DNA from: Chitinophagaceae bacterium DXS
Lineage (GTDB): Bacteria > Bacteroidota > Bacteroidia > Chitinophagales > Chitinophagaceae
DNA length: 64,000 nt
Direction of reading: 5' to 3'
NCBI GenBank assembly: GCA_030345135.1
Contig: CP128386.1
Location: 3,532,706 to 3,596,705, forward strand
Positions 1 to 64,000 of this stretch are shown piece after piece. Positions within the stretch are counted from its first letter, which is position 1. Each line of letters starts with the position of its first letter. The position numbers were made by a program, and so were the translations under genes. The notes under the pieces are model-generated. The model saw nothing but the letters and a program-made list of their open reading frames with translations. It was not told the DNA's origin and searched no databases.

Positions 1-3000
1 ACTTCCAACAGAACTATCACGAATAACAAGGGAGCATTTGAGATCAGGGTTTCTCCCAAGGCAACAATCGTTTTTTCCTACATTGGTTATGCAAACCAGG
101 AAGTAAGTGCAAACGCACCGGCTGAAGCATTTGAAATTTCTTTAAAAGAAGGCAATGCCGGCCTTAACGAAGTCGTAGTAACCGCGCTAGGCATTTCAAA
201 GGATGCAAAAAAACTGGGTTACCAGGTTCAAAAAGTAAATGCTACAGATTTAATGAAAACCGCGCCACCAAACCTTTCGCAAGGTTTAATGGGTAAGGTG
301 GCGGGTTTAAATGTAACCGTACCAAACGGTGTTGAAGGAAGTTCACAAAGAGTGGTTATCAGAGGTAACAACGTATTGTTTGGCAACAACCAGCCACTGT
401 TTGTTGTTGATGGTGTTCAGCTTTCTGATGGACAAATGGGTACAAAACAAAGCAATGGCTCGGGCTTTGATGTAAAGACTGCTTCGTTTGGAACGCCTGA
501 TCTTGGCGGCACTCAAACAGATTGGGGCAGCCCGCTCAACTTCATCAACAGCGAAGACATTGAAGAGATTAACGTATTAAAAGGACCTACAGCCGCAGCT
601 TTATATGGTGCCCGTGGTGCCAACGGTGTAGTATTAATCACTACTAAAAAAGGCAGCAAAAAAGGCGGCCTGGGCATTGAATACTCTTTGTCCAGTCGCT
701 ATACAACACCATACCTGTTCCAGAAATACCAGGATCAATACGGCAGCGGCGGAGCGATTGCCCTTTGGACAGCAGACGAAAGTCAAAAGCTTCCAAAAGA
801 TGCAGATGGCAATCTCCGTTATCCTGCAGAAGCACCATGGTCTGGTGCCGGCGTATCTGATAAATTTACGCAATTCGGTCCCTTACCAGGTGGTAAAAAC
901 TACTGGGATTATTTCAGCTGGCCAGGCGCAGGTTTATCATGGGGAGCTAAGATGACAGGACAGCCTGTTGTTTGGTGGGATGGCGTTACACGCCCATACA
1001 AAGCAGATCCCAGTGCTGCAAAATCATTCTTCAATACCGGTAATACCACTTCGCAGAACCTGGCATTTTCGACCGGAGGTGATTTCGGAAGTATGAGAGC
1101 TTCACTTAATCGCACAACCAACTCATCTATTATTCCAAACTCAGGTTTCAACCAGACTTCAGTAAATATTGGTTCTAACCTGAACATTAGTAAAAAGCTA
1201 AAAGCAGAAACGGTTGTAACCTACACTAAGTACAACCGCAAAAACACGCCGAGCCTTGGCGACAACAATAGCATCAGCAAATTTCTTACTTATGGATTCC
1301 CTGCGGACTATACACAAATTGAAAAGAATGTGTACAAGAATGCTGACGGATCTAAAAACAAGTTTGACAATGCTATGTATCCGCTTAGCTATCCTTACAG
1401 TAGCTACTCTAATATGTGGTGGCATATTTATGAGGAAAACACAACACTTGACAGAGATCAGTTAATCGGATCACTAAAACTAAGTGCAGATGTAACTCCA
1501 TGGTTGAATGTAATGGGCAGAGCCGGACTTGATTATGCCGACAACAAGTTTGAAACAAAGAACACACCTATTGATGCGCAGGGTTACCAGGGAAGCTATG
1601 GTCTGGAAATGAACAAAAACAATACTTTCACAGGTGAGTTTCTGGCAACTGCACACAAGAGCAAATTATTCTCCGTGCTGGATGCAGGCCTTAGCGTAGG
1701 TACAAGTACATGGTACAACAAATTTGAAGGCTCTACAGCTACCAATAAAGGACCATTTGCTAACCCATACCTGTATTACCTGAACAACACAACTGCTACT
1801 GTTAACAACAGCTGGTTGCCAGAATATTACAGGCTGGAAAGCAAAATAAACTCAGTATACGGATTGATGAACCTTTCATACAAAAACTACTTGTTCCTTG
1901 AGTTAACAGGCCGTAATGACTGGTCTTCTACCCTCCCAATCAGCAACGCTTCTTATTTCTATCCTGCTGCAAGCTTAAGCTATGTATTTACAGAACATCT
2001 GAATTTGGGTAGCGCTGCAAGCTGGCTGGACTTTGGCAAAGTTAGATTTGCTTATGCAGGTAGTGCTAATGGTACAACGCCTTACAATACCACTGCCTTA
2101 TATAACTCAGGAACTTTTGGCGGAGTTGTAACAAGATATCTCGAATCCAACCTGCGTCCAATTAACCTGGAACCGCAGCGCTCTAAATCAATTGAATTCG
2201 GAACGCAGCTTTCTTTCCTGCAAAACAGATTGTCCGTAGACTTTACTTATTACAAGATCAAGTCTACCAGCCAGATCCTGAGTGCTCCACTTGCGGTATC
2301 CTCAGGTTTTTCAAACAAAACGTTTAATACAGGGGCACTTGAGAACAACGGTATCGAATTTATCGTGAAAGGAACACCAATCAGAACAAAAGATTTTGAG
2401 TGGAACATTTCACTGAATGGTGCTCACAACTCAAACAAAGTATTGGCGTTATCTGAAGGTATTGACAAATACTATCTGGGTACAGTATTCGGTTCACGCA
2501 CAGGTGCTGTGATGTATGCTAAAGTTGGCGACCAGTTTGGTACCATCTACGGTTTGGATTACCAATACAAGAACGGACAAAAAGTAGTAAGAAGATTAAT
2601 GGACAATACAGGTACACAGGTAGTGGGCACACAATATGTAACCACTCCGGATGTAGTAGCTATCGGTAATGCAACTCCCTGGTTAACCGGTGGCCTTGGC
2701 AATGTATTCAAGTACAGAAACTTAAGTCTGTTCGTATTGACAGACTTTAAACTGGGTGGTGATATCTACTCATTTGACTATGCCAGCGCAATGGGTGAAG
2801 GTAAAGCACCTGAAACTGTTGTTGAACGTAACGGAGGCGGATTGCCGTACGTTTATCCTGATGGCAGCAAAGCTAATCATGGCGTAATACTGGATGGTGT
2901 GTTTGAAGATGGAACTAAAAACACAGATGTGGTAAACTATATGTTTAAATATGCGGGCCAATATGCAGCATGGTCAAATGTTGATATGCCACGCAGCAAT

Positions 3001-3261
3001 GCTGTATTCGAAAACTCATGGATCAAATGCCGCGAAGTTTCTTTAACCTATGATCTTCCTGCAAAAATTACAAGAGGCTCTAAGTTTTTACAAGGCATGA
3101 GTGTCTCTATCATCGGAAGAGACCTCTTTTACTTCTACAAAACATTACCAGACAATCTGAATCCTGAAGGCGTATCCGGAACAGGTAACATACAAGGCTT
3201 TCAATGGGCATCTCTGCCAGGTACAAGATCCGTAGGATTTTCTGTAAGAGTGAAGCTATAA
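1..3261 (+). CDS. SusC/RagA-family TonB-dependent outer-membrane receptor (5' end missing)
   Basis: The frame is open from base 1, so the start, signal peptide and part of the N-terminal carboxypeptidase-regulatory-like domain lie outside the window. About 1086 residues are visible. The end of the regulatory domain (FSYIGYANQEV) is followed by the family linker LNEVVVTALG near residue 55, a plug domain with LKGPTAAALYGARGANGVV (about residues 190-210), and a long 22-strand type beta-barrel ending in SVGFSVRVKL. SusC proteins import oligosaccharides or other bulky nutrients across the outer membrane using TonB energy, together with a SusD lid. The SusD gene follows 71 bp downstream, which supports the pairing. 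The substrate cannot be told from sequence and no glycoside hydrolase adjoins the pair. An internal ATG at 253 is not the real start, because the upstream codons encode conserved family sequence. Confidence 0.95.
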   Translation, partial: TSNRTITNNKGAFEIRVSPKATIVFSYIGYANQEVSANAPAEAFEISLKEGNAGLNEVVVTALGISKDAKKLGYQVQKVNATDLMKTAPPNLSQGLMGKVAGLNVTVPNGVEGSSQRVVIRGNNVLFGNNQPLFVVDGVQLSDGQMGTKQSNGSGFDVKTASFGTPDLGGTQTDWGSPLNFINSEDIEEINVLKGPTAAALYGARGANGVVLITTKKGSKKGGLGIEYSLSSRYTTPYLFQKYQDQYGSGGAIALWTADESQKLPKDADGNLRYPAEAPWSGAGVSDKFTQFGPLPGGKNYWDYFSWPGAGLSWGAKMTGQPVVWWDGVTRPYKADPSAAKSFFNTGNTTSQNLAFSTGGDFGSMRASLNRTTNSSIIPNSGFNQTSVNIGSNLNISKKLKAETVVTYTKYNRKNTPSLGDNNSISKFLTYGFPADYTQIEKNVYKNADGSKNKFDNAMYPLSYPYSSYSNMWWHIYEENTTLDRDQLIGSLKLSADVTPWLNVMGRAGLDYADNKFETKNTPIDAQGYQGSYGLEMNKNNTFTGEFLATAHKSKLFSVLDAGLSVGTSTWYNKFEGSTATNKGPFANPYLYYLNNTTATVNNSWLPEYYRLESKINSVYGLMNLSYKNYLFLELTGRNDWSSTLPISNASYFYPAASLSYVFTEHLNLGSAASWLDFGKVRFAYAGSANGTTPYNTTALYNSGTFGGVVTRYLESNLRPINLEPQRSKSIEFGTQLSFLQNRLSVDFTYYKIKSTSQILSAPLAVSSGFSNKTFNTGALENNGIEFIVKGTPIRTKDFEWNISLNGAHNSNKVLALSEGIDKYYLGTVFGSRTGAVMYAKVGDQFGTIYGLDYQYKNGQKVVRRLMDNTGTQVVGTQYVTTPDVVAIGNATPWLTGGLGNVFKYRNLSLFVLTDFKLGGDIYSFDYASAMGEGKAPETVVERNGGGLPYVYPDGSKANHGVILDGVFEDGTKNTDVVNYMFKYAGQYAAWSNVDMPRSNAVFENSWIKCREVSLTYDLPAKITRGSKFLQGMSVSIIGRDLFYFYKTLPDNLNPEGVSGTGNIQGFQWASLPGTRSVGFSVRVKL

Positions 3262-3274
3262 AATCCTGAGAACC

Positions 3275-3291
3275 AAGCCTCAGAAAGGCTT
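3275..3291 (+). promoter_or_regulatory. small hairpin in the susC-susD gap
   Basis: The arms AAGCCT (3275-3280) and AGGCTT (3286-3291) form a perfect 6-bp stem with a 5-nt loop, 13 bases after the susC stop and 41 before susD. No T-run follows, so a full terminator is unlikely. It could partly attenuate or stabilise the message between the two genes; this is inference. Confidence 0.3.
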
Positions 3292-3332
3292 AGAAGTTCT
3301 ATTCAATCAATTGCATTGTAAAACAAGAACAA

Positions 3333-4928
3333 ATGAACAAAAGAATATTCGCAATATATATTTTAATCGCGCTGGCAGGAGGAATATTTATTTCTTCCTG
3401 CACCAAGGGGTTTGAAGACATGAACAAACCCTATAACAAACCAGGTTCCGCATCAATAGGAGACTTGTTCAACTATATGATCTCAACCTGCCAGAATACT
3501 TACCAGGAGCAGGCTACTTATCACTCCTTCGTTTATGAGATAACACAACAGGGTACACAATATGCCAGCTCCGGTTACAGGATGGAGAACGCATCTAATG
3601 AAATGTGGAGCTCCTATTATGCCATGCTTGTAAACTCAAGACAAATAGACACTTTAATTGCCACCGATGCCAATAAGGATAAAATGACCAACATTTTGGC
3701 GATGAATAAAGTGATCAGGGCATTCAGGACAATTAAAATGACTGAGAACTTTGGAAACATCCCTTATTTTGAAGCAGGCAGAGGTAAACAAGGCGCGGGC
3801 AATTATAAACCGGCCTATGACAAGCAGGAAGCCATCTACAAATCAAGCATTGCTGATCTTAAATGGGCAATAGACAATTTTTCAACAAGTGCCGACCAGG
3901 TTAGTCTGGGAAGCAGTGAAACATTGTTTAAAAACAACATTGCTTTATGGATAAAGTTTGCTAACTCCATTCGTCTGCGTGCAGCCATCACCATGTTTGA
4001 TAAGGATAATGCATTTGCTGGTGCCCAGATTTCAGAAGCGCTCTCTCATCCATTAATCGCTGAAGGCGAAGATGTTGGCTTATGGCCAGCACAAATTCCC
4101 GGGCTTGTATTTGATATGCACGCATGGTCTTTTTCAGCTAACCAATACATCCGCTTAGGCACTACCATGTGGAGACAATTATCAGATAGCAACAGTGATG
4201 ATGGCAGCGGAATTTTTGATCCTCGCTGCAAAATATTCTTTGAACCAAATAACGCCGGCAAATGGGCTGCATATCCGCAGAATCCAACTTCATCCACTCC
4301 GTCAGAAGGTGGCGATCCGTATAACCAGAACCGTTTCACAAGCTGGTCAGAAAAAGGTGCAGGTTGCATATATTCTCCTTTCAATTTCTATCATGAAGAC
4401 AAAGTGTATATCCCTGAATTGTGGATGACGGCTGCACAGGTGCATTTCTACCTTGCAGAGGTTTACAACAGAGGACTTGGTGCTACAAAAGATGCAGCAA
4501 AAGCCAAAACACAATATGAAGCCGGCGTAAAAGCATCATGCAAATTCTGGGTTTCTATTGCGATGAACTGCAGCTCATGGACAAATAACAAACCTGCTCA
4601 ATTACCGACGGATGCAGTATTAGATGCATTAATTGCAAATCCTAAAGTTGTATATAACACTGCGGATGAAGCAGGTGCTTTAAAACACATCTATACGCAG
4701 CTTTGGGTTGATGGATTGCGTCAGCCAAATGACATCTGGACCTTATTCAGAAGAACAGGTGGCAATCTTCCAAACGATCCAAGCAATGCTGCATACTGGC
4801 AAAACACTTATGGAATTTATCACCGCTATACTTATCCAACTTCAGAGCAGGATTACAACTTTGAAAGCTGGAGAACAGAAACGGGTGGAACAGATTCTTA
4901 TGCTACTAAAACCTGGTTAGAGAAATAA
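3333..4928 (+). CDS. SusD/RagB-family nutrient-binding outer-membrane lipoprotein
   Basis: The 531-residue product begins with a lipoprotein signal (IFISSC, lipid-modified Cys about residue 23) and continues with CTKGFEDMNKPYNKPGSASIGDLFN. This N-terminus is typical of the SusD-like_2 subgroup. SusD proteins are surface-exposed, helix-rich (TPR-like) and close the SusC barrel over bound ligand. It follows susC by 71 bp and precedes a terminator, so the pair looks like a two-gene unit. Tryptophan- and tyrosine-rich stretches in the C-terminal half fit a ligand-binding surface, but the substrate is unknown. The start ATG is the only one placing the signal peptide correctly. Confidence 0.93.
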   Translation: MNKRIFAIYILIALAGGIFISSCTKGFEDMNKPYNKPGSASIGDLFNYMISTCQNTYQEQATYHSFVYEITQQGTQYASSGYRMENASNEMWSSYYAMLVNSRQIDTLIATDANKDKMTNILAMNKVIRAFRTIKMTENFGNIPYFEAGRGKQGAGNYKPAYDKQEAIYKSSIADLKWAIDNFSTSADQVSLGSSETLFKNNIALWIKFANSIRLRAAITMFDKDNAFAGAQISEALSHPLIAEGEDVGLWPAQIPGLVFDMHAWSFSANQYIRLGTTMWRQLSDSNSDDGSGIFDPRCKIFFEPNNAGKWAAYPQNPTSSTPSEGGDPYNQNRFTSWSEKGAGCIYSPFNFYHEDKVYIPELWMTAAQVHFYLAEVYNRGLGATKDAAKAKTQYEAGVKASCKFWVSIAMNCSSWTNNKPAQLPTDAVLDALIANPKVVYNTADEAGALKHIYTQLWVDGLRQPNDIWTLFRRTGGNLPNDPSNAAYWQNTYGIYHRYTYPTSEQDYNFESWRTETGGTDSYATKTWLEK

Positions 4929-4974
4929 TAGCCGGATTGAAGTGCATAGAATATAGCGTAATAGTACAGATAGG

Positions 4975-4999
4975 AAAGCCGGGCTTCTGCCCGGTTTTT
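4975..4999 (+). terminator. rho-independent terminator after susCD
   Basis: CCGGGC (4979-4984) pairs with GCCCGG (4989-4994) around TTCT. An A-rich 5' flank and a T-run follow on the 3' side, which extends the stem with A-T pairs. It sits 47 bases after the SusD stop. Confidence 0.75.
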
Positions 5000-5090
5000 C
5001 TATTACAGCACATCAGGAATTGGGAAAAGGCCAACAAGATCCTTAAAAATTACACTTTGTAAGGATTCTTTAATTTTAAAATAAAAACAC

Positions 5091-5777
5091 ATGAGTACGC
5101 TTACAATTGGAATGCTGCTATTTCCTGAACTTACTATACAGGACTTTGTGGGGCCTTATGAAGTATTTACACGTGTTGAAAAATTCAGGGTATTGGTCGT
5201 TTCTGAAACTACCGGATTAATCAAAGCCGAGGGCGGTCTATCTGTACAAGCGGATTATAGTTTTGAAAACTGTCCGCAGATCGACATACTTTTTGTACCC
5301 GGTGGAAAGGGCATTACGCCATTGTTAGCAAATGATACGTATCTCGGTTTTCTGAACATGCAGGGAAAAAGCGCAAGCTATATAACTGCAGTATGCACTG
5401 GGTCAGTTTTACTTGGCGCGGCAGGCTTGTTAAACGGTTATAAAGCAACCACACACTGGCGATCACTTGACTTATTAAGAATGATGAATATTGAAGTGAT
5501 TGAAGAGCGTGTTGTGATTGACAGAAACAGAGTTACCGGAGGTGGCATTACGGCAGGGATTGACTTTGGCTTAACACTTACGGCTTTGCTTGCCGGCGAA
5601 GATGTGGCAAAAGTGATTCAGTTAATGCTGGAATATGCACCGGAACCACCCTTTAATTCCGGATCTGCAAAAACAGCAGAGCCACATATCTTACAGAAAG
5701 CAAGAAATATAACACAACCGATGTTTGATGCAAGAGTAAAACAACTGCAAAGCCGTGGCTACCCAGCAAAGCCTTAA
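5091..5777 (+). CDS. DJ-1/PfpI family protein, isonitrile hydratase-like
   Basis: The protein is 228 residues long. The DJ-1/PfpI fold is shown by the nucleophile elbow TAVCTGSVLLGAAGLL, with the reactive Cys near residue 103. Other markers are an early acidic residue in GPYEVF, the motif ATTHWRSLDLL, and a C-terminal GGGITAGIDFGLTL. This arrangement and length match the isonitrile hydratase/AraC-N-terminal-like branch rather than the chaperone or protease branches. Isonitrile hydratase converts isonitriles to N-formamides, but close homologues have other or unknown activities, so substrate assignment is tentative. It stands alone, with a terminator upstream and its own leader. Confidence 0.85.
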   Translation: MSTLTIGMLLFPELTIQDFVGPYEVFTRVEKFRVLVVSETTGLIKAEGGLSVQADYSFENCPQIDILFVPGGKGITPLLANDTYLGFLNMQGKSASYITAVCTGSVLLGAAGLLNGYKATTHWRSLDLLRMMNIEVIEERVVIDRNRVTGGGITAGIDFGLTLTALLAGEDVAKVIQLMLEYAPEPPFNSGSAKTAEPHILQKARNITQPMFDARVKQLQSRGYPAKP

Positions 5778-5919
5778 GAAAGGATTGAACATCCGCGAGT
5801 GTAATTTTGAACAGATTATTAAAACATCTTAGCCAGGTAATTGTCCAAACTTTTAATTAGCAGTGTGGATTGTCTGTCATTACTTTTTTGATTACATTGG
5901 TAATCCTTATCCATACGTA

Positions 5920-6945
5920 ATGCTAACACGCAGAAAATTCATCCAACAAAGCGCCATCGCTACATTGACAGCCGGCATTGCTCCGTCACTTGCATCTACT
6001 AAAGAAGAAAACATTGTCATGACGGTGAACGGGCCCATACAACCCACACAGATGAAGTTCACTTTAACACATGAACACATCCTTGCAGATTTTATCGGAG
6101 CAGAACAATACAGTAAGGATCGCTACAATGCAGATGAAGTTTTTAATACTGCTTTACCCTTCTTGCTTGAAGTAAAAAAATTAGGCTGCACGACATTCAT
6201 TGATTGCTCTCCGGCGTATTTGGGAAGAGATGTGCAACTGTTCAAAAGATTATCTAAAGCCAGTGGCTTAAACATCATCACCAATACGGGTTATTATGGC
6301 GCAGTAAATGAAAAATTCCTGCCCAAACATGTATACACAGAAACATCAGAGCAAATAGCCGCAAGGTGGATCAGTGAGTGGAAGAACGGCATTGACGGAA
6401 CAGACATCAGACCAGGCTTTATGAAGACCAGTGTTGATAAAGCACCACTAACGCCGGCACAGCGTAAAATAATTGATGCAGCAGCGATCACACACCTGGC
6501 TACAGGACTAACCATTGGTGTACACACGGGCAACGGCGACGCAGCAAACGAACAACTGGAAATTTTGAAAGCGCGAAATGTGGCTCCTTCCGCACGTATC
6601 TGGATTCATGCGCAAAGTGAACCATCGGAAACCTATTACATAGAAACAGCAAAAAAAGGTGGCTGGGTTTCTTTTGATGGCGTCAATCCGGGTACGTTAC
6701 AAGCAAATTTGAAGTACCTGCAACTGATGAAAAAGAACAACTTTCTCGATCTTGTTCTTGTATCACAGGATTCAGGCTGGTATCATGTAGGTGAACCCAA
6801 AGGCGGCGAGTACAAGAATTACAATTGCATCTTCACTGAATTCATCCCCCTGTTAAAACAAAATGGATTTACACAAAGTGAAATAGATAAGATCTTTATT
6901 ACAAATCCGGCGAAAGCGTTTGAGATAAAAATAAGAACCCTGTGA
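5920..6945 (+). CDS. phosphotriesterase-family metal-dependent hydrolase, exported by Tat
   Basis: I place the start at ATG 5920. The reading frame stays open to 5863, but the product from 5920 begins with a clear twin-arginine signal (MLTRRKFIQQSAIATLTAG). The mature part shows amidohydrolase/phosphotriesterase features: the HxH metal motif in LTHEHILADF, a TCSPAY-like strand motif (FIDCSPAYLGRD), VHTGNGD, IHAQSE and the late metal Asp in VSQDSGWYHVG. Family members hydrolyse lactones, phosphotriesters or related esters; the usual carboxylated lysine position is not obvious to me, so one metal site may differ. The product is 341 residues, the normal size for the family. The Tat signal implies cofactor or metal loading before export. 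Confidence 0.83.
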   Translation: MLTRRKFIQQSAIATLTAGIAPSLASTKEENIVMTVNGPIQPTQMKFTLTHEHILADFIGAEQYSKDRYNADEVFNTALPFLLEVKKLGCTTFIDCSPAYLGRDVQLFKRLSKASGLNIITNTGYYGAVNEKFLPKHVYTETSEQIAARWISEWKNGIDGTDIRPGFMKTSVDKAPLTPAQRKIIDAAAITHLATGLTIGVHTGNGDAANEQLEILKARNVAPSARIWIHAQSEPSETYYIETAKKGGWVSFDGVNPGTLQANLKYLQLMKKNNFLDLVLVSQDSGWYHVGEPKGGEYKNYNCIFTEFIPLLKQNGFTQSEIDKIFITNPAKAFEIKIRTL

Positions 6946-7250
6946 TGTACGATGTACGGTGTTAGATGTACGATGTTAGATGTACGATGTGATTTTGCCG
7001 TCAACGATCGTCAAGTACGGGTTACGAAGTACCCATGTTTAACAGCATTATTAATTGTTGAGTTCTTAAAAATCATAGACATCTATTCCAACTTCGAAAA
7101 ACATGACAGATCTACATCGCAAACCTCTGTGTAGCTCTGTGTCTTCTCCTGCATTTCTCCGTGTAACAATAACTGCTGTTAAGTACCTGCAACAATTAGT
7201 TACACAGAGCTGCAGCAAAATATCCGAAGTATAACAGCCAAAGCTGACAG
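6946..7250. repeat. 305-bp intergenic stretch of short dispersed repeats
   Basis: The first part is a near-tandem GTACGATGT / TTAGATGTACGATGT series (about 6947-6990). It is followed by AAGTACGGGTTACGAAGTAC (about 7013-7032), a relative of the palindromic element at 17820 and 30529. Around 7118-7168 is a CTCTGTGTAGCTCTGTGTC / CTCCGTGTAAC tract that recurs at 23748, 33420-33595 and 63850-63930. I see no convincing gene here. Confidence 0.6.
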
Positions 7251-8963
7251 CTAGTATACAGACCCCGGCGGCACCTCGTCCGCCTCTGAAAACGAACGCA
7301 TATAAAGTGGCTTCAACTGTTCCGCTTCTTTTGATTTATTTTGCGCACTGAGACTTTGGGCCAGCCCAAGCAATGACCATCCGTTACCCGGATTCCACAC
7401 AAGATCTTCACGATACACTTTTTCAGCGTCGGCAGGCTTATCCATTTTTAACAGAAAAGCACCGAGGTATTGCCTTGCGGGCATCATCCAGTCCTTTGGC
7501 TCAACGTAGATCAAACTTTCTTCGGCGGAAATAGCTTTTTGTAAAGAGGTAACTGCGGGATCATATTCCTTCTTCATAAAATGAATAGTGGCTTCAAGTA
7601 TATGCTCAGGAATGCGTGCTATGTCGACGGGACGATTGAATGGGATATTACGTTTGGACAATATACTGTCCTGCGCTTTTTGCTGCAGTTGTTCCAGGTA
7701 ATTTTCGGCAATGGTTAGTTCTCCGGTGTGTGCATAAGCCATTCCCTTTGCAAAATAAAACAACACGAGCGCGTAAGGCCATTTACTATCCGGGGTTACC
7801 TTGTCGTTAATAATATCCTGCCACTTACCAAGTCGCACCCTTGCTATATCCGGCAACATGAACAGGTATTGATTGTACGTGTTCTCATAAACCGGTGTTA
7901 CGCTACCCCTGCATCGAAAGGCAATAGGCATTCCCTTCTTGTACATGCCACCACTGAGTGCGCAATAAGTTTGCACGGCGAAATAATGCAGTGAGTGAGG
8001 AACAGGCGACAACCCTTTCACAAGAGAATCATATAACATCAGGTTTTGATCTGCTTTTTCGTTGACATCTACGCCTTTTGCATAAAGACCGTTCCGTTCG
8101 TATTCATGACTTGACATATGTACCATGTGCGCTACACCCGGCAAGAGATCTTTCAACACATCTGCGTTCGCAAGTCCTACTTCCGGGTGACGGGAAGCTT
8201 CCGTAAGATGGATATAATAATGCAATGCGCCCGGATGCATTTTATTGCTTTTGAGTACTTCTTCACACATAGCTACTACTTCCGGCGTCCATTCTTTAGG
8301 TGTTCCATCGTTATGCCAGAAATCCCACGCATGGATGAGCATAACGGCATCTATATAAAGTGTCTTGAGATCCACGTCATCAGGATGTGCCAAAGCAATC
8401 TTTCTCATTTGTTGAGCGTAAACTTTATTCAATTCCATCCGGCGACTGTCAGCACTGTCATTAATATCATAACGGACATTCATTGCCGCAATCAACTCCT
8501 TTTCTTTTTCTGATGCATTGGCAGCATGCGCATTCATTTCACGCAATGCTTCAGGAACCGGTTTGCGCATGGAGTAAGTATAGGTGAAATTATATCCTGG
8601 TCCCAAAGCAAGCGCCTGTCCCCAATAAGACATCGCTGAACTACTGTCAAATCTCGCTGATTCTTTAAAGGACAAAACAGCTTCTTTCCAGTGATAGCTG
8701 TAATAAAGCGTTAATCCCTGGTTGAAATAAAACTGTGCGCTGTCATTCTTTGTTGATATTCTATAAGAATAATCTCCCCACCCGGGCATCACCGTAATAT
8801 TTTTTGCACCGGCCGGCACGTCAAGATCATCATAACTATCCGGACCACAGCCAACGATATTTTCGTGTTTAAGATTTCTTAAACCGGCATCATTGCTTAC
8901 ACCGGAAATAAATAATACCGGTACAAAAAAAGTAAAGGCGAGGTAAAAAGGATATTTTTTCAT
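7251..8963 (-). CDS. secreted TPR-repeat protein
   Basis: This 570-residue protein has an N-terminal hydrophobic export segment (MKKYPFYLAFTFFVPVLFISG). Tetratricopeptide-like units follow: FYFNQGLTLYYSYHWKEAVLSFKESARFD near residues 78-106, AYWGQALALGPGYN, and C-terminal repeats around VEPKDWMMPARQYLGAFLLKMDKPADAEKVYREDL and GWSLLGLAQSLSAQNKSKEAEQL. A His-rich central stretch (LHYYIHLTEASRHP, HMVHMSSHEYERNG) is conserved in a family of environmental TPR proteins of unknown function and could bind metal or haem; that is inference. Its promoter region faces the truncated haemoglobin gene. Confidence 0.8.
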   Translation of the reverse strand: MKKYPFYLAFTFFVPVLFISGVSNDAGLRNLKHENIVGCGPDSYDDLDVPAGAKNITVMPGWGDYSYRISTKNDSAQFYFNQGLTLYYSYHWKEAVLSFKESARFDSSSAMSYWGQALALGPGYNFTYTYSMRKPVPEALREMNAHAANASEKEKELIAAMNVRYDINDSADSRRMELNKVYAQQMRKIALAHPDDVDLKTLYIDAVMLIHAWDFWHNDGTPKEWTPEVVAMCEEVLKSNKMHPGALHYYIHLTEASRHPEVGLANADVLKDLLPGVAHMVHMSSHEYERNGLYAKGVDVNEKADQNLMLYDSLVKGLSPVPHSLHYFAVQTYCALSGGMYKKGMPIAFRCRGSVTPVYENTYNQYLFMLPDIARVRLGKWQDIINDKVTPDSKWPYALVLFYFAKGMAYAHTGELTIAENYLEQLQQKAQDSILSKRNIPFNRPVDIARIPEHILEATIHFMKKEYDPAVTSLQKAISAEESLIYVEPKDWMMPARQYLGAFLLKMDKPADAEKVYREDLVWNPGNGWSLLGLAQSLSAQNKSKEAEQLKPLYMRSFSEADEVPPGSVY

Positions 8964-9229
8964 TTTCGCAGGTTGTTGATAGTTTACAGCATTGTTACTT
9001 AATGAAACTTACGGATCAGGCTTTATGCAGTTCTGTTAAGCAATTCCTCTTTTCTGCGGATCACAGTTAATATACCAAAAATTGTTGTTTTTGTAACTTA
9101 AAAGACTCTTAACACCTGGTACACCTGTAAATCGTGCTCATTTGCATTCAGTAATAGCCTTTTCCAATGCAAAACGGTCAGGCGGTTTTTAGTGCTATAT
9201 TTATAGCAACAATCGCAACAATAATAATT

Positions 9230-9709
9230 ATGGAACAGAAAACGCAAGTTCCCACGCTATATGACTGGGTGGGAGGACAGGCTACGCTTGAAAAGCTGAC
9301 AGAGGTTTTCTATGACAAAGTTCTAAAAGATGAGCTATTATATCCTGTTTTCAAAAACATGGCAAGCGATCACAGCAGGCATGTTGCGCATTTTATTGGA
9401 GAAGTATTTGGCGGCCCGAAGGTTTATACTGAAAATGATAATGGTACCCACGCAATAATGGTTGCACATCACCTCGGAAAGATGCTGACTGAAACACAAC
9501 GCAAAAGATGGATAGCATTGCTATTGGAAAGCGCAGATGAAATTGGTTTAGCAGACGATCCCGAATTCCGCTCTGCACTTGTAGGTTATCTTGAATGGGG
9601 AAGCCGCATTGCCGTGATCAACTCTACGACAACGGACAATCCCATTGATGAACATGCACCAATGCCCAAATGGGGCTGGGGAGAACCCGGAGGCCCTTAC
9701 CAACCATAA
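9230..9709 (+). CDS. group II truncated haemoglobin
   Basis: I choose ATG 9230. A start at 9167 would add a hydrophobic stretch not seen in globins, whereas MEQKTQVPTLYDWVGG is the usual globin N-terminus. The 159-residue product has TLYDWVGGQATLEKLTEVFYDKVL (helices A-B), a YPVF CD turn, HHLGKM with the F-region histidine, and RKRWIALLLESAD with the group II Trp at G8. Such proteins bind O2, NO or peroxide in the cytoplasm. It lies just outside the peroxidase/P450 cluster and converges with its last gene, with 15 bp between the two stops, so it is a neighbour and not a member of that operon. Confidence 0.9.
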   Translation: MEQKTQVPTLYDWVGGQATLEKLTEVFYDKVLKDELLYPVFKNMASDHSRHVAHFIGEVFGGPKVYTENDNGTHAIMVAHHLGKMLTETQRKRWIALLLESADEIGLADDPEFRSALVGYLEWGSRIAVINSTTTDNPIDEHAPMPKWGWGEPGGPYQP

Positions 9710-9724
9710 ACCGCTGTCGTGATG

Positions 9725-10177
9725 TTAGCTAGCAACAAAAGCGCTGCTTTGAGGAAAATACCTTCCCGTACAAAGCCACCTTGTTGCCATATAGATTAAA
9801 AAACCAAAGGGCCCAAGCAGGCATGTGAACACAAGCGCAGGAATAATCTTCCAATGACTAATACCGCGTTTAACTGAATCTCTTTTGATCCATACAGCCA
9901 CCAGCAGATCGAAACATAAAATATGGCACCATGCCGCAGTGACTATTGGCCTGGATGAGAAAAGCTCCATTACACCATCTAACGATGAGAACTTCTGCAT
10001 TAATTCAGTACGAAAATTAATTGCGTTAAGCGCGGTATACGAGGCCGCAATGATAACTGCAATAATGCCGCCTACTACTTTGTTATAATGCAGCCAAAAA
10101 GGACTTACGAACAGTAATATTATCCAGCCGATACCGGCGATCATTACTACCAGGTTGAAGAACTGATCAATATTCAT
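9725..10177 (-). CDS. ABA4-like small integral membrane protein
   Basis: The product has 150 residues and four hydrophobic spans, at about 6-28, 36-55, 80-97 and 110-132. The stretch AWCHILCFDLLVAVWIKRDSVKRGI followed by LLGPFGFLIYMATRWL is the signature of the ABA4-like family (formerly DUF4281), named after the plant protein needed for neoxanthin formation. Bacterial homologues have no settled function. It starts 43 bp after the stop of the DyP peroxidase gene on the same strand and is probably the last gene of that transcript. A role in membrane isoprenoid or carotenoid oxidation is only a guess from context. Confidence 0.72.
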   Translation of the reverse strand: MNIDQFFNLVVMIAGIGWIILLFVSPFWLHYNKVVGGIIAVIIAASYTALNAINFRTELMQKFSSLDGVMELFSSRPIVTAAWCHILCFDLLVAVWIKRDSVKRGISHWKIIPALVFTCLLGPFGFLIYMATRWLCTGRYFPQSSAFVAS

Positions 10178-10220
10178 CGGTTTAATTTAAGCTTGCTTGA
10201 ATAGGTAGTTTTCCCTGGTA

Positions 10221-11645
10221 CTAGATGGTGGTTAGGTAATTGATAGTTGTGATTGACGGAAAAAAGAAATACGCACCGCCCCTTACTGTTACAAAACTCT
10301 TCATGCCTGTTATATATTTATTCACAGGTTTGGCAGGTATTGTAAATGTTTGTTCTGTTCCCGGCGGGCACACTTCTCTTATTCCACTAACAGGATCAGG
10401 ATCATTGTAGAGTTGCAAAAACTTTGGATAGTTGGCCCATGTATAGGAAATAAATTCAAACTGGCGCCCAATGTCAGCGTTAAAGCAGGTGAACATCAAT
10501 CCTACTTCAGTTTCCGGCTTGTGATTGGTTGGCGAACCTGCAAAAGGTTGCCCATACAATCTTGCCCTGCGTATAATACGATGTCTCCTGGTAAGTTTGA
10601 ATGATTTCTCCACGCCATTATCCTCGAACGCATCGCGTGGATTTGTGCGGCGTATATGTGAACCAAAAGGACATTTCAGACCTTCCTTGTCAGAATCCTG
10701 GTAGGTAAAATATGCTGTATAGTAATCAACTTCTTTATTGTCACCGGCAGGATCAGCATCAGGATAAAGCGATAATGGCGCGCCGCTTGGCCAGCGTCCC
10801 ATCATCTTGCTTGCAAGCTTCACACTTTCCTGTACATTCATGCTTCCATCATCATTTTTTGTCTTTTCATTCATGAAGGTCCAGTAGCCGTCCACATCTT
10901 CCTGCAGTTGACGCATAACCATGTAGGAGCCATTGCGGCCAATGTCTTTTTTACCTGTGCCCATCGGATCATAGGGCAGGTCGGACATGTTACCCTGATC
11001 CTTTGTAAGAATGGGCGTATCAGGAAAGACATTGTATTCATTTTTATACCCCATAATAAACTCACCCGCATTCACATAATCCTGCTCAGGCCCCTTGCGG
11101 TCGCTGCCTTTAATAAGCGGCTGGGATATACCGTCCCTGAATCCAAAATGTTCTTTATTAAAAGGAAGCGTTTGACCATCCAGTTCAAAAACATTTTTGA
11201 GGCCTGCAGCAAGAAACTGTTGTTCAAGCTGTTTGTAATAATTGATTGCAGTGGCTTCATCAGCGCCAAACACCATTAACAGGATGTGCGCTTCTTCATT
11301 ATTGGGACCACCCCAGCGCCATTTTTCAGGAGCACTGCTATCGTAGTCTGCCAGAATGCGCTGCCGGTGTGGTGTAGTCATTCCTTCATAAAATTCCCTG
11401 CGAAAATTGCTCAGGTTCTCTTCATTCATACCTAACGCCCGCAACCCTTGTGCCGTAAAGGCTATGTTGAGGCAATTGCTTTTGGGAAAATGGGTAACAT
11501 TGGTTATGCTACCACTAATATCTTTTAAAAAGGTTTTGGCAGCCGCAGCATCTGTTACATGCAGCATAACATAACGCGAATACATCATGTGCTTATAGCC
11601 TCTTACTATATAACCCTGGATATCTGCTTCTTCAAGTTTTTCCAT
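10221..11645 (-). CDS. DyP-type haem peroxidase
   Basis: The protein is 474 residues. It carries the diagnostic distal motif GFRDG (residues 168-172, catalytic Asp171 in HFGFRDGISQP), the conserved NGSYMVMRQLQEDVDGYW (about 238-255), and the proximal haem ligand in CPFGSHIRRTNPRDAF (His330). DyP peroxidases use H2O2 to oxidise dyes, phenolics, Mn2+ or unknown physiological partners. There is no signal peptide, so the enzyme is probably cytoplasmic or attached from the inside. The length and the extended insert around residues 190-300 fit the larger class of DyPs (C/D-like) rather than EfeB. It lies 53 bp after the unknown membrane protein and 43 bp before the ABA4-like gene, in one strand-consistent cluster with the GST-P450 fusion. 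Confidence 0.93.
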   Translation of the reverse strand: MEKLEEADIQGYIVRGYKHMMYSRYVMLHVTDAAAAKTFLKDISGSITNVTHFPKSNCLNIAFTAQGLRALGMNEENLSNFRREFYEGMTTPHRQRILADYDSSAPEKWRWGGPNNEEAHILLMVFGADEATAINYYKQLEQQFLAAGLKNVFELDGQTLPFNKEHFGFRDGISQPLIKGSDRKGPEQDYVNAGEFIMGYKNEYNVFPDTPILTKDQGNMSDLPYDPMGTGKKDIGRNGSYMVMRQLQEDVDGYWTFMNEKTKNDDGSMNVQESVKLASKMMGRWPSGAPLSLYPDADPAGDNKEVDYYTAYFTYQDSDKEGLKCPFGSHIRRTNPRDAFEDNGVEKSFKLTRRHRIIRRARLYGQPFAGSPTNHKPETEVGLMFTCFNADIGRQFEFISYTWANYPKFLQLYNDPDPVSGIREVCPPGTEQTFTIPAKPVNKYITGMKSFVTVRGGAYFFFPSITTINYLTTI

Positions 11646-11698
11646 AAAATGAAGTTGATTTTTTATTGTACTGGTTTCAGTTGTGTTGAAGCATTTAA

Positions 11699-12958
11699 TT
11701 AAAAGCGGTTTAAGAAACGTTGCGCTTCCGCTTCAGTAGTGTTCAGCATAAGTTCATTCCTGATATAGGTATTGTTCATTACATTCTTAATAGAAAGATT
11801 GGGATAAGCACAGTACCACACAGCGGTTGGTATTTGATAATAGCGGCTCCATGCAAGAAAATGTTCTTCGTCATACGCGCCGCCTGTAAACAGAAACCGG
11901 GTTGGCGGAAAGTTTACCGTATTGCTCCAGATGCCTGTTAATCCCCAACCGGACTTGTCTATAAAATCTCCGAGATACTGTTGCCAGCTTCCATCAAAAT
12001 TGCTGAAGAAAAGCATACGCTTTTGATCATCCATCAACAACCACCGTGCGAAATGGATTGTTGGAATACCCATCAGCTTACCTTTTACAAACAGGTTTTT
12101 AACAAGCGACTTTGCAAACAACATTAAGCCCATCAACGTTATAAGCCGTATTTGCCCGGGCTTCATAATAAGAAGTTGTGTAAACTGGTTCTGATTATGA
12201 AAATCTTCATATTCTTCCAGCTTGCGGATATGTGCGCCATCTATCTGGCTGGAGGTAAGTCCCAGCGCTTTATCCTTGCGCTCATACAGAAAATGAATGA
12301 CCAGTATCCATATAATAATAAACGGCAAAAGCACCAGCAGAATAAGCCCCAGCAATGCCATGCCAAGCCAGTTTTCCTTTGGCAGCTTTACACTCTCCCG
12401 CGCCCATTGAAACTCGGTTTTCGAAAGAACATCTGTTTTTATTGCGGCATGAATTTCTTTTGCAGATTGACTGCCCCATTTGCCGTTGCGAATTAAATTA
12501 AGGATGTATTCCCGTAGTTCGTTTTCCTTGCGGATCTGGACTAATGTACGTCCGGGGGCACCGGCAAAAAATGCTGACGCCTTTACGCGCCATTTTTCCA
12601 GGTATGCTTTTCTTGTTGCAGGATTTCTGTTAGCAGCATCAGGATAACCTTCGCAATTTTCATATAGCTTATCAATAAAATCACCGCAAGTAGTAGCAAG
12701 CGCTGTTAGCTGAGCATCTTCATCCCCATCGTAATCCGTACCCAACACGAATTTTGCGGGATAGCTGTTTCCTGATTCATCAGGCGGCTGGGCTTCCAGC
12801 AAAACAAGTCGCAGATAATGTATCGTGTCAACATTCTGAAAGGATTGCTGCACGCCGTTATCCAATCCCGATCTTATTTGCTTTAAAACTGTATCCAGGT
12901 TGTTGTAGGCCGAAGGAATTACTGGCGTAGCCAGTGTAAGCGGTTGTTGGCGAACCAT
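11699..12958 (-). CDS. unrecognised membrane protein with an internal duplication, between P450 and DyP genes
   Basis: I do not recognise a named family. The 419 residues contain one strong membrane segment at about 197-225 and a weaker hydrophobic stretch at about 270-290. The two soluble arms resemble each other. Residues 45-97 contain TIHYLRLVLLEA and later VLGTDYDGD...CGDFIDKLY. Residues 300-335 contain TIHFARWLLMDDQKRMLFFS followed by NFDGSW...LGDFIDK. The shared pattern (TIHxxR, then a strand ending in DYDG/NFDG, then a helix with DFID) suggests two copies of one alpha/beta ferredoxin-like unit flanking a membrane hairpin. It has no haem motif. Its place between the GST-P450 and DyP genes (69 and 53 bp gaps) argues for a shared role, perhaps a membrane scaffold; that is inference. 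Confidence 0.75.
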   Translation of the reverse strand: MVRQQPLTLATPVIPSAYNNLDTVLKQIRSGLDNGVQQSFQNVDTIHYLRLVLLEAQPPDESGNSYPAKFVLGTDYDGDEDAQLTALATTCGDFIDKLYENCEGYPDAANRNPATRKAYLEKWRVKASAFFAGAPGRTLVQIRKENELREYILNLIRNGKWGSQSAKEIHAAIKTDVLSKTEFQWARESVKLPKENWLGMALLGLILLVLLPFIIIWILVIHFLYERKDKALGLTSSQIDGAHIRKLEEYEDFHNQNQFTQLLIMKPGQIRLITLMGLMLFAKSLVKNLFVKGKLMGIPTIHFARWLLMDDQKRMLFFSNFDGSWQQYLGDFIDKSGWGLTGIWSNTVNFPPTRFLFTGGAYDEEHFLAWSRYYQIPTAVWYCAYPNLSIKNVMNNTYIRNELMLNTTEAEAQRFLNRF

Positions 12959-13027
12959 GATATAATTGTTTACTGATTGTTTAGAAGGAACAGAAGGGTA
13001 TACTTATAAAATGCGTTTACGAACGCC

Positions 13028-15139
13028 TTATTCATCGTCATCACTACCATCAAACGCCACAACAAAATTTGTAGGAAAAGGCCCCTGTTGTAAACCGGTC
13101 CTCATGCCCGCACGCCCGTCACCTCTTCTAACGTTCTTTAATCTTAAAACTGAAGCTACTAATTCAGAGATAGTGACAGCGTTAATGTATTTGCCATAGC
13201 ACTCGTGCAAACCATAACCGTAGTTCATGTACACGGACGTTCTTTCCGGGTCAAATTTTTTGGGTTCGGGAAATGCAGCAGGATCGAACATGGCAGCAGC
13301 CGTTAACGCAAACACCTTTGTTTTGGCAGGGATGGTGTATGCCTTGTTTCCTTTGCCCCTGAGCTCCTGCTTTGTTTCTGAATAGCGTATAACACCGGGC
13401 TGTGCAGGATTAAAACGCAGCGCTTCGGAAACGTAACCATACATTTTCTTCATGTCCTTTGCGCGGGCTACTTCTTCTGCTCCCGGTAAAACGTCGGGAC
13501 GGTTCAGCAGCTCATCCAGCACCAGCACAACAGCCTTATTTGTTGTTTCCAGAATACCTGTCAACAAGCCGCCAACGTTACGCTGCAATGTATCATCATC
13601 AAACCACTCGTTACCCGGTTGCTGCTGCATTAACAGCAGGCGGTTAAGAATATTATCGTCAAGTGTTTTTCCGTCTTTCAGCATTTGCTTGCGATCCTCA
13701 ATCAGTTCCAGAATCCAGTCACGGCGCTGCAATGCTGCATCTACAGCAAGCTTGTGCTTGGCTGCATTACCCGTAAAATTGAGAAAGAGATCATAGAATA
13801 GTGCGCGGTGCCAAAGCTTCATTTTTTCTAAGGTTGGCGCCGGTACACCAAAATAAAAATCCAGCAGTTTAACCAGTACGGGATAGTTTAATGTATTTGG
13901 CACATCTATCCTTCCATAATCTTTTACGTTTGCGATTATTTCGTCAGCGGCATTTCTTACAAATCCTCTTATCAGTTCAAGATCATCTTTTTTTGTTGCT
14001 GCTCTTACAAAATTCCGTTCGCGATCAAACTGCGGGTTATCTCTATCCCAGCCAAGAAAAAACGCGCCGCGTTGATCGGCCATTTTTTTTGAGTTGATTT
14101 CCTCTACCGTAAAGTCAAGATCACGTTCCAGCAATTCTGTAACAAGATCATTCCTGTTTACAGTCATCAATTTCAACGGACCAAGCTTTAGAACGGGATA
14201 TTTTTTTTGCAGGAAATAAAAGAGATTGGCTTTACTAATGTTCATGGATAGTTTCAGCCTGTCAACAATTGTTGCAAGCAGACCGGGCTCTTTCGGCATA
14301 TCAGAAGGCAGACGCTTTGGCGGGCGGTCTTCCTGGTAAAGACGAAGCACAAACTGTCCTGCAGCGGTAGCTCTTAATTCATCTATTACAAGCCTGTAAG
14401 CATCCGGCACCTGGTTTATTTTAGGTGTAACACTGCCGCATTCTTCAGGCAATATTAATGGAGAAGAAATGGATGCAAAAGCAATATCAGCTAACGTAGG
14501 TGTATCGCCTGTAAGATATTTTCTGCCATCGGCCAGTAGTCCATTCACCCGGGCGAATGTTTTACGGATAAAGTCAAGTAACTGATCAGAGGAGCAACCA
14601 GACAGGTTATGATCACTCTTTAAAGCGGCGGAGATAGATCCGAATTTAAAACTATAATTCAGCCTTTCACCAATGGGTACATGGCGCGTGAATACAGCTT
14701 TTGCAAATGAGGCATTTGGCAGCATTTGCAGATAAACATATTTAGTTACAGCTTCTTCGTATTCGCCATTAAAAAGGTTATAAAGATCCAACACCTCTTT
14801 CTTCCTGCCTGTTTCAGCCGGAACCATTTTTTTCGAGCTCAGGCAATTCTGCTCGCAGTATTGTACAACGCTGTTGGTAGTATAAATAAGGCCATCATTC
14901 ATCACTAAAACGGGATTGTTCCGTATGCCGTTATTATCAGTAAGTTTTTGTATTACCTTCTTATACAATCCTGGCGCATGCACCTCGTCTTTGTAAGGTA
15001 TTCCGTTAAGATCCAGTATCCAGCGGGCTATTTCGTCCGTTCCCCCAATACTATTGCTTACAAATGTGGGAAATGTCTTGGAATAGTTGAATGACTTCCT
15101 GAAATAGATTTGATCAGGATCGTTGTATGGGTTAGTCAT
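13028..15139 (-). CDS. fusion of a glutathione S-transferase-like domain and a cytochrome P450
   Basis: A single 703-residue frame holds two modules. Residues about 24-100 look like a thioredoxin-fold GST N-domain (NNPVLVMNDGLIYTTNSVVQYCEQ), and 110-270 like a helical GST C-domain with the N-capping motif TPTLADIAFA (213-222). Residues about 290-700 are a P450. The acid-alcohol pair is E531-T532 in the I helix (TGILETTNKA), the ExxR pair is E572/R575 (SEALR), a PERF-like FDPERTS follows, and the haem loop is NYGYGLHECYGK with ligand Cys647. No reductase or ferredoxin domain is attached or adjacent, so electrons may come from peroxide or from unlinked partners. It is the first gene of a minus-strand cluster with the unknown membrane protein and DyP peroxidase. 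The substrate is unknown. Confidence 0.9.
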   Translation of the reverse strand: MTNPYNDPDQIYFRKSFNYSKTFPTFVSNSIGGTDEIARWILDLNGIPYKDEVHAPGLYKKVIQKLTDNNGIRNNPVLVMNDGLIYTTNSVVQYCEQNCLSSKKMVPAETGRKKEVLDLYNLFNGEYEEAVTKYVYLQMLPNASFAKAVFTRHVPIGERLNYSFKFGSISAALKSDHNLSGCSSDQLLDFIRKTFARVNGLLADGRKYLTGDTPTLADIAFASISSPLILPEECGSVTPKINQVPDAYRLVIDELRATAAGQFVLRLYQEDRPPKRLPSDMPKEPGLLATIVDRLKLSMNISKANLFYFLQKKYPVLKLGPLKLMTVNRNDLVTELLERDLDFTVEEINSKKMADQRGAFFLGWDRDNPQFDRERNFVRAATKKDDLELIRGFVRNAADEIIANVKDYGRIDVPNTLNYPVLVKLLDFYFGVPAPTLEKMKLWHRALFYDLFLNFTGNAAKHKLAVDAALQRRDWILELIEDRKQMLKDGKTLDDNILNRLLLMQQQPGNEWFDDDTLQRNVGGLLTGILETTNKAVVLVLDELLNRPDVLPGAEEVARAKDMKKMYGYVSEALRFNPAQPGVIRYSETKQELRGKGNKAYTIPAKTKVFALTAAAMFDPAAFPEPKKFDPERTSVYMNYGYGLHECYGKYINAVTISELVASVLRLKNVRRGDGRAGMRTGLQQGPFPTNFVVAFDGSDDDE

Positions 15140-15169
15140 AAGTTTATGAACGGGGTGTTTAAATTATGG

Positions 15170-15192
15170 CAACAGAAGATTATCTTCTGTTG
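15170..15192. promoter_or_regulatory. perfect 23-bp palindrome upstream of the GST-P450 gene
   Basis: CAACAGAAGAT (15170-15180) and ATCTTCTGTTG (15182-15192) are exact reverse complements around a single T. The site ends 30 bp before the GST-P450 start, in the 269-bp gap shared with the divergent DUF202 gene. The near-zero loop favours a dimeric repressor operator over an RNA terminator. No regulator gene is adjacent. Confidence 0.6.
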
Positions 15193-15408
15193 AAATCGTT
15201 TCAATATCAAAATAACAAATATTTTCGAGAAAAGAAAATGTGATTTACCGGATTACCGGGCGGATAAATCACAGCATAAAGCCAGCACCGTTGGGTTAAC
15301 CAACAGCCTGAGCAAATAATCCTGGCAAACATGTTTGGACCATTAAACAAGGCCGCATTTACGATCGTTTTATCCGTTCTCACAGAAAAAAAAAGCAAAA
15401 CGATTTTT

Positions 15409-15804
15409 ATGACAGACTCCAATACCGATCAAAAGAATCTTGCTAAAGCAAGTGACCATCTGGCTAACGAGCGAACATTCCTGGCGTGGATACGTACCGC
15501 AATTGCCGCAATGGGATTTGGATTTGTGGTGGTAAAATTTTCGCTGTTTGTTAAACAGCTTTCGCTTGTGTTTACAGACAAGCCCATTGTTTCCACAAGC
15601 AAGGGTTATTCCGGAGCAATCGGTATTTCCCTCGTTTGCCTCGGCGCCCTGATTGCGGTTTTATCTTTCTTACGATATAAGCGAATTGAAAAAAGTCTCA
15701 AAAACAATGAGTTCTATCCTTCATCAAGATTGATTGTTATTTTGATGCTTGCGATATTGTTTGGAGGCTTCTTCCTGGTTCTGTATTTAGTGCCGAATAT
15801 TTAG
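15409..15804 (+). CDS. DUF202 (YidH-like) small membrane protein
   Basis: I take ATG 15409, giving 131 residues; an earlier start at 15331 would add an unrelated polar stretch. DHLANERTFLAWIRTAIAAMGFGFVVVKF is the DUF202 signature (conserved ERTFLAWIRT). Three membrane spans follow, at roughly 27-45, 72-93 and 108-128. Family members are inner-membrane proteins of unknown function; some occur as short chains beside vacuolar transporter chaperone or phosphate-related genes, but not here. It is divergent from the GST-P450 operon and may share its control region. Confidence 0.88.
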   Translation: MTDSNTDQKNLAKASDHLANERTFLAWIRTAIAAMGFGFVVVKFSLFVKQLSLVFTDKPIVSTSKGYSGAIGISLVCLGALIAVLSFLRYKRIEKSLKNNEFYPSSRLIVILMLAILFGGFFLVLYLVPNI

Positions 15805-16583
15805 ACACTGCACATCCAATCTCGTTTACTTGAGAAAGTATCTTCAACTTTGAGATGTCTTATCATTCCAATGACAGGTTTTATAACAGCAACAGATTTT
15901 CCCGTAGGGAATTAAGTTCAGTAGAAATGTTCGAATCGAGAACCTCATAGCCCGTTAGGGCTTTAACCAAATAAAAGGGATTAATGTCCTACGGACAAGA
16001 AAGGCCTTGTATGTTTTGTTTTCTATTGAGCTTAAAGTCCTACGGACTATCGATGAAAAATGTACTGTCGTCTCTTTTTGATTGTGGGCAACCAAATTTA
16101 CTCCCCGACATGGCTATCCTGGCTTATCCTAAAAAGTAGTCACAGCAACACCAATAACGACTATATAATAATTTGGAAGTTTGCACCCGCATAGTCGCCT
16201 CGACTAGAGAATTTGGTCTGAACAGGCAAGACTGCGCAACTTTAGACCTCACAGCAATATTGCATTAAACTTTGAAAAACGCAAAGCCCACAATCGCCAC
16301 CTGCTTAATTTCAGCTACTTTTAATTTCTTCACCTTGTCAACATCCTCCCAAACGCTAATCATGCCAATTAGCCGTTCACCCAAAAAGTATTCAGCAAAT
16401 CAAAGAGCTTTGTAACTTAACAAAGACTTTCGCGACCCAACTGCGGAAAACCAGATCAACAGGCAGGTTTAAAATTCCCCAACAATTTACATTCCCGCCA
16501 AATAGCAGACTTACCATAAATTTTTATTGTAGCGCCATTTAATACGCTATGTGACTATTATATACACTTAAAAAATTAAACAG
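15805..16583. repeat. 779-bp gap with REP-like palindromes and no firm gene
   Basis: From about 15898 to 16050 there are several short palindromic motifs: CCCGTAGGG, CCCGTTAGGG followed by CTTT, and GTCCTACGGAC twice (about 15983 and 16037). Such clustered small palindromes look like REP-type elements. The rest (16060-16580) is unique, AT-rich sequence. A 32-codon minus-strand frame (16265-16363) is the only reading frame that caught my eye, and I do not call it a gene. Confidence 0.5.
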
Positions 16584-17006
16584 ATGAAAAAGCATGCTAT
16601 CCTCTTTTCTTTGCTGCTGATATGCGGCACAGCCACCTTTGCACAATGCGGTAAAAAACTCCTTCTTAATTCTGTGAAAACAGAATACCTGGATTCTACC
16701 AACACACTGCAACGATCTGTAGACGAAAACACATCTATTGAAATCAGCGACTCGGAAATTACTATCAAACCCGCGGACAACACAATAACGGGTGCCGTAA
16801 AGTCTCAAACCTGTAGCTGGAGCGTACCTTATAAAGAAGGGAAAAGTGTTATTAAAACATTACTGAAAACGCAAAATGACGAACGAAGCGCTACGCTTAC
16901 GATTGAAGGCAAAAATGGAGTTGTGACCATGCTTGTGGAAATGGCAGAAGATCCAAACAAGAAAATCAGGGTTACACTTACCAGGTTCGAAGAGTTTCCG
17001 GGATAA
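16584..17006 (+). CDS. small secreted protein of unknown function
   Basis: The 140 residues begin with a classical signal peptide (MKKHAILFSLLLICGTATFA) cut before QCGKK. The mature domain of about 120 residues is rich in Thr, Lys and Glu with alternating strand-like segments (SIEISDSEITIKPAD, SATLTIEGKNGVVTMLVEM). It is probably a small beta-rich periplasmic protein. I recognise no family or catalytic motif. The gene converges with the acetyltransferase gene, with only 15 bp between the stops. Confidence 0.72.
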   Translation: MKKHAILFSLLLICGTATFAQCGKKLLLNSVKTEYLDSTNTLQRSVDENTSIEISDSEITIKPADNTITGAVKSQTCSWSVPYKEGKSVIKTLLKTQNDERSATLTIEGKNGVVTMLVEMAEDPNKKIRVTLTRFEEFPG

Positions 17007-17021
17007 AAGGGCACTCCATAT

Positions 17022-17768
17022 TTATGAAAGATTCCCTTTCAGCATAAAGCCAACAATCTTCATTCCGGCTTTTATGAGGGTGGCTTTGGATGCTTTATTT
17101 TGCAGGTTACATCTTGCCGCCGGCACTTTGCCTGCCTGGTATGTAACTTTTTTCAACTCCTGTATTATATAAGCACCAAAGCCTTTTTTACGGCAGTTTT
17201 CTTTAACCTCCATGTACAGGTCTGCAAAAGGCGCGTTATAGTGCATTAGAAAGCCTCCTGTAGCAACTATTTCGTTATTCCATTCCACCACGTATTCGCC
17301 CTCGCCTTCAACATGATGCTCAAAAATTCTATCATCCGCTTTTTTTAGCCGGAAACTTGCACCAACGATGGAATGGTCAGTCAACATTCCATCTTCAAAC
17401 AAAACAACCGTAGTTTTTATTTCGTGCGCAAATTCAAGCAGTGCAGCAGACGTGAAAGGATCATTACTTTGGCTTTCAATATACAGCGGGTGCGCAGTCT
17501 CGATAGCCGCCACAAAAAAGCGACTTGAAAAGCGATTATACTCCGGCAATACAAAAAACTCAAAAACAGTATCTTTTATATTCCGGTCATCTCCGCCACA
17601 CAAAGCGATATAGCCTGCCGGCATATTATCATAGCGAAACATATAAACATCTGCCCAACCACGTTCGTGATATGCATTGTGAATGAACTGGCAATTGATC
17701 GCCCTTAAAAACAAATTCCGTAATGAAACTGTTTCGTGTTTGGTAGTTTTAGATACTTGCACTTTCAT
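17022..17768 (-). CDS. GNAT-family N-acetyltransferase
   Basis: The 248-residue protein has its GNAT core in the C-terminal half. The strand FADLYMEVKENCRKKGFGAYIIQELKK carries the acetyl-CoA loop (RKKGFGA, about residues 193-199). It is followed by ARCNLQNKASKATLIKAGM, the usual N-x-x-S/A-x-x-x-x-x-K-x-G region before the last strand. The N-terminal 130 residues (FLRAINCQFIHNAYHERGWADVYMFRYDNMPAGYIALCG) look like a second, degenerate GNAT lobe, as found in tandem GNAT proteins. The acceptor is unknown. Confidence 0.82.
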   Translation of the reverse strand: MKVQVSKTTKHETVSLRNLFLRAINCQFIHNAYHERGWADVYMFRYDNMPAGYIALCGGDDRNIKDTVFEFFVLPEYNRFSSRFFVAAIETAHPLYIESQSNDPFTSAALLEFAHEIKTTVVLFEDGMLTDHSIVGASFRLKKADDRIFEHHVEGEGEYVVEWNNEIVATGGFLMHYNAPFADLYMEVKENCRKKGFGAYIIQELKKVTYQAGKVPAARCNLQNKASKATLIKAGMKIVGFMLKGNLS

Positions 17769-17819
17769 ACTGAGGGACTTTACGTATTGTGGCTATTTTA
17801 GAGAATGTGAGTCGCGCTA

Positions 17820-17875
17820 AAGTACGATTTACGAAGCCTGCCCGTATGAAACATTCAGGCGGGTACGAAGTACTT
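17820..17875. repeat. 56-bp palindromic dispersed element, copy 1
   Basis: The element starts AAGTACGATTTACGA and ends GGGTACGAAGTACTT, with GCCTGCCCG and AGGCGGG inside. The ends and inner GC arms can pair to form a hairpin. A second copy with the same ends lies at 30529-30588, and partial copies at about 7013, 17946 and 37032. No protein is encoded. Confidence 0.7.
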
Positions 17876-18021
17876 AATTCCAAGACCCTACGGCTTTTTA
17901 ACATACAATCGGATGTCATGCTTTCAATAAATATGAGTCCACACTAAGTACGATTTACAAAGGCTTGCTATTCTAACATCTGGTTAAAAGAGTAATATTG
18001 GAGATAGCCGGCAATCGCATG

Positions 18022-18453
18022 TCATGCCTTCAACAGCAATTTCTTAAACTTCTCCAGTTCTTTAACTTCGGTACTATTCAGCGTTTCGTTGTTATCGTAT
18101 TTTGATTTTAAAAAAAGAACCCGCTTGTGCTGGGGATACTTCGCAAGGATTTCACTGATCAAAGAACCTGCATATTCATCTTTCACAAACATTGGAGCTG
18201 CTTCCACTACCTCCGATTTAAAACGGTTGGGCATCTTCAAAATGGTGGCTTCCAACGTGGCCAGCCAGTTCGGCGGCAGATCCTTTACTTTTTGTGCTTT
18301 TAAAAAAAGCCCCTGCAATTGCTTTTTACTCAGACTTCCACGTTCCTCGTACTGGTGCCATAGGCTTTGTATAAATATGGCATCCGGAAAAGCTTTATAG
18401 CATGCTTCCAGTATTTTATCAATTATGTCCAGGCCGGCCTTTTTCTTCTGCAT
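18022..18453 (-). CDS. hypothetical protein, mainly helical
   Basis: The 143 residues are charged and helix-forming throughout. A Lys-rich start (MQKKKAGLDIIDKILEACYKAF) leads to SLWHQYEERGSLSKKQLQGLFLKAQ, and the C-terminus is rich in Lys/Glu/Leu (STEVKELEKFKKLLLKA). There is no signal peptide or membrane segment, so it is probably cytoplasmic. I recognise no named domain. Its codon usage looks like its neighbours, and the frame is long relative to any overlapping alternative. Confidence 0.68.
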   Translation of the reverse strand: MQKKKAGLDIIDKILEACYKAFPDAIFIQSLWHQYEERGSLSKKQLQGLFLKAQKVKDLPPNWLATLEATILKMPNRFKSEVVEAAPMFVKDEYAGSLISEILAKYPQHKRVLFLKSKYDNNETLNSTEVKELEKFKKLLLKA

Positions 18454-18600
18454 CCCTTGTATTCGTTTACTTCACCCAAAGGTAAAAGCCCTCACTATCC
18501 ATTGCAAATTGCAGCCAATAAAGTTTTACTGAATTAAATACAAAGTGAAAAATAGCATCTGCTTAATACCGATTTTTAGTTTAATAGCTTAAATTTATTC

Positions 18601-19335
18601 ATGCCAACTACTTTTGTCATCGGCGATGTACACGGCGGGCTGAGGGCCCTGGAACAGGTGCTTAATATTGTTCCGGTATTCGAAGGAGATCTGTTGATAT
18701 TCCTTGGCGATTATGTAGATGGATGGTCCCAATCTGCCCAAACAATCGATTATCTTATTCAACTTTCAACCACACACAATTGTGTATTTATTAAAGGTAA
18801 TCATGATGTCTGGTGCGAAAAATGGCTGCTTGGCGAACCGCCCGATCCCAACTGGATGGCACACAATGGCGGGCTGACGATAAAAAGCTATCTTAATTAT
18901 AGTAAAACGCAACAACAGGAGCATGCAGCTTTTTTTCAGCAAATGAAGCTTTACTATGTAGATGACAAGAACAGGCTGTTTGTTCATGCAGGATTTACTT
19001 CTATGCATGGCCCGGAAAAAGAAAGAGACCAGTCCAATTTTTATTGGGACAGAAGTCTTTGGGAAGTAGCGCTGGCAACCGGCAACTGTGTTCCTGAACA
19101 ATCGAAGTATTATCCTAAAAGACTGTTGCTGTATGATGAGATCTTTATAGGGCACACACCAACAATTAACTATGATACGGATAAGCCCATCCACGCATCC
19201 AATCTCTGGAACATTGATACAGGTGCTGCTTTTTACGGCAAGCTGACAGTGATGGATGTAAATTCAAAAATTTATTGGCAGAGCGACACAGTAAGAGATC
19301 TGTATCCGGGTGAAACAGGAAGAAATGTGAGATAA
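18601..19335 (+). CDS. calcineurin-like metallophosphoesterase (PPP-type serine/threonine phosphatase family)
   Basis: The 244 residues carry the full dinuclear metal signature of PPP/diadenosine tetraphosphatase-like enzymes: GDVHGG (residues 8-13), GDYVDGW (about 40-46), KGNHDVW (about 66-72), and later His residues in FVHAGF and IGHTPT. Members hydrolyse phosphoprotein or dinucleoside polyphosphate bonds in the cytoplasm; the exact substrate cannot be set from sequence. It is followed after 43 bp by an SDR gene on the same strand. Confidence 0.9.
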   Translation: MPTTFVIGDVHGGLRALEQVLNIVPVFEGDLLIFLGDYVDGWSQSAQTIDYLIQLSTTHNCVFIKGNHDVWCEKWLLGEPPDPNWMAHNGGLTIKSYLNYSKTQQQEHAAFFQQMKLYYVDDKNRLFVHAGFTSMHGPEKERDQSNFYWDRSLWEVALATGNCVPEQSKYYPKRLLLYDEIFIGHTPTINYDTDKPIHASNLWNIDTGAAFYGKLTVMDVNSKIYWQSDTVRDLYPGETGRNVR

Positions 19336-19378
19336 CATGCGTGAAACATTAACCAGTTAAACACATCCAAAAAACGAT

Positions 19379-20125
19379 ATGCTTATAGACTTCAACAACC
19401 AGGCAGGCATTATTACCGGCGCAGCATCTGGCCTGGGAACCGCCATTGCCGAACGACTGGCCACCTACAATATGCGACTCGCTTTGTTTGATAAAGACAA
19501 AGGAGCGCTACAGGCTTTGAAGAATGAACTTCCCTCCTGCTGCGAAGCATTTCCATTAGATATTACCAACGAAAAAGAAGTTCAGGAAGCAGTAAACGCT
19601 GCGGCCGGAATTTTTGGAAAAATTGATATACTCGTAAACAGTGCAGGCATCACCGGCAAAACAAATGTAAAGAGCCATGAAGTTGATACGGATAATCTTC
19701 AGCAAGTGTTCAACGTTAACTTCATGGGGAGCTACTATACGTCTAAATATGTGCTGCCGTGGATGCTGAAAAACAATTATGGCCGTATACTTCATATTGC
19801 TTCAATCGCAGGAAAGGAAGGCAATGTCGGCATGCTTGCGTATTCTGCATCTAAGGCTGCGGTTATCGGCATGACCAAAGTGCAGGGCAAAGAGTATGCA
19901 GAGACAGGCATTACCATCAACGCAATAGCGCCTGCCGTTATAAACACGCATCTTGTAGAAATGATGCCTGCTGAACAGGTGAAATATATGACGGACAAAA
20001 TTCCCATGAAACGTTGTGGCACACTGGAAGAACTGGTTGATATGGCTTCTTATATTCTTTCTCCCAATAACAGTTTTACCACGGGCTTTACGTTTGATTT
20101 ATCCGGAGGAAGAGCGACGTATTAG
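19379..20125 (+). CDS. short-chain dehydrogenase/reductase (3-oxoacyl-ACP reductase-like)
   Basis: The 248 residues carry classical SDR marks: TGAASGLGTAIA (residues about 12-23, the TGxxxGxG cofactor loop), an acidic residue after strand 2 (FDKDKG) pointing to NAD(H), NSAG (about 87-90), the catalytic Ser in ILHIASIAG, and YSASKAA (Tyr and Lys). The ending GFTFDLSGGRATY is typical of FabG-like members. The 3-hydroxyacyl-CoA dehydrogenase gene lies downstream on the same strand, separated by 382 bp of repeats. Both may act in beta-oxidation or hydroxy-acid catabolism, which is inference. Confidence 0.9.
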   Translation: MLIDFNNQAGIITGAASGLGTAIAERLATYNMRLALFDKDKGALQALKNELPSCCEAFPLDITNEKEVQEAVNAAAGIFGKIDILVNSAGITGKTNVKSHEVDTDNLQQVFNVNFMGSYYTSKYVLPWMLKNNYGRILHIASIAGKEGNVGMLAYSASKAAVIGMTKVQGKEYAETGITINAIAPAVINTHLVEMMPAEQVKYMTDKIPMKRCGTLEELVDMASYILSPNNSFTTGFTFDLSGGRATY

Positions 20126-20507
20126 TGGAAAGTTGAAAATTGAGAATGTGCGAATATGCAAATGTGCAAATGTGCGGATTTGCAAATGAAAGGGCGAAGA
20201 TTGGGAAGCTGACAAAAAATTAAAGAAATCAGTGATCAAAAAATCAGACATCAGACATAATAAAATCGATATGCAAATATGCGGATGAGAAAATGTGCAA
20301 AATGAAAAGCATAGTGTACCCAAAAGCTGACAAAAAATTAAAGAAATCAGAGATCAAAAAATCAGACATCAGACATAAATCGATATGCAAATGTGCGAAT
20401 GAGAAAATGTGCAAATGAAAAGCACAGTGCACCGGAAAGCTGACAAAAAATTAAAGAAATCAGAGATCAAAAAATCAGACATCAGAGATCTGCTAAATTC
20501 TATTGCT
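20126..20507. repeat. tandem array of three ~115-bp repeat units
   Basis: A core that starts AAGCTGACAAAAAATTAAAG and continues through GATCAAAAAATCAGACATCA occurs at 20206, 20324 and 20437, with unit spacings of 118 and 113 bp. Between the cores lie GTGCAAATGTGCG / ATATGCAAATATGCGGATG tracts that recur at 51764, 56399 and 56483. The first 20 bases after the SDR stop (GGAAAGTTGAAAATTGAGAA) match another dispersed family. The repeats are not spaced like CRISPR units. Confidence 0.8.
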
Positions 20508-21497
20508 ATGAGTAACGAAACAAACGAAATAACTGTTGGCGTTGTGGGTTTGGGATTAATGGGTTGCAGTATTACTGCCTGTCTGCTGATGGCAGGGCAT
20601 AATGTTGTGGCAGTGGCGCCTGTAAGTGCTGATCTTTTACATGCTGAAAACAGGATCAAAGAACATTTAAGAAAATCACAGGAAGAAGGGCTGACAATGA
20701 AGTCACCAGATTTCTATTTTAAGCATCTGGTAATAACAGAAGATTATTCAGCACTACACGATTGCAAGCTGGTAATTGAATGTACACTGGAAAATCTTGA
20801 GATTAAAAAAAACGTTTACGCAAAGGTCGAGTCCGTTATAAGTCCGCAAGCAATACTCGTAAGCAATACTTCTGCCATACCTATCAGCATATTGCAGCAA
20901 CAAACAAAACATCCTGACAGATTTTTTGGATTACACTGGGCTGAGCCTTCACATACAACCAGGTTTCTGGAAGTTATTTGTGGCGAACAGAGTGATATTA
21001 CAAAAGGAGAATACCTGTATGAATTGTCTCACAAATGGGGCAAGGAGCCTACGCTGGTTCGCAAAGACATCAGGGGATTTATTACCAACCGGCTTATGTA
21101 TGCGTTATACAGAGAAGCCTTCTACCTGGTTGAAAACGGCTATGCAACTGTTGAAGATGTAGACAGGGCCTGCCGCAACAATGCAGGCTACTGGATGACA
21201 CTCGTTGGTGCATTCAGGTGGATGGATTTAACAGGTGTACAAGCTTATCACAACGTAATGAAAGATCTTTTTCCTACACTTAGCAATTCAACCGATGTTC
21301 CAAAATTAATTGATGATATTGTTAAAGATGGAGGCCGCGGCGTGGCAAATGCAAAAGGATTTTACAATTACACGGAAGAAGAAGCCAGGCTTTGGGAACA
21401 GACTTTTACCGAATTTAGTTATGAGATAAGAAAACTCGCCTTAAAATATCCGGCGGATGTAGTAAAAAAGAAATTGGCTGAAAAAGAAAAGAGTTAA
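20508..21497 (+). CDS. 3-hydroxyacyl-CoA dehydrogenase family protein
   Basis: I start at ATG 20508. The frame stays open to 20409, but those 33 codons are made of the intergenic repeat. The 329-residue product opens with the NAD-binding Rossmann motif VGVVGLGLMGCSITACLLMAGHNV, followed by LVIECTLENLEIKKNVYAKVE, SNTSAIPIS and GLHWAEPSHTTRFLEVI, where the catalytic His is expected. The C-terminal helical domain has RDIRGFITNRLMYALYREAFYL. It oxidises or reduces 3-hydroxyacyl or related hydroxy acids using NAD. No enoyl-CoA hydratase partner is nearby. Confidence 0.88.
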   Translation: MSNETNEITVGVVGLGLMGCSITACLLMAGHNVVAVAPVSADLLHAENRIKEHLRKSQEEGLTMKSPDFYFKHLVITEDYSALHDCKLVIECTLENLEIKKNVYAKVESVISPQAILVSNTSAIPISILQQQTKHPDRFFGLHWAEPSHTTRFLEVICGEQSDITKGEYLYELSHKWGKEPTLVRKDIRGFITNRLMYALYREAFYLVENGYATVEDVDRACRNNAGYWMTLVGAFRWMDLTGVQAYHNVMKDLFPTLSNSTDVPKLIDDIVKDGGRGVANAKGFYNYTEEEARLWEQTFTEFSYEIRKLALKYPADVVKKKLAEKEKS

Positions 21498-21605
21498 CAC
21501 GACCAACATCCGTTTACCAAATGAACCACTTTCTACCCGTGTAATTGTTAATGAAGGCAGCGTTTAATTATACTGCCGTATTTTTAATCATTCAATTCTG
21601 CGAAC

Positions 21606-21917
21606 ATGTCAAATAATTTACAACAAACGCCATTCTCCATTCTAAACAACAAAGAGAATATGCGTTTTGAAATACATGTAGAAGACGAGGTTGCTTACCT
21701 TGAATATCGCATGTACAAAAAGGATATCGCCTTTATGCACACTTTTGTTCCTGAAAAACTGGGTGGTAGAGGATTGGCATCTTCATTAGCCATATATGCC
21801 TTTGCTTATGCGAAAGAACACAATCTGCCGGTGATGGTTTATTGCCCCTATGTTGCCGGCTTCATAAAAAAATATCCCGAATACAAGGTTCAGTTAGATC
21901 CACAATATTATCATTGA
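21606..21917 (+). CDS. small GNAT-like protein (acetyltransferase CG family)
   Basis: The 103 residues match the compact YjdJ/ATSE-type GNAT family. EVAYLEYRMYKKDIAFMHTFVPEKLGGRGLASSLA contains the CoA-binding GGRGLA loop (about 58-63). It is followed by a helix, AIYAFAYAKEHNLPVMVYCPYVAGFIKKYPEY, with the family Cys/Pro/Tyr motif. These are minimal acetyltransferases whose acceptors are mostly unknown. It stands alone between the dehydrogenase and the antiporter. Confidence 0.86.
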   Translation: MSNNLQQTPFSILNNKENMRFEIHVEDEVAYLEYRMYKKDIAFMHTFVPEKLGGRGLASSLAIYAFAYAKEHNLPVMVYCPYVAGFIKKYPEYKVQLDPQYYH

Positions 21918-22033
21918 CCACCTTCGGCATTTTAATAGAGCAACAGCCCCTTTAAACAAAAAGCCAGTAACGGTTGTTTAGTCCTTTAATTGCTGCAATT
22001 CACTCATTTAATCACAATTGCACGAGGCTATCA

Positions 22034-23716
22034 ATGGACTGGCTGATTCAAACACTTCGTCATTATCCTGAACTGGCAGTGTTCTTAACACTTGCAGTTG
22101 GTTTTGCTGTTGGCAAGCTGAACTTCGGCGGATTTCATCTTGGTCCCGTAACAGGGGTTCTTTTAGCGGGCATTTTGGTGGGTCAGTTAAACATAAAAGT
22201 CTCTGCAAATGTGGAGTCTGTTTTCTTTTTGCTTTTTCTATTCTCGGTTGGCTATGGAGTGGGTCCGCAATTTTTCGAGGGCCTTAAGAAAAATGGGCTG
22301 TCACAAGCATTGTTTTCTTTGATTTTATGTAGCCTCAGTTTAGCTACGGCTTACGTGCTCTCACTCATCCTGTCCTTCGATGCAGGAACAGGAGCCGGAC
22401 TGCTTGCCGGCGCAAATACGAGCTCTACGATAATAGGCGTTTCTGTAGATACCATTGATCAGTTGAATTTGGCTGATGATCAAAAACAAATACTACTCAA
22501 CCACGTACCTGTGGCTTACGCAGTCACTTATATTTTTGGTACAGCCGGAGTGGCCTGGTTTCTTGCTGTAGTAGCTCCTAAAATGCTTGGCGGCAATGTT
22601 AAAGAAAGATGTAAGGAGCTTGAAGCAAGCATGGAAGAAAAAGATGAGAATATTAAGTCAGCATACGATCGTGTTGCATTCAGGGCATTTCATGTAGAAA
22701 AAGAATGGTTTGCAGGAGGAAAAACAGCAAAAGAGTTGGAGCAATTCATGACTGAACGACACAAATATCTCCATGTGCTGAGCCTTCGACATGAAGGTGC
22801 AATTGTCGATGTAAACCCCGGAACAATTATCAAGCCCAATGATATTGTTGCTATGGGCGGCCAACGCAGCTTTATTATTGGAGCAGAAGAATTTATCGGC
22901 GATGAAATGGCGGATGCCGAGTTGCTCAATTTCCCGGTTGAATCACGTCGCGTGATCGTTACGAACAGCGCCCGTTCCGGACAAACCTTAATCTCAATAA
23001 GGCGGTTGGACTTTATCCATGGAATAAGCATCAGGAACCTGGAAAGAGGCGGGATTGACATGCCGTTGAAAGCTGCATTTCGTATTGAAAAAGGCGACAT
23101 TCTTGAAATGGTCGGCTCAAAAAAAGAGCTTGATGTTGTTACTGACTATTTAGGTTTTGCAGAAAAAAAAGGAAACGAATCAGACATCATTTTCATAGCA
23201 CTGGGCATTGTATTGGGCGGACTTCTTGGCGCATTAGCCGTTCGCATAAAGCATGTACCGTTAAGTCTGAGTACAAGTGGTGGCGCATTAATTTCCGGGT
23301 TATTACTCGGTTGGTTACGATCAAGAAAAAAACTCTTCGGCTATATACCTACGCCTTCGCAATGGCTCATGCGCACATTGGGACTGAATGTTTTTATCGC
23401 AGTTGTTGGTATAAGAGCAAGCCATGGGTTTGTTGAAGGATTAAAAGAACTCGGCCTTTCGTTATTTCTTGCAGGCATTGTTGTGAGTATGGTTCCCATG
23501 ATCGTTGGCGTATTGCTCGGACGCTATGTGTTCAAATTTCACCCTGCTATTACTTTAGGCGCATGTGCAGGCGCACACAACGAATCTGCTGCATTGGGTG
23601 CGGTACAGGATGCTATGGATAGTAAAGTACCTGCTCTTGGTTATACAGTTACCTATGCCGTTGCTTGTATGTTGCTGGCAACATACGGCGTAATAATGGT
23701 GGCACTGTTACAATAA
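22034..23716 (+). CDS. AspT/YidE-like aspartate:alanine exchanger family transporter
   Basis: I take ATG 22034, giving 560 residues; upstream codons are polar and not part of a membrane protein. The layout is characteristic. An N-terminal block of five or six membrane spans contains GLLAGANTSSTIIGVSVD. Two cytoplasmic TrkA-C (RCK_C) domains follow at about residues 215-300 and 305-385, and a second membrane block contains TLGACAGAHNESAALGAVQDA. The two membrane halves carry related motifs (GANTSS / GAHNES), as known for this inverted-repeat family. Studied members exchange aspartate for alanine, or succinate; the substrate here is not determined. No aspartate decarboxylase gene adjoins it. 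Confidence 0.9.
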   Translation: MDWLIQTLRHYPELAVFLTLAVGFAVGKLNFGGFHLGPVTGVLLAGILVGQLNIKVSANVESVFFLLFLFSVGYGVGPQFFEGLKKNGLSQALFSLILCSLSLATAYVLSLILSFDAGTGAGLLAGANTSSTIIGVSVDTIDQLNLADDQKQILLNHVPVAYAVTYIFGTAGVAWFLAVVAPKMLGGNVKERCKELEASMEEKDENIKSAYDRVAFRAFHVEKEWFAGGKTAKELEQFMTERHKYLHVLSLRHEGAIVDVNPGTIIKPNDIVAMGGQRSFIIGAEEFIGDEMADAELLNFPVESRRVIVTNSARSGQTLISIRRLDFIHGISIRNLERGGIDMPLKAAFRIEKGDILEMVGSKKELDVVTDYLGFAEKKGNESDIIFIALGIVLGGLLGALAVRIKHVPLSLSTSGGALISGLLLGWLRSRKKLFGYIPTPSQWLMRTLGLNVFIAVVGIRASHGFVEGLKELGLSLFLAGIVVSMVPMIVGVLLGRYVFKFHPAITLGACAGAHNESAALGAVQDAMDSKVPALGYTVTYAVACMLLATYGVIMVALLQ

Positions 23717-23833
23717 AAACGCCCAACGTTTTAACGGACATGGCTTTGCATGCCTCTGTGCAACTCAGTGCCTCTCCGTGAAGCTCTGTGTAATTGTATT
23801 TTTTTATTCCATGGACCGAAGACCAGCAGTTAA

Positions 23834-24922
23834 TTATCCTTCACTAAAACTCGTCATTACCGGCATCTCCAAAAACTTACCAAACCGCTTTGATGCGGTT
23901 AAAATCTTCTTCTTTACAACTTCACTTGTATCACCGAACATGGCAAAATCAATATTCACTTTTTGCTTTTGAAAAGTCCGTTTCCAAACGCCGGCTACTT
24001 TACCATTTACAAGAACTGTATTATTAAAAATGCCGTTGCCCAATCCCATCACAGCTTTTACATGCTGCGGATGCAATACTGCACTTCTATCTTTATAAGC
24101 AACGATATATTCGTCAAATCCGGCCAAAAGAAATACTGCGGTTGATGTTTTGGGCAGTGCGGAATGCTCCTTCGGCATCCAATACAATTGTTCTTTTATT
24201 TTTACGCTTTGCAATTTTGAACCGCTCATTTCCAGGCCTCGTTTCACATCTGTTAATGTAAGTCCGGACCACCAGGCAAAATCCTGCATCGTGGCCGGAC
24301 CGTGGCTGCCGAAATACCGCAGCGTCAATTTTTTTAAAGCCTCGTCATATTCCAATAACTCAGCCGGCTTAACCCATTCTTCTAATAACGTATGCGTATA
24401 CTCTTTTCCCCGTCTTGGTCCAAAACAAATCAATCGCTCATAAGAAGCGTGCAATAACATAAAGGTTATCCGCATATCGTTCGTCGCAATCTTCTTCTTT
24501 TGCAAGGCAGTGGCAATTTCTTTTCTTGTCAGTTGCTTACCATCAATCAGCGTTTCTTCAATTATCTTCTTGCTTTTATTCAGGGTTTTCTTATCCAGTT
24601 CAAGTTTCCTGAAATGCGTTCCCATAATTCCTTCCAGTCTTGGGGAAAGAAAGCTCAACATCCAGTAAATATCACTTCGAGATAAGAAATGCAGCGTGCC
24701 CCGCATCGCCCAGGTTCTTATAATTTCTTTATCCGAAATAGCCTTTTCTATATCGGCATCGGTAGTTCCCGGCAGTCTTGAAGCAACGGACCATTTTGCG
24801 CCTGAATAATCCTGCGCCTGAACTGCGCCCAACCATTCAACCACTTCGCGCGGCTGCGTCATTTCAGTACTTGAAATTTGCTGATTATCCAGGCGTACGC
24901 TTATCAAGTCGGTTATAGTCAT
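23834..24922 (-). CDS. AlkZ/YcaQ-like DNA glycosylase (winged-helix, HTH_42 family)
   Basis: The 362-residue protein matches the HTH_42 family. It keeps the catalytic QxQ motif of AlkZ (Q35-A-Q37 in WLGAVQAQDYSGAKWSVASRL), followed by IIRTWAMRGTLHFLSRSDIYWML. The remaining winged-helix modules include RYFGSHGPATMQDFAWWSGL and end with AGVWKR. AlkZ excises alkylated bases and unhooks interstrand crosslinks, but most of the AlkZ-like branch is uncharacterised, so the lesion is unknown. It converges with the AspT-like gene across a short repeat-containing gap. Confidence 0.87.
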   Translation of the reverse strand: MTITDLISVRLDNQQISSTEMTQPREVVEWLGAVQAQDYSGAKWSVASRLPGTTDADIEKAISDKEIIRTWAMRGTLHFLSRSDIYWMLSFLSPRLEGIMGTHFRKLELDKKTLNKSKKIIEETLIDGKQLTRKEIATALQKKKIATNDMRITFMLLHASYERLICFGPRRGKEYTHTLLEEWVKPAELLEYDEALKKLTLRYFGSHGPATMQDFAWWSGLTLTDVKRGLEMSGSKLQSVKIKEQLYWMPKEHSALPKTSTAVFLLAGFDEYIVAYKDRSAVLHPQHVKAVMGLGNGIFNNTVLVNGKVAGVWKRTFQKQKVNIDFAMFGDTSEVVKKKILTASKRFGKFLEMPVMTSFSEG

Positions 24923-25083
24923 GAAAATTATTTAAGTCATTTGATTGATCATCGAAACAAAATAAACAAGCGATTGTGACAACGTTATGTCAGCAAGAAA
25001 AATACTATTTAATGCTGCAAGTCCCCAACAAAAAATATTAACTTGTACAAAACGAACAGGTTTCTAATCATACAAACATTGCT

Positions 25084-25491
25084 ATGGCCGGTTATTCATC
25101 AACACCATTAGCCAAAAAGCTGGGCATAAAAGAGCACGATCACATTGCCGTAATTAACCAGCCGGAATATTATTTTTCCTTGTTTTCGGACCTGCCTTCA
25201 AGTATAGAACTCGTAACAGACAGCAAGGTCAGGAAGAACCTGATTCATTATTTTACTAATCAGACAAATAGCTATATAAAAGATCTGCCGAAGTTAAAAA
25301 AGCAAATCGAGCAGAATGGAATGATCTGGATCTCCTGGCCCAAAAAATCATCTAATATAGAGACTGATCTCAATGAAAATATTATCCGCAATTTTGCCCT
25401 GAAAAACGGATTGGTGGACGTAAAAGTTTGTGCAGTGGATGATATCTGGTCAGGACTTAAACTTGTGATTCCCGTAAAAGACAGAATATGA
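25084..25491 (+). CDS. DUF3052-like small protein
   Basis: The 135 residues begin AGYSSTPLAKKLGIKEHDHIAVINQPEYYFSLF and contain a central WISWPKKSSNIETDLNENIIRNFALKNGLVDVKVCAVDDIWSGLKLVIP. This pattern (YSxTPLxKKLGIK near the start, and MIWISWPKK with GLVDxKVCAVDxxWSGLK) is that of the DUF3052 family, whose function is unknown. The stop overlaps the start of the next gene by 4 bp (ATGA), so the two are translationally coupled. Confidence 0.82.
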   Translation: MAGYSSTPLAKKLGIKEHDHIAVINQPEYYFSLFSDLPSSIELVTDSKVRKNLIHYFTNQTNSYIKDLPKLKKQIEQNGMIWISWPKKSSNIETDLNENIIRNFALKNGLVDVKVCAVDDIWSGLKLVIPVKDRI

Positions 25492-25826
25492 TCTCGATAA
25501 CCAAAGCAAGACAACTGGCACTCGCCTTCGAGGAAGCAGAAGAACTGCCGCACTTTGAGAAAGCTTCTTTCAGGGTTCGTAAAAAGATCTTTGCCACACT
25601 CGATGAAAAGAAGAATCAGTTAGTGATCAAACTGTCGCAGGTTGACCAGTCTGTGTTCCATGACTGGAACAGTGAAATAATCTTCCCTGTACCGGGCGGC
25701 TGGGGAAGACAGGGTTGGACAATTATTGATCTGAAAAAAGTGCCGGTCTCCGTGTTTAAAGATGCACTTTCTCTTTCCTATTGCCAAACAGCACCTGCCC
25801 AACTTGCAGCCAAATATTTAAAATGA
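25488..25826 (+). CDS. MmcQ/YjbR-family protein
   Basis: The 112 residues match the MmcQ/YjbR-like fold. The N-terminus ARQLALAFEEAEELPHFEKASFRVRKKIFATLDEK is the family signature (EELPHF, then a short basic beta-hairpin), and it ends GWTIIDLKKVPVSVFKDALSLSYCQTAPAQLAAKYL. Members adopt a double-wing DNA-binding-like fold; their actual role is unsettled. The 4-bp ATGA overlap with the DUF3052 gene indicates coupled translation. Confidence 0.87.
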   Translation: MISITKARQLALAFEEAEELPHFEKASFRVRKKIFATLDEKKNQLVIKLSQVDQSVFHDWNSEIIFPVPGGWGRQGWTIIDLKKVPVSVFKDALSLSYCQTAPAQLAAKYLK

Positions 25827-25910
25827 TTGCTGCCGGGGATTTCGTCTACTCATTAACCTGGTTCATCGGCAATCGGGCGGAATTGCAGGGTTAAAAATTT
25901 TTCTTTGCTC

Positions 25911-26981
25911 ATGTTGAGATCCAAGACGTCAACCATAATTATACACCTGGCAGGCTGGCTCATATTTTTAAGCCTGCCGTTCCTGCTTTTTCCGGCACCA
26001 CTCGGAAATCAAAATGTACTCAATTTACTTTCGTCGTTTAATTACTGGCTGTATTACTTTTTCTATGTCTTTCTGTTTTACTTCAACGCTTATTTTTTAA
26101 TTCCCGCCATCTACTTTAAAAAGAAATACGCTTTATATGCGCTGGTCATCGCAGCATTATTTATCCTCGTTTACTTTTTAAAACAGCCAACGCATACGGA
26201 GCCGCCATTGCGCAGCTTTCGGCCAGAGCCCGGCATGGAAATGCGCGGACCGCCGCCAGGTTTTAACAGGGAAAGAAGGCCTCCGAGACCTTTTAGAGTG
26301 AATCTTGTGACAGTATTCCTGTTTACAATGGTATGGGCGTTAAGTACAGCCTTCCGTATTACACAGCAATGGACAGAAACTGAACGCAGGGCAGTGAAAG
26401 CCGAGGCTGATAAAGCCAATGCCGAACTCTCTTTTCTAAAGGCACAGATCAATCCTCATTTTCTTTTTAATACGCTGAACAATATTTACTTACTGGCAAT
26501 TAAAAAGAATGAAAACACCCCTGCCAGCATTATGAAATTGTCCAATCTAATGCGGTACGTGACGGAGGATACCAATCAGCATTTTGTTCCGCTCGACGAA
26601 GAAATCAATTGTATAAGGGACTATATTGATTTACAACGATTAAGGCTAAGCAATAAGGTTAATCTGGATTTCCAGGTTGAGGGCAAGACGGAGAACAAAG
26701 TCGTTCCACCGCTACTCTTCATCACTTTTATTGAAAATGTTTTTAAATATGGCATCAGCAATCACGAGCTTTCCACTATTAATATTCACATTTATTCGGA
26801 CGACAAAAGCATTACGTTTTACTGCAGGAATAGAATCTTTCAAACCAAACCTCAGGAACGGACCGGAATTGGAATTGAAAATACAAGAAAGCGCTTAGGC
26901 CACCTTTATGCCGGAAAACACGTATTAAATATAACCACGGAAAAAGATTATTTTACAGTAGAATTAATACTGCCCGTTTAA
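25911..26981 (+). CDS. LytS-type sensor histidine kinase
   Basis: Start ATG 25911; an in-frame TTG two codons earlier is less likely. The 356-residue protein has membrane spans at about 8-28, 41-65 and 74-93, then a Pro/Arg-rich stretch (PPPGFNRERRPPRPFR) and a fourth span (VNLVTVFLFTMVWALS). The His_kinase box FLKAQINPHFLFNTLNNIYLLA contains the phospho-acceptor His, and the ATPase domain keeps FIENVFKYG and GIGIENTRKRL. The LytTR regulator follows 24 bp downstream, making a cognate pair. The signal sensed is unknown; the missing extracellular domain suggests detection within the membrane. Confidence 0.92.
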   Translation: MLRSKTSTIIIHLAGWLIFLSLPFLLFPAPLGNQNVLNLLSSFNYWLYYFFYVFLFYFNAYFLIPAIYFKKKYALYALVIAALFILVYFLKQPTHTEPPLRSFRPEPGMEMRGPPPGFNRERRPPRPFRVNLVTVFLFTMVWALSTAFRITQQWTETERRAVKAEADKANAELSFLKAQINPHFLFNTLNNIYLLAIKKNENTPASIMKLSNLMRYVTEDTNQHFVPLDEEINCIRDYIDLQRLRLSNKVNLDFQVEGKTENKVVPPLLFITFIENVFKYGISNHELSTINIHIYSDDKSITFYCRNRIFQTKPQERTGIGIENTRKRLGHLYAGKHVLNITTEKDYFTVELILPV

Positions 26982-27005
26982 ACCTCATTTGTAAAACCTG
27001 GAAAC

Positions 27006-27704
27006 ATGAGCTTTACGTGTATAGCTATTGATGATGAGCCGCTTGCCCTTGAACTGGTTGAGGAATACGTTGCAGCGTTTCCGCGATTGCAGCTTGCGCA
27101 TACGTTTGATGATGCCATATCTACCGCGGAATTTTTACGTGTGAACCCCGTTGATATTCTGTTTGTTGATATTAATATGCCGGATATTACCGGGATTGAA
27201 CTCATAAAATCCCTGGATTACAAACCGGCCGTAATTTTTACCACTGCCTACAAAAAATTTGCATTTGAAGGTTTTGAAGTGGAGGCAGTTGACTACCTGT
27301 TAAAGCCATTAAATTTTGATCGTTTTAGCAGAGCTGTAAATAAGGCCATTACACAGATAGAACAGAAGAGAAACAATAACAACGCAAAAGAAGAAAACCT
27401 GTTTGTGCGCTCCGAATACAGGTTGATAAAGATTAATATACAGGATATCGAATTCATTGAAAGTCTTGAAGACTATATCAAAATCCACCTCACAAATGAA
27501 AAGCCCATTCTTACTCTAATGCCTCTGAAAACCGTTTTGGAAAAATTACCACAGGACAAATTTAAAAGGATACACCGCAGCTATGTTGTTGCACTTAACA
27601 AAGTAAGGTCGGTGCTTAACCGTAAGGTTTTGCTGTTGTCTTCAACTGAATTGCCGGTAAGCGACAAATACGCAGGCTTTGTAGATGAATGGAAAAAGGG
27701 CTGA
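27006..27704 (+). CDS. LytTR-family response regulator
   Basis: The 232 residues hold a receiver domain at 1-120: acidic pocket in AIDDEPLA, phospho-acceptor Asp in LFVDINMPDITG, TTAYKKFAFEGFEVEAVDYLLKP with the Thr and Lys switches. A LytTR DNA-binding domain follows at about 135-232 (VRSEYRLIKINIQDIEFIESLEDYIKI, FKRIHRSYVVALNKV). It pairs with the LytS kinase 24 bp upstream. Its targets are not visible; the downstream PKD protein gene is a candidate only by position. Confidence 0.94.
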   Translation: MSFTCIAIDDEPLALELVEEYVAAFPRLQLAHTFDDAISTAEFLRVNPVDILFVDINMPDITGIELIKSLDYKPAVIFTTAYKKFAFEGFEVEAVDYLLKPLNFDRFSRAVNKAITQIEQKRNNNNAKEENLFVRSEYRLIKINIQDIEFIESLEDYIKIHLTNEKPILTLMPLKTVLEKLPQDKFKRIHRSYVVALNKVRSVLNRKVLLLSSTELPVSDKYAGFVDEWKKG

Positions 27705-27815
27705 CGAAAAAGGTGGCGATACATTCGCCCGCCTGAGCGAGAATTTGTGCATGGATGATTGCTTGCTTACTAGTTTTGAAGCAGAAAGTGCAATAATAAT
27801 GAGGTTATGAAAGTT

Positions 27816-27849
27816 AGCTGTAGTCCCGGCTAAAGCCGGGGTTACAGCT
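27816..27849. repeat. 34-bp nested palindrome (REP-like)
   Basis: AGCTGTA (27816-27822) pairs with TACAGCT (27843-27849). Inside, CCCGGCT (27825-27831) pairs with AGCCGGG (27834-27840) around AA. No T-run follows, so this is a poor terminator. It lies 28 bp before the PKD protein start and resembles the small palindromes at 15898-16050 and 30850-30893. Confidence 0.6.
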
Positions 27850-27877
27850 TTCCCCTATATATCGATTATTGTACACA

Positions 27878-30508
27878 ATGAAAAGACTGATTCCCCTTTT
27901 TCTGCTTCTGAGCATGGTTGTGGGCGCCTATGCGCGTCACGGCAAGGGAGGATCGTTAAGTTATACTTACCTCGGCGTCGGCTCATCGCCCAACACATCA
28001 AAATACAGTGTGGTTGTTCAGCATTACGTCAACTGTGATCTGATCGGAAATGAACTTTTCAATATTATTCTTGGTGTATATGATGCAGGATCTTCCATTC
28101 TTTTAAGAACCATTTCTGTTTCACGTTCCTCGGCGCAAACAATTCAAAAACAGCAGTTCAATGGCTGCATAAACCCGGTGCCCGTTATCTGTTTTTACCT
28201 GGCAACTTATTCTACAGTTATTGAATTGCCCGATAATAATGCAGGTTATGTTTTAACAGAACAGGAATGTTGCCGCGCGGCCGTAATCTTAAACATTAGT
28301 AATCCTACATCCGTCGGCTTTACTTATATGAATACCATTCCCGGTGTAATTAATGGTGTTGTATACCGCAACAACAGCAGCCCTATTCTTGCGCTAAAAG
28401 ATACCGCCGTTATTTGCCACAATGCGCCTTTTATGATTGACTTTGGAGCGACAGATAAAGATCATGATTCACTCTCTTATTCTTTTTGCGAAGCCTTTGC
28501 TTCCGGTGTTCAACAACAACGCCAGGCAGACCCGCCGTTGCCGCCGCCGTATGCATCAGTGCCTTATAATGCAGGCTTTTCAGGATCATCACCCATGGGA
28601 AATAGTGTTCGTATCAATTCAAAAACAGGAATTATCTCCGGCACCGCGCCGGCAACTACAGGAGCTTACGTAATTGCCGTATGTATTGATGAATTCAGAA
28701 AGGGCGTGCAAATAGGTTCTACAAAAAAGGAAGTACTGATCACAGTTGCTGATTGCAGCCTTACCGCAGCAGCACTGGATCCACTTTATATAAACTGCAG
28801 TAACAGTACTTTCAATTTTGAAAATCAGTCGATGGCCAGCAACATTACTGCCTATTACTGGGATTTTGGCGTAAAAGCCAGCACAAGCGACACGTCCTCT
28901 GAACCTACACCAACTTATACTTATAAAGATACCGGCACTTATATATTGAAACTTAGAGTAAGCAGCTCGTCTGGCTGCAGTGACTCAACCACTTCTACCG
29001 TAAAAGTGTACCCCGGATTTACACCTGCATTCAGTTTTACGGGCAGTTGTTACCAGGCTCCTTTCAATTTTAGTGACAGGAGCTATGCTGCTTACGGATC
29101 TATTAACAGCTGGTTCTGGGATTTTGGAGATGAATCATCTTCGCTTAATACTGCCACCACCCAAAATGCAACGCACCAGTATACAGCGTCTGGCACCAGA
29201 ACCGCTACACTGCAGGTAACCAGTACAAAAGGTTGCAGCGGGTCAGCCAGCAAAAACATAACGGTGAACGATAAACCGGAGATATTACTTCCTTTTAAAG
29301 ACACACTGATCTGTGCCGACGACAAATTGCCCATAGTTGTTACAAGCACCGGCAACATTGCGACATGGACTCCCAACTATAACATCATCAATACTTCGTC
29401 GCTATCAACAGTAGTATATCCAACTGATACAACTGTTTATACGATAACGGTGAGAGAACTTGGCTGTGTAGACAGTGCATCTCTTAAGGTAAATGTGGTC
29501 GATCACATTACCGTTAAACTTTCACCAGACACTTCATTCTGCAAAGGCGATAGTTCATTCCTCCATCCTGTAAGTGACGCATTAGCATATAACTGGCAAT
29601 CTTCTGATAACGGAGCATCCATTTATGACAGTCATGTAAAACAACCATTGATCTTTCCGTCGGCAACCACTACTTATCATGTCGCTGCCAGTCTTGGACA
29701 TTGCAAAGACAGCGGCAGTATAACAGTAAATGTTTCGCCGTATCCATCTGTAATCGCGGGTAATGACACTACCATTTGTCATGGAACCGGCGCAGTCTTA
29801 TCCGCAGTAACCAATGCTGCTTACTTTTCCTGGAACGAAGATCCATACCTGTTGCACAGGACATCTTTGACACCAGATGCGTATCCACAGGTTACAACGG
29901 CTTATATAGTCACTGTAAAAGATACTTTCTTTTGCCCAAAGCCTGTTAGTGATACAATGATCGTAACAGTCGTTCCTCCAATAGTTGTGAATGCCGGTAA
30001 CGATACATCCGTGGTAATTAATCAGCCGCTGCAACTCAATGCAACATCCAGCACCAATTCTGTAAACTTTACCTGGACGCCGTCAGTCTTCTTAAATAAT
30101 CCTCTCGTGGCAAACCCGGTTGCCGTTATTGGTTCTGACGAAGTTGAATGGGTGGAATATCATGTAACCGCTTCCACCAACGCCGGATGCAAAGGGTCGG
30201 ACAGCATTCTTGTAAAGATATTTTCAACCCAGCCTGAATTATTTGTTCCTTCTGCATTTACGCCAAACGGCGACGGACGGAATGATCTGATCAAACCGAT
30301 CCCTGCCGGAATTGCTCATTTTAACTATTTCAGAATTTACAACAGGTGGGGACAATTGATGTTTGCCACTACGCAACCCGGAGCTGGCTGGGACGGTACA
30401 CTGAACGGCAGCAAACAACCTACTGCCACTTATATTTATGCTGCCGAAGGAACGGACTACAAAGGACGTGTTATTTCACGCAAAGGAACGATTGTACTGA
30501 TACGTTAG
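27878..30508 (+). CDS. large secreted PKD-domain protein with gliding-motility/type IX secretion C-terminal domain
   Basis: Start ATG 27878 places a signal peptide at the N-terminus (MKRLIPLFLLLSMVVGAYA). The 876-residue product has an N-terminal domain of about 290 residues ending in a putative-Ig-like region (GISGTAPATTGAYVIAVCID). Two PKD-type units follow (AYYWDFGVKASTSDTSSEPTPTYTYKDTGTYILKLRV and SWFWDFGDESSSLNTATTQ). Several Ig-like repeats each centre on a DTxxC motif (DTLICADD, DTSFCKGDS, DTTICHGTG). The end is FVPSAFTPNGDGRNDLIKPI with FRIYNRWGQLMF, the gliding-motility-associated C-terminal domain used by the type IX system. It is probably an adhesin-like surface protein. Confidence 0.9.
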   Translation: MKRLIPLFLLLSMVVGAYARHGKGGSLSYTYLGVGSSPNTSKYSVVVQHYVNCDLIGNELFNIILGVYDAGSSILLRTISVSRSSAQTIQKQQFNGCINPVPVICFYLATYSTVIELPDNNAGYVLTEQECCRAAVILNISNPTSVGFTYMNTIPGVINGVVYRNNSSPILALKDTAVICHNAPFMIDFGATDKDHDSLSYSFCEAFASGVQQQRQADPPLPPPYASVPYNAGFSGSSPMGNSVRINSKTGIISGTAPATTGAYVIAVCIDEFRKGVQIGSTKKEVLITVADCSLTAAALDPLYINCSNSTFNFENQSMASNITAYYWDFGVKASTSDTSSEPTPTYTYKDTGTYILKLRVSSSSGCSDSTTSTVKVYPGFTPAFSFTGSCYQAPFNFSDRSYAAYGSINSWFWDFGDESSSLNTATTQNATHQYTASGTRTATLQVTSTKGCSGSASKNITVNDKPEILLPFKDTLICADDKLPIVVTSTGNIATWTPNYNIINTSSLSTVVYPTDTTVYTITVRELGCVDSASLKVNVVDHITVKLSPDTSFCKGDSSFLHPVSDALAYNWQSSDNGASIYDSHVKQPLIFPSATTTYHVAASLGHCKDSGSITVNVSPYPSVIAGNDTTICHGTGAVLSAVTNAAYFSWNEDPYLLHRTSLTPDAYPQVTTAYIVTVKDTFFCPKPVSDTMIVTVVPPIVVNAGNDTSVVINQPLQLNATSSTNSVNFTWTPSVFLNNPLVANPVAVIGSDEVEWVEYHVTASTNAGCKGSDSILVKIFSTQPELFVPSAFTPNGDGRNDLIKPIPAGIAHFNYFRIYNRWGQLMFATTQPGAGWDGTLNGSKQPTATYIYAAEGTDYKGRVISRKGTIVLIR

Positions 30509-30528
30509 CACACAACGGAACATTTATT

Positions 30529-30588
30529 AAGTACGATTTACGAGGCCCGCCCGCGCCGAATGCGCATTCGGACGGGTACGAAGTACTT
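30529..30588. repeat. 60-bp palindromic dispersed element, copy 2
   Basis: Same ends as copy 1 at 17820: AAGTACGATTTACGA at the left, GGGTACGAAGTACTT at the right. The centre (GGCCCGCCCG and CGGACGGG) differs in sequence but keeps the pairing. It begins 21 bp after the PKD protein stop. Confidence 0.7.
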
Positions 30589-30641
30589 AGAGCGATCAGG
30601 TTTTGTTTTATTCAACATCTTAATTAAGCAGTTAGCAAAGG

Positions 30642-30675
30642 GTTTCACGCAGAGAGCGCCAAGAAGCAGCGGCGC
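30642..30675 (+). repeat. 34-bp GTTTCACGCA...AGCAGCGGCGC repeat
   Basis: The left end GTTTCACGCA and right end AGCAGCGGCGC are shared with 34-bp copies at 63711-63744 and 63764-63797; the middle varies. The rest of the 30676-30847 stretch holds nothing I can identify. Confidence 0.6.
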
Positions 30676-30849
30676 GACGAAAGCATTGTCAACAATTACC
30701 TGACTTTTGAATTCAAATAATTTGTTCGTCAACATTTGCTGCACTGAAGCGGAACGACAATATAAAAGTTACAAATAAAATATAAAACAGGCTTGCAATT
30801 TTCAATGGAAAAACCAACACTTTTCTAATCACAATCGCGTCTCTCTAGT

Positions 30850-30893
30850 CGGCCCTGAAGGGCGCTGGCATTAGCACAGGGCATCGCCCTGTG
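30850..30893. repeat. pair of perfect short hairpins (REP-like)
   Basis: GCCCT (30852-30856) pairs with AGGGC (30859-30863). CACAGGGC (30875-30882) pairs exactly with GCCCTGTG (30886-30893) around ATC. A third GC-rich motif follows near 30914 (GCCGAAGGGGCGAAAGCC). The remaining sequence to 31159 is AT-rich with no recognised gene. Confidence 0.55.
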
Positions 30894-31159
30894 AATCAAA
30901 ATCACATACAGAAAGCCGAAGGGGCGAAAGCCAACAGCCAAATTAATAGAGTGTGTATTTTCTGTTATAGCCAACACCAAACCAGACCACAAAATTTATC
31001 GGTACAAATATTCCAACGATCTATATTTTTTGAGATTGCCCTGGACAATAAGCAGCTTTATTGTACAGATGATTTCATCGTATCCATACTATTTATTACA
31101 TCATTTAAATCAAGTGCTATAGCTGACTTCTACACATTCTTATTCTACAACAAAAAACT

Positions 31160-31894
31160 ATGAAACACACCAGGGAGAAATTTTTAAAGCACTTGATAGT
31201 TGGGGCTTCATCGCTGCCAATATTAATCGAAGCATGTACTAAATCTTCAGATGCGCAGTCAACAAGTACAGATACCACATCATCCACAGGATCTGGCAAA
31301 GATTGTATTGTAAGTCCCGAAGAAACAGCAGGTCCATATCCATATGATCTCAGCAAAGATTCCAAGATGTTCCGCGTTGATATTACAGAGGGCAAAACAG
31401 GCATTCCGCTTGGACTAACTATCACCGTTGTAAATACCAACGACAACTGCAGTGCCGTTAGCAATGCGCGTGTTGATATATGGCACTGTGATAAGGATGG
31501 CTACTATTCTGAATTTGCTGAACCAGGATATCTTGGAACGCAGGATTATAGAGGAAAAACTTTTCTACGGGGTATTCAGCTCACTGATAGCAACGGACAA
31601 GTGAAATTCACCACAATTTATCCTGGCTGGTACAGCGGTAGAGTAACACACATACATGCAGAAGTATTCGTAAACAATGTACTTAAGAAAACAACACAGA
31701 TGGCATTTCCGGATGACATAAACAGTGCTGTATACAAAACAGCTCTCTATTCCGCACATGGCCAAAACTCTTCTGTAGCAAACAATGCAGCAGATAACAT
31801 ATTCGCAGATTCATTGGATGATGAACTACTAACTCTTTCAGGAGATACAACCAGTGGTTTCACCGGCACCTTTACAATTGGTATTGAACCATAG
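31160..31894 (+). CDS. intradiol ring-cleavage dioxygenase-like lipoprotein
   Basis: The 244-residue product has a lipoprotein-type N-terminus (SSLPILIEAC, Cys26) followed by a Ser/Thr-rich linker. The catalytic part matches intradiol dioxygenases: PEETAGPYPYDLSKDSKMFR, VDIWHCDKDGYYSEF (a Tyr ligand of the Fe(III) site), IYPGWYSGRVTHIHAEV with the second Tyr (158) and the two His (164 and 166). All four metal ligands therefore appear present. Cytoplasmic relatives open catechol or protocatechuate rings. Export as a lipoprotein is unusual for classical catabolic enzymes but common in a periplasmic subfamily of unknown substrate. No ring-cleavage pathway genes adjoin. Confidence 0.86.
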   Translation: MKHTREKFLKHLIVGASSLPILIEACTKSSDAQSTSTDTTSSTGSGKDCIVSPEETAGPYPYDLSKDSKMFRVDITEGKTGIPLGLTITVVNTNDNCSAVSNARVDIWHCDKDGYYSEFAEPGYLGTQDYRGKTFLRGIQLTDSNGQVKFTTIYPGWYSGRVTHIHAEVFVNNVLKKTTQMAFPDDINSAVYKTALYSAHGQNSSVANNAADNIFADSLDDELLTLSGDTTSGFTGTFTIGIEP

Positions 31895-32322
31895 CTAATT
31901 AGCTAACTCAAAATCGACGCTGCTATTTTATTGTCCCCTCAGTCAAACAAAAAGCCCTGACCGGCTTTATTAGCTGATCAGCGGCTTTATTGTATGTTTA
32001 ATGCTGGTGAGCATTTCTTAAACAAGAATTTAAGGAAAATTTGATTCCGGAGGGAATTCATTTAGCGTTAAATTAATTGCCGGAATTTATCTTAAAACCC
32101 TTGTTTATCAGTCACTGTATTAGACTAGTGTACTCAAACGCTGCTATAAAACGATTCAGCAAAATTTAAGGTTTGTCATTTTAGCTAAAAATATTTTAGC
32201 AGTTTTCTTGAAAAATCCGCGAAATGCTTATCTTGATGCCTGAACCTGCTTTGAAAAAGTTTATAACCAGTGCGCTAAATAAGCCGTAACCTTTACAGTT
32301 TGTTTTTACAGCTATTATCGTC
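31895..32322. promoter_or_regulatory. 428-bp leader of the LacI-type gene with operator-like sites
   Basis: A weak hairpin AAAGCC (31951-31956) / GGCTTT (31963-31968) may end the dioxygenase transcript, and a perfect GCTGATCAGC lies at 31973-31982. TAAAACGATTCA (32147-32158) resembles the perfect TAAAACGTTTTA before the GH92 gene. TTTTAGCTAAAA (32179-32190) is an exact palindrome, followed by a TTTTAGC half-site. No other gene is evident. Confidence 0.5.
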
Positions 32323-33351
32323 ATGAAAAGAATTTCTATAAAAGACATTGCAAAAATTGCCGGCACTTCTCCTACCACAGTTTCTTTTGTATTGAATGGC
32401 AAAGCCAAAGAAATGCGTATAAGTGATGCCATCACGAAGAAAATATTGTCTACAACAAAAAAGTACGGATACAAGCCCAACCAGATTGCCGTCACATTGC
32501 GCACAGGACAATCAAAGATCATTGGGTTAATTGTTGAAAGTGTGGGCGGCGCTTTTTTCGGAGCCCTGGCAAAAGTGATAGAAGCAGAAGCACAGAAATA
32601 TGGATACAGGGTAGTGTATTGTAGCACAGAGAATGATCCGGAGAAAGGAAAAGAAATGATCAAAATGCTAGCTCATCAGCAGGTTGACGGATACATTATT
32701 ACGCCTGCAGCCGGAATGAAGGATGATATAGAAGACCTGATAAAGCAGGATAAACCGGTGGTATTAATGGATAGTTTTATTCCTTCTTTAAATGTTCCTT
32801 ATGTACTTGTTGATAACTATCTCGGAGTAAAAGAAGGGATTGAATCGTTGATAAATGCCGGCTATAAAAACATCGGTTTCGTGACTGTTAATTTGGATTT
32901 GATCCAGATAAGCGAGCGTCTTCGCGGTTACAATGAAACGCTGAAGCAGCACAAAATAAAAGTTGACAAAAAAAATATCCTTCAACTCTCCTACCAGGAT
33001 TCCAAAGAACAGATCGTACAAAAAATTACAGCTTTTCTTGAGAAGAATACACAACTGGATGCGATCTTCTTCGCTACAAACTATCTTGGCACAAGCGGTT
33101 TGCAGGCAATAAAGAAATTGCGCATGCGCATCCCCGAAGATATTGCTATGATCAGTTTTGACGAACATGAGATCTTCAGCCTTTATCCTCCCGGCATTTC
33201 TACAATACAGCAACCAGTGGAGGAAATAGGTAGTACGGCTATGAATTTACTGCTTACTCAAATGGGCAAGAAAGAAAAATCATCCAACGAGAATAAAATA
33301 CAGATAGCTCCAACGTTGATAAACAGGGCATCTTCGCAAGCGCATAATTAA
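32323..33351 (+). CDS. LacI-family transcriptional regulator
   Basis: The 342 residues begin with a LacI helix-turn-helix and hinge (ISIKDIAKIAGTSPTTVSFVLNGKAKEMRIS). A periplasmic-binding-protein-like sensor domain follows (IIGLIVESVGGAFFGALAKVIEAEAQKYGYRVVYC, VVLMDSFIPSLNVPYVLVDN, DAIFFATNYLGTSGLQAIKKL, AMISFDEHEIFSLYPPGISTIQQP). It probably binds a sugar or sugar derivative. The neighbouring convergent gene encodes a GH92 mannosidase with a matching operator-like site, so that gene is its most plausible target. Confidence 0.92.
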   Translation: MKRISIKDIAKIAGTSPTTVSFVLNGKAKEMRISDAITKKILSTTKKYGYKPNQIAVTLRTGQSKIIGLIVESVGGAFFGALAKVIEAEAQKYGYRVVYCSTENDPEKGKEMIKMLAHQQVDGYIITPAAGMKDDIEDLIKQDKPVVLMDSFIPSLNVPYVLVDNYLGVKEGIESLINAGYKNIGFVTVNLDLIQISERLRGYNETLKQHKIKVDKKNILQLSYQDSKEQIVQKITAFLEKNTQLDAIFFATNYLGTSGLQAIKKLRMRIPEDIAMISFDEHEIFSLYPPGISTIQQPVEEIGSTAMNLLLTQMGKKEKSSNENKIQIAPTLINRASSQAHN

Positions 33352-33602
33352 TTGAAAGTTGATAATTGATAACAGAAAATGAGGAAGTCTTCCGCATCTT
33401 GCGATGAAACAAATACAGTTACATAGACCCACTGAGAAGACACTGAGTTTCACAGAGATTTCCAACTCACTATAACTTTATATTTTCTATATAAAAGGCC
33501 AGGCGTTTTCTGCGGCCTCTGTGAAAAAAACCCTGTGTTTTCTGTGGTTAAACCAAGCCTCCCCGTGGTAAAAAATCTGTGCTTCTGGGCTTCAGTGGCA
33601 AT
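33352..33602. repeat. dispersed-repeat tract between lacI-type gene and GH92
   Basis: AATTGAAAGTTGATAATTGA (33351-33370) belongs to the ATTGA repeat family also seen at 20126, 37134, 51732, 56379 and 56458. From 33425 to 33600 there is a CACTGAG / CTCTGTG / CTGTGTTTTCTGTGGTTAAA / CCCCGTGG tract of the family found at 7118, 23748 and 63850-63930. No gene seen. Confidence 0.6.
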
Positions 33603-33629
33603 AAAAAAAGGAGGATAAAAATCCCCCCT
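33603..33629 (-). terminator. terminator for the GH92 gene
   Basis: On the minus strand GGGGGAT pairs with ATCCTCC (one wobble) around a T-rich loop, followed by a run of T. It begins 30 bp after the GH92 stop. Confidence 0.6.
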
Positions 33630-33658
33630 GTTAACAAACCAAAAACTAAAAACATATT

Positions 33659-35953
33659 TTACTTGTGCTTAGCACTCATATAGTAGGTTATTTTTCCACC
33701 CTGCATAATCTCGTCATGCGTAATGTAATTGCGTTGTAGCGGTTTGCCATTCAACAACACTTTTTGTACATATACATTTTTTTCGCTCTGATTGACAGCT
33801 TCCACTTCAAACGTCTTCCCGTTTTCAAGTTTCAAGGTAGCAGCGTTTACTGCAGGACTTCCCAATGCATACTGATCAGAAGCCGGTGCTACAGGATAGA
33901 ATCCTAATGTGGTGAAAATATACCAGGCACTCATCTGTCCGCAATCATCATTACCACCTAAGCCGTCGGGTCTTGATGCATACATTTTTGGAAGGATCAT
34001 TCGCACTTTCTCCTGCGTCTTCCATGGCTGATCTGTCCAGTTGTATAAGTAAGCCACATGGTGCGAAGGTTCATTACCATGCACATAGTTTCCGATAATA
34101 CCATCGCGCGTGATGTCTTCTGTCTCTGCAAAATATTTATCAGGCAGCTCCATATTAAATAACGAATCCAGGCGCTGAACAAATTTTTTCTTTCCACCCA
34201 TCAACTCAACCAATGACGCTGGGTCTTGCGGAACAAAGAAGCTAAAGTTCCAGGAGTTACCTTCAATGAATCCCTGGTTGTGTGTACTAAGCACATCGAA
34301 TTCTTTTTTGAAAGAACCGTCACTCAGCCTGGGACGCATGAAATTGATAGAAGGGTCAAATACGTTCTTATAATTCTGCGACCGCTTGATATAGGTATTA
34401 TACACATCCATTCTTCCAAGCTTTTTTGCAGCCTGGGCAATGGCCCAGTCATCATAAGCATATTCAAGCGTGGTAGACACTGAGGTACCGTTCTTTTCAG
34501 CAGGAATAAAGCCCATATCCATATAATATCCCAGTCCATCAAAGCTCCTGTGTGTTGAAGTCGCAAGACAGGCATCCAATGCCTTGTTTGCATCAAAAGG
34601 AGCATTCCCTTTTACAATTGCGTCAGCAATAACGGACGCGCTGTGATAACCAGACATACACCAGTTTTCATTCGCGTAATGCGCCCAAACCGGAAGCATA
34701 TGTTGCACGCTTTGATCGTAATGCGCCATCATTGACTGGATCATATCCGCATTGCGCTTTGGCTGAATCATATTGAACAGCGGGTGCAATGCACGATAAG
34801 TATCCCAAAGAGAAAATGTCGTATAATTTGTAAACCCGTTCGCTTTATGGATGTTCTGGTCGAGTCCGCGGTAAGACCCATCCACATCCATAAATGTTGT
34901 TGGATTGATAAACGCGTGATACATGGATGTATAGAAATTTTCCTTTTCCTCTTTGCTTTCAGACTGAATAACTATACGGGAAAGTTCTTTCTGCCATGCG
35001 TTCTGTGCCTGTTGCTTAACGTCTTCAAAATTCCATCCGGGAGCCTCTGTTCTTAAATTCAACAGCGCGCCCTCTGTACTTACAGGCGACAATGCAAATT
35101 TTATCCTGATCTTTTCCGCATCTTCCGTTTTGAAATTGAAATACATTCTGATCTGGCGACCGGCTATTTCAGGAAAATTATGGGCCTGGTCAAACTTGCC
35201 CCAGAAACCGCGATAAACCTGCTTTTTTGAAAGATTCGCGGTGCCGTAAGTCGTAATGGGTTTTGAAAAACTCATGGCAAAATAAACAAGACGTGTTCTT
35301 CCCCATCCGCTTGTCTGGCGATAACCTGTTACAAGCGTATCGTTTTCAACACGAACGAATGTCCACACGTTTTTATCTTCATAATTGTAGATGCCGTACA
35401 TCAAATCAAGAATGATGTGTGCGCTATCCGTTTTTGGAAAGGTATACTGATGAAATCCAACCCTGTTTGTAGCGGTAAGCTCCGCCGTTACATTATACTT
35501 GTCCAGCTTTACTTTATAATAACCCGCTTCAGCAGTTTCGTTATCGTGTGAGAAAGAAGATCTGAATCCGGTTGATGGATCGCTTGCAACACCGGGATTT
35601 AGTTTTAAGGAACCAACGGTCGGCATGATCAAAAAATCTCCCAGATCAGAGTGTCCGGTACCGCTGAAATGTGTGTGGCTGAATCCTACAATCGTTTTGT
35701 CATCATACTGATAGCCAGCGCAATATTTATACATGTCTCCGTTGTATTTCCCATCCTTTTCGTATGACAGGGTATCAGTATCGGGGCTAAGCTGCACCAT
35801 CCCAAACGGATAGGTAGCGCCCGGGTAAACGTGGCCCATGCGTTGTGTACCGATAATAGGTTTTACATATTGCACCAAATTCTCCCCGGATTGCTGAGCT
35901 GTAGCTTCAGCGCCGGTAGCAAGCAGTAGCAGTGCGGATAATAATTTTCTCAT
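33659..35953 (-). CDS. GH92-family alpha-mannosidase
   Basis: The 764 residues begin with a signal peptide (MRKLLSALLLLATGAEATAQQ). The N-terminal beta-sandwich opens with YVKPIIGTQRMGHVYPGATYPFGMVQLSPDT, a strong family mark. The (alpha/alpha)6 catalytic domain contains YTTFSLWDTYRALHPL, VHGNEPSHHVAYLYNW and GGNDDCGQMSAWYIFTTLGFYP, which hold the calcium-binding and catalytic acidic residues known from Bacteroides GH92 enzymes. These enzymes remove alpha-linked mannose from N-glycans or fungal mannans in the periplasm or at the surface, most often 1,2-linked. It converges with a LacI regulator and carries a TAAAACGTTTTA site 31 bp upstream. Confidence 0.94.
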   Translation of the reverse strand: MRKLLSALLLLATGAEATAQQSGENLVQYVKPIIGTQRMGHVYPGATYPFGMVQLSPDTDTLSYEKDGKYNGDMYKYCAGYQYDDKTIVGFSHTHFSGTGHSDLGDFLIMPTVGSLKLNPGVASDPSTGFRSSFSHDNETAEAGYYKVKLDKYNVTAELTATNRVGFHQYTFPKTDSAHIILDLMYGIYNYEDKNVWTFVRVENDTLVTGYRQTSGWGRTRLVYFAMSFSKPITTYGTANLSKKQVYRGFWGKFDQAHNFPEIAGRQIRMYFNFKTEDAEKIRIKFALSPVSTEGALLNLRTEAPGWNFEDVKQQAQNAWQKELSRIVIQSESKEEKENFYTSMYHAFINPTTFMDVDGSYRGLDQNIHKANGFTNYTTFSLWDTYRALHPLFNMIQPKRNADMIQSMMAHYDQSVQHMLPVWAHYANENWCMSGYHSASVIADAIVKGNAPFDANKALDACLATSTHRSFDGLGYYMDMGFIPAEKNGTSVSTTLEYAYDDWAIAQAAKKLGRMDVYNTYIKRSQNYKNVFDPSINFMRPRLSDGSFKKEFDVLSTHNQGFIEGNSWNFSFFVPQDPASLVELMGGKKKFVQRLDSLFNMELPDKYFAETEDITRDGIIGNYVHGNEPSHHVAYLYNWTDQPWKTQEKVRMILPKMYASRPDGLGGNDDCGQMSAWYIFTTLGFYPVAPASDQYALGSPAVNAATLKLENGKTFEVEAVNQSEKNVYVQKVLLNGKPLQRNYITHDEIMQGGKITYYMSAKHK

Positions 35954-35983
35954 TAAAAACTAGCATTTATTATCCTTCAAAAG

Positions 35984-35995
35984 TAAAACGTTTTA
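35984..35995. promoter_or_regulatory. candidate LacI-type operator before the GH92 gene
   Basis: TAAAACGTTTTA is a perfect 12-bp palindrome with the central CG usual for LacI-family operators, 31 bp upstream of the GH92 start. TAAAACGATTCA at 32147, before the LacI-type gene, shares the left half-site. Confidence 0.55.
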
Positions 35996-36081
35996 GCAAT
36001 ATTGCCATAAGAAAAACATAAGATGCCTAATTTCCGGTATAAAAGGAATAAAAGCGTCATGGACTGTCCTGTGGGGGAAGA

Positions 36082-36254
36082 AGTGAATAGTGAATGGTCA
36101 ATAGTGAAAGGTGGAGCGGGTTAAGTGGTTGGGTATCATCGTTTAGGTGCAGGAGTTCCGGCCGTAGATTATATGACCTGCATCTATCTTACAGATTAGG
36201 TGGGGAGTGAATAGTGAATGGTCAATAGTGCAGGGAGGAGCGGGTTAAGTGGTT
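36082..36254. repeat. 49-bp direct repeat, two copies
   Basis: A 49-bp unit starting AGTGAATAGTGAATGGTCAA and ending AGCGGGTTAAGTGGTT occurs at 36082-36130 and 36206-36254. Each copy is followed 20-35 bp later by GTAGATTAT and an imperfect hairpin, so the duplicated unit is about 110-125 bp overall. No gene is seen in 35996-36407. Confidence 0.75.
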
Positions 36255-36273
36255 CTGGTCCGGGAGTCCTGGT

Positions 36274-36322
36274 CGTAGATTATCTGTCCTACATCTTTGA
36301 GATGTAGGACAGATAATCTACG
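36274..36322. repeat. perfect hairpin with 23-bp arms
   Basis: Bases 36274-36296 (CGTAGATTATCTGTCCTACA then TCT) are the exact reverse complement of 36300-36322, with the 3-nt loop TTG. Degenerate relatives lie at about 36163-36200 and 36349-36372 (TCCTACATTT / AATGCAGGA). No T-run follows. It lies 86 bp beyond the stop of the nucleotidase gene. Confidence 0.85.
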
Positions 36323-36407
36323 AAACGGCACCTGCAAATATTGACTTCCTACATTTCTAAAATGCAGGACACATAATTTTACGAAATGACATCCGGTTAA
36401 ATTTTGG

Positions 36408-36935
36408 CTACACCAGGAATATTTTTGCTGCATCCTCCCAGCTGTTCAAGCGTTCATATTCTGTAACGTTCAAATTATGTGGTGTGGTAAAAATGTATGG
36501 CTTCCCTTTAAAATGCATTAGATTTTTAACATGATCATCGATCATATAATCGCCATGAATTAATCTTTTGTCGCCACACAACACTACCTGCTTCCATGTA
36601 AGGAAGGGAAAATTATCCTGCAGCCATTCCAGTTTTTCTTTTAATGAATTGGGGAATTCAGTTGCCGCTGACACAATAAAAACTTCATAACGATTGTTCA
36701 GTTCCCTGATCACATCCACTGCATCTTTCATAACCGGAAGATCCCTGAAAAAACCTGGAGCCAGCAATCTGTTCCAGATCATTTCCTGGTGATGTTCAGG
36801 AAAACCTTTTACCCAACCTGTTCCAAGCATGCGATTGTAATCAATAGGAAGCCCATGTTCTTTCTCATACCATTCAATCATTCCTCCCATCGTGTCGGAC
36901 ATCACTTCGTCCATGTCAATAATAATTCTTTCCAT
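36408..36935 (-). CDS. 5'(3')-deoxyribonucleotidase-like HAD phosphatase
   Basis: The 175 residues match the NT5C family. The HAD motif I IIIDMDEVMSDTMGGMIEWYEKEHG contains the nucleophile Asp and general acid Asp (DMDEVMSD, residues 7-14). The cap holds LAPGFFRDLPVMKDAVDVIREL, motif II is VFIVSAATEFPNSLKEKLEWL, and the Lys of motif III is probably in VVLCGDKRLIHGDYMIDDHVKNL, which also holds motif IV. Family members dephosphorylate nucleoside monophosphates in the cytoplasm; many environmental ones are uncharacterised. It is isolated between repeat-rich gaps. Confidence 0.88.
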   Translation of the reverse strand: MERIIIDMDEVMSDTMGGMIEWYEKEHGLPIDYNRMLGTGWVKGFPEHHQEMIWNRLLAPGFFRDLPVMKDAVDVIRELNNRYEVFIVSAATEFPNSLKEKLEWLQDNFPFLTWKQVVLCGDKRLIHGDYMIDDHVKNLMHFKGKPYIFTTPHNLNVTEYERLNSWEDAAKIFLV

Positions 36936-37154
36936 ATCTTATTTTTTTCGCCACAAAGTCGCAAAGACAAAAAGTGGCACTAAGTTTTTTGAAAGTCGGA
37001 GCCTTTTTGATAAGGCAATTTTTGACGTATCTCAAGTACGATTTACGAAGTACGAAGTACGCAGCTTTAACCACGCTCAGAGTTTCAAACACGCAAGAAG
37101 CGAACCTGAAATATCAACTGTAGTCACACGTTGTCAACTGTCAATTTTCAATTG
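36936..37154. repeat. repeat-containing gap before uvrA
   Basis: AAGTACGATTTACGAAGTAC (37033-37052) is a truncated relative of the palindromic element. TCAACTGTCAATTTTCAATT (37134-37153) is an inverted copy of the ATTGA family that runs up to and into the 3' end of uvrA. Confidence 0.55.
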
Positions 37155-40091
37155 TCAATTATTGCTTCCGTTCATCTCTATCTTCAAATACTTCGCAGTA
37201 TGACTGGTTTTATCTTTGATCATCTCCTCCGGCGTTCCTTCAAACAAAATGGTTCCGCCGCCATCACCGCCTTCAGGACCAAGATCAATGATATGATCAG
37301 CCACTTTTATTACATCAAGATTGTGCTCAATCACCAGCACACTATTGCCACGGTCAACAAGCTTATTCAGCACATCAAGCAAATGCTGAATATCCTGGAA
37401 ATGCAATCCTGTTGTAGGTTCATCCAGGATATAAAATGTTTTGCCGGTGTCCTTCTTCGCCAGCTCTGTCGCCAATTTCACACGCTGTGCTTCACCACCG
37501 CTTAAGGTTACTGCAGACTGACCAAGTGTGATATAACCAAGACCAACATCCTGTAACACTTTTATTTTGCGATAGAGAAACGGTACAGGCTGAAAGAACT
37601 CGCATGCTTCATCAACAGTCATATCCAGCACATCACTGATTGATTTACCCTTATATCTTATCTCAAGCGTTTCGCGGTTATACCGTTTGCCGTTGCACTT
37701 TTCACAATGCACATACACATCCGGCAAAAAATTCATTTCTATAACACGCATGCCTCCGCCTTCACAAAGGTCGCATCTTCCATTCTTTACATTAAAAGAA
37801 AAACGGCCAGCATTATAACCACGGATCTTTGCTTCCGGTACTGACGCAAACAAGGTTCTGATTTCGGTAAAGAAACCACAATATGTCGCGGGATTGCTCC
37901 GGGGTGTTCTACCAATAGGGGACTGATCAATTTCAATCACTTTATCAATATGCTCCAATCCTTTCACTGTCTTATAATCCATCGGCGTTGTACGCGAATT
38001 ATAAGCATGTTTGCTCAGTATCGGATAAAGTGTTTCATTGATCAACGTTGATTTACCGCTACCGCTAACGCCGGTAACAACGATCAGTTTGCCCAATGGA
38101 AATTTTACAGAAACATCTTTCAGGTTATTCCCTTTCGCACCTTTTAACTCCAATATCTTGCCATTGCCTTTCCTTCTTTCGCCCGGAACAGCAATTGCTT
38201 TTTTGCCGCTCAGGTAATGCGCTGTATCAGAATCAATTTTAAGGACTTCATCCGGAGTGCCTGCAGCGACAATCTCGCCACCGTGCTTACCTGCGCGGGG
38301 ACCAATATCAACCAGGTGATCAGCCGCAAGCATAATATCTTTATCGTGTTCTACAACCAACACACTATTGCCAATGTCGCGCAAATTCTGCAAGGCAGTG
38401 ATCAACCGATGGTTATCGCGTTGATGCAAACCAATAGAAGGTTCATCCAAAATATAAGTAATACCCTGCAATTGCGATCCTATTTGTGTTGCCAGTCTTA
38501 TGCGTTGAGACTCGCCACCGCTTAATGTTCTGGAAGGGCGGTTCAGCGTGAGGTATGTTAACCCAACATCCAGCATAAATTGTAGCCGTTCACGAATTTC
38601 TTTCAACACATCTTTTGCTATAACATTCTGCTTATTGCTCAATCTCTTTTCAACATCACTGAACCAAACCATTAATTTGTCAAGATTCAAATCGCTCAGT
38701 TCAGATATATTTTTCTCATCAACTTTAAACCATAAGCTTTCAGTCTTCAATCTCGCGCCGTTACACGTGGGGCAGGTTTTCAGCTCCATAAATTTCTCCA
38801 CCCACTCACGCATACTTTCTGTACTTCCCGACCCCGCGAACCATCTCTTCAACATCGGAATAATTCCTTCAAATGCACCTTCATACGGACTGGCATTTGC
38901 GTTGTCATCAAAATCTATATCGTCAACACTTCCACCATTTTCATTACCGTATAGCAAAATATTCAATGCTTTTTCAGGAAGATCTTTCAGCGGTTTATCG
39001 AGATTGATCTTATGCTTTCTCGCAAGCTGTTCAACACTGCGGTACATATAGGCTTCACGCTCCTCACCCAGTGGCGCAATACCACCTTCCTTAATGCTTT
39101 TTGTATTGTCAGGAATTACAGTATCCATGCTTACTGCATACACAACTCCAAGCCCTTTACAGGTAGGACATGCACCGTAAGGCGAGTTAAAAGAAAATGA
39201 ATTTGGAGAAGGTTCTTCATAACTGATGCCTGTAACATCACACATTAATTGCTTGCTATATTGCACTACTTCCGATTCGCCGTTATCTTTCTTGCTGTTT
39301 TTACCCTTTGCATCACCCGCAGATTCAACAAGTAAGAACATCAGGTCCTTACCCATCTTCAATGTTTGCTGAACACTCTGGCTTATGCGTACTTTAAATT
39401 CATCTTCAACTTTCAGGCGATCAATCACAACTTCAATATCGTGAATCTTGTAACGGTCAACCTGCATACGTGGCGTTAAATCCAACACTTCACCGTCGAC
39501 ACGAACCTTTACAAAACCTTTTTTGCGAATATCTTCAAACAGCTCACGATAGTGACCTTTACGTCCGCGAACCAAAGGAGCCAGCAGCGTTATTTTTTTC
39601 CCATTGTATTTTTTGAAGATGTTGGTCACTATTTCCTCTTCGCTAAATTTCACCATTTTTCTTCCGGTGTTATAGCTGTATGCTTCACCGATACGTGCAT
39701 ATAACAAACGCAGAAAGTCATATATCTCCGTTATTGTACCAACCGTAGAACGGGGATTCTTGTTCGTTGTTTTTTGTTCAATGGAAATTACCGGAGAAAG
39801 CCCTGTGATCTTGTCAACATCAGGCCTTTCCATGTCGCCAATAAACTGACGTGCATAAGCACTAAAGCTCTCCATATAACGGCGTTGCCCTTCATTATAG
39901 ATGGTATCAAATGCCAATGAAGATTTGCCGCTGCCACTAACACCGGTAAAAACAACCAACTTATTTTTTGGAATGGAAATATCGAAATTCTTCAGGTTAT
40001 GTTCTCTTGCGCCAAAAATCTCTATGCGCTCATTTAAATCCTTTTCTACCAGATCCGTAACTCCGTTTGTTTCACGAATTTTCTTTGCCAT
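37155..40091 (-). CDS. uvrA: excinuclease ABC subunit A
   Basis: I take ATG 40091 (978 residues); the frame extends ten codons further but MAKKIRETNG is the better start. Both ABC modules are complete: Walker A FTGVSGSGKSSLAFDTI and VTGVSGSGKSTLINETL, signatures LSGGESQRIRLA and LSGGEAQRVKLA, and Walker B ITYILDEPSIGLH and FYILDEPTTGLH. Zinc ligands are visible in ACPTCKGLG and KTCPTCNGAR (first site) and in CDLCEGGG and HCEKCNGKRYN (second site). It recognises bulky DNA lesions with UvrB and loads the excision complex. No uvrB is nearby. The length is slightly above the 940 residues of the E. coli protein. Confidence 0.97.
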   Translation of the reverse strand: MAKKIRETNGVTDLVEKDLNERIEIFGAREHNLKNFDISIPKNKLVVFTGVSGSGKSSLAFDTIYNEGQRRYMESFSAYARQFIGDMERPDVDKITGLSPVISIEQKTTNKNPRSTVGTITEIYDFLRLLYARIGEAYSYNTGRKMVKFSEEEIVTNIFKKYNGKKITLLAPLVRGRKGHYRELFEDIRKKGFVKVRVDGEVLDLTPRMQVDRYKIHDIEVVIDRLKVEDEFKVRISQSVQQTLKMGKDLMFLLVESAGDAKGKNSKKDNGESEVVQYSKQLMCDVTGISYEEPSPNSFSFNSPYGACPTCKGLGVVYAVSMDTVIPDNTKSIKEGGIAPLGEEREAYMYRSVEQLARKHKINLDKPLKDLPEKALNILLYGNENGGSVDDIDFDDNANASPYEGAFEGIIPMLKRWFAGSGSTESMREWVEKFMELKTCPTCNGARLKTESLWFKVDEKNISELSDLNLDKLMVWFSDVEKRLSNKQNVIAKDVLKEIRERLQFMLDVGLTYLTLNRPSRTLSGGESQRIRLATQIGSQLQGITYILDEPSIGLHQRDNHRLITALQNLRDIGNSVLVVEHDKDIMLAADHLVDIGPRAGKHGGEIVAAGTPDEVLKIDSDTAHYLSGKKAIAVPGERRKGNGKILELKGAKGNNLKDVSVKFPLGKLIVVTGVSGSGKSTLINETLYPILSKHAYNSRTTPMDYKTVKGLEHIDKVIEIDQSPIGRTPRSNPATYCGFFTEIRTLFASVPEAKIRGYNAGRFSFNVKNGRCDLCEGGGMRVIEMNFLPDVYVHCEKCNGKRYNRETLEIRYKGKSISDVLDMTVDEACEFFQPVPFLYRKIKVLQDVGLGYITLGQSAVTLSGGEAQRVKLATELAKKDTGKTFYILDEPTTGLHFQDIQHLLDVLNKLVDRGNSVLVIEHNLDVIKVADHIIDLGPEGGDGGGTILFEGTPEEMIKDKTSHTAKYLKIEMNGSNN

Positions 40092-40270
40092 AATAATTAC
40101 TCTTCCTCTGAGTTTTAGCACAAGCCATCAGAACATAAATGAAGTAAGTGGTGCTCCTGTGTCTGCCTGTTTGCGGTGCAGAATTGAGACTAACATTGCA
40201 CATTTTTGACTGAACAGGTTTGAAGAACAAACACAACCGCTTACGGTGCCGGGCTTATGCAAATTATCTT

Positions 40271-40278
40271 CAAATGTA
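40271..40278 (-). promoter_or_regulatory. candidate Bacteroidota -7 box for uvrA
   Basis: On the minus strand TACATTTG matches the TAnnTTTG consensus, 180 bp upstream of the uvrA start. A matching -33 TTTG is not clear. I see nothing firm for the opposite-strand OmpA gene in the remaining 150 bp. Confidence 0.35.
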
Positions 40279-40430
40279 ACGATAGTTTCGCTTTTTTAAA
40301 CTAAATATTTTAGTACACAATTAACATCGAAACAATATTCACAATTCACAAATCACTAATATTGCACCCCATTTGGCATAGCTTTTGGCTTTTTACATAT
40401 TAAGCAATTATAAATTAAAACATAAGATGT

Positions 40431-41096
40431 ATGAAAAAAGGATTATTGATGAGCATCGCAGCAGTAGCAATTATGATAAGCAGTTGCAAAACATGGAACA
40501 ATACACAGAAAGGTTCTGCAATTGGTGCTGGTAGTGGTGCTGTAGTGGGTGGCGTTGTTGGGAAAATGGCAGGCAATACTGCGCTGGGAGCGATTATCGG
40601 TGCAACTGTGGGTGGTGCAACGGGCGCAATCATCGGAAAGAAAATGGACAAACAGGCGGCGGAAATTAAACAGGAAATACCCGGTGCAAAAGTAGAACGT
40701 GTGGAAGAAGGCATTGTAGTTGAGTTTAATAACAAAATTTTATTTGGATTTGATAGCTACGCTTTATCAAGTGCTTCCACAACATCATTAAATGATCTGA
40801 TCACTATTCTAAATAAATATCCGGATACAAATATTGAAGTACAGGGGCATACAGATAATACAGGTACCGATGCGTATAATCAGACCTTGTCTGAAAAAAG
40901 AGCTGGTTCAGTAGCTACTTACCTTAAATCACATGGTATTAGTTCTTCAAGAGTTACTACCAAAGGATTTGGCAAAACCGCGCCGAAGTATGATAACAAT
41001 ACAGAGGAAGGACGCTCACAAAACAGACGCGTAGAGTTCCTGATTTCAGCGAACGAAAAAATGAAAGCGGATGCAAAGCAACAGAGCCAGCAGTAA
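40431..41096 (+). CDS. OmpA-family outer-membrane lipoprotein with glycine zipper
   Basis: The 221 residues begin with a lipoprotein signal (AAVAIMISSC, Cys19). A glycine-zipper stretch follows at about 29-75 (GSAIGAGSGAVVGGVVG, ALGAIIGATVGGATGAIIG). The C-terminal OmpA domain binds peptidoglycan (residues about 98-205: ILFGFDSYALSSAS, VQGHTDNTGTDAYNQTLSEKRA, TKGFGKTAPKYDNNTEEGRSQNRRVEFLI). It probably ties the outer membrane to the cell wall. A strong terminator follows, and uvrA is divergent. Confidence 0.93.
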   Translation: MKKGLLMSIAAVAIMISSCKTWNNTQKGSAIGAGSGAVVGGVVGKMAGNTALGAIIGATVGGATGAIIGKKMDKQAAEIKQEIPGAKVERVEEGIVVEFNNKILFGFDSYALSSASTTSLNDLITILNKYPDTNIEVQGHTDNTGTDAYNQTLSEKRAGSVATYLKSHGISSSRVTTKGFGKTAPKYDNNTEEGRSQNRRVEFLISANEKMKADAKQQSQQ

Positions 41097-41120
41097 CAAT
41101 AAAACAGGCTGAGTTTTAAT

Positions 41121-41157
41121 AAAAAGCGGATAACAATTGAATTGTTATCCGCTTTTT
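41121..41157 (+). terminator. strong rho-independent terminator after the OmpA gene
   Basis: AAAAAGCGGATAACAAT (41121-41137) is the exact reverse complement of ATTGTTATCCGCTTTTT (41141-41157), with loop TGA. The A-run and T-run make it potentially bidirectional. Confidence 0.92.
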
Positions 41158-41181
41158 GTTTGCAATATTTAAACCATATAA

Positions 41182-41616
41182 GTAAGGAGTTGGCCACGCC
41201 AACGTTTCACAGTAAACAACTTATAAGGCTTAAAGCAGACCTAAGCGAAGTTTTTTAAACCATATAAGGCATATAAGAGCACATAAGAATTTTGCCTGCG
41301 ATAATAATTGCACTTAATGACTTTACATTTACTTAGTCAGACCGGCTCTCACCATTGACTATTGACTATTCACCAGTTGTATAGAAGTAAGGTGTCGGCC
41401 GCGCCAACGTTTCTTTGTTAACAACTGATTAAGCTTAAAGCCCAAAGCCTAAAGCCTAAAGCTGACCGAAGCGAAGTTTTTTAAACCATATAAGGCATAT
41501 AAGAGCAAATAAGAGCTTTTGCCCAGGATAATAGTAACACTTAAACGACAATATATTTACTTAACCAGCTCGGACCTTCACCATTGACCATTCACTATTC
41601 ACTAGTTGTATAGAAG
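41182..41616. repeat. imperfect tandem duplication, units of about 205 and 230 bp
   Basis: Unit 1 (41182-41386) and unit 2 (41387-41616) both begin GTAAGG, followed by a GCGCCAACGTTTC-like block (CACGCCAACGTTTC or CCGCGCCAACGTTTC). They run through GCGAAGTTTTTTAAACCATA and AAGGCATATAAGAGCA, and end with ACCATTGACTATT-like blocks and AGTTGTATAGAAG. An inverted piece of the ATATAAG block (TTATATGTCTTATATGGTTA) follows at about 41659. No gene fits in 41097-41694. Confidence 0.8.
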
Positions 41617-41694
41617 GCTATAAGGATATTGAAGAGCTTGAAATAAAACTTATATTTTCTTATATGTCTTATATGGTTAAAAACCTGGCTTCAC

Positions 41695-42420
41695 TTATTT
41701 ATTATTAGCTTTCAACAAATCCAATGTATGCTCTAGAGATGCCTTATTTTTCCAATCATCATGCCCAGGAATAACATAAGCCGGATCAGGAAATGCCTTC
41801 TGCAATTTTTTTATGGAAGCCGGCCAGTCGTTTACTTTGGCTTCACCTACATAACCCAGGTCTGTTGCTTCAGTACTTTTAATAAAGCAGCCGCCATACA
41901 ACACTTTATCTTTAGGGAACCACACAACAATATTATCTACAGTATGTCCGGGGCCGGGATAAAAAGTTTGAAAAGAATATTGACCAATTTTGAATGCAGT
42001 GTCTTTCATCATTAAAAATTCAGCGCGCTTTTCATGACTGACCTTGCTGATTTGATCTGTTTGAACGGTACTGTAAGTCTTTACACCATGCTTTGTGTAA
42101 AACTCCAGCCCGGCTGTTCTGTCAGCGTGCGAGTGCGTCGCGATATACATTACCACTTTCTTGTGATGTTTTATCCGAATACTGTCCAGCAAAGGCTGAA
42201 ACTGAGTTGAATCCCACGGACAATCAATCATTACAACCCCTTCGTTCGTCACCAAATAAAGTGCATTAGCCGGAACAGGAGTGCCCTTAAAGAAATTGTA
42301 GGTTGTATAAACATAAAAATCACCGGTAAGATGTTTTATTTCAAGAGGCTTTGTTTGTGCTTGCGCAGAATAAATTGCATTAAAAGAAAATGCAAGTAGC
42401 AGCATTAAAACTGTTCTCAT
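41695..42420 (-). CDS. subclass B1 metallo-beta-lactamase
   Basis: I take ATG 42420 (241 residues), which gives a clean signal peptide ending near AQAQ; an earlier start at 42450 would overlap the upstream gene. All B1 zinc ligands are present: HSHADR (His96, His98, Asp100), GHT (His159), GGCF (Cys178) and PGHDDW (His220). Cys178 and the HxHxD spacing separate it from B2/B3 and from generic MBL-fold hydrolases. Such periplasmic enzymes hydrolyse penicillins, cephalosporins and carbapenems using zinc; actual activity here is not shown. It resembles chromosomal enzymes of environmental Bacteroidota (BlaB/IND-type neighbourhood). The gene follows the alpha-CTD-like gene by 26 bp, so they may be co-transcribed. 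Confidence 0.88.
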   Translation of the reverse strand: MRTVLMLLLAFSFNAIYSAQAQTKPLEIKHLTGDFYVYTTYNFFKGTPVPANALYLVTNEGVVMIDCPWDSTQFQPLLDSIRIKHHKKVVMYIATHSHADRTAGLEFYTKHGVKTYSTVQTDQISKVSHEKRAEFLMMKDTAFKIGQYSFQTFYPGPGHTVDNIVVWFPKDKVLYGGCFIKSTEATDLGYVGEAKVNDWPASIKKLQKAFPDPAYVIPGHDDWKNKASLEHTLDLLKANNK

Positions 42421-42446
42421 GTGCTGAATGTATTTCAACAAAAGTA

Positions 42447-42743
42447 TCAATCATTTTTAAATGACAGTCCTTTGCTATGCAAAGCATCTTTCAGCTTTGG
42501 AATTGAAGTCTTGCCCATGCCGTGAAGTTGCAAAATTTCTTTCTCACTATGCTTCGACAGATCTTTCAGGGTTTTGATATTGATGCTTTCTAAAGCCCGC
42601 CGCGCAGGAGCCGACAACACAGCGAAAAAAGCCGCTGTCGGTTCGCGTTCTCTTTCGCAAACAGGACAGGTAGGACAAACACTGCTTTTATAAAACTTGT
42701 GCCCTTTGCTACATGTCTTCAATATCTTTTTTAAAACCGTCAT
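42447..42743 (-). CDS. small protein with a zinc-ribbon-like start and an RNA polymerase alpha-CTD-like HhH domain
   Basis: The 98 residues begin with KTCSKGHKFYKSSVCPTCPVCEREREP, which has several CxxC/CxxxH pairs fit for one zinc. A helix-hairpin-helix domain follows (LSAPARRALESINIKTLKDLSKHSEKEILQLHGMGKTSIPKLKDAL) that closely matches the alpha subunit C-terminal domain of RNA polymerase. Members of this small family are annotated as alpha-CTD-containing proteins with unknown role, perhaps DNA binding. Its start overlaps the end of the DUF1801 gene by 4 bp, so the two are coupled. Confidence 0.8.
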   Translation of the reverse strand: MTVLKKILKTCSKGHKFYKSSVCPTCPVCEREREPTAAFFAVLSAPARRALESINIKTLKDLSKHSEKEILQLHGMGKTSIPKLKDALHSKGLSFKND

Positions 42744-43132
42744 TTGGCTTTCTTTTTTGGAGATTTTTCTTTGGCCTTCTCCAGGTTCTCCCTCACCCTG
42801 AACTTTACAATTTTTGTGATCAATGATAACGGCATTGGCTGGTCTAGCGGAAACTGTGCTGAGCCTTTTCCGGACTTATAAACTGACAATTCTTTTTGAA
42901 AAGAATCTGTTCCCGAAGGTGTGGGATAAAAACCAATGTGATTTTTAAAAGCGGCAAAGTACACGAGGTTCCCTTCCAGGTAAAACGTGGGCATTTGGTA
43001 GCTGATCTTCTCCGTTGCTTTGGGTGCAGCTTTTTGAATGGTTGTTCTTACAGATTGCAAAACTTCCTGAACATCCTGTGGAAAGCCGGCGATGTACTCA
43101 TCGACGGTAGCGGCAGGGGATTTTTTGTCCAT
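42740..43132 (-). CDS. DUF1801/YdhG-like (iron chaperone-fold) protein
   Basis: The 130 residues match the YdhG/DUF1801 fold. Marks are TVDEYIAGFPQDVQEVLQSVRTTIQKAAPKATEKISYQMPTFYLEGNLVYFAAFKNHIGFYP and a basic tail (KAKEKSPKKKAK). The related Fra protein of Bacillus acts as an iron chaperone, but most members are uncharacterised. The stop overlaps the start of the alpha-CTD-like gene by 4 bp, so both are read from one transcript, probably with the beta-lactamase. Confidence 0.87.
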   Translation of the reverse strand: MDKKSPAATVDEYIAGFPQDVQEVLQSVRTTIQKAAPKATEKISYQMPTFYLEGNLVYFAAFKNHIGFYPTPSGTDSFQKELSVYKSGKGSAQFPLDQPMPLSLITKIVKFRVRENLEKAKEKSPKKKAK

Positions 43133-43225
43133 TGTCGTATAGTTGAACTTAGGATTTATTGATGTAACCTAAAAGTATGACTAAAGTTTTATTCTTACAA
43201 TGGGCTACAGGTTAACACATCGTGC

Positions 43226-43747
43226 TTAGCCTCTCTTCAAACCAAAATCAAATCGCTCATCCACTACTCTTTTAATCAGCCCGATTTGCCCGCAATGCCA
43301 CATTGTGTGCTTAATATTCCAGTCCAAGGCTTCGAGCTTATTTTTTGCTATGGGATGTGGCGTGGGCGAAGGCATCAGCTCTTTTGCGAGAACATCTTCC
43401 ACCAAATTATCAATCACTTCCAGTGACTTCTGCTGCATTATTTGCAGATGTTCAAACAAAACCTTAGGATCAATCTTGGCAACAGTATCCCGCGGCGCAG
43501 TGTCTGTAAAAAGTGCATCATATTCACGCAACGGAACTTTTTGCAGGATATCTTTTTGATGTCCTGCAATAACCATAATTGAATGAAAGTAAAAACTCAT
43601 GATCAGATGGCCTACCTGCCAGCTGATGCTTGATTCTACAATGTCCGGAACAAGATCCCACTTTTCAACAGGAACAGAATTAAGAAGTTTGTTTGTCTAG
43701 GAATAAGCATTATCTGTTTGCCAGCGTAAAAGTTCGAGTTGAGTCAT
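43226..43747 (-). pseudogene. DinB-family protein gene with an in-frame amber codon
   Basis: Reading from ATG 43747 the frame gives MTQLELLRWQTDNAYS, then TAG at 43699-43697 (codon 17), then TNKLLNSVPVEKWDLVPDI and the rest of a DinB-family protein to 43226. In the family this position is typically Trp (AYxWTxKLL), so a single TGG to TAG change explains it. The 3' part from an internal ATG at 43600 encodes 124 residues with the DinB metal site His in HTMWHCGQIGLIKR. The reading frame is otherwise intact over 173 codons, suggesting a recent mutation, a sequencing error, or suppressor reading. DinB-like enzymes often use bacillithiol or similar thiols. Confidence 0.82.
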
Positions 43748-43785
43748 ATCAATATTGCTTTAAATTCAAATCCTAATTTCAGTAG

Positions 43786-44214
43786 CTATACCGCAAATGA
43801 CTGCTTTAATAACAAAACAATTATTACTCCGCCTCCAAGCAACATCATTAATCTACCTAAGCGTCTTGTTTCTTCATCGTACGCGAAATATTCTTTGTTG
43901 TCATCGGTTCTGATTTTTGACTGACTGTATACATATCCTGCGTAAATACCCAACAAACCTCCGGCCAGAGCTAATATAAAACAAAAGAAAATGAAAAGCG
44001 GGCTGCCTTTTTTACCTTTTTCAAGTTGCCTTAGTTCAACATGGCTTATTGTCTGGCGGACCTGCTTGCTTTTGTCCAAATTTATATTTCGCTTAGTAAG
44101 TTCAAGCTCTGCCAGGGCTACAAGGTCGGGATTGTAATCTTTAGGATGGATGAATATTTCCATTAGTTCCTGGTTAGTCTTCTGCCTGACAGTTTCGGTG
44201 AAATCAAACTTCAT
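43786..44214 (-). CDS. small membrane protein of unknown function
   Basis: The 142 residues have an N-terminal soluble part (MKFDFTETVRQKTNQELMEIFIHPKDYNPDLVALAELELTKRNI) that resembles the helical N-terminus of many small Bacteroidota membrane proteins. Two membrane spans follow at about 75-95 and 122-140. No catalytic motif is recognised. It lies between the DinB pseudogene and the TPR gene on the same strand. Confidence 0.75.
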   Translation of the reverse strand: MKFDFTETVRQKTNQELMEIFIHPKDYNPDLVALAELELTKRNINLDKSKQVRQTISHVELRQLEKGKKGSPLFIFFCFILALAGGLLGIYAGYVYSQSKIRTDDNKEYFAYDEETRRLGRLMMLLGGGVIIVLLLKQSFAV

Positions 44215-44275
44215 AGTTTAAGTAGTTGAAAAATTTTAAGGATTTCATTTATTGATTAGACGCTCGTTCTAAGAC

Positions 44276-45358
44276 CTAATATTGTGCCCTATAAAATTTG
44301 TGATTATCATCAAGTGCAAGCTTGTTCTCGTCAAACCAGTTTATAAATTCCATCCACCTGGCCTTATTTTCATCCTGCCATTTTAGAAAACCAGCTTCAT
44401 CGCCTTTCATTAATATCCAATGATTGTAAGCATCCAGAAATCCTGCGTTCTTTATCTTTTGCTGATAATCAAATAACACATTCGGATATTTTGAAAATTT
44501 GTTACCGTTAAAGTAAAATGTAACAAACCCGGTGCGAATAGAATCGAGCGTATTTAAGTCCACTGACTTAAACCCTGCAACAGCCATTATTGTAACCATC
44601 TCATAGCATCCGGTTCCAAATGGAAGTTTAAAATTACCGCTGAGCAAATCACTTGCATTGATAGTGTTGTTTTTGCTGAAGCTAACACTAATAGAAGTGT
44701 CAGACTTAAGCACAATTGCCTTTTGATAGGTGTCAAATAACAATTTGCTGATTTCTGCAGTACGTTTCGAGTTTCGCTCCAGGTTCATAAATATCTCGCC
44801 GTAAATCATTCCCCAAACTCTTTCTGATGAGCCGCAAAATATTTTAGCTGCCCAATAATAGTTAGAGGGATATGCAGGATCTACTTCAATTCCTTTTTCA
44901 TAATACGTTAAAGCCTTATTGTAGTCCTGTGCACTAACGTTCATATTACCAAGCTCGAGGTACAGCTCTCCGGCATCGGGAAATTTCTTCAAGCCATCTT
45001 CATAAGCCTGCATTGCTTTTTTGGGTTTGCCTGAATAATCATATGCATTACCCAGTGCATGATAAATTTGCGCATACACATCTTTATGTTTCAAAAGCTT
45101 TTCCAGGATATCGATTGCTTTCTTGTAGTCCTTTTTCCCCTGGTAAGCGTAGGACAACTCGTATGGATAAGTTATACTTTCAGGATCGAGATTCTGCGCT
45201 TCTTGCAATAATTCTATTGCAGCGTCAAAACGTCCTTCTTCATCTTCAATTCGGATAGCTTCTTTAGCTTTTGCTTCAGCCAGCTCCTTATTGCTTTGCG
45301 CGTAGGAAATATTGGCAGCAAAAAGGCACAGGATAAAAAACTTGATTGTCTTTTTCAT
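44276..45358 (-). CDS. secreted TPR-repeat protein
   Basis: I take ATG 45358, which places a signal peptide first (MKKTIKFFILCLFAANISYA); the open frame reaches back to 45415 and overlaps the upstream stop. The 360 residues carry tandem TPRs: EEGRFDAAIELLQEAQNLDPESI, GKKDYKKAIDILEKLLKHKDVYAQIYHALGNAYDYSGKPKKAMQAYEDGLKKFPD, and DYNKALTYYEKGIEVDPAYPSNYYWAAKIF. The C-terminal 180 residues form a domain I do not recognise (FVTFYFNGNKFSKYPNVLF). It may be co-transcribed with the upstream membrane protein. Confidence 0.85.
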   Translation of the reverse strand: MKKTIKFFILCLFAANISYAQSNKELAEAKAKEAIRIEDEEGRFDAAIELLQEAQNLDPESITYPYELSYAYQGKKDYKKAIDILEKLLKHKDVYAQIYHALGNAYDYSGKPKKAMQAYEDGLKKFPDAGELYLELGNMNVSAQDYNKALTYYEKGIEVDPAYPSNYYWAAKIFCGSSERVWGMIYGEIFMNLERNSKRTAEISKLLFDTYQKAIVLKSDTSISVSFSKNNTINASDLLSGNFKLPFGTGCYEMVTIMAVAGFKSVDLNTLDSIRTGFVTFYFNGNKFSKYPNVLFDYQQKIKNAGFLDAYNHWILMKGDEAGFLKWQDENKARWMEFINWFDENKLALDDNHKFYRAQY

Positions 45359-45407
45359 GTTTATGTTATAAGGTGTATAAATTTGGTTGTAAAAAAAATT
45401 CGAGGGT

Positions 45408-45914
45408 TTATTCATTCATTCCGATTGAGGATACTTCTGCGAAATTCTTCTCTTCCGCAAGTTTTTTAGATCGTTTGTCTATCCAATAGATAAGCGCTAA
45501 TGCTACAATATTTATGGTTACAATATGATTTTCCGGTTCGTTATTTATGCTCAAATCGTATTTTGATATACCCAAACCAAAATTCACTTCAAATGAATCA
45601 GAAATATCCAATCCCACAGATAAATATAATCCTGCGACATAGCTAAAAGCAAATCCGGAAAATGCAACACCGATAAGCTGGAGAAACTGGTTAACAAATG
45701 AGAGTTTCATTGCTAACCGATGATCTTTTAAACAAAGTATCCCGCATAAAATAGAATACCCGAATAAGGCTGCGATAAAACTTAACAAGGCCAAAGACTG
45801 CCAGACCAAATTTGAAATTATAAAAACAGTGTAAAGAATTACTGTAAGTCCGATGACTGCGCCGATAATTTGATATAAACCAAGGTAAAGTAGGTCAGAT
45901 CGAAATTGTTTCAT
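45408..45914 (-). CDS. four-span membrane protein of unknown function
   Basis: The 168 residues show four hydrophobic spans at about 10-33, 38-62, 75-98 and 130-146. A polar segment (SVGLDISDSFEVNFGLGISKYDLSINNEPENH) lies between spans 3 and 4, and the tail is charged (DKRSKKLAEEKNFAEVSS). I recognise no family. The gene is upstream of the TPR gene on the same strand; its stop lies 49 bp before the TPR start. Confidence 0.72.
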   Translation of the reverse strand: MKQFRSDLLYLGLYQIIGAVIGLTVILYTVFIISNLVWQSLALLSFIAALFGYSILCGILCLKDHRLAMKLSFVNQFLQLIGVAFSGFAFSYVAGLYLSVGLDISDSFEVNFGLGISKYDLSINNEPENHIVTINIVALALIYWIDKRSKKLAEEKNFAEVSSIGMNE

Positions 45915-46051
45915 GGGATTGAGGTGCGTTCAGAGTTTTTTTAAAAAAATTTAGGTTGATTGTTAAGCAAACAAAATTATCAGTTTATTGGTCTCACAAA
46001 CATAATTAGCAAACTTATGGCAGTTCGCCAAAAACGAAATCAAAAAAAAAT

Positions 46052-46084
46052 TTTGCTCATTTAAATTTCCCGCACCTATCTTTG
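46052..46084 (+). promoter_or_regulatory. Bacteroidota-type promoter of the methionine operon
   Basis: TTTG (46052-46055) and TATCTTTG (46077-46084), 21 nt apart, match the Bacteroidota -33/-7 consensus (TTTG, TAnnTTTG). The expected start site falls about 10 bp before the SAM riboswitch. Confidence 0.8.
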
Positions 46085-46100
46085 CGCCAGTTCTTTACAT

Positions 46101-46207
46101 CTTATCAAGAAAGGCAGAGGGATTTGGCCCGATGAAGCCTTGGCAACCTCACCTACGGGTGGAAGGTGCCAACTCCAACTGTACCATAACAGGTGCAGAC
46201 AGATAAG
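46101..46207 (+). ncRNA. SAM-I (S-box) riboswitch
   Basis: P1 is CTTATC (46101-46106) with GATAAG (46202-46207). The S-box core is visible: GAGGGATTTGGCCCGATGAA (46127-46146), GCAACC (46143-46148), and GGTGCCAACTCC (46165-46176). A terminator begins 49 nt later and the first gene 250 nt later. S-adenosylmethionine binding is expected to favour termination, so the operon is made when methionine is low. Confidence 0.93.
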
Positions 46208-46256
46208 TCAGCGTAATGGTTTGATTTAAAAGCGATAACATCGCCTAATAATATTC

Positions 46257-46286
46257 AGCCCGCCTGGCTTACAGGTGGGCTTTTTT
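46257..46286 (+). terminator. intrinsic terminator of the SAM riboswitch
   Basis: AGCCCGCCTG (46257-46266) pairs with CAGGTGGGCT (46272-46281), one G-U pair, loop GCTTA, then TTTTT. It lies 49 nt beyond P1 and 170 nt before the first gene, as expected of an expression platform. Confidence 0.85.
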
Positions 46287-46456
46287 ATTTTCTGGTTCAG
46301 CCGGCGAAACAGAAAAAACAACTTATCTTCTTTCTTCTTATAAGCTGTCAAAAACATTGTCTAATCAAATTTTATCATTCCCGAAAAAGGATGATTGCAG
46401 AAAGCAAAAAGTAATCTTCTGTTTAAGTCATCCGGGAAAACAAAAAATGTCTAATC

Positions 46457-47641
46457 ATGAGCACAGCAACTCAAATCATTCACAGCATCCCGGTTGATGC
46501 ACAAACAGGCTCAATAGCCGTTCCAATTTATCAGACCAGCACTTTTGTTCAGGAAGCACCCGGCGTTAATAAAGGTTATGATTATTCAAGAACCAATAAC
46601 CCTACAAGAGCAACGCTGGAAAGCATTATTGCAGAACTGGAACAAGGCGCAACAGGCGTAGCTTTTGCCAGCGGTCTTGCAGCTATTGATGCCGTAGTTA
46701 AATTACTTGAAAGCGGCGACGAGATACTTGCCGTAGATGATATTTATGGCGGTGCATTTCGCCTTTTCACACATGTCTACCAGAAGTTTGGTATCACTGT
46801 CAACTACGTTGATACGACTAATGTTGAAAATGTTTTTAATGCAGTAACGCCTAAAACAAAATTGATCTGGATTGAAACACCAACCAATCCTACATTAAAG
46901 ATCTCAGACATAGAAGCAATCGCGAAAATTGCCAAAGCGAATAACTGTTTGCTTTGTGTGGACAATACCTTTGCATCACCAGTGTTGCAAAAGCCATTGA
47001 CGCTTGGTGCTGATATCGTTGTTCATTCAGCGACAAAATATCTTGGTGGTCATAGTGATCTCATTGCAGGTGTTGTTGTAGCTAAAGATGCCGAACTTGG
47101 CGCGAAACTGAAATTTATTCAAAACGCCAGCGGTGCTGTACTTGCGCCGTTTGACAGCTGGCTGATCATTCGCGGAATTGAAACTTTACAGCTACGTGTT
47201 AAACAGCATAGCATAAATGCACAGACCGTTGCTGAGTTTTTGGAGCAGCATCCACAGGTTGAAAAAGTTTATTATCCTGGTCTTCCATCTCACCCAAATC
47301 ACCTTATTGCAAAAAAACAGGCAAAAGGCTTTGGCGGAGTGGTGTCCTTCACATTAAAAAATGACACGGAAGAAGTAGCCATTGCTTTTGTAACCAACAC
47401 CAAATTATTTAAACTGGCGGAAAGCCTGGGCGGCGTTAAAAGTTTATTGTGCCACCCGGCAAATATGACGCATAAATCTATTCCTGCTGAAAAGCGCAGA
47501 AGTGCAGGTGTTGCAGACAGCTTAATTCGCCTGTCTGTAGGACTGGAAGACGCAGAAGATTTGATAAATGACCTGAAACAAGTGTTTGATCACCTTAAAA
47601 GCATAAAGCCGGCAACGGTTAGCGAGGTGACTGAAAATTAA
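46457..47641 (+). CDS. metB: cystathionine gamma-synthase/lyase-family PLP enzyme
   Basis: The 394 residues match the Cys/Met metabolism PLP family: VPIYQTSTFVQ, YDYSRTNNPTRATLE, FASGLAAIDAV, VDNTFASPVLQKP, and the cofactor Lys in VVHSATKYLGGHSD. Members include cystathionine gamma-synthase, cystathionine gamma-lyase and methionine gamma-lyase, which are hard to separate by eye. The SAM riboswitch and following metY, metX and hom support a biosynthetic role. Because metY can make homocysteine directly, this gene may serve the cystathionine branch or act as a lyase; the symbol is therefore tentative. Confidence 0.85.
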   Translation: MSTATQIIHSIPVDAQTGSIAVPIYQTSTFVQEAPGVNKGYDYSRTNNPTRATLESIIAELEQGATGVAFASGLAAIDAVVKLLESGDEILAVDDIYGGAFRLFTHVYQKFGITVNYVDTTNVENVFNAVTPKTKLIWIETPTNPTLKISDIEAIAKIAKANNCLLCVDNTFASPVLQKPLTLGADIVVHSATKYLGGHSDLIAGVVVAKDAELGAKLKFIQNASGAVLAPFDSWLIIRGIETLQLRVKQHSINAQTVAEFLEQHPQVEKVYYPGLPSHPNHLIAKKQAKGFGGVVSFTLKNDTEEVAIAFVTNTKLFKLAESLGGVKSLLCHPANMTHKSIPAEKRRSAGVADSLIRLSVGLEDAEDLINDLKQVFDHLKSIKPATVSEVTEN

Positions 47642-47749
47642 ATTGTTATAAAGAAGTAAAAAAATGCACAACAACAGCAATTGTCTATTAAATTTGTGGA
47701 ATACCCGGTATGAGTATCATCACACATACATACACATTGCATCTGTTGA

Positions 47750-49189
<1,440 letters not shown>

Positions 49190-49198
49190 AGAGAAGTC

Positions 49199-49374
49199 AA
49201 AATTCAAAAGTCAAAATTCAAAAATGCAGGACGACAAAGAATTCGCGACCTCTCATCTAACCAGAAATATTAGACAGGAAATTACATAAGATAAAAGTCT
49301 TAAGAGATGATCGAGCCTTAGCAGGCTTTCGGACATCGAAGTTTTGACTTTTGAATTTTTGACTTTTGAATTTT
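49199..49374. repeat. inverted repeat flanking the metY-metX gap
   Basis: AAAATTCAAAAGTCAAAATT (49199-49218) and the following CAAAA are nearly the reverse complement of 49349-49374, differing by one extra A. The two arms enclose 125 bp of unrelated sequence, and the right arm ends 3 bp before metX. Confidence 0.6.
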
Positions 49375-49377
49375 ATT

Positions 49378-50466
49378 ATGCATCCGAAGGTTTTTACATA
49401 CAACAACACATTTACACTGGAAAGTGGCAGAACACTTTCGCAACTACATCTTGCGTACACAACAATCGGCGAACTAAACGCTGATAAAAGCAATGTAGTC
49501 TGGATTTTTCACGCGCTAACCGCAAACAGCAATCCCGTTGAATGGTGGGCAGGGTTAGTAGGCGAAGGAAAACTCTTCAACGAGGAAGAACATTTTGTTA
49601 TTTGCGTTAACATGCCGGGAAGTTGTTACGGCAGTCTATGCCCGTTAGATAATGATCCCGAGACCGGTAGCCCTTATTATCATAACTTCCCTCTCTTTAC
49701 CACAAGGGATATGGTTCGCGCCTATCGTCTTCTAAAAAAAGATTTAGGAATTGAAAAAATTTTTATTGGCGTCGGCGGTTCCATGGGTGGCCAGCAACTG
49801 CTGGAGTGGGCAATTGAAGAGCCTGAATTATTTGAATATATATTCCCTATTGCAACCAATGCAGAACATTCATCGTGGGGCGTAGCATTTAATGCATCGC
49901 AACGCTGGTGTATTGAAAGTGATGCTACATGGAAAGAAAAGCATGCCGAAGCAGGCATCGAGGGTATGAAAGCTGCGAGATCCATTGCACTTATCTCCTA
50001 CAGGCACTACGAAACCTATTTTAAATCGCAACACGGCTTTACAACTGAAACAGAGGGCGCAAGCATAGATAAGCAGGTATTTAAAGCTGAATCATACCAA
50101 CGTTACCAGGGCGAAAAGCTGGCCAAACGTTTTAATGCATTCAGCTATTACTTTTTAAGCCAGGGCATGGACAAGCACAATGTGGGACGGGGCAGGGATT
50201 CGGTTCGTGCCGCATTGCAGAGCATAAAGGCTAAGACGTTGGTTATAAGTATTTCATCAGATATCCTGTTCCCCACAAGCGAGCAGGAATTGATTGCTGC
50301 TTATATTCCTAACGCACAGCTATCTGTAATAGATTCTTACTATGGTCATGATGGTTTTTTACTGGAGTTTGAAACAATTGAAACGCTTGTAAAAGAATTT
50401 ATTGATCAGCAAAAAAAAGACAACAACAAGGCTTCGCTGGCTAACACTGAAGCTTCAAAATATTAA
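49378..50466 (+). CDS. metX: homoserine O-acetyltransferase
   Basis: Start ATG 49378 (362 residues); a TTG at 49366 is in frame but lies inside the inverted repeat. The alpha/beta-hydrolase fold has its nucleophile Ser135 in GVGGSMGGQQLLEWA, the Asp in SISSDILFP and the His in YGHDGFLLEFE. NMPGSCYGSLCPL is a MetX motif. It acetylates homoserine with acetyl-CoA, providing the MetY substrate. No clear ribosome-binding site precedes it, which is common in Bacteroidota. Confidence 0.95.
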   Translation: MHPKVFTYNNTFTLESGRTLSQLHLAYTTIGELNADKSNVVWIFHALTANSNPVEWWAGLVGEGKLFNEEEHFVICVNMPGSCYGSLCPLDNDPETGSPYYHNFPLFTTRDMVRAYRLLKKDLGIEKIFIGVGGSMGGQQLLEWAIEEPELFEYIFPIATNAEHSSWGVAFNASQRWCIESDATWKEKHAEAGIEGMKAARSIALISYRHYETYFKSQHGFTTETEGASIDKQVFKAESYQRYQGEKLAKRFNAFSYYFLSQGMDKHNVGRGRDSVRAALQSIKAKTLVISISSDILFPTSEQELIAAYIPNAQLSVIDSYYGHDGFLLEFETIETLVKEFIDQQKKDNNKASLANTEASKY

Positions 50467-50476
50467 TACACACAAT

Positions 50477-51733
50477 ATGAGTACGGATAAAAAACTGGTT
50501 ATTGGTTTGTTTGGATTTGGCGTGGTTGGAGAAGGTTTATACCATGTATTACACCAGACCCCTTCATTAAAAGCAGAGATAAGAAGAGTTTGTATTAAAC
50601 ATCCCGGGAAAAAAAGAAACGCCCCTGCAGAACTTTTTACAACCGATAAAGATGAATTACTTTTCGACAAAGAGATCAATGTAATCGTTGAAGTAATTGA
50701 CGATTCTGTTGCTGCTTTCGACATCGTTCACACTGCATTCAAAAACGGAAAAGCTGTTGTTAGTGCGAGCAAGAAAATGATCGCGGAGCACCTGAATGAA
50801 ATTCTTGCCCTACAAAAAGAAACAAATCTTCCATTCTTGTGCGAAGCTGCAGCGTGTGCATCTATCCCCGTTATCCGCAACCTGGAAGAATATTATGACA
50901 ACGATTTATTGCACGGAATAAAAGCTATTGTAAACGGTTCTACCAACTTCATCCTCACCAAAATGTTCGAGGAGAAATTAACTTACAGCGAAGCTTTGTT
51001 ACTTGCACAACAATTAGGCTTTGCTGAAAGTAATCCTGCATTGGATGTAGAAGGTTTTGATGCAGTTAACAAATGGACATTGTTGTTAACGCATGCCTAC
51101 GGTATTATTGAATCGCCCGAAAATATTGTGTTCACAGGCATTCAAAACATTCAGCTTACCGACGCAAATGTTGCAAAAGAAAAAAGCTACGATATAAAAC
51201 TGGTTGCCCAGGCGCAGAAGTTAAAGAACGGAAAAGTTGCAGCATTTGTACTACCTCAATTCGTTTCACATGATGACCATTTGAGTTTTGTAAGAAATGA
51301 ATACAATGGCGTGGTAATAGAAAGCGGTTTTGCGGACAAACAATTTTTCTACGGAAAAGGTGCGGGCAGCTTCCCTACTGCATCAGCTGTATTAAGCGAC
51401 ATCTCTGCATTGCGCTATGATTACAAATACGAATACAAGAAACTTTACTATCACACACCCGGCGAATTATCGCACGATTTTTACGTTCGCGCTTACGTAA
51501 GCTTCAATCAATTGGCTGATATTCCGAAAGAGGAATTTGAATGGATTGAAGAGTGGCACGGCGGGCAGGAAAGAAGCTATTTTATTGGCGTAATTCATTT
51601 CGACAAACTGGCTAAAGACCAATGGTGGAAACAGCACGGCGTTTCTCTGATCCTCACTCCTGATTCAGTAATTGAAAACATTGAAATCAGGAATTTGAAG
51701 AAAAGGAGTCTTGAACTCGCAGGAATCATTTAA
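50477..51733 (+). CDS. hom: homoserine dehydrogenase
   Basis: Start ATG 50477, 10 bp after metX, giving 418 residues; longer frames reach into metX. LVIGLFGFGVVGEGLYHVL is the NAD(P)-binding motif; VSASKKMIAEHLNEI, CEAAACASIPVIRNLEEYY, VNGSTNFILTKM and PALDVEGFDAVNKWTLLLTHAYG are the substrate-binding and catalytic core. A C-terminal part of about 90 residues (YYHTPGELSHDFYVRAYVSF and after) may be a diverged ACT-like sensor. It reduces aspartate semialdehyde to homoserine, feeding metX. Its inclusion under the SAM riboswitch directs homoserine towards methionine. Confidence 0.93.
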   Translation: MSTDKKLVIGLFGFGVVGEGLYHVLHQTPSLKAEIRRVCIKHPGKKRNAPAELFTTDKDELLFDKEINVIVEVIDDSVAAFDIVHTAFKNGKAVVSASKKMIAEHLNEILALQKETNLPFLCEAAACASIPVIRNLEEYYDNDLLHGIKAIVNGSTNFILTKMFEEKLTYSEALLLAQQLGFAESNPALDVEGFDAVNKWTLLLTHAYGIIESPENIVFTGIQNIQLTDANVAKEKSYDIKLVAQAQKLKNGKVAAFVLPQFVSHDDHLSFVRNEYNGVVIESGFADKQFFYGKGAGSFPTASAVLSDISALRYDYKYEYKKLYYHTPGELSHDFYVRAYVSFNQLADIPKEEFEWIEEWHGGQERSYFIGVIHFDKLAKDQWWKQHGVSLILTPDSVIENIEIRNLKKRSLELAGII

Positions 51734-51880
51734 TTGACAATTGACAATGGAGAATTGATAATGAGGGAATATGCGGATGTGCGAATATGCAAATGTTATG
51801 GAAGCACTGACCAGGTAACAGTGATAAAACGAAACAGAAACCTGTGTCACCTTTCACTATTGACCATTGACTTTTCACAT
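51732..51880. repeat. composite repeat A-B-spacer-C after hom
   Basis: Module A (ATTGACAATTGACAATGG, from 51733), module B (GGATGTGCGAATATGCAAAT, 51773-51792), about 50 bp of spacer, then module C (CCTTTCACTATTGACCATTG, 51850-51869). The same order and spacing recur at 56458-56629. Confidence 0.75.
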
Positions 51881-51903
51881 TTTTTGGATGTTTTTGTTGT
51901 ATA

Positions 51904-51934
51904 AAAAAAGTCCCGATTCACGCGGGACTTTTTT
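51904..51934 (+). terminator. terminator of the methionine operon
   Basis: AAAAAAGTCCCG (51904-51915) pairs with CGGGACTTTTTT (51923-51934), 7-nt loop. A second near-identical terminator follows at 52120. Confidence 0.85.
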
Positions 51935-52119
51935 ATTATTAAGAAGCGCTCATTCGCGCCAATTCATTTTCAATTTTCAACTTTCGATCTTCAGCATGAT
52001 TGAAGATTTCACTATTGACTTTTTACTGGCGAGTAACATGACTGAAACAAAACAGGAACCTGCTCCACCTTTCACCATTGACCATTCACTATTCACCTTC
52101 TTGGATGTTTTTGTTGTAA

Positions 52120-52148
52120 AAAAAAGTCCCGTTAACCGGGACTTTTTT
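52120..52148. terminator. second copy of the terminator module
   Basis: AAAAAAGTCCCG (52120-52131) pairs with CGGGACTTTTTT (52137-52148) around TTAAC. The preceding TTGGATGTTTTTGTTGT and repeat module C are also duplicated from the 51841-51938 stretch. The hairpin is symmetric and may also serve the convergent gene. Confidence 0.8.
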
Positions 52149-52250
52149 ACTTAAATTATTTTTATTTTTTCTCGTTAACACACGTTTCATTCGGGCTAAA
52201 GCACAGCAGCAATGATTTTAAGCTATTCGCACATCTGCACATTTGCTCAT

Positions 52251-54749
52251 TTACCCGTTTCCTCCACCCTCTTCATCATGCCTTTTAAACATGTTGAAAT
52301 CACTCTTACCAAACTTATAGCTGAAAGTCAACCGGAATGTACGGATGTCCCAACGGCCATAAGAATCCTGGTAAAATGACTCTGTATCATAAATGTTTCC
52401 ATATCTGCGTGTATTGAAGATATCGCTGATGCTGAATGAAAGTGCAGCAGCATTATTCTTCAGGAACTCTTTACGCATAGCAAAGTCAGATACAAATACA
52501 TCTTTTGTTTTTCCTTGTGGAATAACCTGCGGAGATTCATATTGCGCCACCCACTGGAAATTTAAATTATTAAATACGCTCCTGGAGCCAGTGATCTTAT
52601 AGTTGGCAATGAATTTTGTGTTGTAGTTGAATCCTTCATTATTCAGGCTCTTATCTCCCACCTGTGCATCTGTCTTCCGATACTGCAAGTTCAGGTTGTA
52701 GGTAAGATCGAGCTCTCTCAGCATTTTCTGCTGTACGGTAAACTCACCTCCCCACCTGTTCGTATGTCCGGCATTGATAAATGTGTTTACTATTGCATTG
52801 GGCGACACGCCTGCATTCGCCAATTGCTGATACAACTGCGAACTGATTGTATCGCTATACTCCGTGATGTCACGCACATTATTCTTATAATAAACACCCG
52901 CAGTAACGCTTCCGCCTTTATATCTTGTAAAGTAGTTCAACTCAAAAGAGTTGGTATACTCAGGTGCAAGGCCGGGATTTCCGACTGAGATGTTCATTGG
53001 ATCGTTAATATCAATAAACGGATTTACTTCCCACCAGCGAGGCCTTCTGATTCGTTTAGAATAGTTAATCTGCAGATCCTGAGATTCATTCAATTGCTTG
53101 GTGATAAATACGCTTGGAAACATAGCTTCCAGCAGATCTTTAAAGCTTGAAGGATAACTGTAGCCGAAGCTCTTTGCACTATCGATCATTGTTCCATCCA
53201 GTTTGGATGTTTCCATACGCAGGCCTACCTGGTACTTGAAGCTCTTGAACTTGTTGGCATAGTTAAAATAACCTGCGTAAACCGTTTCATCGTATTTGTA
53301 ATTATTACTCAGCGGCAATTTTGTTTCATTGTTGGCCTGATCAAGAGAGTAGGTGCCAAATGCAGATGTTGTTCTATTGAAATAGGTTCTTCCACCAAAT
53401 TCAATACGTTTGTCAGCAGTCATCTGATTTGTGTAATCAACCTGAGCCACAATCTGGTTGTCATTACCAGAGCCTCCGTTACGCACTTTATTTACCGGTG
53501 CGTGCAAACTACCATCAAGGTTATATTGATTGGTGGTGATAAAAGAACCACTGTTTTTTGTACCACCATTATATGTAATATCTGCTGTTAATTTATGCTC
53601 TGGTTTGTCGAAAACCTTGTCATAAGTAAGACGGCTGCTGTATCTGAAGAAACGGAAATTATCATCGGATAATCTGTTTCCCGTATAATCCAGTGTGTTT
53701 GTTTTATCAAGATATTGCTGATCCTGGGTTTGATGATTACGAAATTTTCCCTCGGTGAAGCCCTGCGTAAAAGTGACAGTATTTTTATCGTCGATAAAAT
53801 AATCAGCGCCAAAACGGGTTGACATAAATCTTCTCTTTCTGTCGTTTTCTGAATTTTGATTGAAGTAATCTGTTACTTCGCCACCACTCTTATTTTGCCT
53901 GTATGTCTCTTCCTTGCTGTACCCACCGGACTGATTCAAATTTCCATTTACAAAGAGGTTTACTTTTTGCTGTCTGGCGTTTAAGCTAAGGTTACCATTC
54001 AGCACATCCGGAGTTCCTCCTCCTATGGAAGCGATACCATTCAATCCTGAACGCTTGTTCTTTTTCAGAATAATGTTGATGATACCTCCCGCACTTGACG
54101 CGTCAAATTTGGAGGAGGGATTCGTCATCAGCTCCACCCTTTCGATATCATCTGCCGGAATCTGATCCAGCGTTAATATAGTTGGTCTGCCATCAACAAA
54201 TATTTGCGGGCTTGTATTGCGCATCTGCACGTTACCATTAATGTCAACGGTAAGTGACGGAATGTTTTTCATCACATCCACAGCCGTTCCACCCTGTGCA
54301 GTAATATTCTTTTCTACATTAAATATTTTTCTGTCTATGCCCATTTGCATTGTAGGCTTTGCAGTAGTAGATACTACAACAGCGGAAAGGTTATTTGATT
54401 CCTGTTCCAATGCCAGGTTGCCTAAATCACTTGAAGAAGACAAGGTAACAGTTTGCTTAAAAGGTTTGTAGCCCATTGCAGTCACCGTTAAATTGTATTT
54501 ACCGGCGTTGGGCAGGTTCTCAAACACGAACGAACCATCTGCACCTGAAAGAATACTGCGTTTAACCTCACCAGTCTGCAACTGTATTGTGGCCCCGGCG
54601 ATACCGTTTTGACCAATCTTATCCGCCAGCTTTCCTGAAAGCTTGAATTTGGTACTATTGTTGGTAATAGTGTTTGTCGCTTTTTTTTGAGCATAAGAAA
54701 ACTGGAACAAGGGAATGGCGCAAACAAAAAGCAATAATGATCTCTTCAT
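52251..54749 (-). CDS. TonB-dependent receptor-like outer-membrane beta-barrel protein
   Basis: The 832 residues have a signal peptide (MKRSLLLFVCAIPLFQFSYAQK), a carboxypeptidase-regulatory-like domain at about 33-115 (FKLSGKLADKIGQNGIAGATIQL, AGKYNLTVTAMGYKPFKQTVTL), a plug (GGTAVDVMKNIPSLTVDINGNVQMRNTSPQIFVDGRP, IERVELMTNPSSKFDASSAGGIINIILKK), and a barrel of the OMP_b-brl_3 type ending TFRLTFSYKFGKSD. This domain order marks SusC-unrelated barrel proteins often tied to peptide, metal or siderophore uptake, or of unknown role. No SusD follows. The C-terminus is followed by dispersed repeats. Confidence 0.92.
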   Translation of the reverse strand: MKRSLLLFVCAIPLFQFSYAQKKATNTITNNSTKFKLSGKLADKIGQNGIAGATIQLQTGEVKRSILSGADGSFVFENLPNAGKYNLTVTAMGYKPFKQTVTLSSSSDLGNLALEQESNNLSAVVVSTTAKPTMQMGIDRKIFNVEKNITAQGGTAVDVMKNIPSLTVDINGNVQMRNTSPQIFVDGRPTILTLDQIPADDIERVELMTNPSSKFDASSAGGIINIILKKNKRSGLNGIASIGGGTPDVLNGNLSLNARQQKVNLFVNGNLNQSGGYSKEETYRQNKSGGEVTDYFNQNSENDRKRRFMSTRFGADYFIDDKNTVTFTQGFTEGKFRNHQTQDQQYLDKTNTLDYTGNRLSDDNFRFFRYSSRLTYDKVFDKPEHKLTADITYNGGTKNSGSFITTNQYNLDGSLHAPVNKVRNGGSGNDNQIVAQVDYTNQMTADKRIEFGGRTYFNRTTSAFGTYSLDQANNETKLPLSNNYKYDETVYAGYFNYANKFKSFKYQVGLRMETSKLDGTMIDSAKSFGYSYPSSFKDLLEAMFPSVFITKQLNESQDLQINYSKRIRRPRWWEVNPFIDINDPMNISVGNPGLAPEYTNSFELNYFTRYKGGSVTAGVYYKNNVRDITEYSDTISSQLYQQLANAGVSPNAIVNTFINAGHTNRWGGEFTVQQKMLRELDLTYNLNLQYRKTDAQVGDKSLNNEGFNYNTKFIANYKITGSRSVFNNLNFQWVAQYESPQVIPQGKTKDVFVSDFAMRKEFLKNNAAALSFSISDIFNTRRYGNIYDTESFYQDSYGRWDIRTFRLTFSYKFGKSDFNMFKRHDEEGGGNG

Positions 54750-55441
54750 AATTTGTTTTTACGTCAGATGGCAGTTCAATCTACGTTAATTAAAAGCCTG
54801 TAAGCTAAACGCTTTTAGCTCATTTTAAGGTTAGTAAGACTATTTTTACTTTTTATTGACATATATGCATGACCGTTATATTTAGGGAATACATTTTGAA
54901 TGTATTTGATATATAAATAAAACAGTCTGCCAATGGCAGATTGTTGCAATAAGATTAGTATTTCATTAAAACACTAGGCCTCCGTTTTTGCCGGCGGCGC
55001 TGCTGCAGCATTTCCTCCGCTGGCTTTCCACGCCCGGTTAACCATTTGCGAATGGCATAAAATGCGGCAATAAGAGCGGCGATAATTATTTTACCAAACT
55101 TTGCGATCAAACCATGATCGCTATCAAATCAGACATCAACAAATCAGATATCCGTCACCAAAAGCTGATCTCTGATTTCTTTCTGCTCAATCCAAAAATC
55201 AATATTTAAATCTTCTTGGTCAATAAAGAAAAATCTACATCAATCCTTTTCATTTTCGATAATTGCCAGGACCATCATTGCAACCAAATCACATATCAAC
55301 AAATCAGACATCCGTCATTCAAAGCTGATTTCTTGTGAGAGAATAAATTACCTTTGTGCATCTATTCTCACTATATCCCGTCAAAAACTACATTCCATTT
55401 ATAGCTTGGGAGGACGGAATAATTAACTATAAAATGCATGG
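54750..55441. other. 692-bp gap; possible tiny gene remnant and AAATCAGACATC repeats
   Basis: On the minus strand a short hydrophobic frame (KIIIAALIAAFYAIRKWLTG) from about 55109 leads, with a one-base frame change, into a low-complexity tail (ASGGNAAAAPPAKTEA) ending at TAG 54974-54976. It could be a frameshifted small membrane gene. AAATCAGACATC / AAATCAGATATC / AAAGCTGAT tracts at 55128-55330 relate to the repeat core at 20206. TACCTTTG (55349-55356) is a -7-like box for the next gene. Confidence 0.4.
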
Positions 55442-56392
55442 ATGAAAGAGTTATCAGTTGTAATTCCCGTAATGAATGAAGAAGACAATGTACGCCCGAT
55501 GATCAACGCGGTGAGTGAGGCTCTGCAGGATATTGACTATGAAATAATTTTTGTTGATGACGGCTCTACCGACTCAACGCGCCCACGCATAAGGGAAATA
55601 CTGAATGACAGAATTGTTTTGGTTGAACTGAGAAAAAACTATGGACAAAGCACTGCAATGGCTGCGGGCATTGACTATTCTACAGGGAAGTATATTGCCA
55701 TGCTGGATGGGGACTTACAAAACGACCCAACGGACATACCCTTTATGCTGAAAAAGTTGATAGATGAAGACTGGGATGTTGTAGCCGGCAACCGGAAAAA
55801 CAGGAAAGATGGAGCACTATTAAGAAAAATACCCAGCAAGATTGCAAATGCAATGATCAGGCGCATGACGCGTGTTTACATTAAAGACTACGGCTGTACG
55901 CTAAAAGTTTTCAAACGGGAAATTGCGGAAGATCTTGGACTGTATGGCGAGTTACACCGCTTTATACCAGTGCTTGCAGCCATGCAGGGTGCAAGAATTG
56001 TGCAGGTTGATGTAAAACACCATGCAAGAAAATTCGGCACGTCAAAATATGGCCTGGGAAGAACTTTCCGTGTAATGAGTGATTTGGTGACGATGGTGTT
56101 CTTTAGAAAATATAGCCAGAAGCCAATGCATCTTTTTGGAACAATGGGATTCATCAGCTTGTTTATTGGTATTGCCATCAACATCTATCTCCTTATATTA
56201 AAATTGATGGGAGATGATATATGGGGTAAACCATTGCTTATTCTTGGCATGATCTTTTTACTCGGAGGTATTCAGTTGATTACAATAGGCATTATTGCTG
56301 AAATAAACATGCGCACTTATTTTGAGGGAACAAACAGGAAGACGTATAATGTGAGGCACGTTTTTAAGAAAGATGCTTCAATTGACAGTTGA
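55442..56392 (+). CDS. family 2 glycosyltransferase of the dolichol-phosphate-mannose/GtrB type
   Basis: The 316 residues contain the GT-A fold: ELSVVIPVMNEEDNVRPMI, IIFVDDGSTDSTRPRIREIL, and the DxD-like MLDGDLQNDPTDIPFM (about 92-107). KDYGCTLKVFKREI and the HARKFGTSKYG loop match the polyprenyl-phosphate sugar transferase group. Two membrane spans lie at about 235-255 and 265-290. Such enzymes transfer glucose, mannose or arabinose-type sugars to undecaprenyl phosphate at the inner membrane. A flippase-like gene follows after a repeat gap, and a GT39 enzyme that could use such lipid-linked sugars lies at 61485. Confidence 0.92.
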   Translation: MKELSVVIPVMNEEDNVRPMINAVSEALQDIDYEIIFVDDGSTDSTRPRIREILNDRIVLVELRKNYGQSTAMAAGIDYSTGKYIAMLDGDLQNDPTDIPFMLKKLIDEDWDVVAGNRKNRKDGALLRKIPSKIANAMIRRMTRVYIKDYGCTLKVFKREIAEDLGLYGELHRFIPVLAAMQGARIVQVDVKHHARKFGTSKYGLGRTFRVMSDLVTMVFFRKYSQKPMHLFGTMGFISLFIGIAINIYLLILKLMGDDIWGKPLLILGMIFLLGGIQLITIGIIAEINMRTYFEGTNRKTYNVRHVFKKDASIDS

Positions 56393-56629
56393 AAATTGAA
56401 AATGCGTGGGTGTGCAAATGAGGAAATGTGCGAGTATGCAAATGTGTATATTAATTAATAATTGAAAGTTGACAATTGAAAATGGTGGGAATGTGCAAAT
56501 ATGCGAATGAGGAAATGTGCGAACTTGTAGATTTTGGAATGCATTCCAAAGAAAGATAAGGTGACAAATTGTAAAGTAGCCCGCACCTTTCACTATTCAC
56601 CATTCACCATTCACTATTCACTATCCACA
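56379..56629. repeat. composite dispersed repeat between glycosyltransferase and flippase-like gene
   Basis: Module A appears twice (AATTGACAGTTGAAAATTGA from 56379; AATTGAAAGTTGACAATTGA from 56460), each followed by module B (GTGTGCAAATGAGGAAATGT and GGGAATGTGCAAATATGCGA). After about 55 bp comes module C (CCTTTCACTATTCACCATTC, from 56586). The left end overlaps the last codons of the glycosyltransferase. Confidence 0.75.
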
Positions 56630-57517
56630 ATGCCTTTAAGACAACACACAAAATCTGCTCTCAAGCTACTTCTCAAGATAGGAGTAACTGCTGCATGCTT
56701 GTGGTATGTGAGCCGAAAGATTGACTGGAGCAAAAGTTGGGAAACGATACAAAGAAGTGACTCGCTTTGGTTGATGGTAGCGGTTATTTTTTTTACGGCA
56801 TCAAAGGTTGTTTCTTCTTTAAGACTGAATATCTATTTTAAAAATATCGGCTTGTATTTGTCGCAAACGCTTAACCTGAAATTATCGTGGTTAGGCATGT
56901 ATTACAACCTCTTTCTGCCCGGCGGAATTGGCGGCGATGCATACAAGGTTATTTTACTCAACAGGCACTACAATCAATCCGCGAAGCTGCTAACAGCCGC
57001 TGTATTGCTGGACAGGATAAGTGGCCTTGTCGGGCTGGGCATTCTTGCCGTCATTTATTATTGGTTCGTGTTTAATGGCGAGCAATATCCATGGTTACTT
57101 GTTGCCGCTATTTTACCGGGAATAATCGTCTATTATTTTGTAGTCAAAAAATTTTTCCCATCATTTATCAGTAGTTTCTGGAGTACGTTCTGGATTGGGC
57201 TTCTTGTTCAGGGTTTGCAGGTTGTTTGTGTTTATTGCCTTATGACCGCTTTACATCTGCACGAGCACCATACGCCTTATATCCTGATCTTTTTACTGTC
57301 GTCAATCATTGCTGTTCTGCCTTTTACCATTGGTGGATTAGGTGCCCGTGAAGTTGTCTTTTTATGGGGAAGCAACCAGTTTCTTTTGAACCGCGATGAG
57401 GCTGTTTGTATCAGTCTTTTATTCTATTTAATTACTGTTCTCGTTTCACTTGCCGGAATAATTTGGGTGTACAAAAAACCATTGAACAAAATTCCTGTAA
57501 CAGTTGGCCAGGATTAG
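56630..57517 (+). CDS. LPG-synthase-TM (UPF0104) family flippase-like membrane protein
   Basis: I take ATG 56630 (295 residues); the longer frame from 56534 would translate the intergenic repeat. Family marks are LGMYYNLFLPGGIGGDAYKVILL (about 80-102), DRISGLVGLGILAV, and PFTIGGLGAREVVFLWG near residue 230. Seven or eight membrane spans are visible. This domain is the flippase half of lysylphosphatidylglycerol synthase, but the stand-alone form lacks the synthase part and its cargo is unknown. Its neighbour suggests lipid-linked sugar transport. Confidence 0.88.
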   Translation: MPLRQHTKSALKLLLKIGVTAACLWYVSRKIDWSKSWETIQRSDSLWLMVAVIFFTASKVVSSLRLNIYFKNIGLYLSQTLNLKLSWLGMYYNLFLPGGIGGDAYKVILLNRHYNQSAKLLTAAVLLDRISGLVGLGILAVIYYWFVFNGEQYPWLLVAAILPGIIVYYFVVKKFFPSFISSFWSTFWIGLLVQGLQVVCVYCLMTALHLHEHHTPYILIFLLSSIIAVLPFTIGGLGAREVVFLWGSNQFLLNRDEAVCISLLFYLITVLVSLAGIIWVYKKPLNKIPVTVGQD

Positions 57518-57649
57518 TAAGCCATGCCGGCATTCCAACAAAAGAAGCGGCATGGCTATTATTCAGACAACAGGGATACAAATCGTTTTTCAAAAAGAAA
57601 AACGCGGTCCTTCATTAACGATAGATGATCATGATGTACGTCCGTTATT

Positions 57650-58558
57650 TTAGAGAATATAAAACTCCAGTACTGGCTGATCTTCCGGTAACTCCTGGTC
57701 TTTCAACATCTGCCGCAGGTCTTTTTCTATATTCGTTGCAATGGCTGTTACGGGCGTATCTGTAGGCTTGTTTTCAAACGGATCCTGCAGATGGATCGCC
57801 ATTTTCTCAATCAACAAAAAGCTTGATGCAATAGCCACTACAAGAGGTATTTCAAAAAATCCAAAATACTGAATAACCCCAAAGGGAAGTAATCCAATAA
57901 ACAGCAATAATGCAAAGTGAATGTACAGGCTGTATGTAACGGGAAAGATCGTATTCTTAATACGCTCACATTTACCCATTGAGTCGCATAACCGCGTTAA
58001 TGTACGGTCCAGTTCAACTTGTTGAAACTGATTGATCATTCCCTCGTCGAGCGCGAGTTTTAAATCTCTTGCGTGTAGCTCCAGCAAAGCCGCCGGCACA
58101 TTGTTATAATGCGATATGAACTCGTATTCCTTTCTGCTGATATATTTTTCCAGTCCATGCAATACATTCATTTTTCGCAGGCTTCGTCCCAGCGCATAAC
58201 TCCAGGCCATCTGTCTTTTAATCAGTCTTGTTCTTAATTGCTGCACTTCATCTCCTTCATAGGCAACTTCTGTAAAGCAAAGCACCTGTCTCGAAAGCGT
58301 TCGTGAATCATTTACAATAGCGCCCCATATATGCCTTGCCTCCCACCAGCGATCATACGCCTGGTTGGATCTGAAACCCAGGAGCAGTGAAATTACGGTA
58401 CCTAATATTGTGGGCACAGCTATGGGTATGGATATTCGTGTAATATGAAAGCTATTATACAATAAGACTATTACCGTTGCATAAATCGTTACAACAATAA
58501 ACTCCTTCTTTATTTTCCCGAAAATATATCCGTAGGGAACATTCTCTTTTAGTAACAT
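57650..58558 (-). CDS. bestrophin-family ion channel
   Basis: The 302 residues match bacterial bestrophins (RFP-TM, UPF0187). The N-terminal part ISIPIAVPTILGTVISLLLGFRSNQAYDRWWEARHIWGAIVNDSRTLSRQVL carries the conserved RxNxAYxRWWEAR stretch, here with S in place of the usual T. Two more spans follow near 205-250, with the late acidic helix LQDPFENKPTDTPVTAIATNIEKDL. Bacterial relatives are pentameric channels, selective for cations (KpBest) or anions. It is followed by the Usp-like gene upstream on the same strand. Confidence 0.93.
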   Translation of the reverse strand: MLLKENVPYGYIFGKIKKEFIVVTIYATVIVLLYNSFHITRISIPIAVPTILGTVISLLLGFRSNQAYDRWWEARHIWGAIVNDSRTLSRQVLCFTEVAYEGDEVQQLRTRLIKRQMAWSYALGRSLRKMNVLHGLEKYISRKEYEFISHYNNVPAALLELHARDLKLALDEGMINQFQQVELDRTLTRLCDSMGKCERIKNTIFPVTYSLYIHFALLLFIGLLPFGVIQYFGFFEIPLVVAIASSFLLIEKMAIHLQDPFENKPTDTPVTAIATNIEKDLRQMLKDQELPEDQPVLEFYIL

Positions 58559-58622
58559 AACCGGTGTTTTTTAGGTCCACAAAGTTTTTTTTTGCAAGGC
58601 CAATTTTCATACGCTGATTTCA

Positions 58623-59120
58623 TCACGCATTTATCGGGCTTTCCATTCCCTTCTTCACATAAATAAAAGTGCTGTTTAGCAACATATCATTTTCGGTTTC
58701 AAACTCAGATAGTATTTCAACGCCACAAGTTTTAATCAACCTTTCCGGGTTAATGCTGTGGCGATAGCCAGTGTACATGAGATATTCTTTTGGCCAAACA
58801 ACCAGGCTGATCGCATTCGCTCTTATAAAATTTTTGAATGCAGGTCTGGTGTTTCCGTAAAAATGTCTGAATGTGATACTTCCGATAACGGAACCATATT
58901 TCATTTTCAATCTGCGGCACTCTCTTCTGAAGCTTTCATTCATCAAACCTTCGTATAGTGGATTTCTTTTAAGGAACATCAGGTCCATAATATCCGATGG
59001 AGTGTCAAAAGCGTGAAAAAGAACAATATTCAGTTCTTTATCACTTAGTGTTTCAGCAGTGTTTACAACAAGTTGAAGCGATTGAACAGTGAAGTCAGTA
59101 GGAATCAATATGTTTTTCAT
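58623..59120 (-). CDS. universal stress protein-like
   Basis: The 165 residues begin MKNILIPTDFTVQSLQLVVNTAETLSDKELNIVLFHAFD, a typical UspA first strand and helix. The C-terminal ATP-binding Gly pattern of ATP-binding Usp proteins is not visible (LVVWPKEYLMYTGYRHSINPERL), so it is likely a non-ATP-binding form. It sits between the histidine kinase and bestrophin genes on the same strand, 64 bp from bestrophin. A role in stress adaptation is inference. Confidence 0.78.
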   Translation of the reverse strand: MKNILIPTDFTVQSLQLVVNTAETLSDKELNIVLFHAFDTPSDIMDLMFLKRNPLYEGLMNESFRRECRRLKMKYGSVIGSITFRHFYGNTRPAFKNFIRANAISLVVWPKEYLMYTGYRHSINPERLIKTCGVEILSEFETENDMLLNSTFIYVKKGMESPINA

Positions 59121-59215
59121 CGTTGCTTTTTTTGTTTACTGCAAAGCTGAAAAACCGGTATTAGACACTCCTAAGAATGAAATTAGAATGCCATAAGAAC
59201 TACATTAAAATGAGG

Positions 59216-60580
59216 TTAGAAAGTTTGCCTGTTAATCGGAAGAATAAGACCAACTATTGTTCCTTTGTTGATGATGGAACTTACTTTTATCGTGCCTTTA
59301 TGCAGGCGAATAATATTTAATGCCAGCGGCAAGCCCAGTCCATAACCTTCATAGGAAAGCGTATTATCAGATCTAAAGAAAGGATCAAATACTTTCCTCA
59401 CATCATCTTCAGGAATTCCGATGCCTTTATCTTCAGTTATAATGTAAATACTACCAGCAAGCGTACGTATACTAACGGTAACAGGGGCATTGTCAGAATA
59501 TTTGCAGGCGTTCTGCAATACGTTGCCCAATGCAAGTCGTAGCAAATTAGGATTTCCTTCAACAACAAGGTCCGCATCGTCTTCAGGTAACTCATCCAGC
59601 TTTATAGCAATTTTACATCCCGGCACCAGTATCTCTATATCATTTTTCACATCCACAATCAATTCATCAATTCTTATTTTCTGCCAGTTTTGTTTTTTGC
59701 CATCGAAGCCGGTTTGAGCAAAATTTAAAAGACTGGTTGTTATGTGTTTTAGTTTTTCTGCTTCAGTAAGTATGATAGAAATTGATTGCAACAACTCTTC
59801 ATTGGTTCTGCTGCGCGATAGTGCAATATCCGCCTCCCCTATAATTGTTGTAATCGGCGTTCTGAATTCATGTGAGGCATTGCTTACAAAGTTATTCTGT
59901 GTTTCAAACGCTGTTCCCAACCTGTCCAGCATATCATTAAATGTATGCGTAAGCTCATACACTTCATCCTGCCCCTTTTTTACCGGCAGTCTTTGAGAAA
60001 GATTTTCAGCATTAATGTCTTTAACATTTTTAATTACGTTGCGTATTGGAGCGTATGTATTTCTTGAAAAAAAGATGCTTATGGCAGAGACTATTATAAC
60101 TGAAACAAGGAATCCTACAATCAGGATGTTTCCCAGTTTAACTATTGTTGCAGTAAGTTGTTCATTCTTTGCAGAAAGCACTATGATGTAATCGCCACCT
60201 TTCATCTCATATAAGACACCTGTATAGTAGGTATCTTTTTTCTTAAAATTTGCAGTGCCGTTTTCAGATACTTCTCTGAAGAATTTCTGCGGCAATCCTT
60301 CTACGTTGGTATTTGAAACACTGTCTTCTTTTATAAAATATTCTTTTTCATTTTCCAGCCTTTCGAGGTGACGGTTTCTTATTTCGTTATATGCGTCAAC
60401 AGATGTTTCGTCTTTTTCAAATTTAACCCTTGCTGCAATAAAGGCCCTTATCTCAAGTCGTTTGTAAAAATCGGTAGCAGCTTGCTTGCTGGTAAAGTAA
60501 TACACAAACCAGCTCAACAATAGTATAATGCATGCGGTAATGCAAGTAAAAAGTAACGTAGTTTTTGTCTGAATTTTCAT
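59216..60580 (-). CDS. sensor histidine kinase (OmpR-system type)
   Basis: The 454 residues have membrane spans at about 8-30 and 150-173 flanking a periplasmic sensor domain. A HAMP linker follows (FSRNTYAPIRNVIKNVKDINAENLSQRLPV), then the HisKA box NASHEFRTPITTIIGEADIA with the phospho-His. The ATPase domain has NVLQNACKYSDNAP, EDKGIGIPEDDVRKVFDPFFRSDN and GYGLGLPLALNI. The cognate regulator lies 43 bp upstream on the same strand. The signal is unknown; the nearby Usp-like and bestrophin genes are possible targets. Confidence 0.95.
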   Translation of the reverse strand: MKIQTKTTLLFTCITACIILLLSWFVYYFTSKQAATDFYKRLEIRAFIAARVKFEKDETSVDAYNEIRNRHLERLENEKEYFIKEDSVSNTNVEGLPQKFFREVSENGTANFKKKDTYYTGVLYEMKGGDYIIVLSAKNEQLTATIVKLGNILIVGFLVSVIIVSAISIFFSRNTYAPIRNVIKNVKDINAENLSQRLPVKKGQDEVYELTHTFNDMLDRLGTAFETQNNFVSNASHEFRTPITTIIGEADIALSRSRTNEELLQSISIILTEAEKLKHITTSLLNFAQTGFDGKKQNWQKIRIDELIVDVKNDIEILVPGCKIAIKLDELPEDDADLVVEGNPNLLRLALGNVLQNACKYSDNAPVTVSIRTLAGSIYIITEDKGIGIPEDDVRKVFDPFFRSDNTLSYEGYGLGLPLALNIIRLHKGTIKVSSIINKGTIVGLILPINRQTF

Positions 60581-60623
60581 TCGCCTTTTTTAATGCTTAC
60601 TACCTATATAAATAACGGAGTTA

Positions 60624-61301
60624 TCAGCTACTCTTTATCATATACCCCATGCCAACAACCGTATGAATAAGTTTGTTATCAAAATCCTTGTCAACTTTTT
60701 TACGCAGATAGTTAACATACACATCTACTACATTAGTAGCCATATTGAATTCAACACCCCATACTTTTTCCAGCAGTTCCAATCGGGTAAGTACTTTATT
60801 TTTGGCGCGCATTAAACATTCAAGAAGCCGGAATTCAGTTGCAGTAAGACTAATCGCAGCCTCTCCTCGTTTCACGCTTTTAGCATCCACATCCAACTCA
60901 AGATCATCAATTATTAGTTTTTCAGAAACATCCTCAGTGTGTCTTGTTCTTCTCAGAAGAGATCTTAAACGAGCTTCAAGCTCCGCAAACCGGAAGGGCT
61001 TTACCAGGTAATCATCAGCGCCACTGTCAAGGCCAGCTACAATATTTTCAGTGGTGCCCAACGCCGTCAGCATAAGTATGGGACCGTTAACCTTGTTTTT
61101 ACGCAACTGCTTACACAGTTCCAGACCGTTTATGCCAGGCAGCATAATATCCAGGATATAGAGACTAAATTCATTTTCACTAGCCATTTTTAAAGCTATA
61201 TTTCCGTCTGAAGCAACTGTAACATTGTAGCCTCTTTCTGTGAGACCCTTATGCATCATCGACGCAACATGTGCCTCGTCTTCCACAACTAAAATCTTCA
61301 T
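60624..61301 (-). CDS. OmpR/PhoB-family response regulator
   Basis: The 225 residues comprise a receiver domain at 1-120 (KILVVEDEAHVASMMHKGL, phospho-acceptor Asp in YILDIMLPGINGLEL, MLTALGTTENIVAGLDSGADDYLVKPFRFAELEARL). A winged-helix DNA-binding domain follows at about 130-225 (EAAISLTATEFRLLECLMRAKNKVLTRLELLEKVWG, ATNVVDVYVNYLRKKVDKD). It pairs with the histidine kinase 43 bp downstream. It is divergent from the GT39 gene. Confidence 0.96.
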   Translation of the reverse strand: MKILVVEDEAHVASMMHKGLTERGYNVTVASDGNIALKMASENEFSLYILDIMLPGINGLELCKQLRKNKVNGPILMLTALGTTENIVAGLDSGADDYLVKPFRFAELEARLRSLLRRTRHTEDVSEKLIIDDLELDVDAKSVKRGEAAISLTATEFRLLECLMRAKNKVLTRLELLEKVWGVEFNMATNVVDVYVNYLRKKVDKDFDNKLIHTVVGMGYMIKSS

Positions 61302-61484
61302 ATCTGCTAAAAACTTATTTATGATTTACGCTAAAATGTAGAAAAAATGCCAAAGAGGCGAGATTGTACGGTTAAAATAACATCTTTTTACAGACTTTCG
61401 CCACGCACCTGGCGCCCGAATAAGCCTAAACCTAAATCCGTGCTCTTGCACCTTTAAGTCATCTTTTTTTTCTTTGTTTTAGAT

Positions 61485-63083
61485 TTGCTCAAAAGAATCG
61501 CTTTGATCAGTACACATACGTATAAGGAAAATTATTTCTGGCAACTCTTCGCATTGTTGTCAATCATCCTGCTGTTCAGGCTTGGCGCTACTCCTATTTA
61601 TATACTGGATGAAGCTAAAAATTCACAATGCGCGCGTGAAATGCTAATGAATAGCAACGGCATTATTCCTACGTTCAACGGAGAATTAAGGACAGATAAA
61701 CCGCCACTACATTATTTTTTTATGATGGCGGCTTATAAAATATTCGGACAAACGCCCTTTGCCGCCAGATTTTTTTCGGCTATAATGGGCTTGTTAACCG
61801 TTCTTGTAAGTTACCACTACACCAAAAAATTTTTGAATGCGGCGAGTGGTTTCTGCGTGGCCCTGGTACTCGCATGCAGCACACATTTTCTTTTTGAGTT
61901 CAGGCTTGCAGTTCCTGATCCTTACCTTATTTTCTTTATAACATTGGGATTGTTTAGCGGTTTCAGCTGGCTGCAAACGCAAAAGCCATTGGATATGTTA
62001 CTGACTTCAGTATCTCTTGCTATGGCAACGCTTGCAAAAGGACCAATCGCTATTGCTCTGCCTGGCTTTTGCTTTCTGTTATGGATCGTCTTAAAGAAAA
62101 AATGGCCCGTTCTTTTTTCATGGTCGTTTTTATCAGGCATCATTATTTATTTTATCATTGCTATTCCGTGGTACTACGCTGTTTACAAAGCAACCAACGG
62201 AGAATGGATAAAAGGATTTTTTGTAGATCATAACCTGAACCGTTTTTCAGATCCGCAGGAAGGTCATGGCGGCTTCTTTCTTGTAACAATTTTATTTGTG
62301 CTGATCGGTCTTATCCCTTTTATGAGCTTTTTGGGCGAGGTGATCAAGGCCAGAAAAGAACTATTTAAAAATGATTTCATTCTTTTTTGTGGCATTGTAG
62401 TGCTTGCTTTTGTAGTGTTCTTCAGTATCTCAAGCACCAAACTCCCCAACTATCCGATGCCATGCTATCCTTTCGCCGCTGTGATATTGGGTGTATTTAT
62501 TTACCTGCTTATTAATGGTGCAGTTACTTCGAAAAAATACCCGTTATACATTCTTACTGTGTTTACTTTCATATTGCCTGTTGCAGGATATTTTGCCATA
62601 AAACAGGAAGCAGAAGCAGCACACGTTAGTTGGATAGCACTTACCCTTTTTGTTTGCCCGGTAATATTATTTGGTTATTTCTTTATAATAAAAACCGCCG
62701 ACTGGCAAAAAAGAATTGCAGTGATTGCTTTCGCTTTCAGCCTCTTCAACATCACCGGTCTGCATTATGTTTACCCTGTCTTATACAGCCAGAATCCAGT
62801 GACAAAAACGATCACAACAGTTAAAAACTACCAACACATTTATAGCTATGATACATTCAACCCGGCATACCGCTTTTACCTTGATAAAGACGTTCCTGTA
62901 ACGACCTCCCTTCCGGAGCTGAAACATTGGCTGGATAGTACGCCCAATGCGCTTATTATAACAAGAACTTATTTTGTTGATACATTAAAAGCACTTCCTT
63001 TGCAAAACGTGGCCACGCACCACGATCTGTTTGAATTACCAACCACAGTTATTTTTAAAGCTGATGCAAAACCTGAATCATAA
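61485..63083 (+). CDS. family 39 (ArnT-like) glycosyltransferase
   Basis: The only start that keeps the first membrane span is TTG 61485, with a stop at 61455 in frame upstream; the next ATG would delete the conserved early region. The 532-residue product has about eleven spans. The GT39 motif is ILDEAKNSQCAREMLMNSNGIIPTFNGELRTDKPPLHYFF (residues about 42-80), with the catalytic acidic residue in the DEAKN stretch. Family members transfer sugars from undecaprenyl phosphate to lipid A or proteins. The GT2 gene at 55442 could make its donor. The stop overlaps the PAP2 gene by 20 bp. Confidence 0.9.
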   Translation: MLKRIALISTHTYKENYFWQLFALLSIILLFRLGATPIYILDEAKNSQCAREMLMNSNGIIPTFNGELRTDKPPLHYFFMMAAYKIFGQTPFAARFFSAIMGLLTVLVSYHYTKKFLNAASGFCVALVLACSTHFLFEFRLAVPDPYLIFFITLGLFSGFSWLQTQKPLDMLLTSVSLAMATLAKGPIAIALPGFCFLLWIVLKKKWPVLFSWSFLSGIIIYFIIAIPWYYAVYKATNGEWIKGFFVDHNLNRFSDPQEGHGGFFLVTILFVLIGLIPFMSFLGEVIKARKELFKNDFILFCGIVVLAFVVFFSISSTKLPNYPMPCYPFAAVILGVFIYLLINGAVTSKKYPLYILTVFTFILPVAGYFAIKQEAEAAHVSWIALTLFVCPVILFGYFFIIKTADWQKRIAVIAFAFSLFNITGLHYVYPVLYSQNPVTKTITTVKNYQHIYSYDTFNPAYRFYLDKDVPVTTSLPELKHWLDSTPNALIITRTYFVDTLKALPLQNVATHHDLFELPTTVIFKADAKPES

Positions 63084-63705
63084 GAATTTTACAATAGCCT
63101 CGATTATCACTTTTTTGCTGGGAATTACTTTGCTTTCCCTTTCTTTTATCGTTGGAAAAATTGATCTTTTTTTATTGCTGAATACGGATTTAGGAATTGC
63201 AGCTGACTGGTTTTTCCGCATTTTCACAAATGCCGGAGACGGAGCAATATGGGTAGCAATCCTGATAATTGTTGTCTGGGGAATGAAACGAAAGGATACA
63301 TTGCCACTTCTTATCAGCAGCTTTGTACTTAGTACAGTTTTCACACAGATCTGCAAATATGTTATCGTGCCTGATGAGCCGCGCCCTTTTAAAGCTATCG
63401 CAGATCACTCTTTGATACATACAGTTGAAGGAGTAGATGTGCATCTGATTTCCAGCTTTCCTTCAGGACATACTGCTACTGCCTTTACCTGTTATATTTT
63501 ATTCGCGCTGCTAATTCCGCGAAACTGGTGGTTGGTAGTAGGACTAATTTATGGACTTGCAGTTGGTTATTCACGCGTATATCTTGCGCAGCATTTCCCA
63601 TTAGATGTAAGTGCAGGCATGTTGGTTGCCGTGTTATCTGTTGCTTTATCCATCCCAATTCAAAACGCCTTTGCTAAGAGAAGGGTTTCACGCAAAGCGC
63701 AGTAA
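63064..63705 (+). CDS. PAP2-family membrane phosphatase
   Basis: ATG 63064 overlaps the GT39 stop by 20 bp, so the two are coupled. The 213 residues have six spans and the three PAP2 motifs: KYVIVPDEPRP, SFPSGHTATAF and SRVYLAQHFPLDV. Such enzymes remove phosphate from undecaprenyl pyrophosphate, lipid A or related lipids at the membrane, which fits the coupling to a lipid-A-modification-type glycosyltransferase. The last codons (RRVSRKAQ) lie inside a copy of the TTTCACGCA repeat. Confidence 0.93.
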   Translation: MQNLNHKNFTIASIITFLLGITLLSLSFIVGKIDLFLLLNTDLGIAADWFFRIFTNAGDGAIWVAILIIVVWGMKRKDTLPLLISSFVLSTVFTQICKYVIVPDEPRPFKAIADHSLIHTVEGVDVHLISSFPSGHTATAFTCYILFALLIPRNWWLVVGLIYGLAVGYSRVYLAQHFPLDVSAGMLVAVLSVALSIPIQNAFAKRRVSRKAQ

Positions 63706-63710
63706 GAATA

Positions 63711-63797
63711 GTTTCACGCAACGAACGCTGAGAAGCAGCGGCGCTGCAAATTTTAGAAAAGACGTTTCACGCAGCGAACACAACGGAGCAGCGGCGC
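63711..63797 (+). repeat. two 34-bp GTTTCACGCA...AGCAGCGGCGC repeats
   Basis: Copies at 63711-63744 and 63764-63797 share both ends with the copy at 30642-30675. A partial copy overlaps the PAP2 stop (63685), and another lies at about 63943. The stretch 63850-63930 holds the GTGTCTTTGTGGC / CGTGTCTCCGTGG family also found at 7118, 23748 and 33420-33595. No gene is seen to the end of the window. Confidence 0.65.
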
Positions 63798-64000
63798 AAC
63801 ATAAAACCATTACCGTTATTTTCCTTTTTTTGCGCGCGAAGCACATCTTTAATCTTTGTGCCCCCGTTGAGCTTTCGTGTCTTTGTGGCAAAAATCGTCG
63901 TGTTTCACTCTGTCGCCGTGTCTCCGTGGTTCCTGGCGAAACATTTCACGCGCCGAACACTACGAAGCATAAAGCTATCACCGTTATCTTCTTCTCTTTT

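What the first reader, a model, noticed from the sequence alone, without database searches (positions are those of the whole stretch)
9725..15139. GST-P450 fusion, duplicated membrane protein, DyP peroxidase and ABA4-like protein in one compact unit
Four minus-strand genes with gaps of 69, 53 and 43 bp look like an operon that joins two haem enzymes. The P450 keeps Cys647, ExxR (572/575) and E531-T532, and carries a GST-like N-terminus; no ferredoxin or reductase lies nearby. DyP keeps Asp171 and His330. A GST-P450 fusion beside a DyP and a membrane protein is not a textbook system. Inference: a membrane-linked, perhaps peroxide-driven, lipid or xenobiotic oxidation pathway in which GST handles the reactive product and ABA4-like acts on a membrane isoprenoid.
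Basis: partly seen in the sequence, partly recalled or inferred. Interest (0 to 1): 0.8.

Follow-up and report, generated by a model that had tools for sequence, protein, structure and literature searches.

The report
Bacterial two-haem lipid-oxidation machine
A cytochrome P450, a peroxidase and a duplicated protein with a predicted membrane anchor stay together in distant bacteria, in some even as one fused protein, so they likely work as a single machine, predicted to process oxidised membrane lipids.

Summary
The four genes are there as described, and they belong to a larger assembly that I found undescribed. Fifty-four titled genomic loci were found by the 419-residue protein alone. In 52 a DyP gene follows directly; the other two run off the contig. 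Six of 394 genomes of the window's family have this P450, and all six keep it beside that pair. On three alphaproteobacterial plasmids the P450, the 419-type protein and the DyP form one open reading frame, in the order of the window's genes. The 419-residue protein is a true duplication, predicted to be a tandem ABM-fold barrel with a hydrophobic helix between its halves. In 31 of the 54 loci a catalase-like protein is present instead of a P450, in none together with one; the slot switched at least four times on the tree. Patatin-type lipases recur nearby. Best reading: a membrane-attached two-haem complex acting on lipid hydroperoxides. The assembly is shown; the substrate is inferred. A carotenoid role for ABA4 is weakened: no PF00494 match.

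The parts
13028..15139 (-). GST-P450 fusion, 703 aa: first gene of the unit
   Evidence: ORF; PF00067 71 bits and sub-threshold GST matches; aligned with 32 relatives; model pLDDT 82.8, pTM 0.83
14285..15139 (-). GST-like N-terminal part, residues 1-285
   Evidence: GST_N/GST_C matches under cut-off; P76 in 33 of 33 rows, S90 in 31 of 33
13031..14284 (-). P450 part, residues 286-703
13199..13201 (-). Cys647 codon, haem thiolate ligand in YGYGLHECYG
   Evidence: invariant in 33 of 33 and in 18 of 18 P450s with a letter there, of 20 rows
11699..12958 (-). 419-residue tandem-repeat protein, the constant core member (DUP419)
12281..12373 (-). hydrophobic helix of DUP419, residues 196-226
   Evidence: longest hydrophobic run; 58 of 68 sequences, window included, have a run of 25 or more residues; helix 197-228 in the model
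10221..11645 (-). DyP-type peroxidase, 474 aa
   Evidence: D171 and H330 conserved
9725..10177 (-). ABA4-like membrane protein, 150 aa
   Evidence: PF14108 91.9 bits against 27; five TM-like hydropathy peaks, two of them overlapping; beside 6 of 10 GST-P450 loci and 0 of the 44 other loci

Best explanation
The four closely spaced genes encode the GST-fused form of a three-part assembly (P450, a duplicated protein with a hydrophobic helix, DyP peroxidase) that some Alphaproteobacteria carry as one fused polypeptide, and it likely works as a membrane-attached two-haem complex predicted to convert fatty-acyl hydroperoxides. Shown: the duplicated protein and the DyP are neighbours in 52 of 54 loci; the P450 stays with them through several gene orders; three plasmids fuse all three; in other genomes a catalase-like protein fills the P450's slot. 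Inferred: the duplicated protein is predicted to fold as a pseudo-dimer of ABM (dimeric alpha-beta barrel) units. Its hydrophobic helix would hold the complex at the membrane, and the barrel would hold or pass on the lipid between the two haem centres. The DyP would use or generate the peroxide, and the P450 (or the catalase-like protein) would rearrange or hydroxylate the resulting lipid hydroperoxide. Patatin-type lipases found beside many relatives would supply the acyl chain. In the window's version the GST-like domain and the ABA4-like protein, which go together, likely handle an epoxide-type product.
For: (1) The 54 loci were chosen by DUP419 patterns alone, and DyP follows directly on the same strand in 52 (in L014 as two ORF pieces); L011 and L043 end at the contig edge. 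(2) 6 of 394 genomes of the window's family, its own included, have the P450 at E<=1e-60, and all 6 have DUP419-DyP beside it, two of them with an unfused 400-aa P450. (3) Single ORFs P450-DUP-DyP: Sulfitobacter pontiacus 1620 aa, Pararhizobium qamdonense 1423 aa, Novosphingobium aromaticivorans 1443 aa; Skermanella rosea has the three as overlapping genes. (4) The association survives different orders: P450-DUP-DyP, DUP-DyP-P450, divergent P450. (5) The catalase-like protein is in 31 of 54 loci, a P450 in 12, both in none, Fisher p 3.9e-6; at least 4 switches on the DUP+DyP tree, with the window's clade beside catalase-bearing loci. Both P450s (CYP74) and catalase-related proteins are reported to convert fatty-acid hydroperoxides (PMC5617202, passages). 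(6) Patatin-type proteins in 23 of 54 loci, two of them GST-P450 loci; thioesterase plus patatin in Sphingomonas; a PF10604 domain on the catalase-like protein of L025. (7) P450BioI with fatty-acyl-ACP heads the structural list, though tied with others.
Against: No enzyme that makes lipid hydroperoxides was identified: the lipoxygenase search was empty, but its control rang nowhere. The window's P450 keeps the oxygen-activating pair E531-T532, and on a Methylorubrum plasmid ferredoxin, reductase and a distant P450 (25% identity to the window's) stand beside catalase-like, single-repeat DUP and DyP genes, so an ordinary O2-driven monooxygenase is possible and P450 and catalase-like proteins can coexist. 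No patatin or cyclase is among the window's five scanned neighbours. Best structural kin of DUP419 are polyketide ABM proteins, not lipid enzymes. A single hydrophobic helix between two halves predicted to pack together leaves its topology unclear. The exclusivity test ignores shared ancestry and cut contigs. The conserved lipid-type neighbours are mostly in catalase-bearing loci. Nothing here shows transcription, complex formation, haem content or activity.
Confidence: 0.45

Rival explanations
1. A detoxification unit: the complex removes lipid peroxides or xenobiotic oxidation products instead of making a defined lipid product; the GST domain conjugates or reduces them.
For: DyP, catalase-like and GST-like parts are all families of peroxide or electrophile handlers (recalled); no biosynthetic acceptor genes are among the window's scanned neighbours. 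PMC12140327 (search listing with start of abstract only) mentions DyP encapsulins in oxidative stress resistance.
Against: A P450 is an odd scavenger; the patatin, thioesterase and PF10604-domain company of relatives and repeated three-domain fusion point to a directed reaction. No glutathione synthetase PF02955 match in the genome, though one GCS2 protein is there.
Confidence: 0.25
2. An ordinary ferredoxin-driven P450 tailoring step on a polyketide-like or aromatic metabolite, with the tandem ABM protein as a chaperone-like fidelity factor and the DyP as a coupling peroxidase.
For: The DUP419 model is closest to WhiE-ORFI and the polyketide decarboxylase Abx(+)O; ABM proteins can act as ancillary chaperone-like proteins (PMC6689052, passages); E531-T532 kept; Fer2 matches elsewhere in the genome; ferredoxin, reductase and P450 beside DyP in Methylorubrum.
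Against: No polyketide synthase among the window's five scanned neighbours; in 31 of 54 loci a catalase-like protein is present and no P450; the acid is replaced by Pro in five P450s outside Bacteroidota.
Confidence: 0.18
3. Part of an immune or signalling system: patatin effectors, nucleotide cyclases and TIR/STAND genes nearby suggest an anti-phage role in which the haem enzymes attack membranes.
For: Cyclase-type proteins in 35 of 54 loci and patatin-type in 23; SIR2-TIR plus nSTAND1 genes in L010; patatins, the kinase-cyclase and the SIR2-TIR protein of the relatives match PADLOC models; cyclase gene before the Pararhizobium fusion.
Against: The four window proteins match no PADLOC model at E<=0.01; the window's five scanned neighbours carry none of these; no cyclase in the 12 P450 loci.
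Confidence: 0.07
4. Chance adjacency of unrelated housekeeping genes.
For: The unit is rare in the phylum: the 419-residue gene was found in 1 of 247 sampled genomes, the window's own.
Against: 52 of 54 DUP-DyP pairs, 6 of 6 P450 genomes and three natural fusions.
Confidence: 0.01

Closest known systems
Fungal dioxygenase-P450 fusions (linoleate diol, allene oxide and epoxy alcohol synthases)
   Same: Two haem domains in one polypeptide, a peroxidase-type haem protein plus a P450; in the passages read, the P450 is self-sufficient and takes the hydroperoxide (PMC13049297, passages). The window's Cys loop has HEC, which that paper names for 9-AOS.
   Different: The peroxidase here is a DyP, not a peroxidase-COX protein; a tandem ABM-fold protein sits between; the P450's best-scoring solved kin are bacterial P450s.
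Coral catalase-related allene oxide synthase / hydroperoxide lyase fused to lipoxygenase
   Same: A catalase-related haem protein linked to a lipid peroxide system (PMC5617202, passages); a catalase-like protein fills the P450 slot in relatives of this unit.
   Different: No lipoxygenase match in the proteins scanned; the window itself has a P450, and its genome gave no match to a catalase-like query (no positive control).
ABM-superfamily proteins, WhiE-ORFI type
   Different: 12% identity, no ABM Pfam match, extra hydrophobic helix, DyP neighbour in 52 of 54 loci.
Encapsulin-cargo and EfeB DyP peroxidases
   Same: DyP family, GxxDG Asp and His330.
   Different: TIGR01412 23.9 bits against 428; the partners are the DUP419 protein and a P450 or catalase-like protein. 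Encapsulin genes were not searched for.
ABA4 (PF14108), plant neoxanthin synthesis
   Same: Pfam family membership.
   Different: No phytoene/squalene synthase family match in the genome, so a carotenoid substrate is unlikely.

Membership tests
Cytochrome P450 | Cys haem ligand and ExxR | tested here: met
   C647, E572, R575 invariant in 33 of 33; PF00067 over cut-off
Cytochrome P450 monooxygenase (O2-activating) | acid-alcohol pair in the I helix | tested here: met
   E531-T532 in the window; T532 in 33 of 33 and E531 in at least 90% of A2. Exceptions in the family: L038 Ser for the acid, L040 Gly for the alcohol, L066/L067 Asn for the alcohol, five P450s outside Bacteroidota Pro for the acid
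Cytochrome P450 monooxygenase (O2-activating) | dedicated redox partner | tested here: inconclusive
   none among five scanned neighbours; six Fer2 matches elsewhere in the genome
DyP peroxidase | DyP profile, GxxDG Asp and conserved His | tested here: met
   TIGR01413 103.9 against 100.5; D171, H330
DyP peroxidase | distal Arg | not tested
   not singled out
DyP peroxidase | peroxidase activity with bound haem | not testable with these tools
   needs purified protein
Glutathione S-transferase | GST N and C domains over curated cut-off | tested here: inconclusive
   all below cut-off in the window; many listed relatives carry precomputed PF13410 or PF00043; P76 33 of 33, S90 31 of 33
Glutathione S-transferase | glutathione available in the host | tested here: inconclusive
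   no PF02955 or PF04262, one PF04107 protein
ABA4-like (PF14108) | profile match | tested here: met
   91.9 bits against 27
ABA4 as a carotenoid (neoxanthin) enzyme | host makes carotenoids through a PF00494 synthase | tested here: not met
   no match in the 7.29-Mb single-contig genome, 7 of 14 controls rang
ABM superfamily (WhiE-ORFI type) | dimeric alpha-beta barrel fold | tested here: met
ABM superfamily (WhiE-ORFI type) | ABM sequence profile | tested here: not met
   no ABM family at E<=0.1
Fungal dioxygenase-P450 fusions | peroxidase-COX type dioxygenase domain | tested here: not met
   the partner is a DyP; no An_peroxidase match among the Pfam results
Fungal dioxygenase-P450 fusions | isomerises a fatty-acid hydroperoxide without redox partner | not testable with these tools
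   needs enzyme assay
EfeB iron-transport DyP | TIGR01412 equivalog match | tested here: not met
   23.9 bits against 428

The most novel reading that the evidence does not exclude
An undescribed class of bacterial oxylipin-type synthase: a tandem ABM barrel anchored in the membrane carries two haem enzymes, a DyP that loads oxygen as peroxide onto an acyl chain and a swappable head (GST-P450, plain P450 or catalase-like) that turns the hydroperoxide into an epoxide, diol or allene oxide. It would be a bacterial invention parallel to the fungal dioxygenase-P450 and coral catalase-lipoxygenase fusions.
Probability: 0.3. Interest if true: 0.85.

Novelty: new variant of a known kind. Interest (0 to 1): 0.62.

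Why it matters
If right, bacteria have their own multi-haem lipid-oxidation complex, built from families not known to me to work together, with an interchangeable catalytic head. The three-domain fusions give single proteins on which the idea can be tested directly. The duplicated protein belongs to a family of more than a thousand sequences (1441 matches among 7998 scored candidates) for which I found no Pfam or NCBIfam name, and would gain a function. It would also give DyP peroxidases, whose natural substrates are mostly open (recalled), a defined partner.

Tried and rejected
Chance neighbourhood: rejected. Carotenoid substrate for ABA4: weakened. Anti-phage filing: the four window proteins match no PADLOC model, although some neighbours of relatives do. 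Lipoxygenase partner in the genome: empty, but its control rang nowhere, so it says nothing. Catalase-like protein elsewhere in the genome: empty, without a positive control. Phage carriage: no match for the 419-residue protein in the phage collection. A Bacteroidota-type promoter before 15139: no match to the pattern I used (recalled consensus) in about 200 bp; sigma-70-like and terminator-like counts are near the shuffles, 17 against 17.2 and 10 against 7.6 with sd 3.3. That other folds do not appear in the structure lists is not taken as evidence. Phylum and order surveys gave 1 of 247 genomes (DUP419) and 2 of 396 (P450), too few for statistics, so the titled loci were used. Literature: searches, in an open-access library only, listed no title or abstract start on a P450-DyP fusion or on this cluster; papers not opened were judged by listing alone; of three papers opened only passages were seen.
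Full report
What is there. The 703-residue protein is a P450 with a GST-like N-terminus; GST matches fall under the curated cut-offs in this copy, but many of its listed relatives carry precomputed GST families. The 474-residue protein is a DyP. The 150-residue protein is ABA4-like. The 419-residue protein, called DUP419 here, matches no Pfam family over cut-off and no NCBIfam family. The genome is one 7.29-Mb contig without a name; named homologues are of Ferruginibacter, Puia, Segetibacter and the like, so the host is likely in the Chitinophagaceae.

Neighbourhood. Fifty-four titled loci were found by two short DUP419 patterns only, so their neighbours were not selected; DUP proteins without those patterns are missed. 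DyP follows directly in 52 of 54; L011 and L043 end at the contig edge; in L014 the DyP is in two ORF pieces. The GST-P450 is present in 10 (L002, L003, L027, L028, L029, L036, L038, L040, L041, L050) and an unfused P450 in L052 and L055. ABA4-like is present in 6 of these 10 and in none of the other 44; Fisher p 8.1e-6. L029 and L036 end inside the P450, while L038 and L041 have no ABA4 match within the fetched stretch. The reverse test: 6 of 394 genomes of the window's family have the P450 at E<=1e-60, and all 6, the window's own included, have DUP419 and DyP beside it; three of the six appear to be the same contigs as L002, L027 and L041 (equal contig lengths), and two (G551, G659) carry an unfused 400-aa P450. 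The unit is rare: 1 of 247 genomes of the phylum sample and 2 of 396 of the order sample for the P450. The window's genome has a single PF00067 match.

Fusions. A plasmid search with an acidobacterial DUP (L054) found 27 records, most of them alphaproteobacterial. Three of those opened encode P450, DUP and DyP in one uninterrupted ORF: Sulfitobacter pontiacus (1620 aa; P450 43-434, DUP 534-933, DyP 941-1620 with an unmatched stretch inside), Pararhizobium qamdonense (1423 aa; 36-434, 437-901, 920-1414) and Novosphingobium aromaticivorans (1443 aa; 47-405, 446-925, 933-1443). The order equals that of the window's genes. Skermanella rosea has DUP, DyP and P450 as overlapping genes. Two Rhizobium records opened have DUP and DyP in one ORF without a P450 match: R. 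ruizarguesonis, whose DyP part is incomplete by this comparison, and R. sophoriradicis, by position of the matches. Natural fusion of all three is the strongest sign that they act as one unit.

The swappable slot. A catalase-like protein occurs in 31 of 54 loci; none of these has a P450 (Fisher p 3.9e-6, not corrected for ancestry or for cut contigs). Twenty-three of the 31 are 518-541 aa, seven 337-370 aa, one is a 114-aa stretch; of two scanned, the long one (L025) has a C-terminal PF10604 domain and no catalase match, the short one (L010) a PF00199 match below cut-off, 22 against 25. They fall in one similarity cluster. A His segment like that of L010 is found in 25 of 31 and an RxxxY segment in 26 of 31 (that these are catalase's distal and haem-ligand motifs is recalled). 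The Acinetobacter relative is over the PF00199 cut-off (34.9); the best solved relative of the L010 protein is 3e4w, E 1.5e-5. On a DUP419+DyP tree of 66 rows (quick method, several long branches), P450 versus catalase-like needs at least 4 changes and the GST fusion 3; the window's clade (with L002 and L003) is sister to L008 and catalase-bearing L005 and L006 at support 93. One plasmid, Methylorubrum populi, carries catalase-like, single-repeat DUP, DyP and a distant P450 with ferredoxin and reductase genes, so exclusion is not absolute.

Company. Patatin-type proteins occur in 23 of 54 loci, two of them with GST-P450 (L038, L040); cyclase-type proteins in 35, none with P450 (clusters named from scanned representatives). 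A cyclase-TPR gene precedes the Pararhizobium fusion. Sphingomonas naphthae has catalase-like, single-repeat DUP, DyP, thioesterase and patatin genes in a row. None of these is among the window's five scanned neighbours.

Mechanism. Shown: conserved adjacency, fusion, duplication, conserved haem-site residues, slot exchange. Predicted: ABM barrel fold and membrane attachment. Inferred: lipid hydroperoxide chemistry. The argument is that both P450s (CYP74) and catalase-related proteins are reported to convert fatty-acid hydroperoxides (PMC5617202, passages), that they alternate here, and that lipases recur. In five P450s outside Bacteroidota (three fused, Skermanella, Silvibacterium) the acid of the oxygen-activating pair is Pro, which fits peroxide use; the window's P450 keeps Glu-Thr, which leaves O2-driven chemistry open. 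Within the GST-fused form L038 and L040 each lack one of the two residues. The fungal dioxygenase-P450 proteins (PMC13049297, passages) are what this would work like, but membership fails because the peroxidase part is a DyP.

ABA4 and GST. Both go with the fused P450 form. PF00494 has no match in the genome with 7 of 14 controls ringing, which speaks against a carotenoid substrate. PF02955 and PF04262 have no match and one PF04107 protein is present, so glutathione use is open. That ABA4 in plants is needed for an epoxide-to-allene step is recalled; a role in handling an epoxide product here is inference.

Limits. No expression, binding or activity data. L028 is titled Glaciecola amylolytica and L050 Gemmataceae, but both sit among Bacteroidota in the tree, so their labels or origin need checking. 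I found no report of this assembly in the searches listed under Tried and rejected, which cover open-access papers only.

Noticed in passing
window 9167-9709 (+): Bacterial-like globin gene (PF01152, 56 bits), convergent with the unit, 15 bp from the ABA4-like stop; no relative of it was found in the other loci at E<=1e-5.
   Followed up: partly
window 13013-13026: Small hairpin right after the P450 stop, before the 419-residue gene; could tune expression, but such hairpins are hardly more frequent than in shuffles.
   Followed up: no
L010:15796-20589; similar gene order in L012 and L014: SIR2-TIR protein, nSTAND1 protein and a patatin that matches PADLOC phospholipase effectors lie beside the catalase-like gene in L010: a defence-like neighbourhood.
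   Followed up: partly
L010:4715-9778 and 26 further loci: A 1700-residue kinase-AAA-GAF-cyclase type protein recurs beside the DUP-DyP pair, suggesting cyclic-nucleotide control.
   Followed up: partly
L074 (Acinetobacter lwoffii pALWED3.4): A 12.4-kb plasmid carries single-repeat DUP, DyP, a catalase family protein and a 3-hydroxyacyl-CoA dehydrogenase in a row.
   Followed up: partly
L014:11276-12500: The DyP here is read as two ORF pieces (82 and 338 aa), so it may be broken or carry a sequence error.
   Followed up: no
L050:6219-11541: ORFs beside the Gemmataceae-titled copy resemble type III CRISPR subunits by eye (recalled, not tested); the contig may be misbinned.
   Followed up: no
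L028: Record titled Glaciecola amylolytica carries a Bacteroidota-like DUP-DyP-P450-ABA4 set; transfer or a mislabelled record.
   Followed up: no
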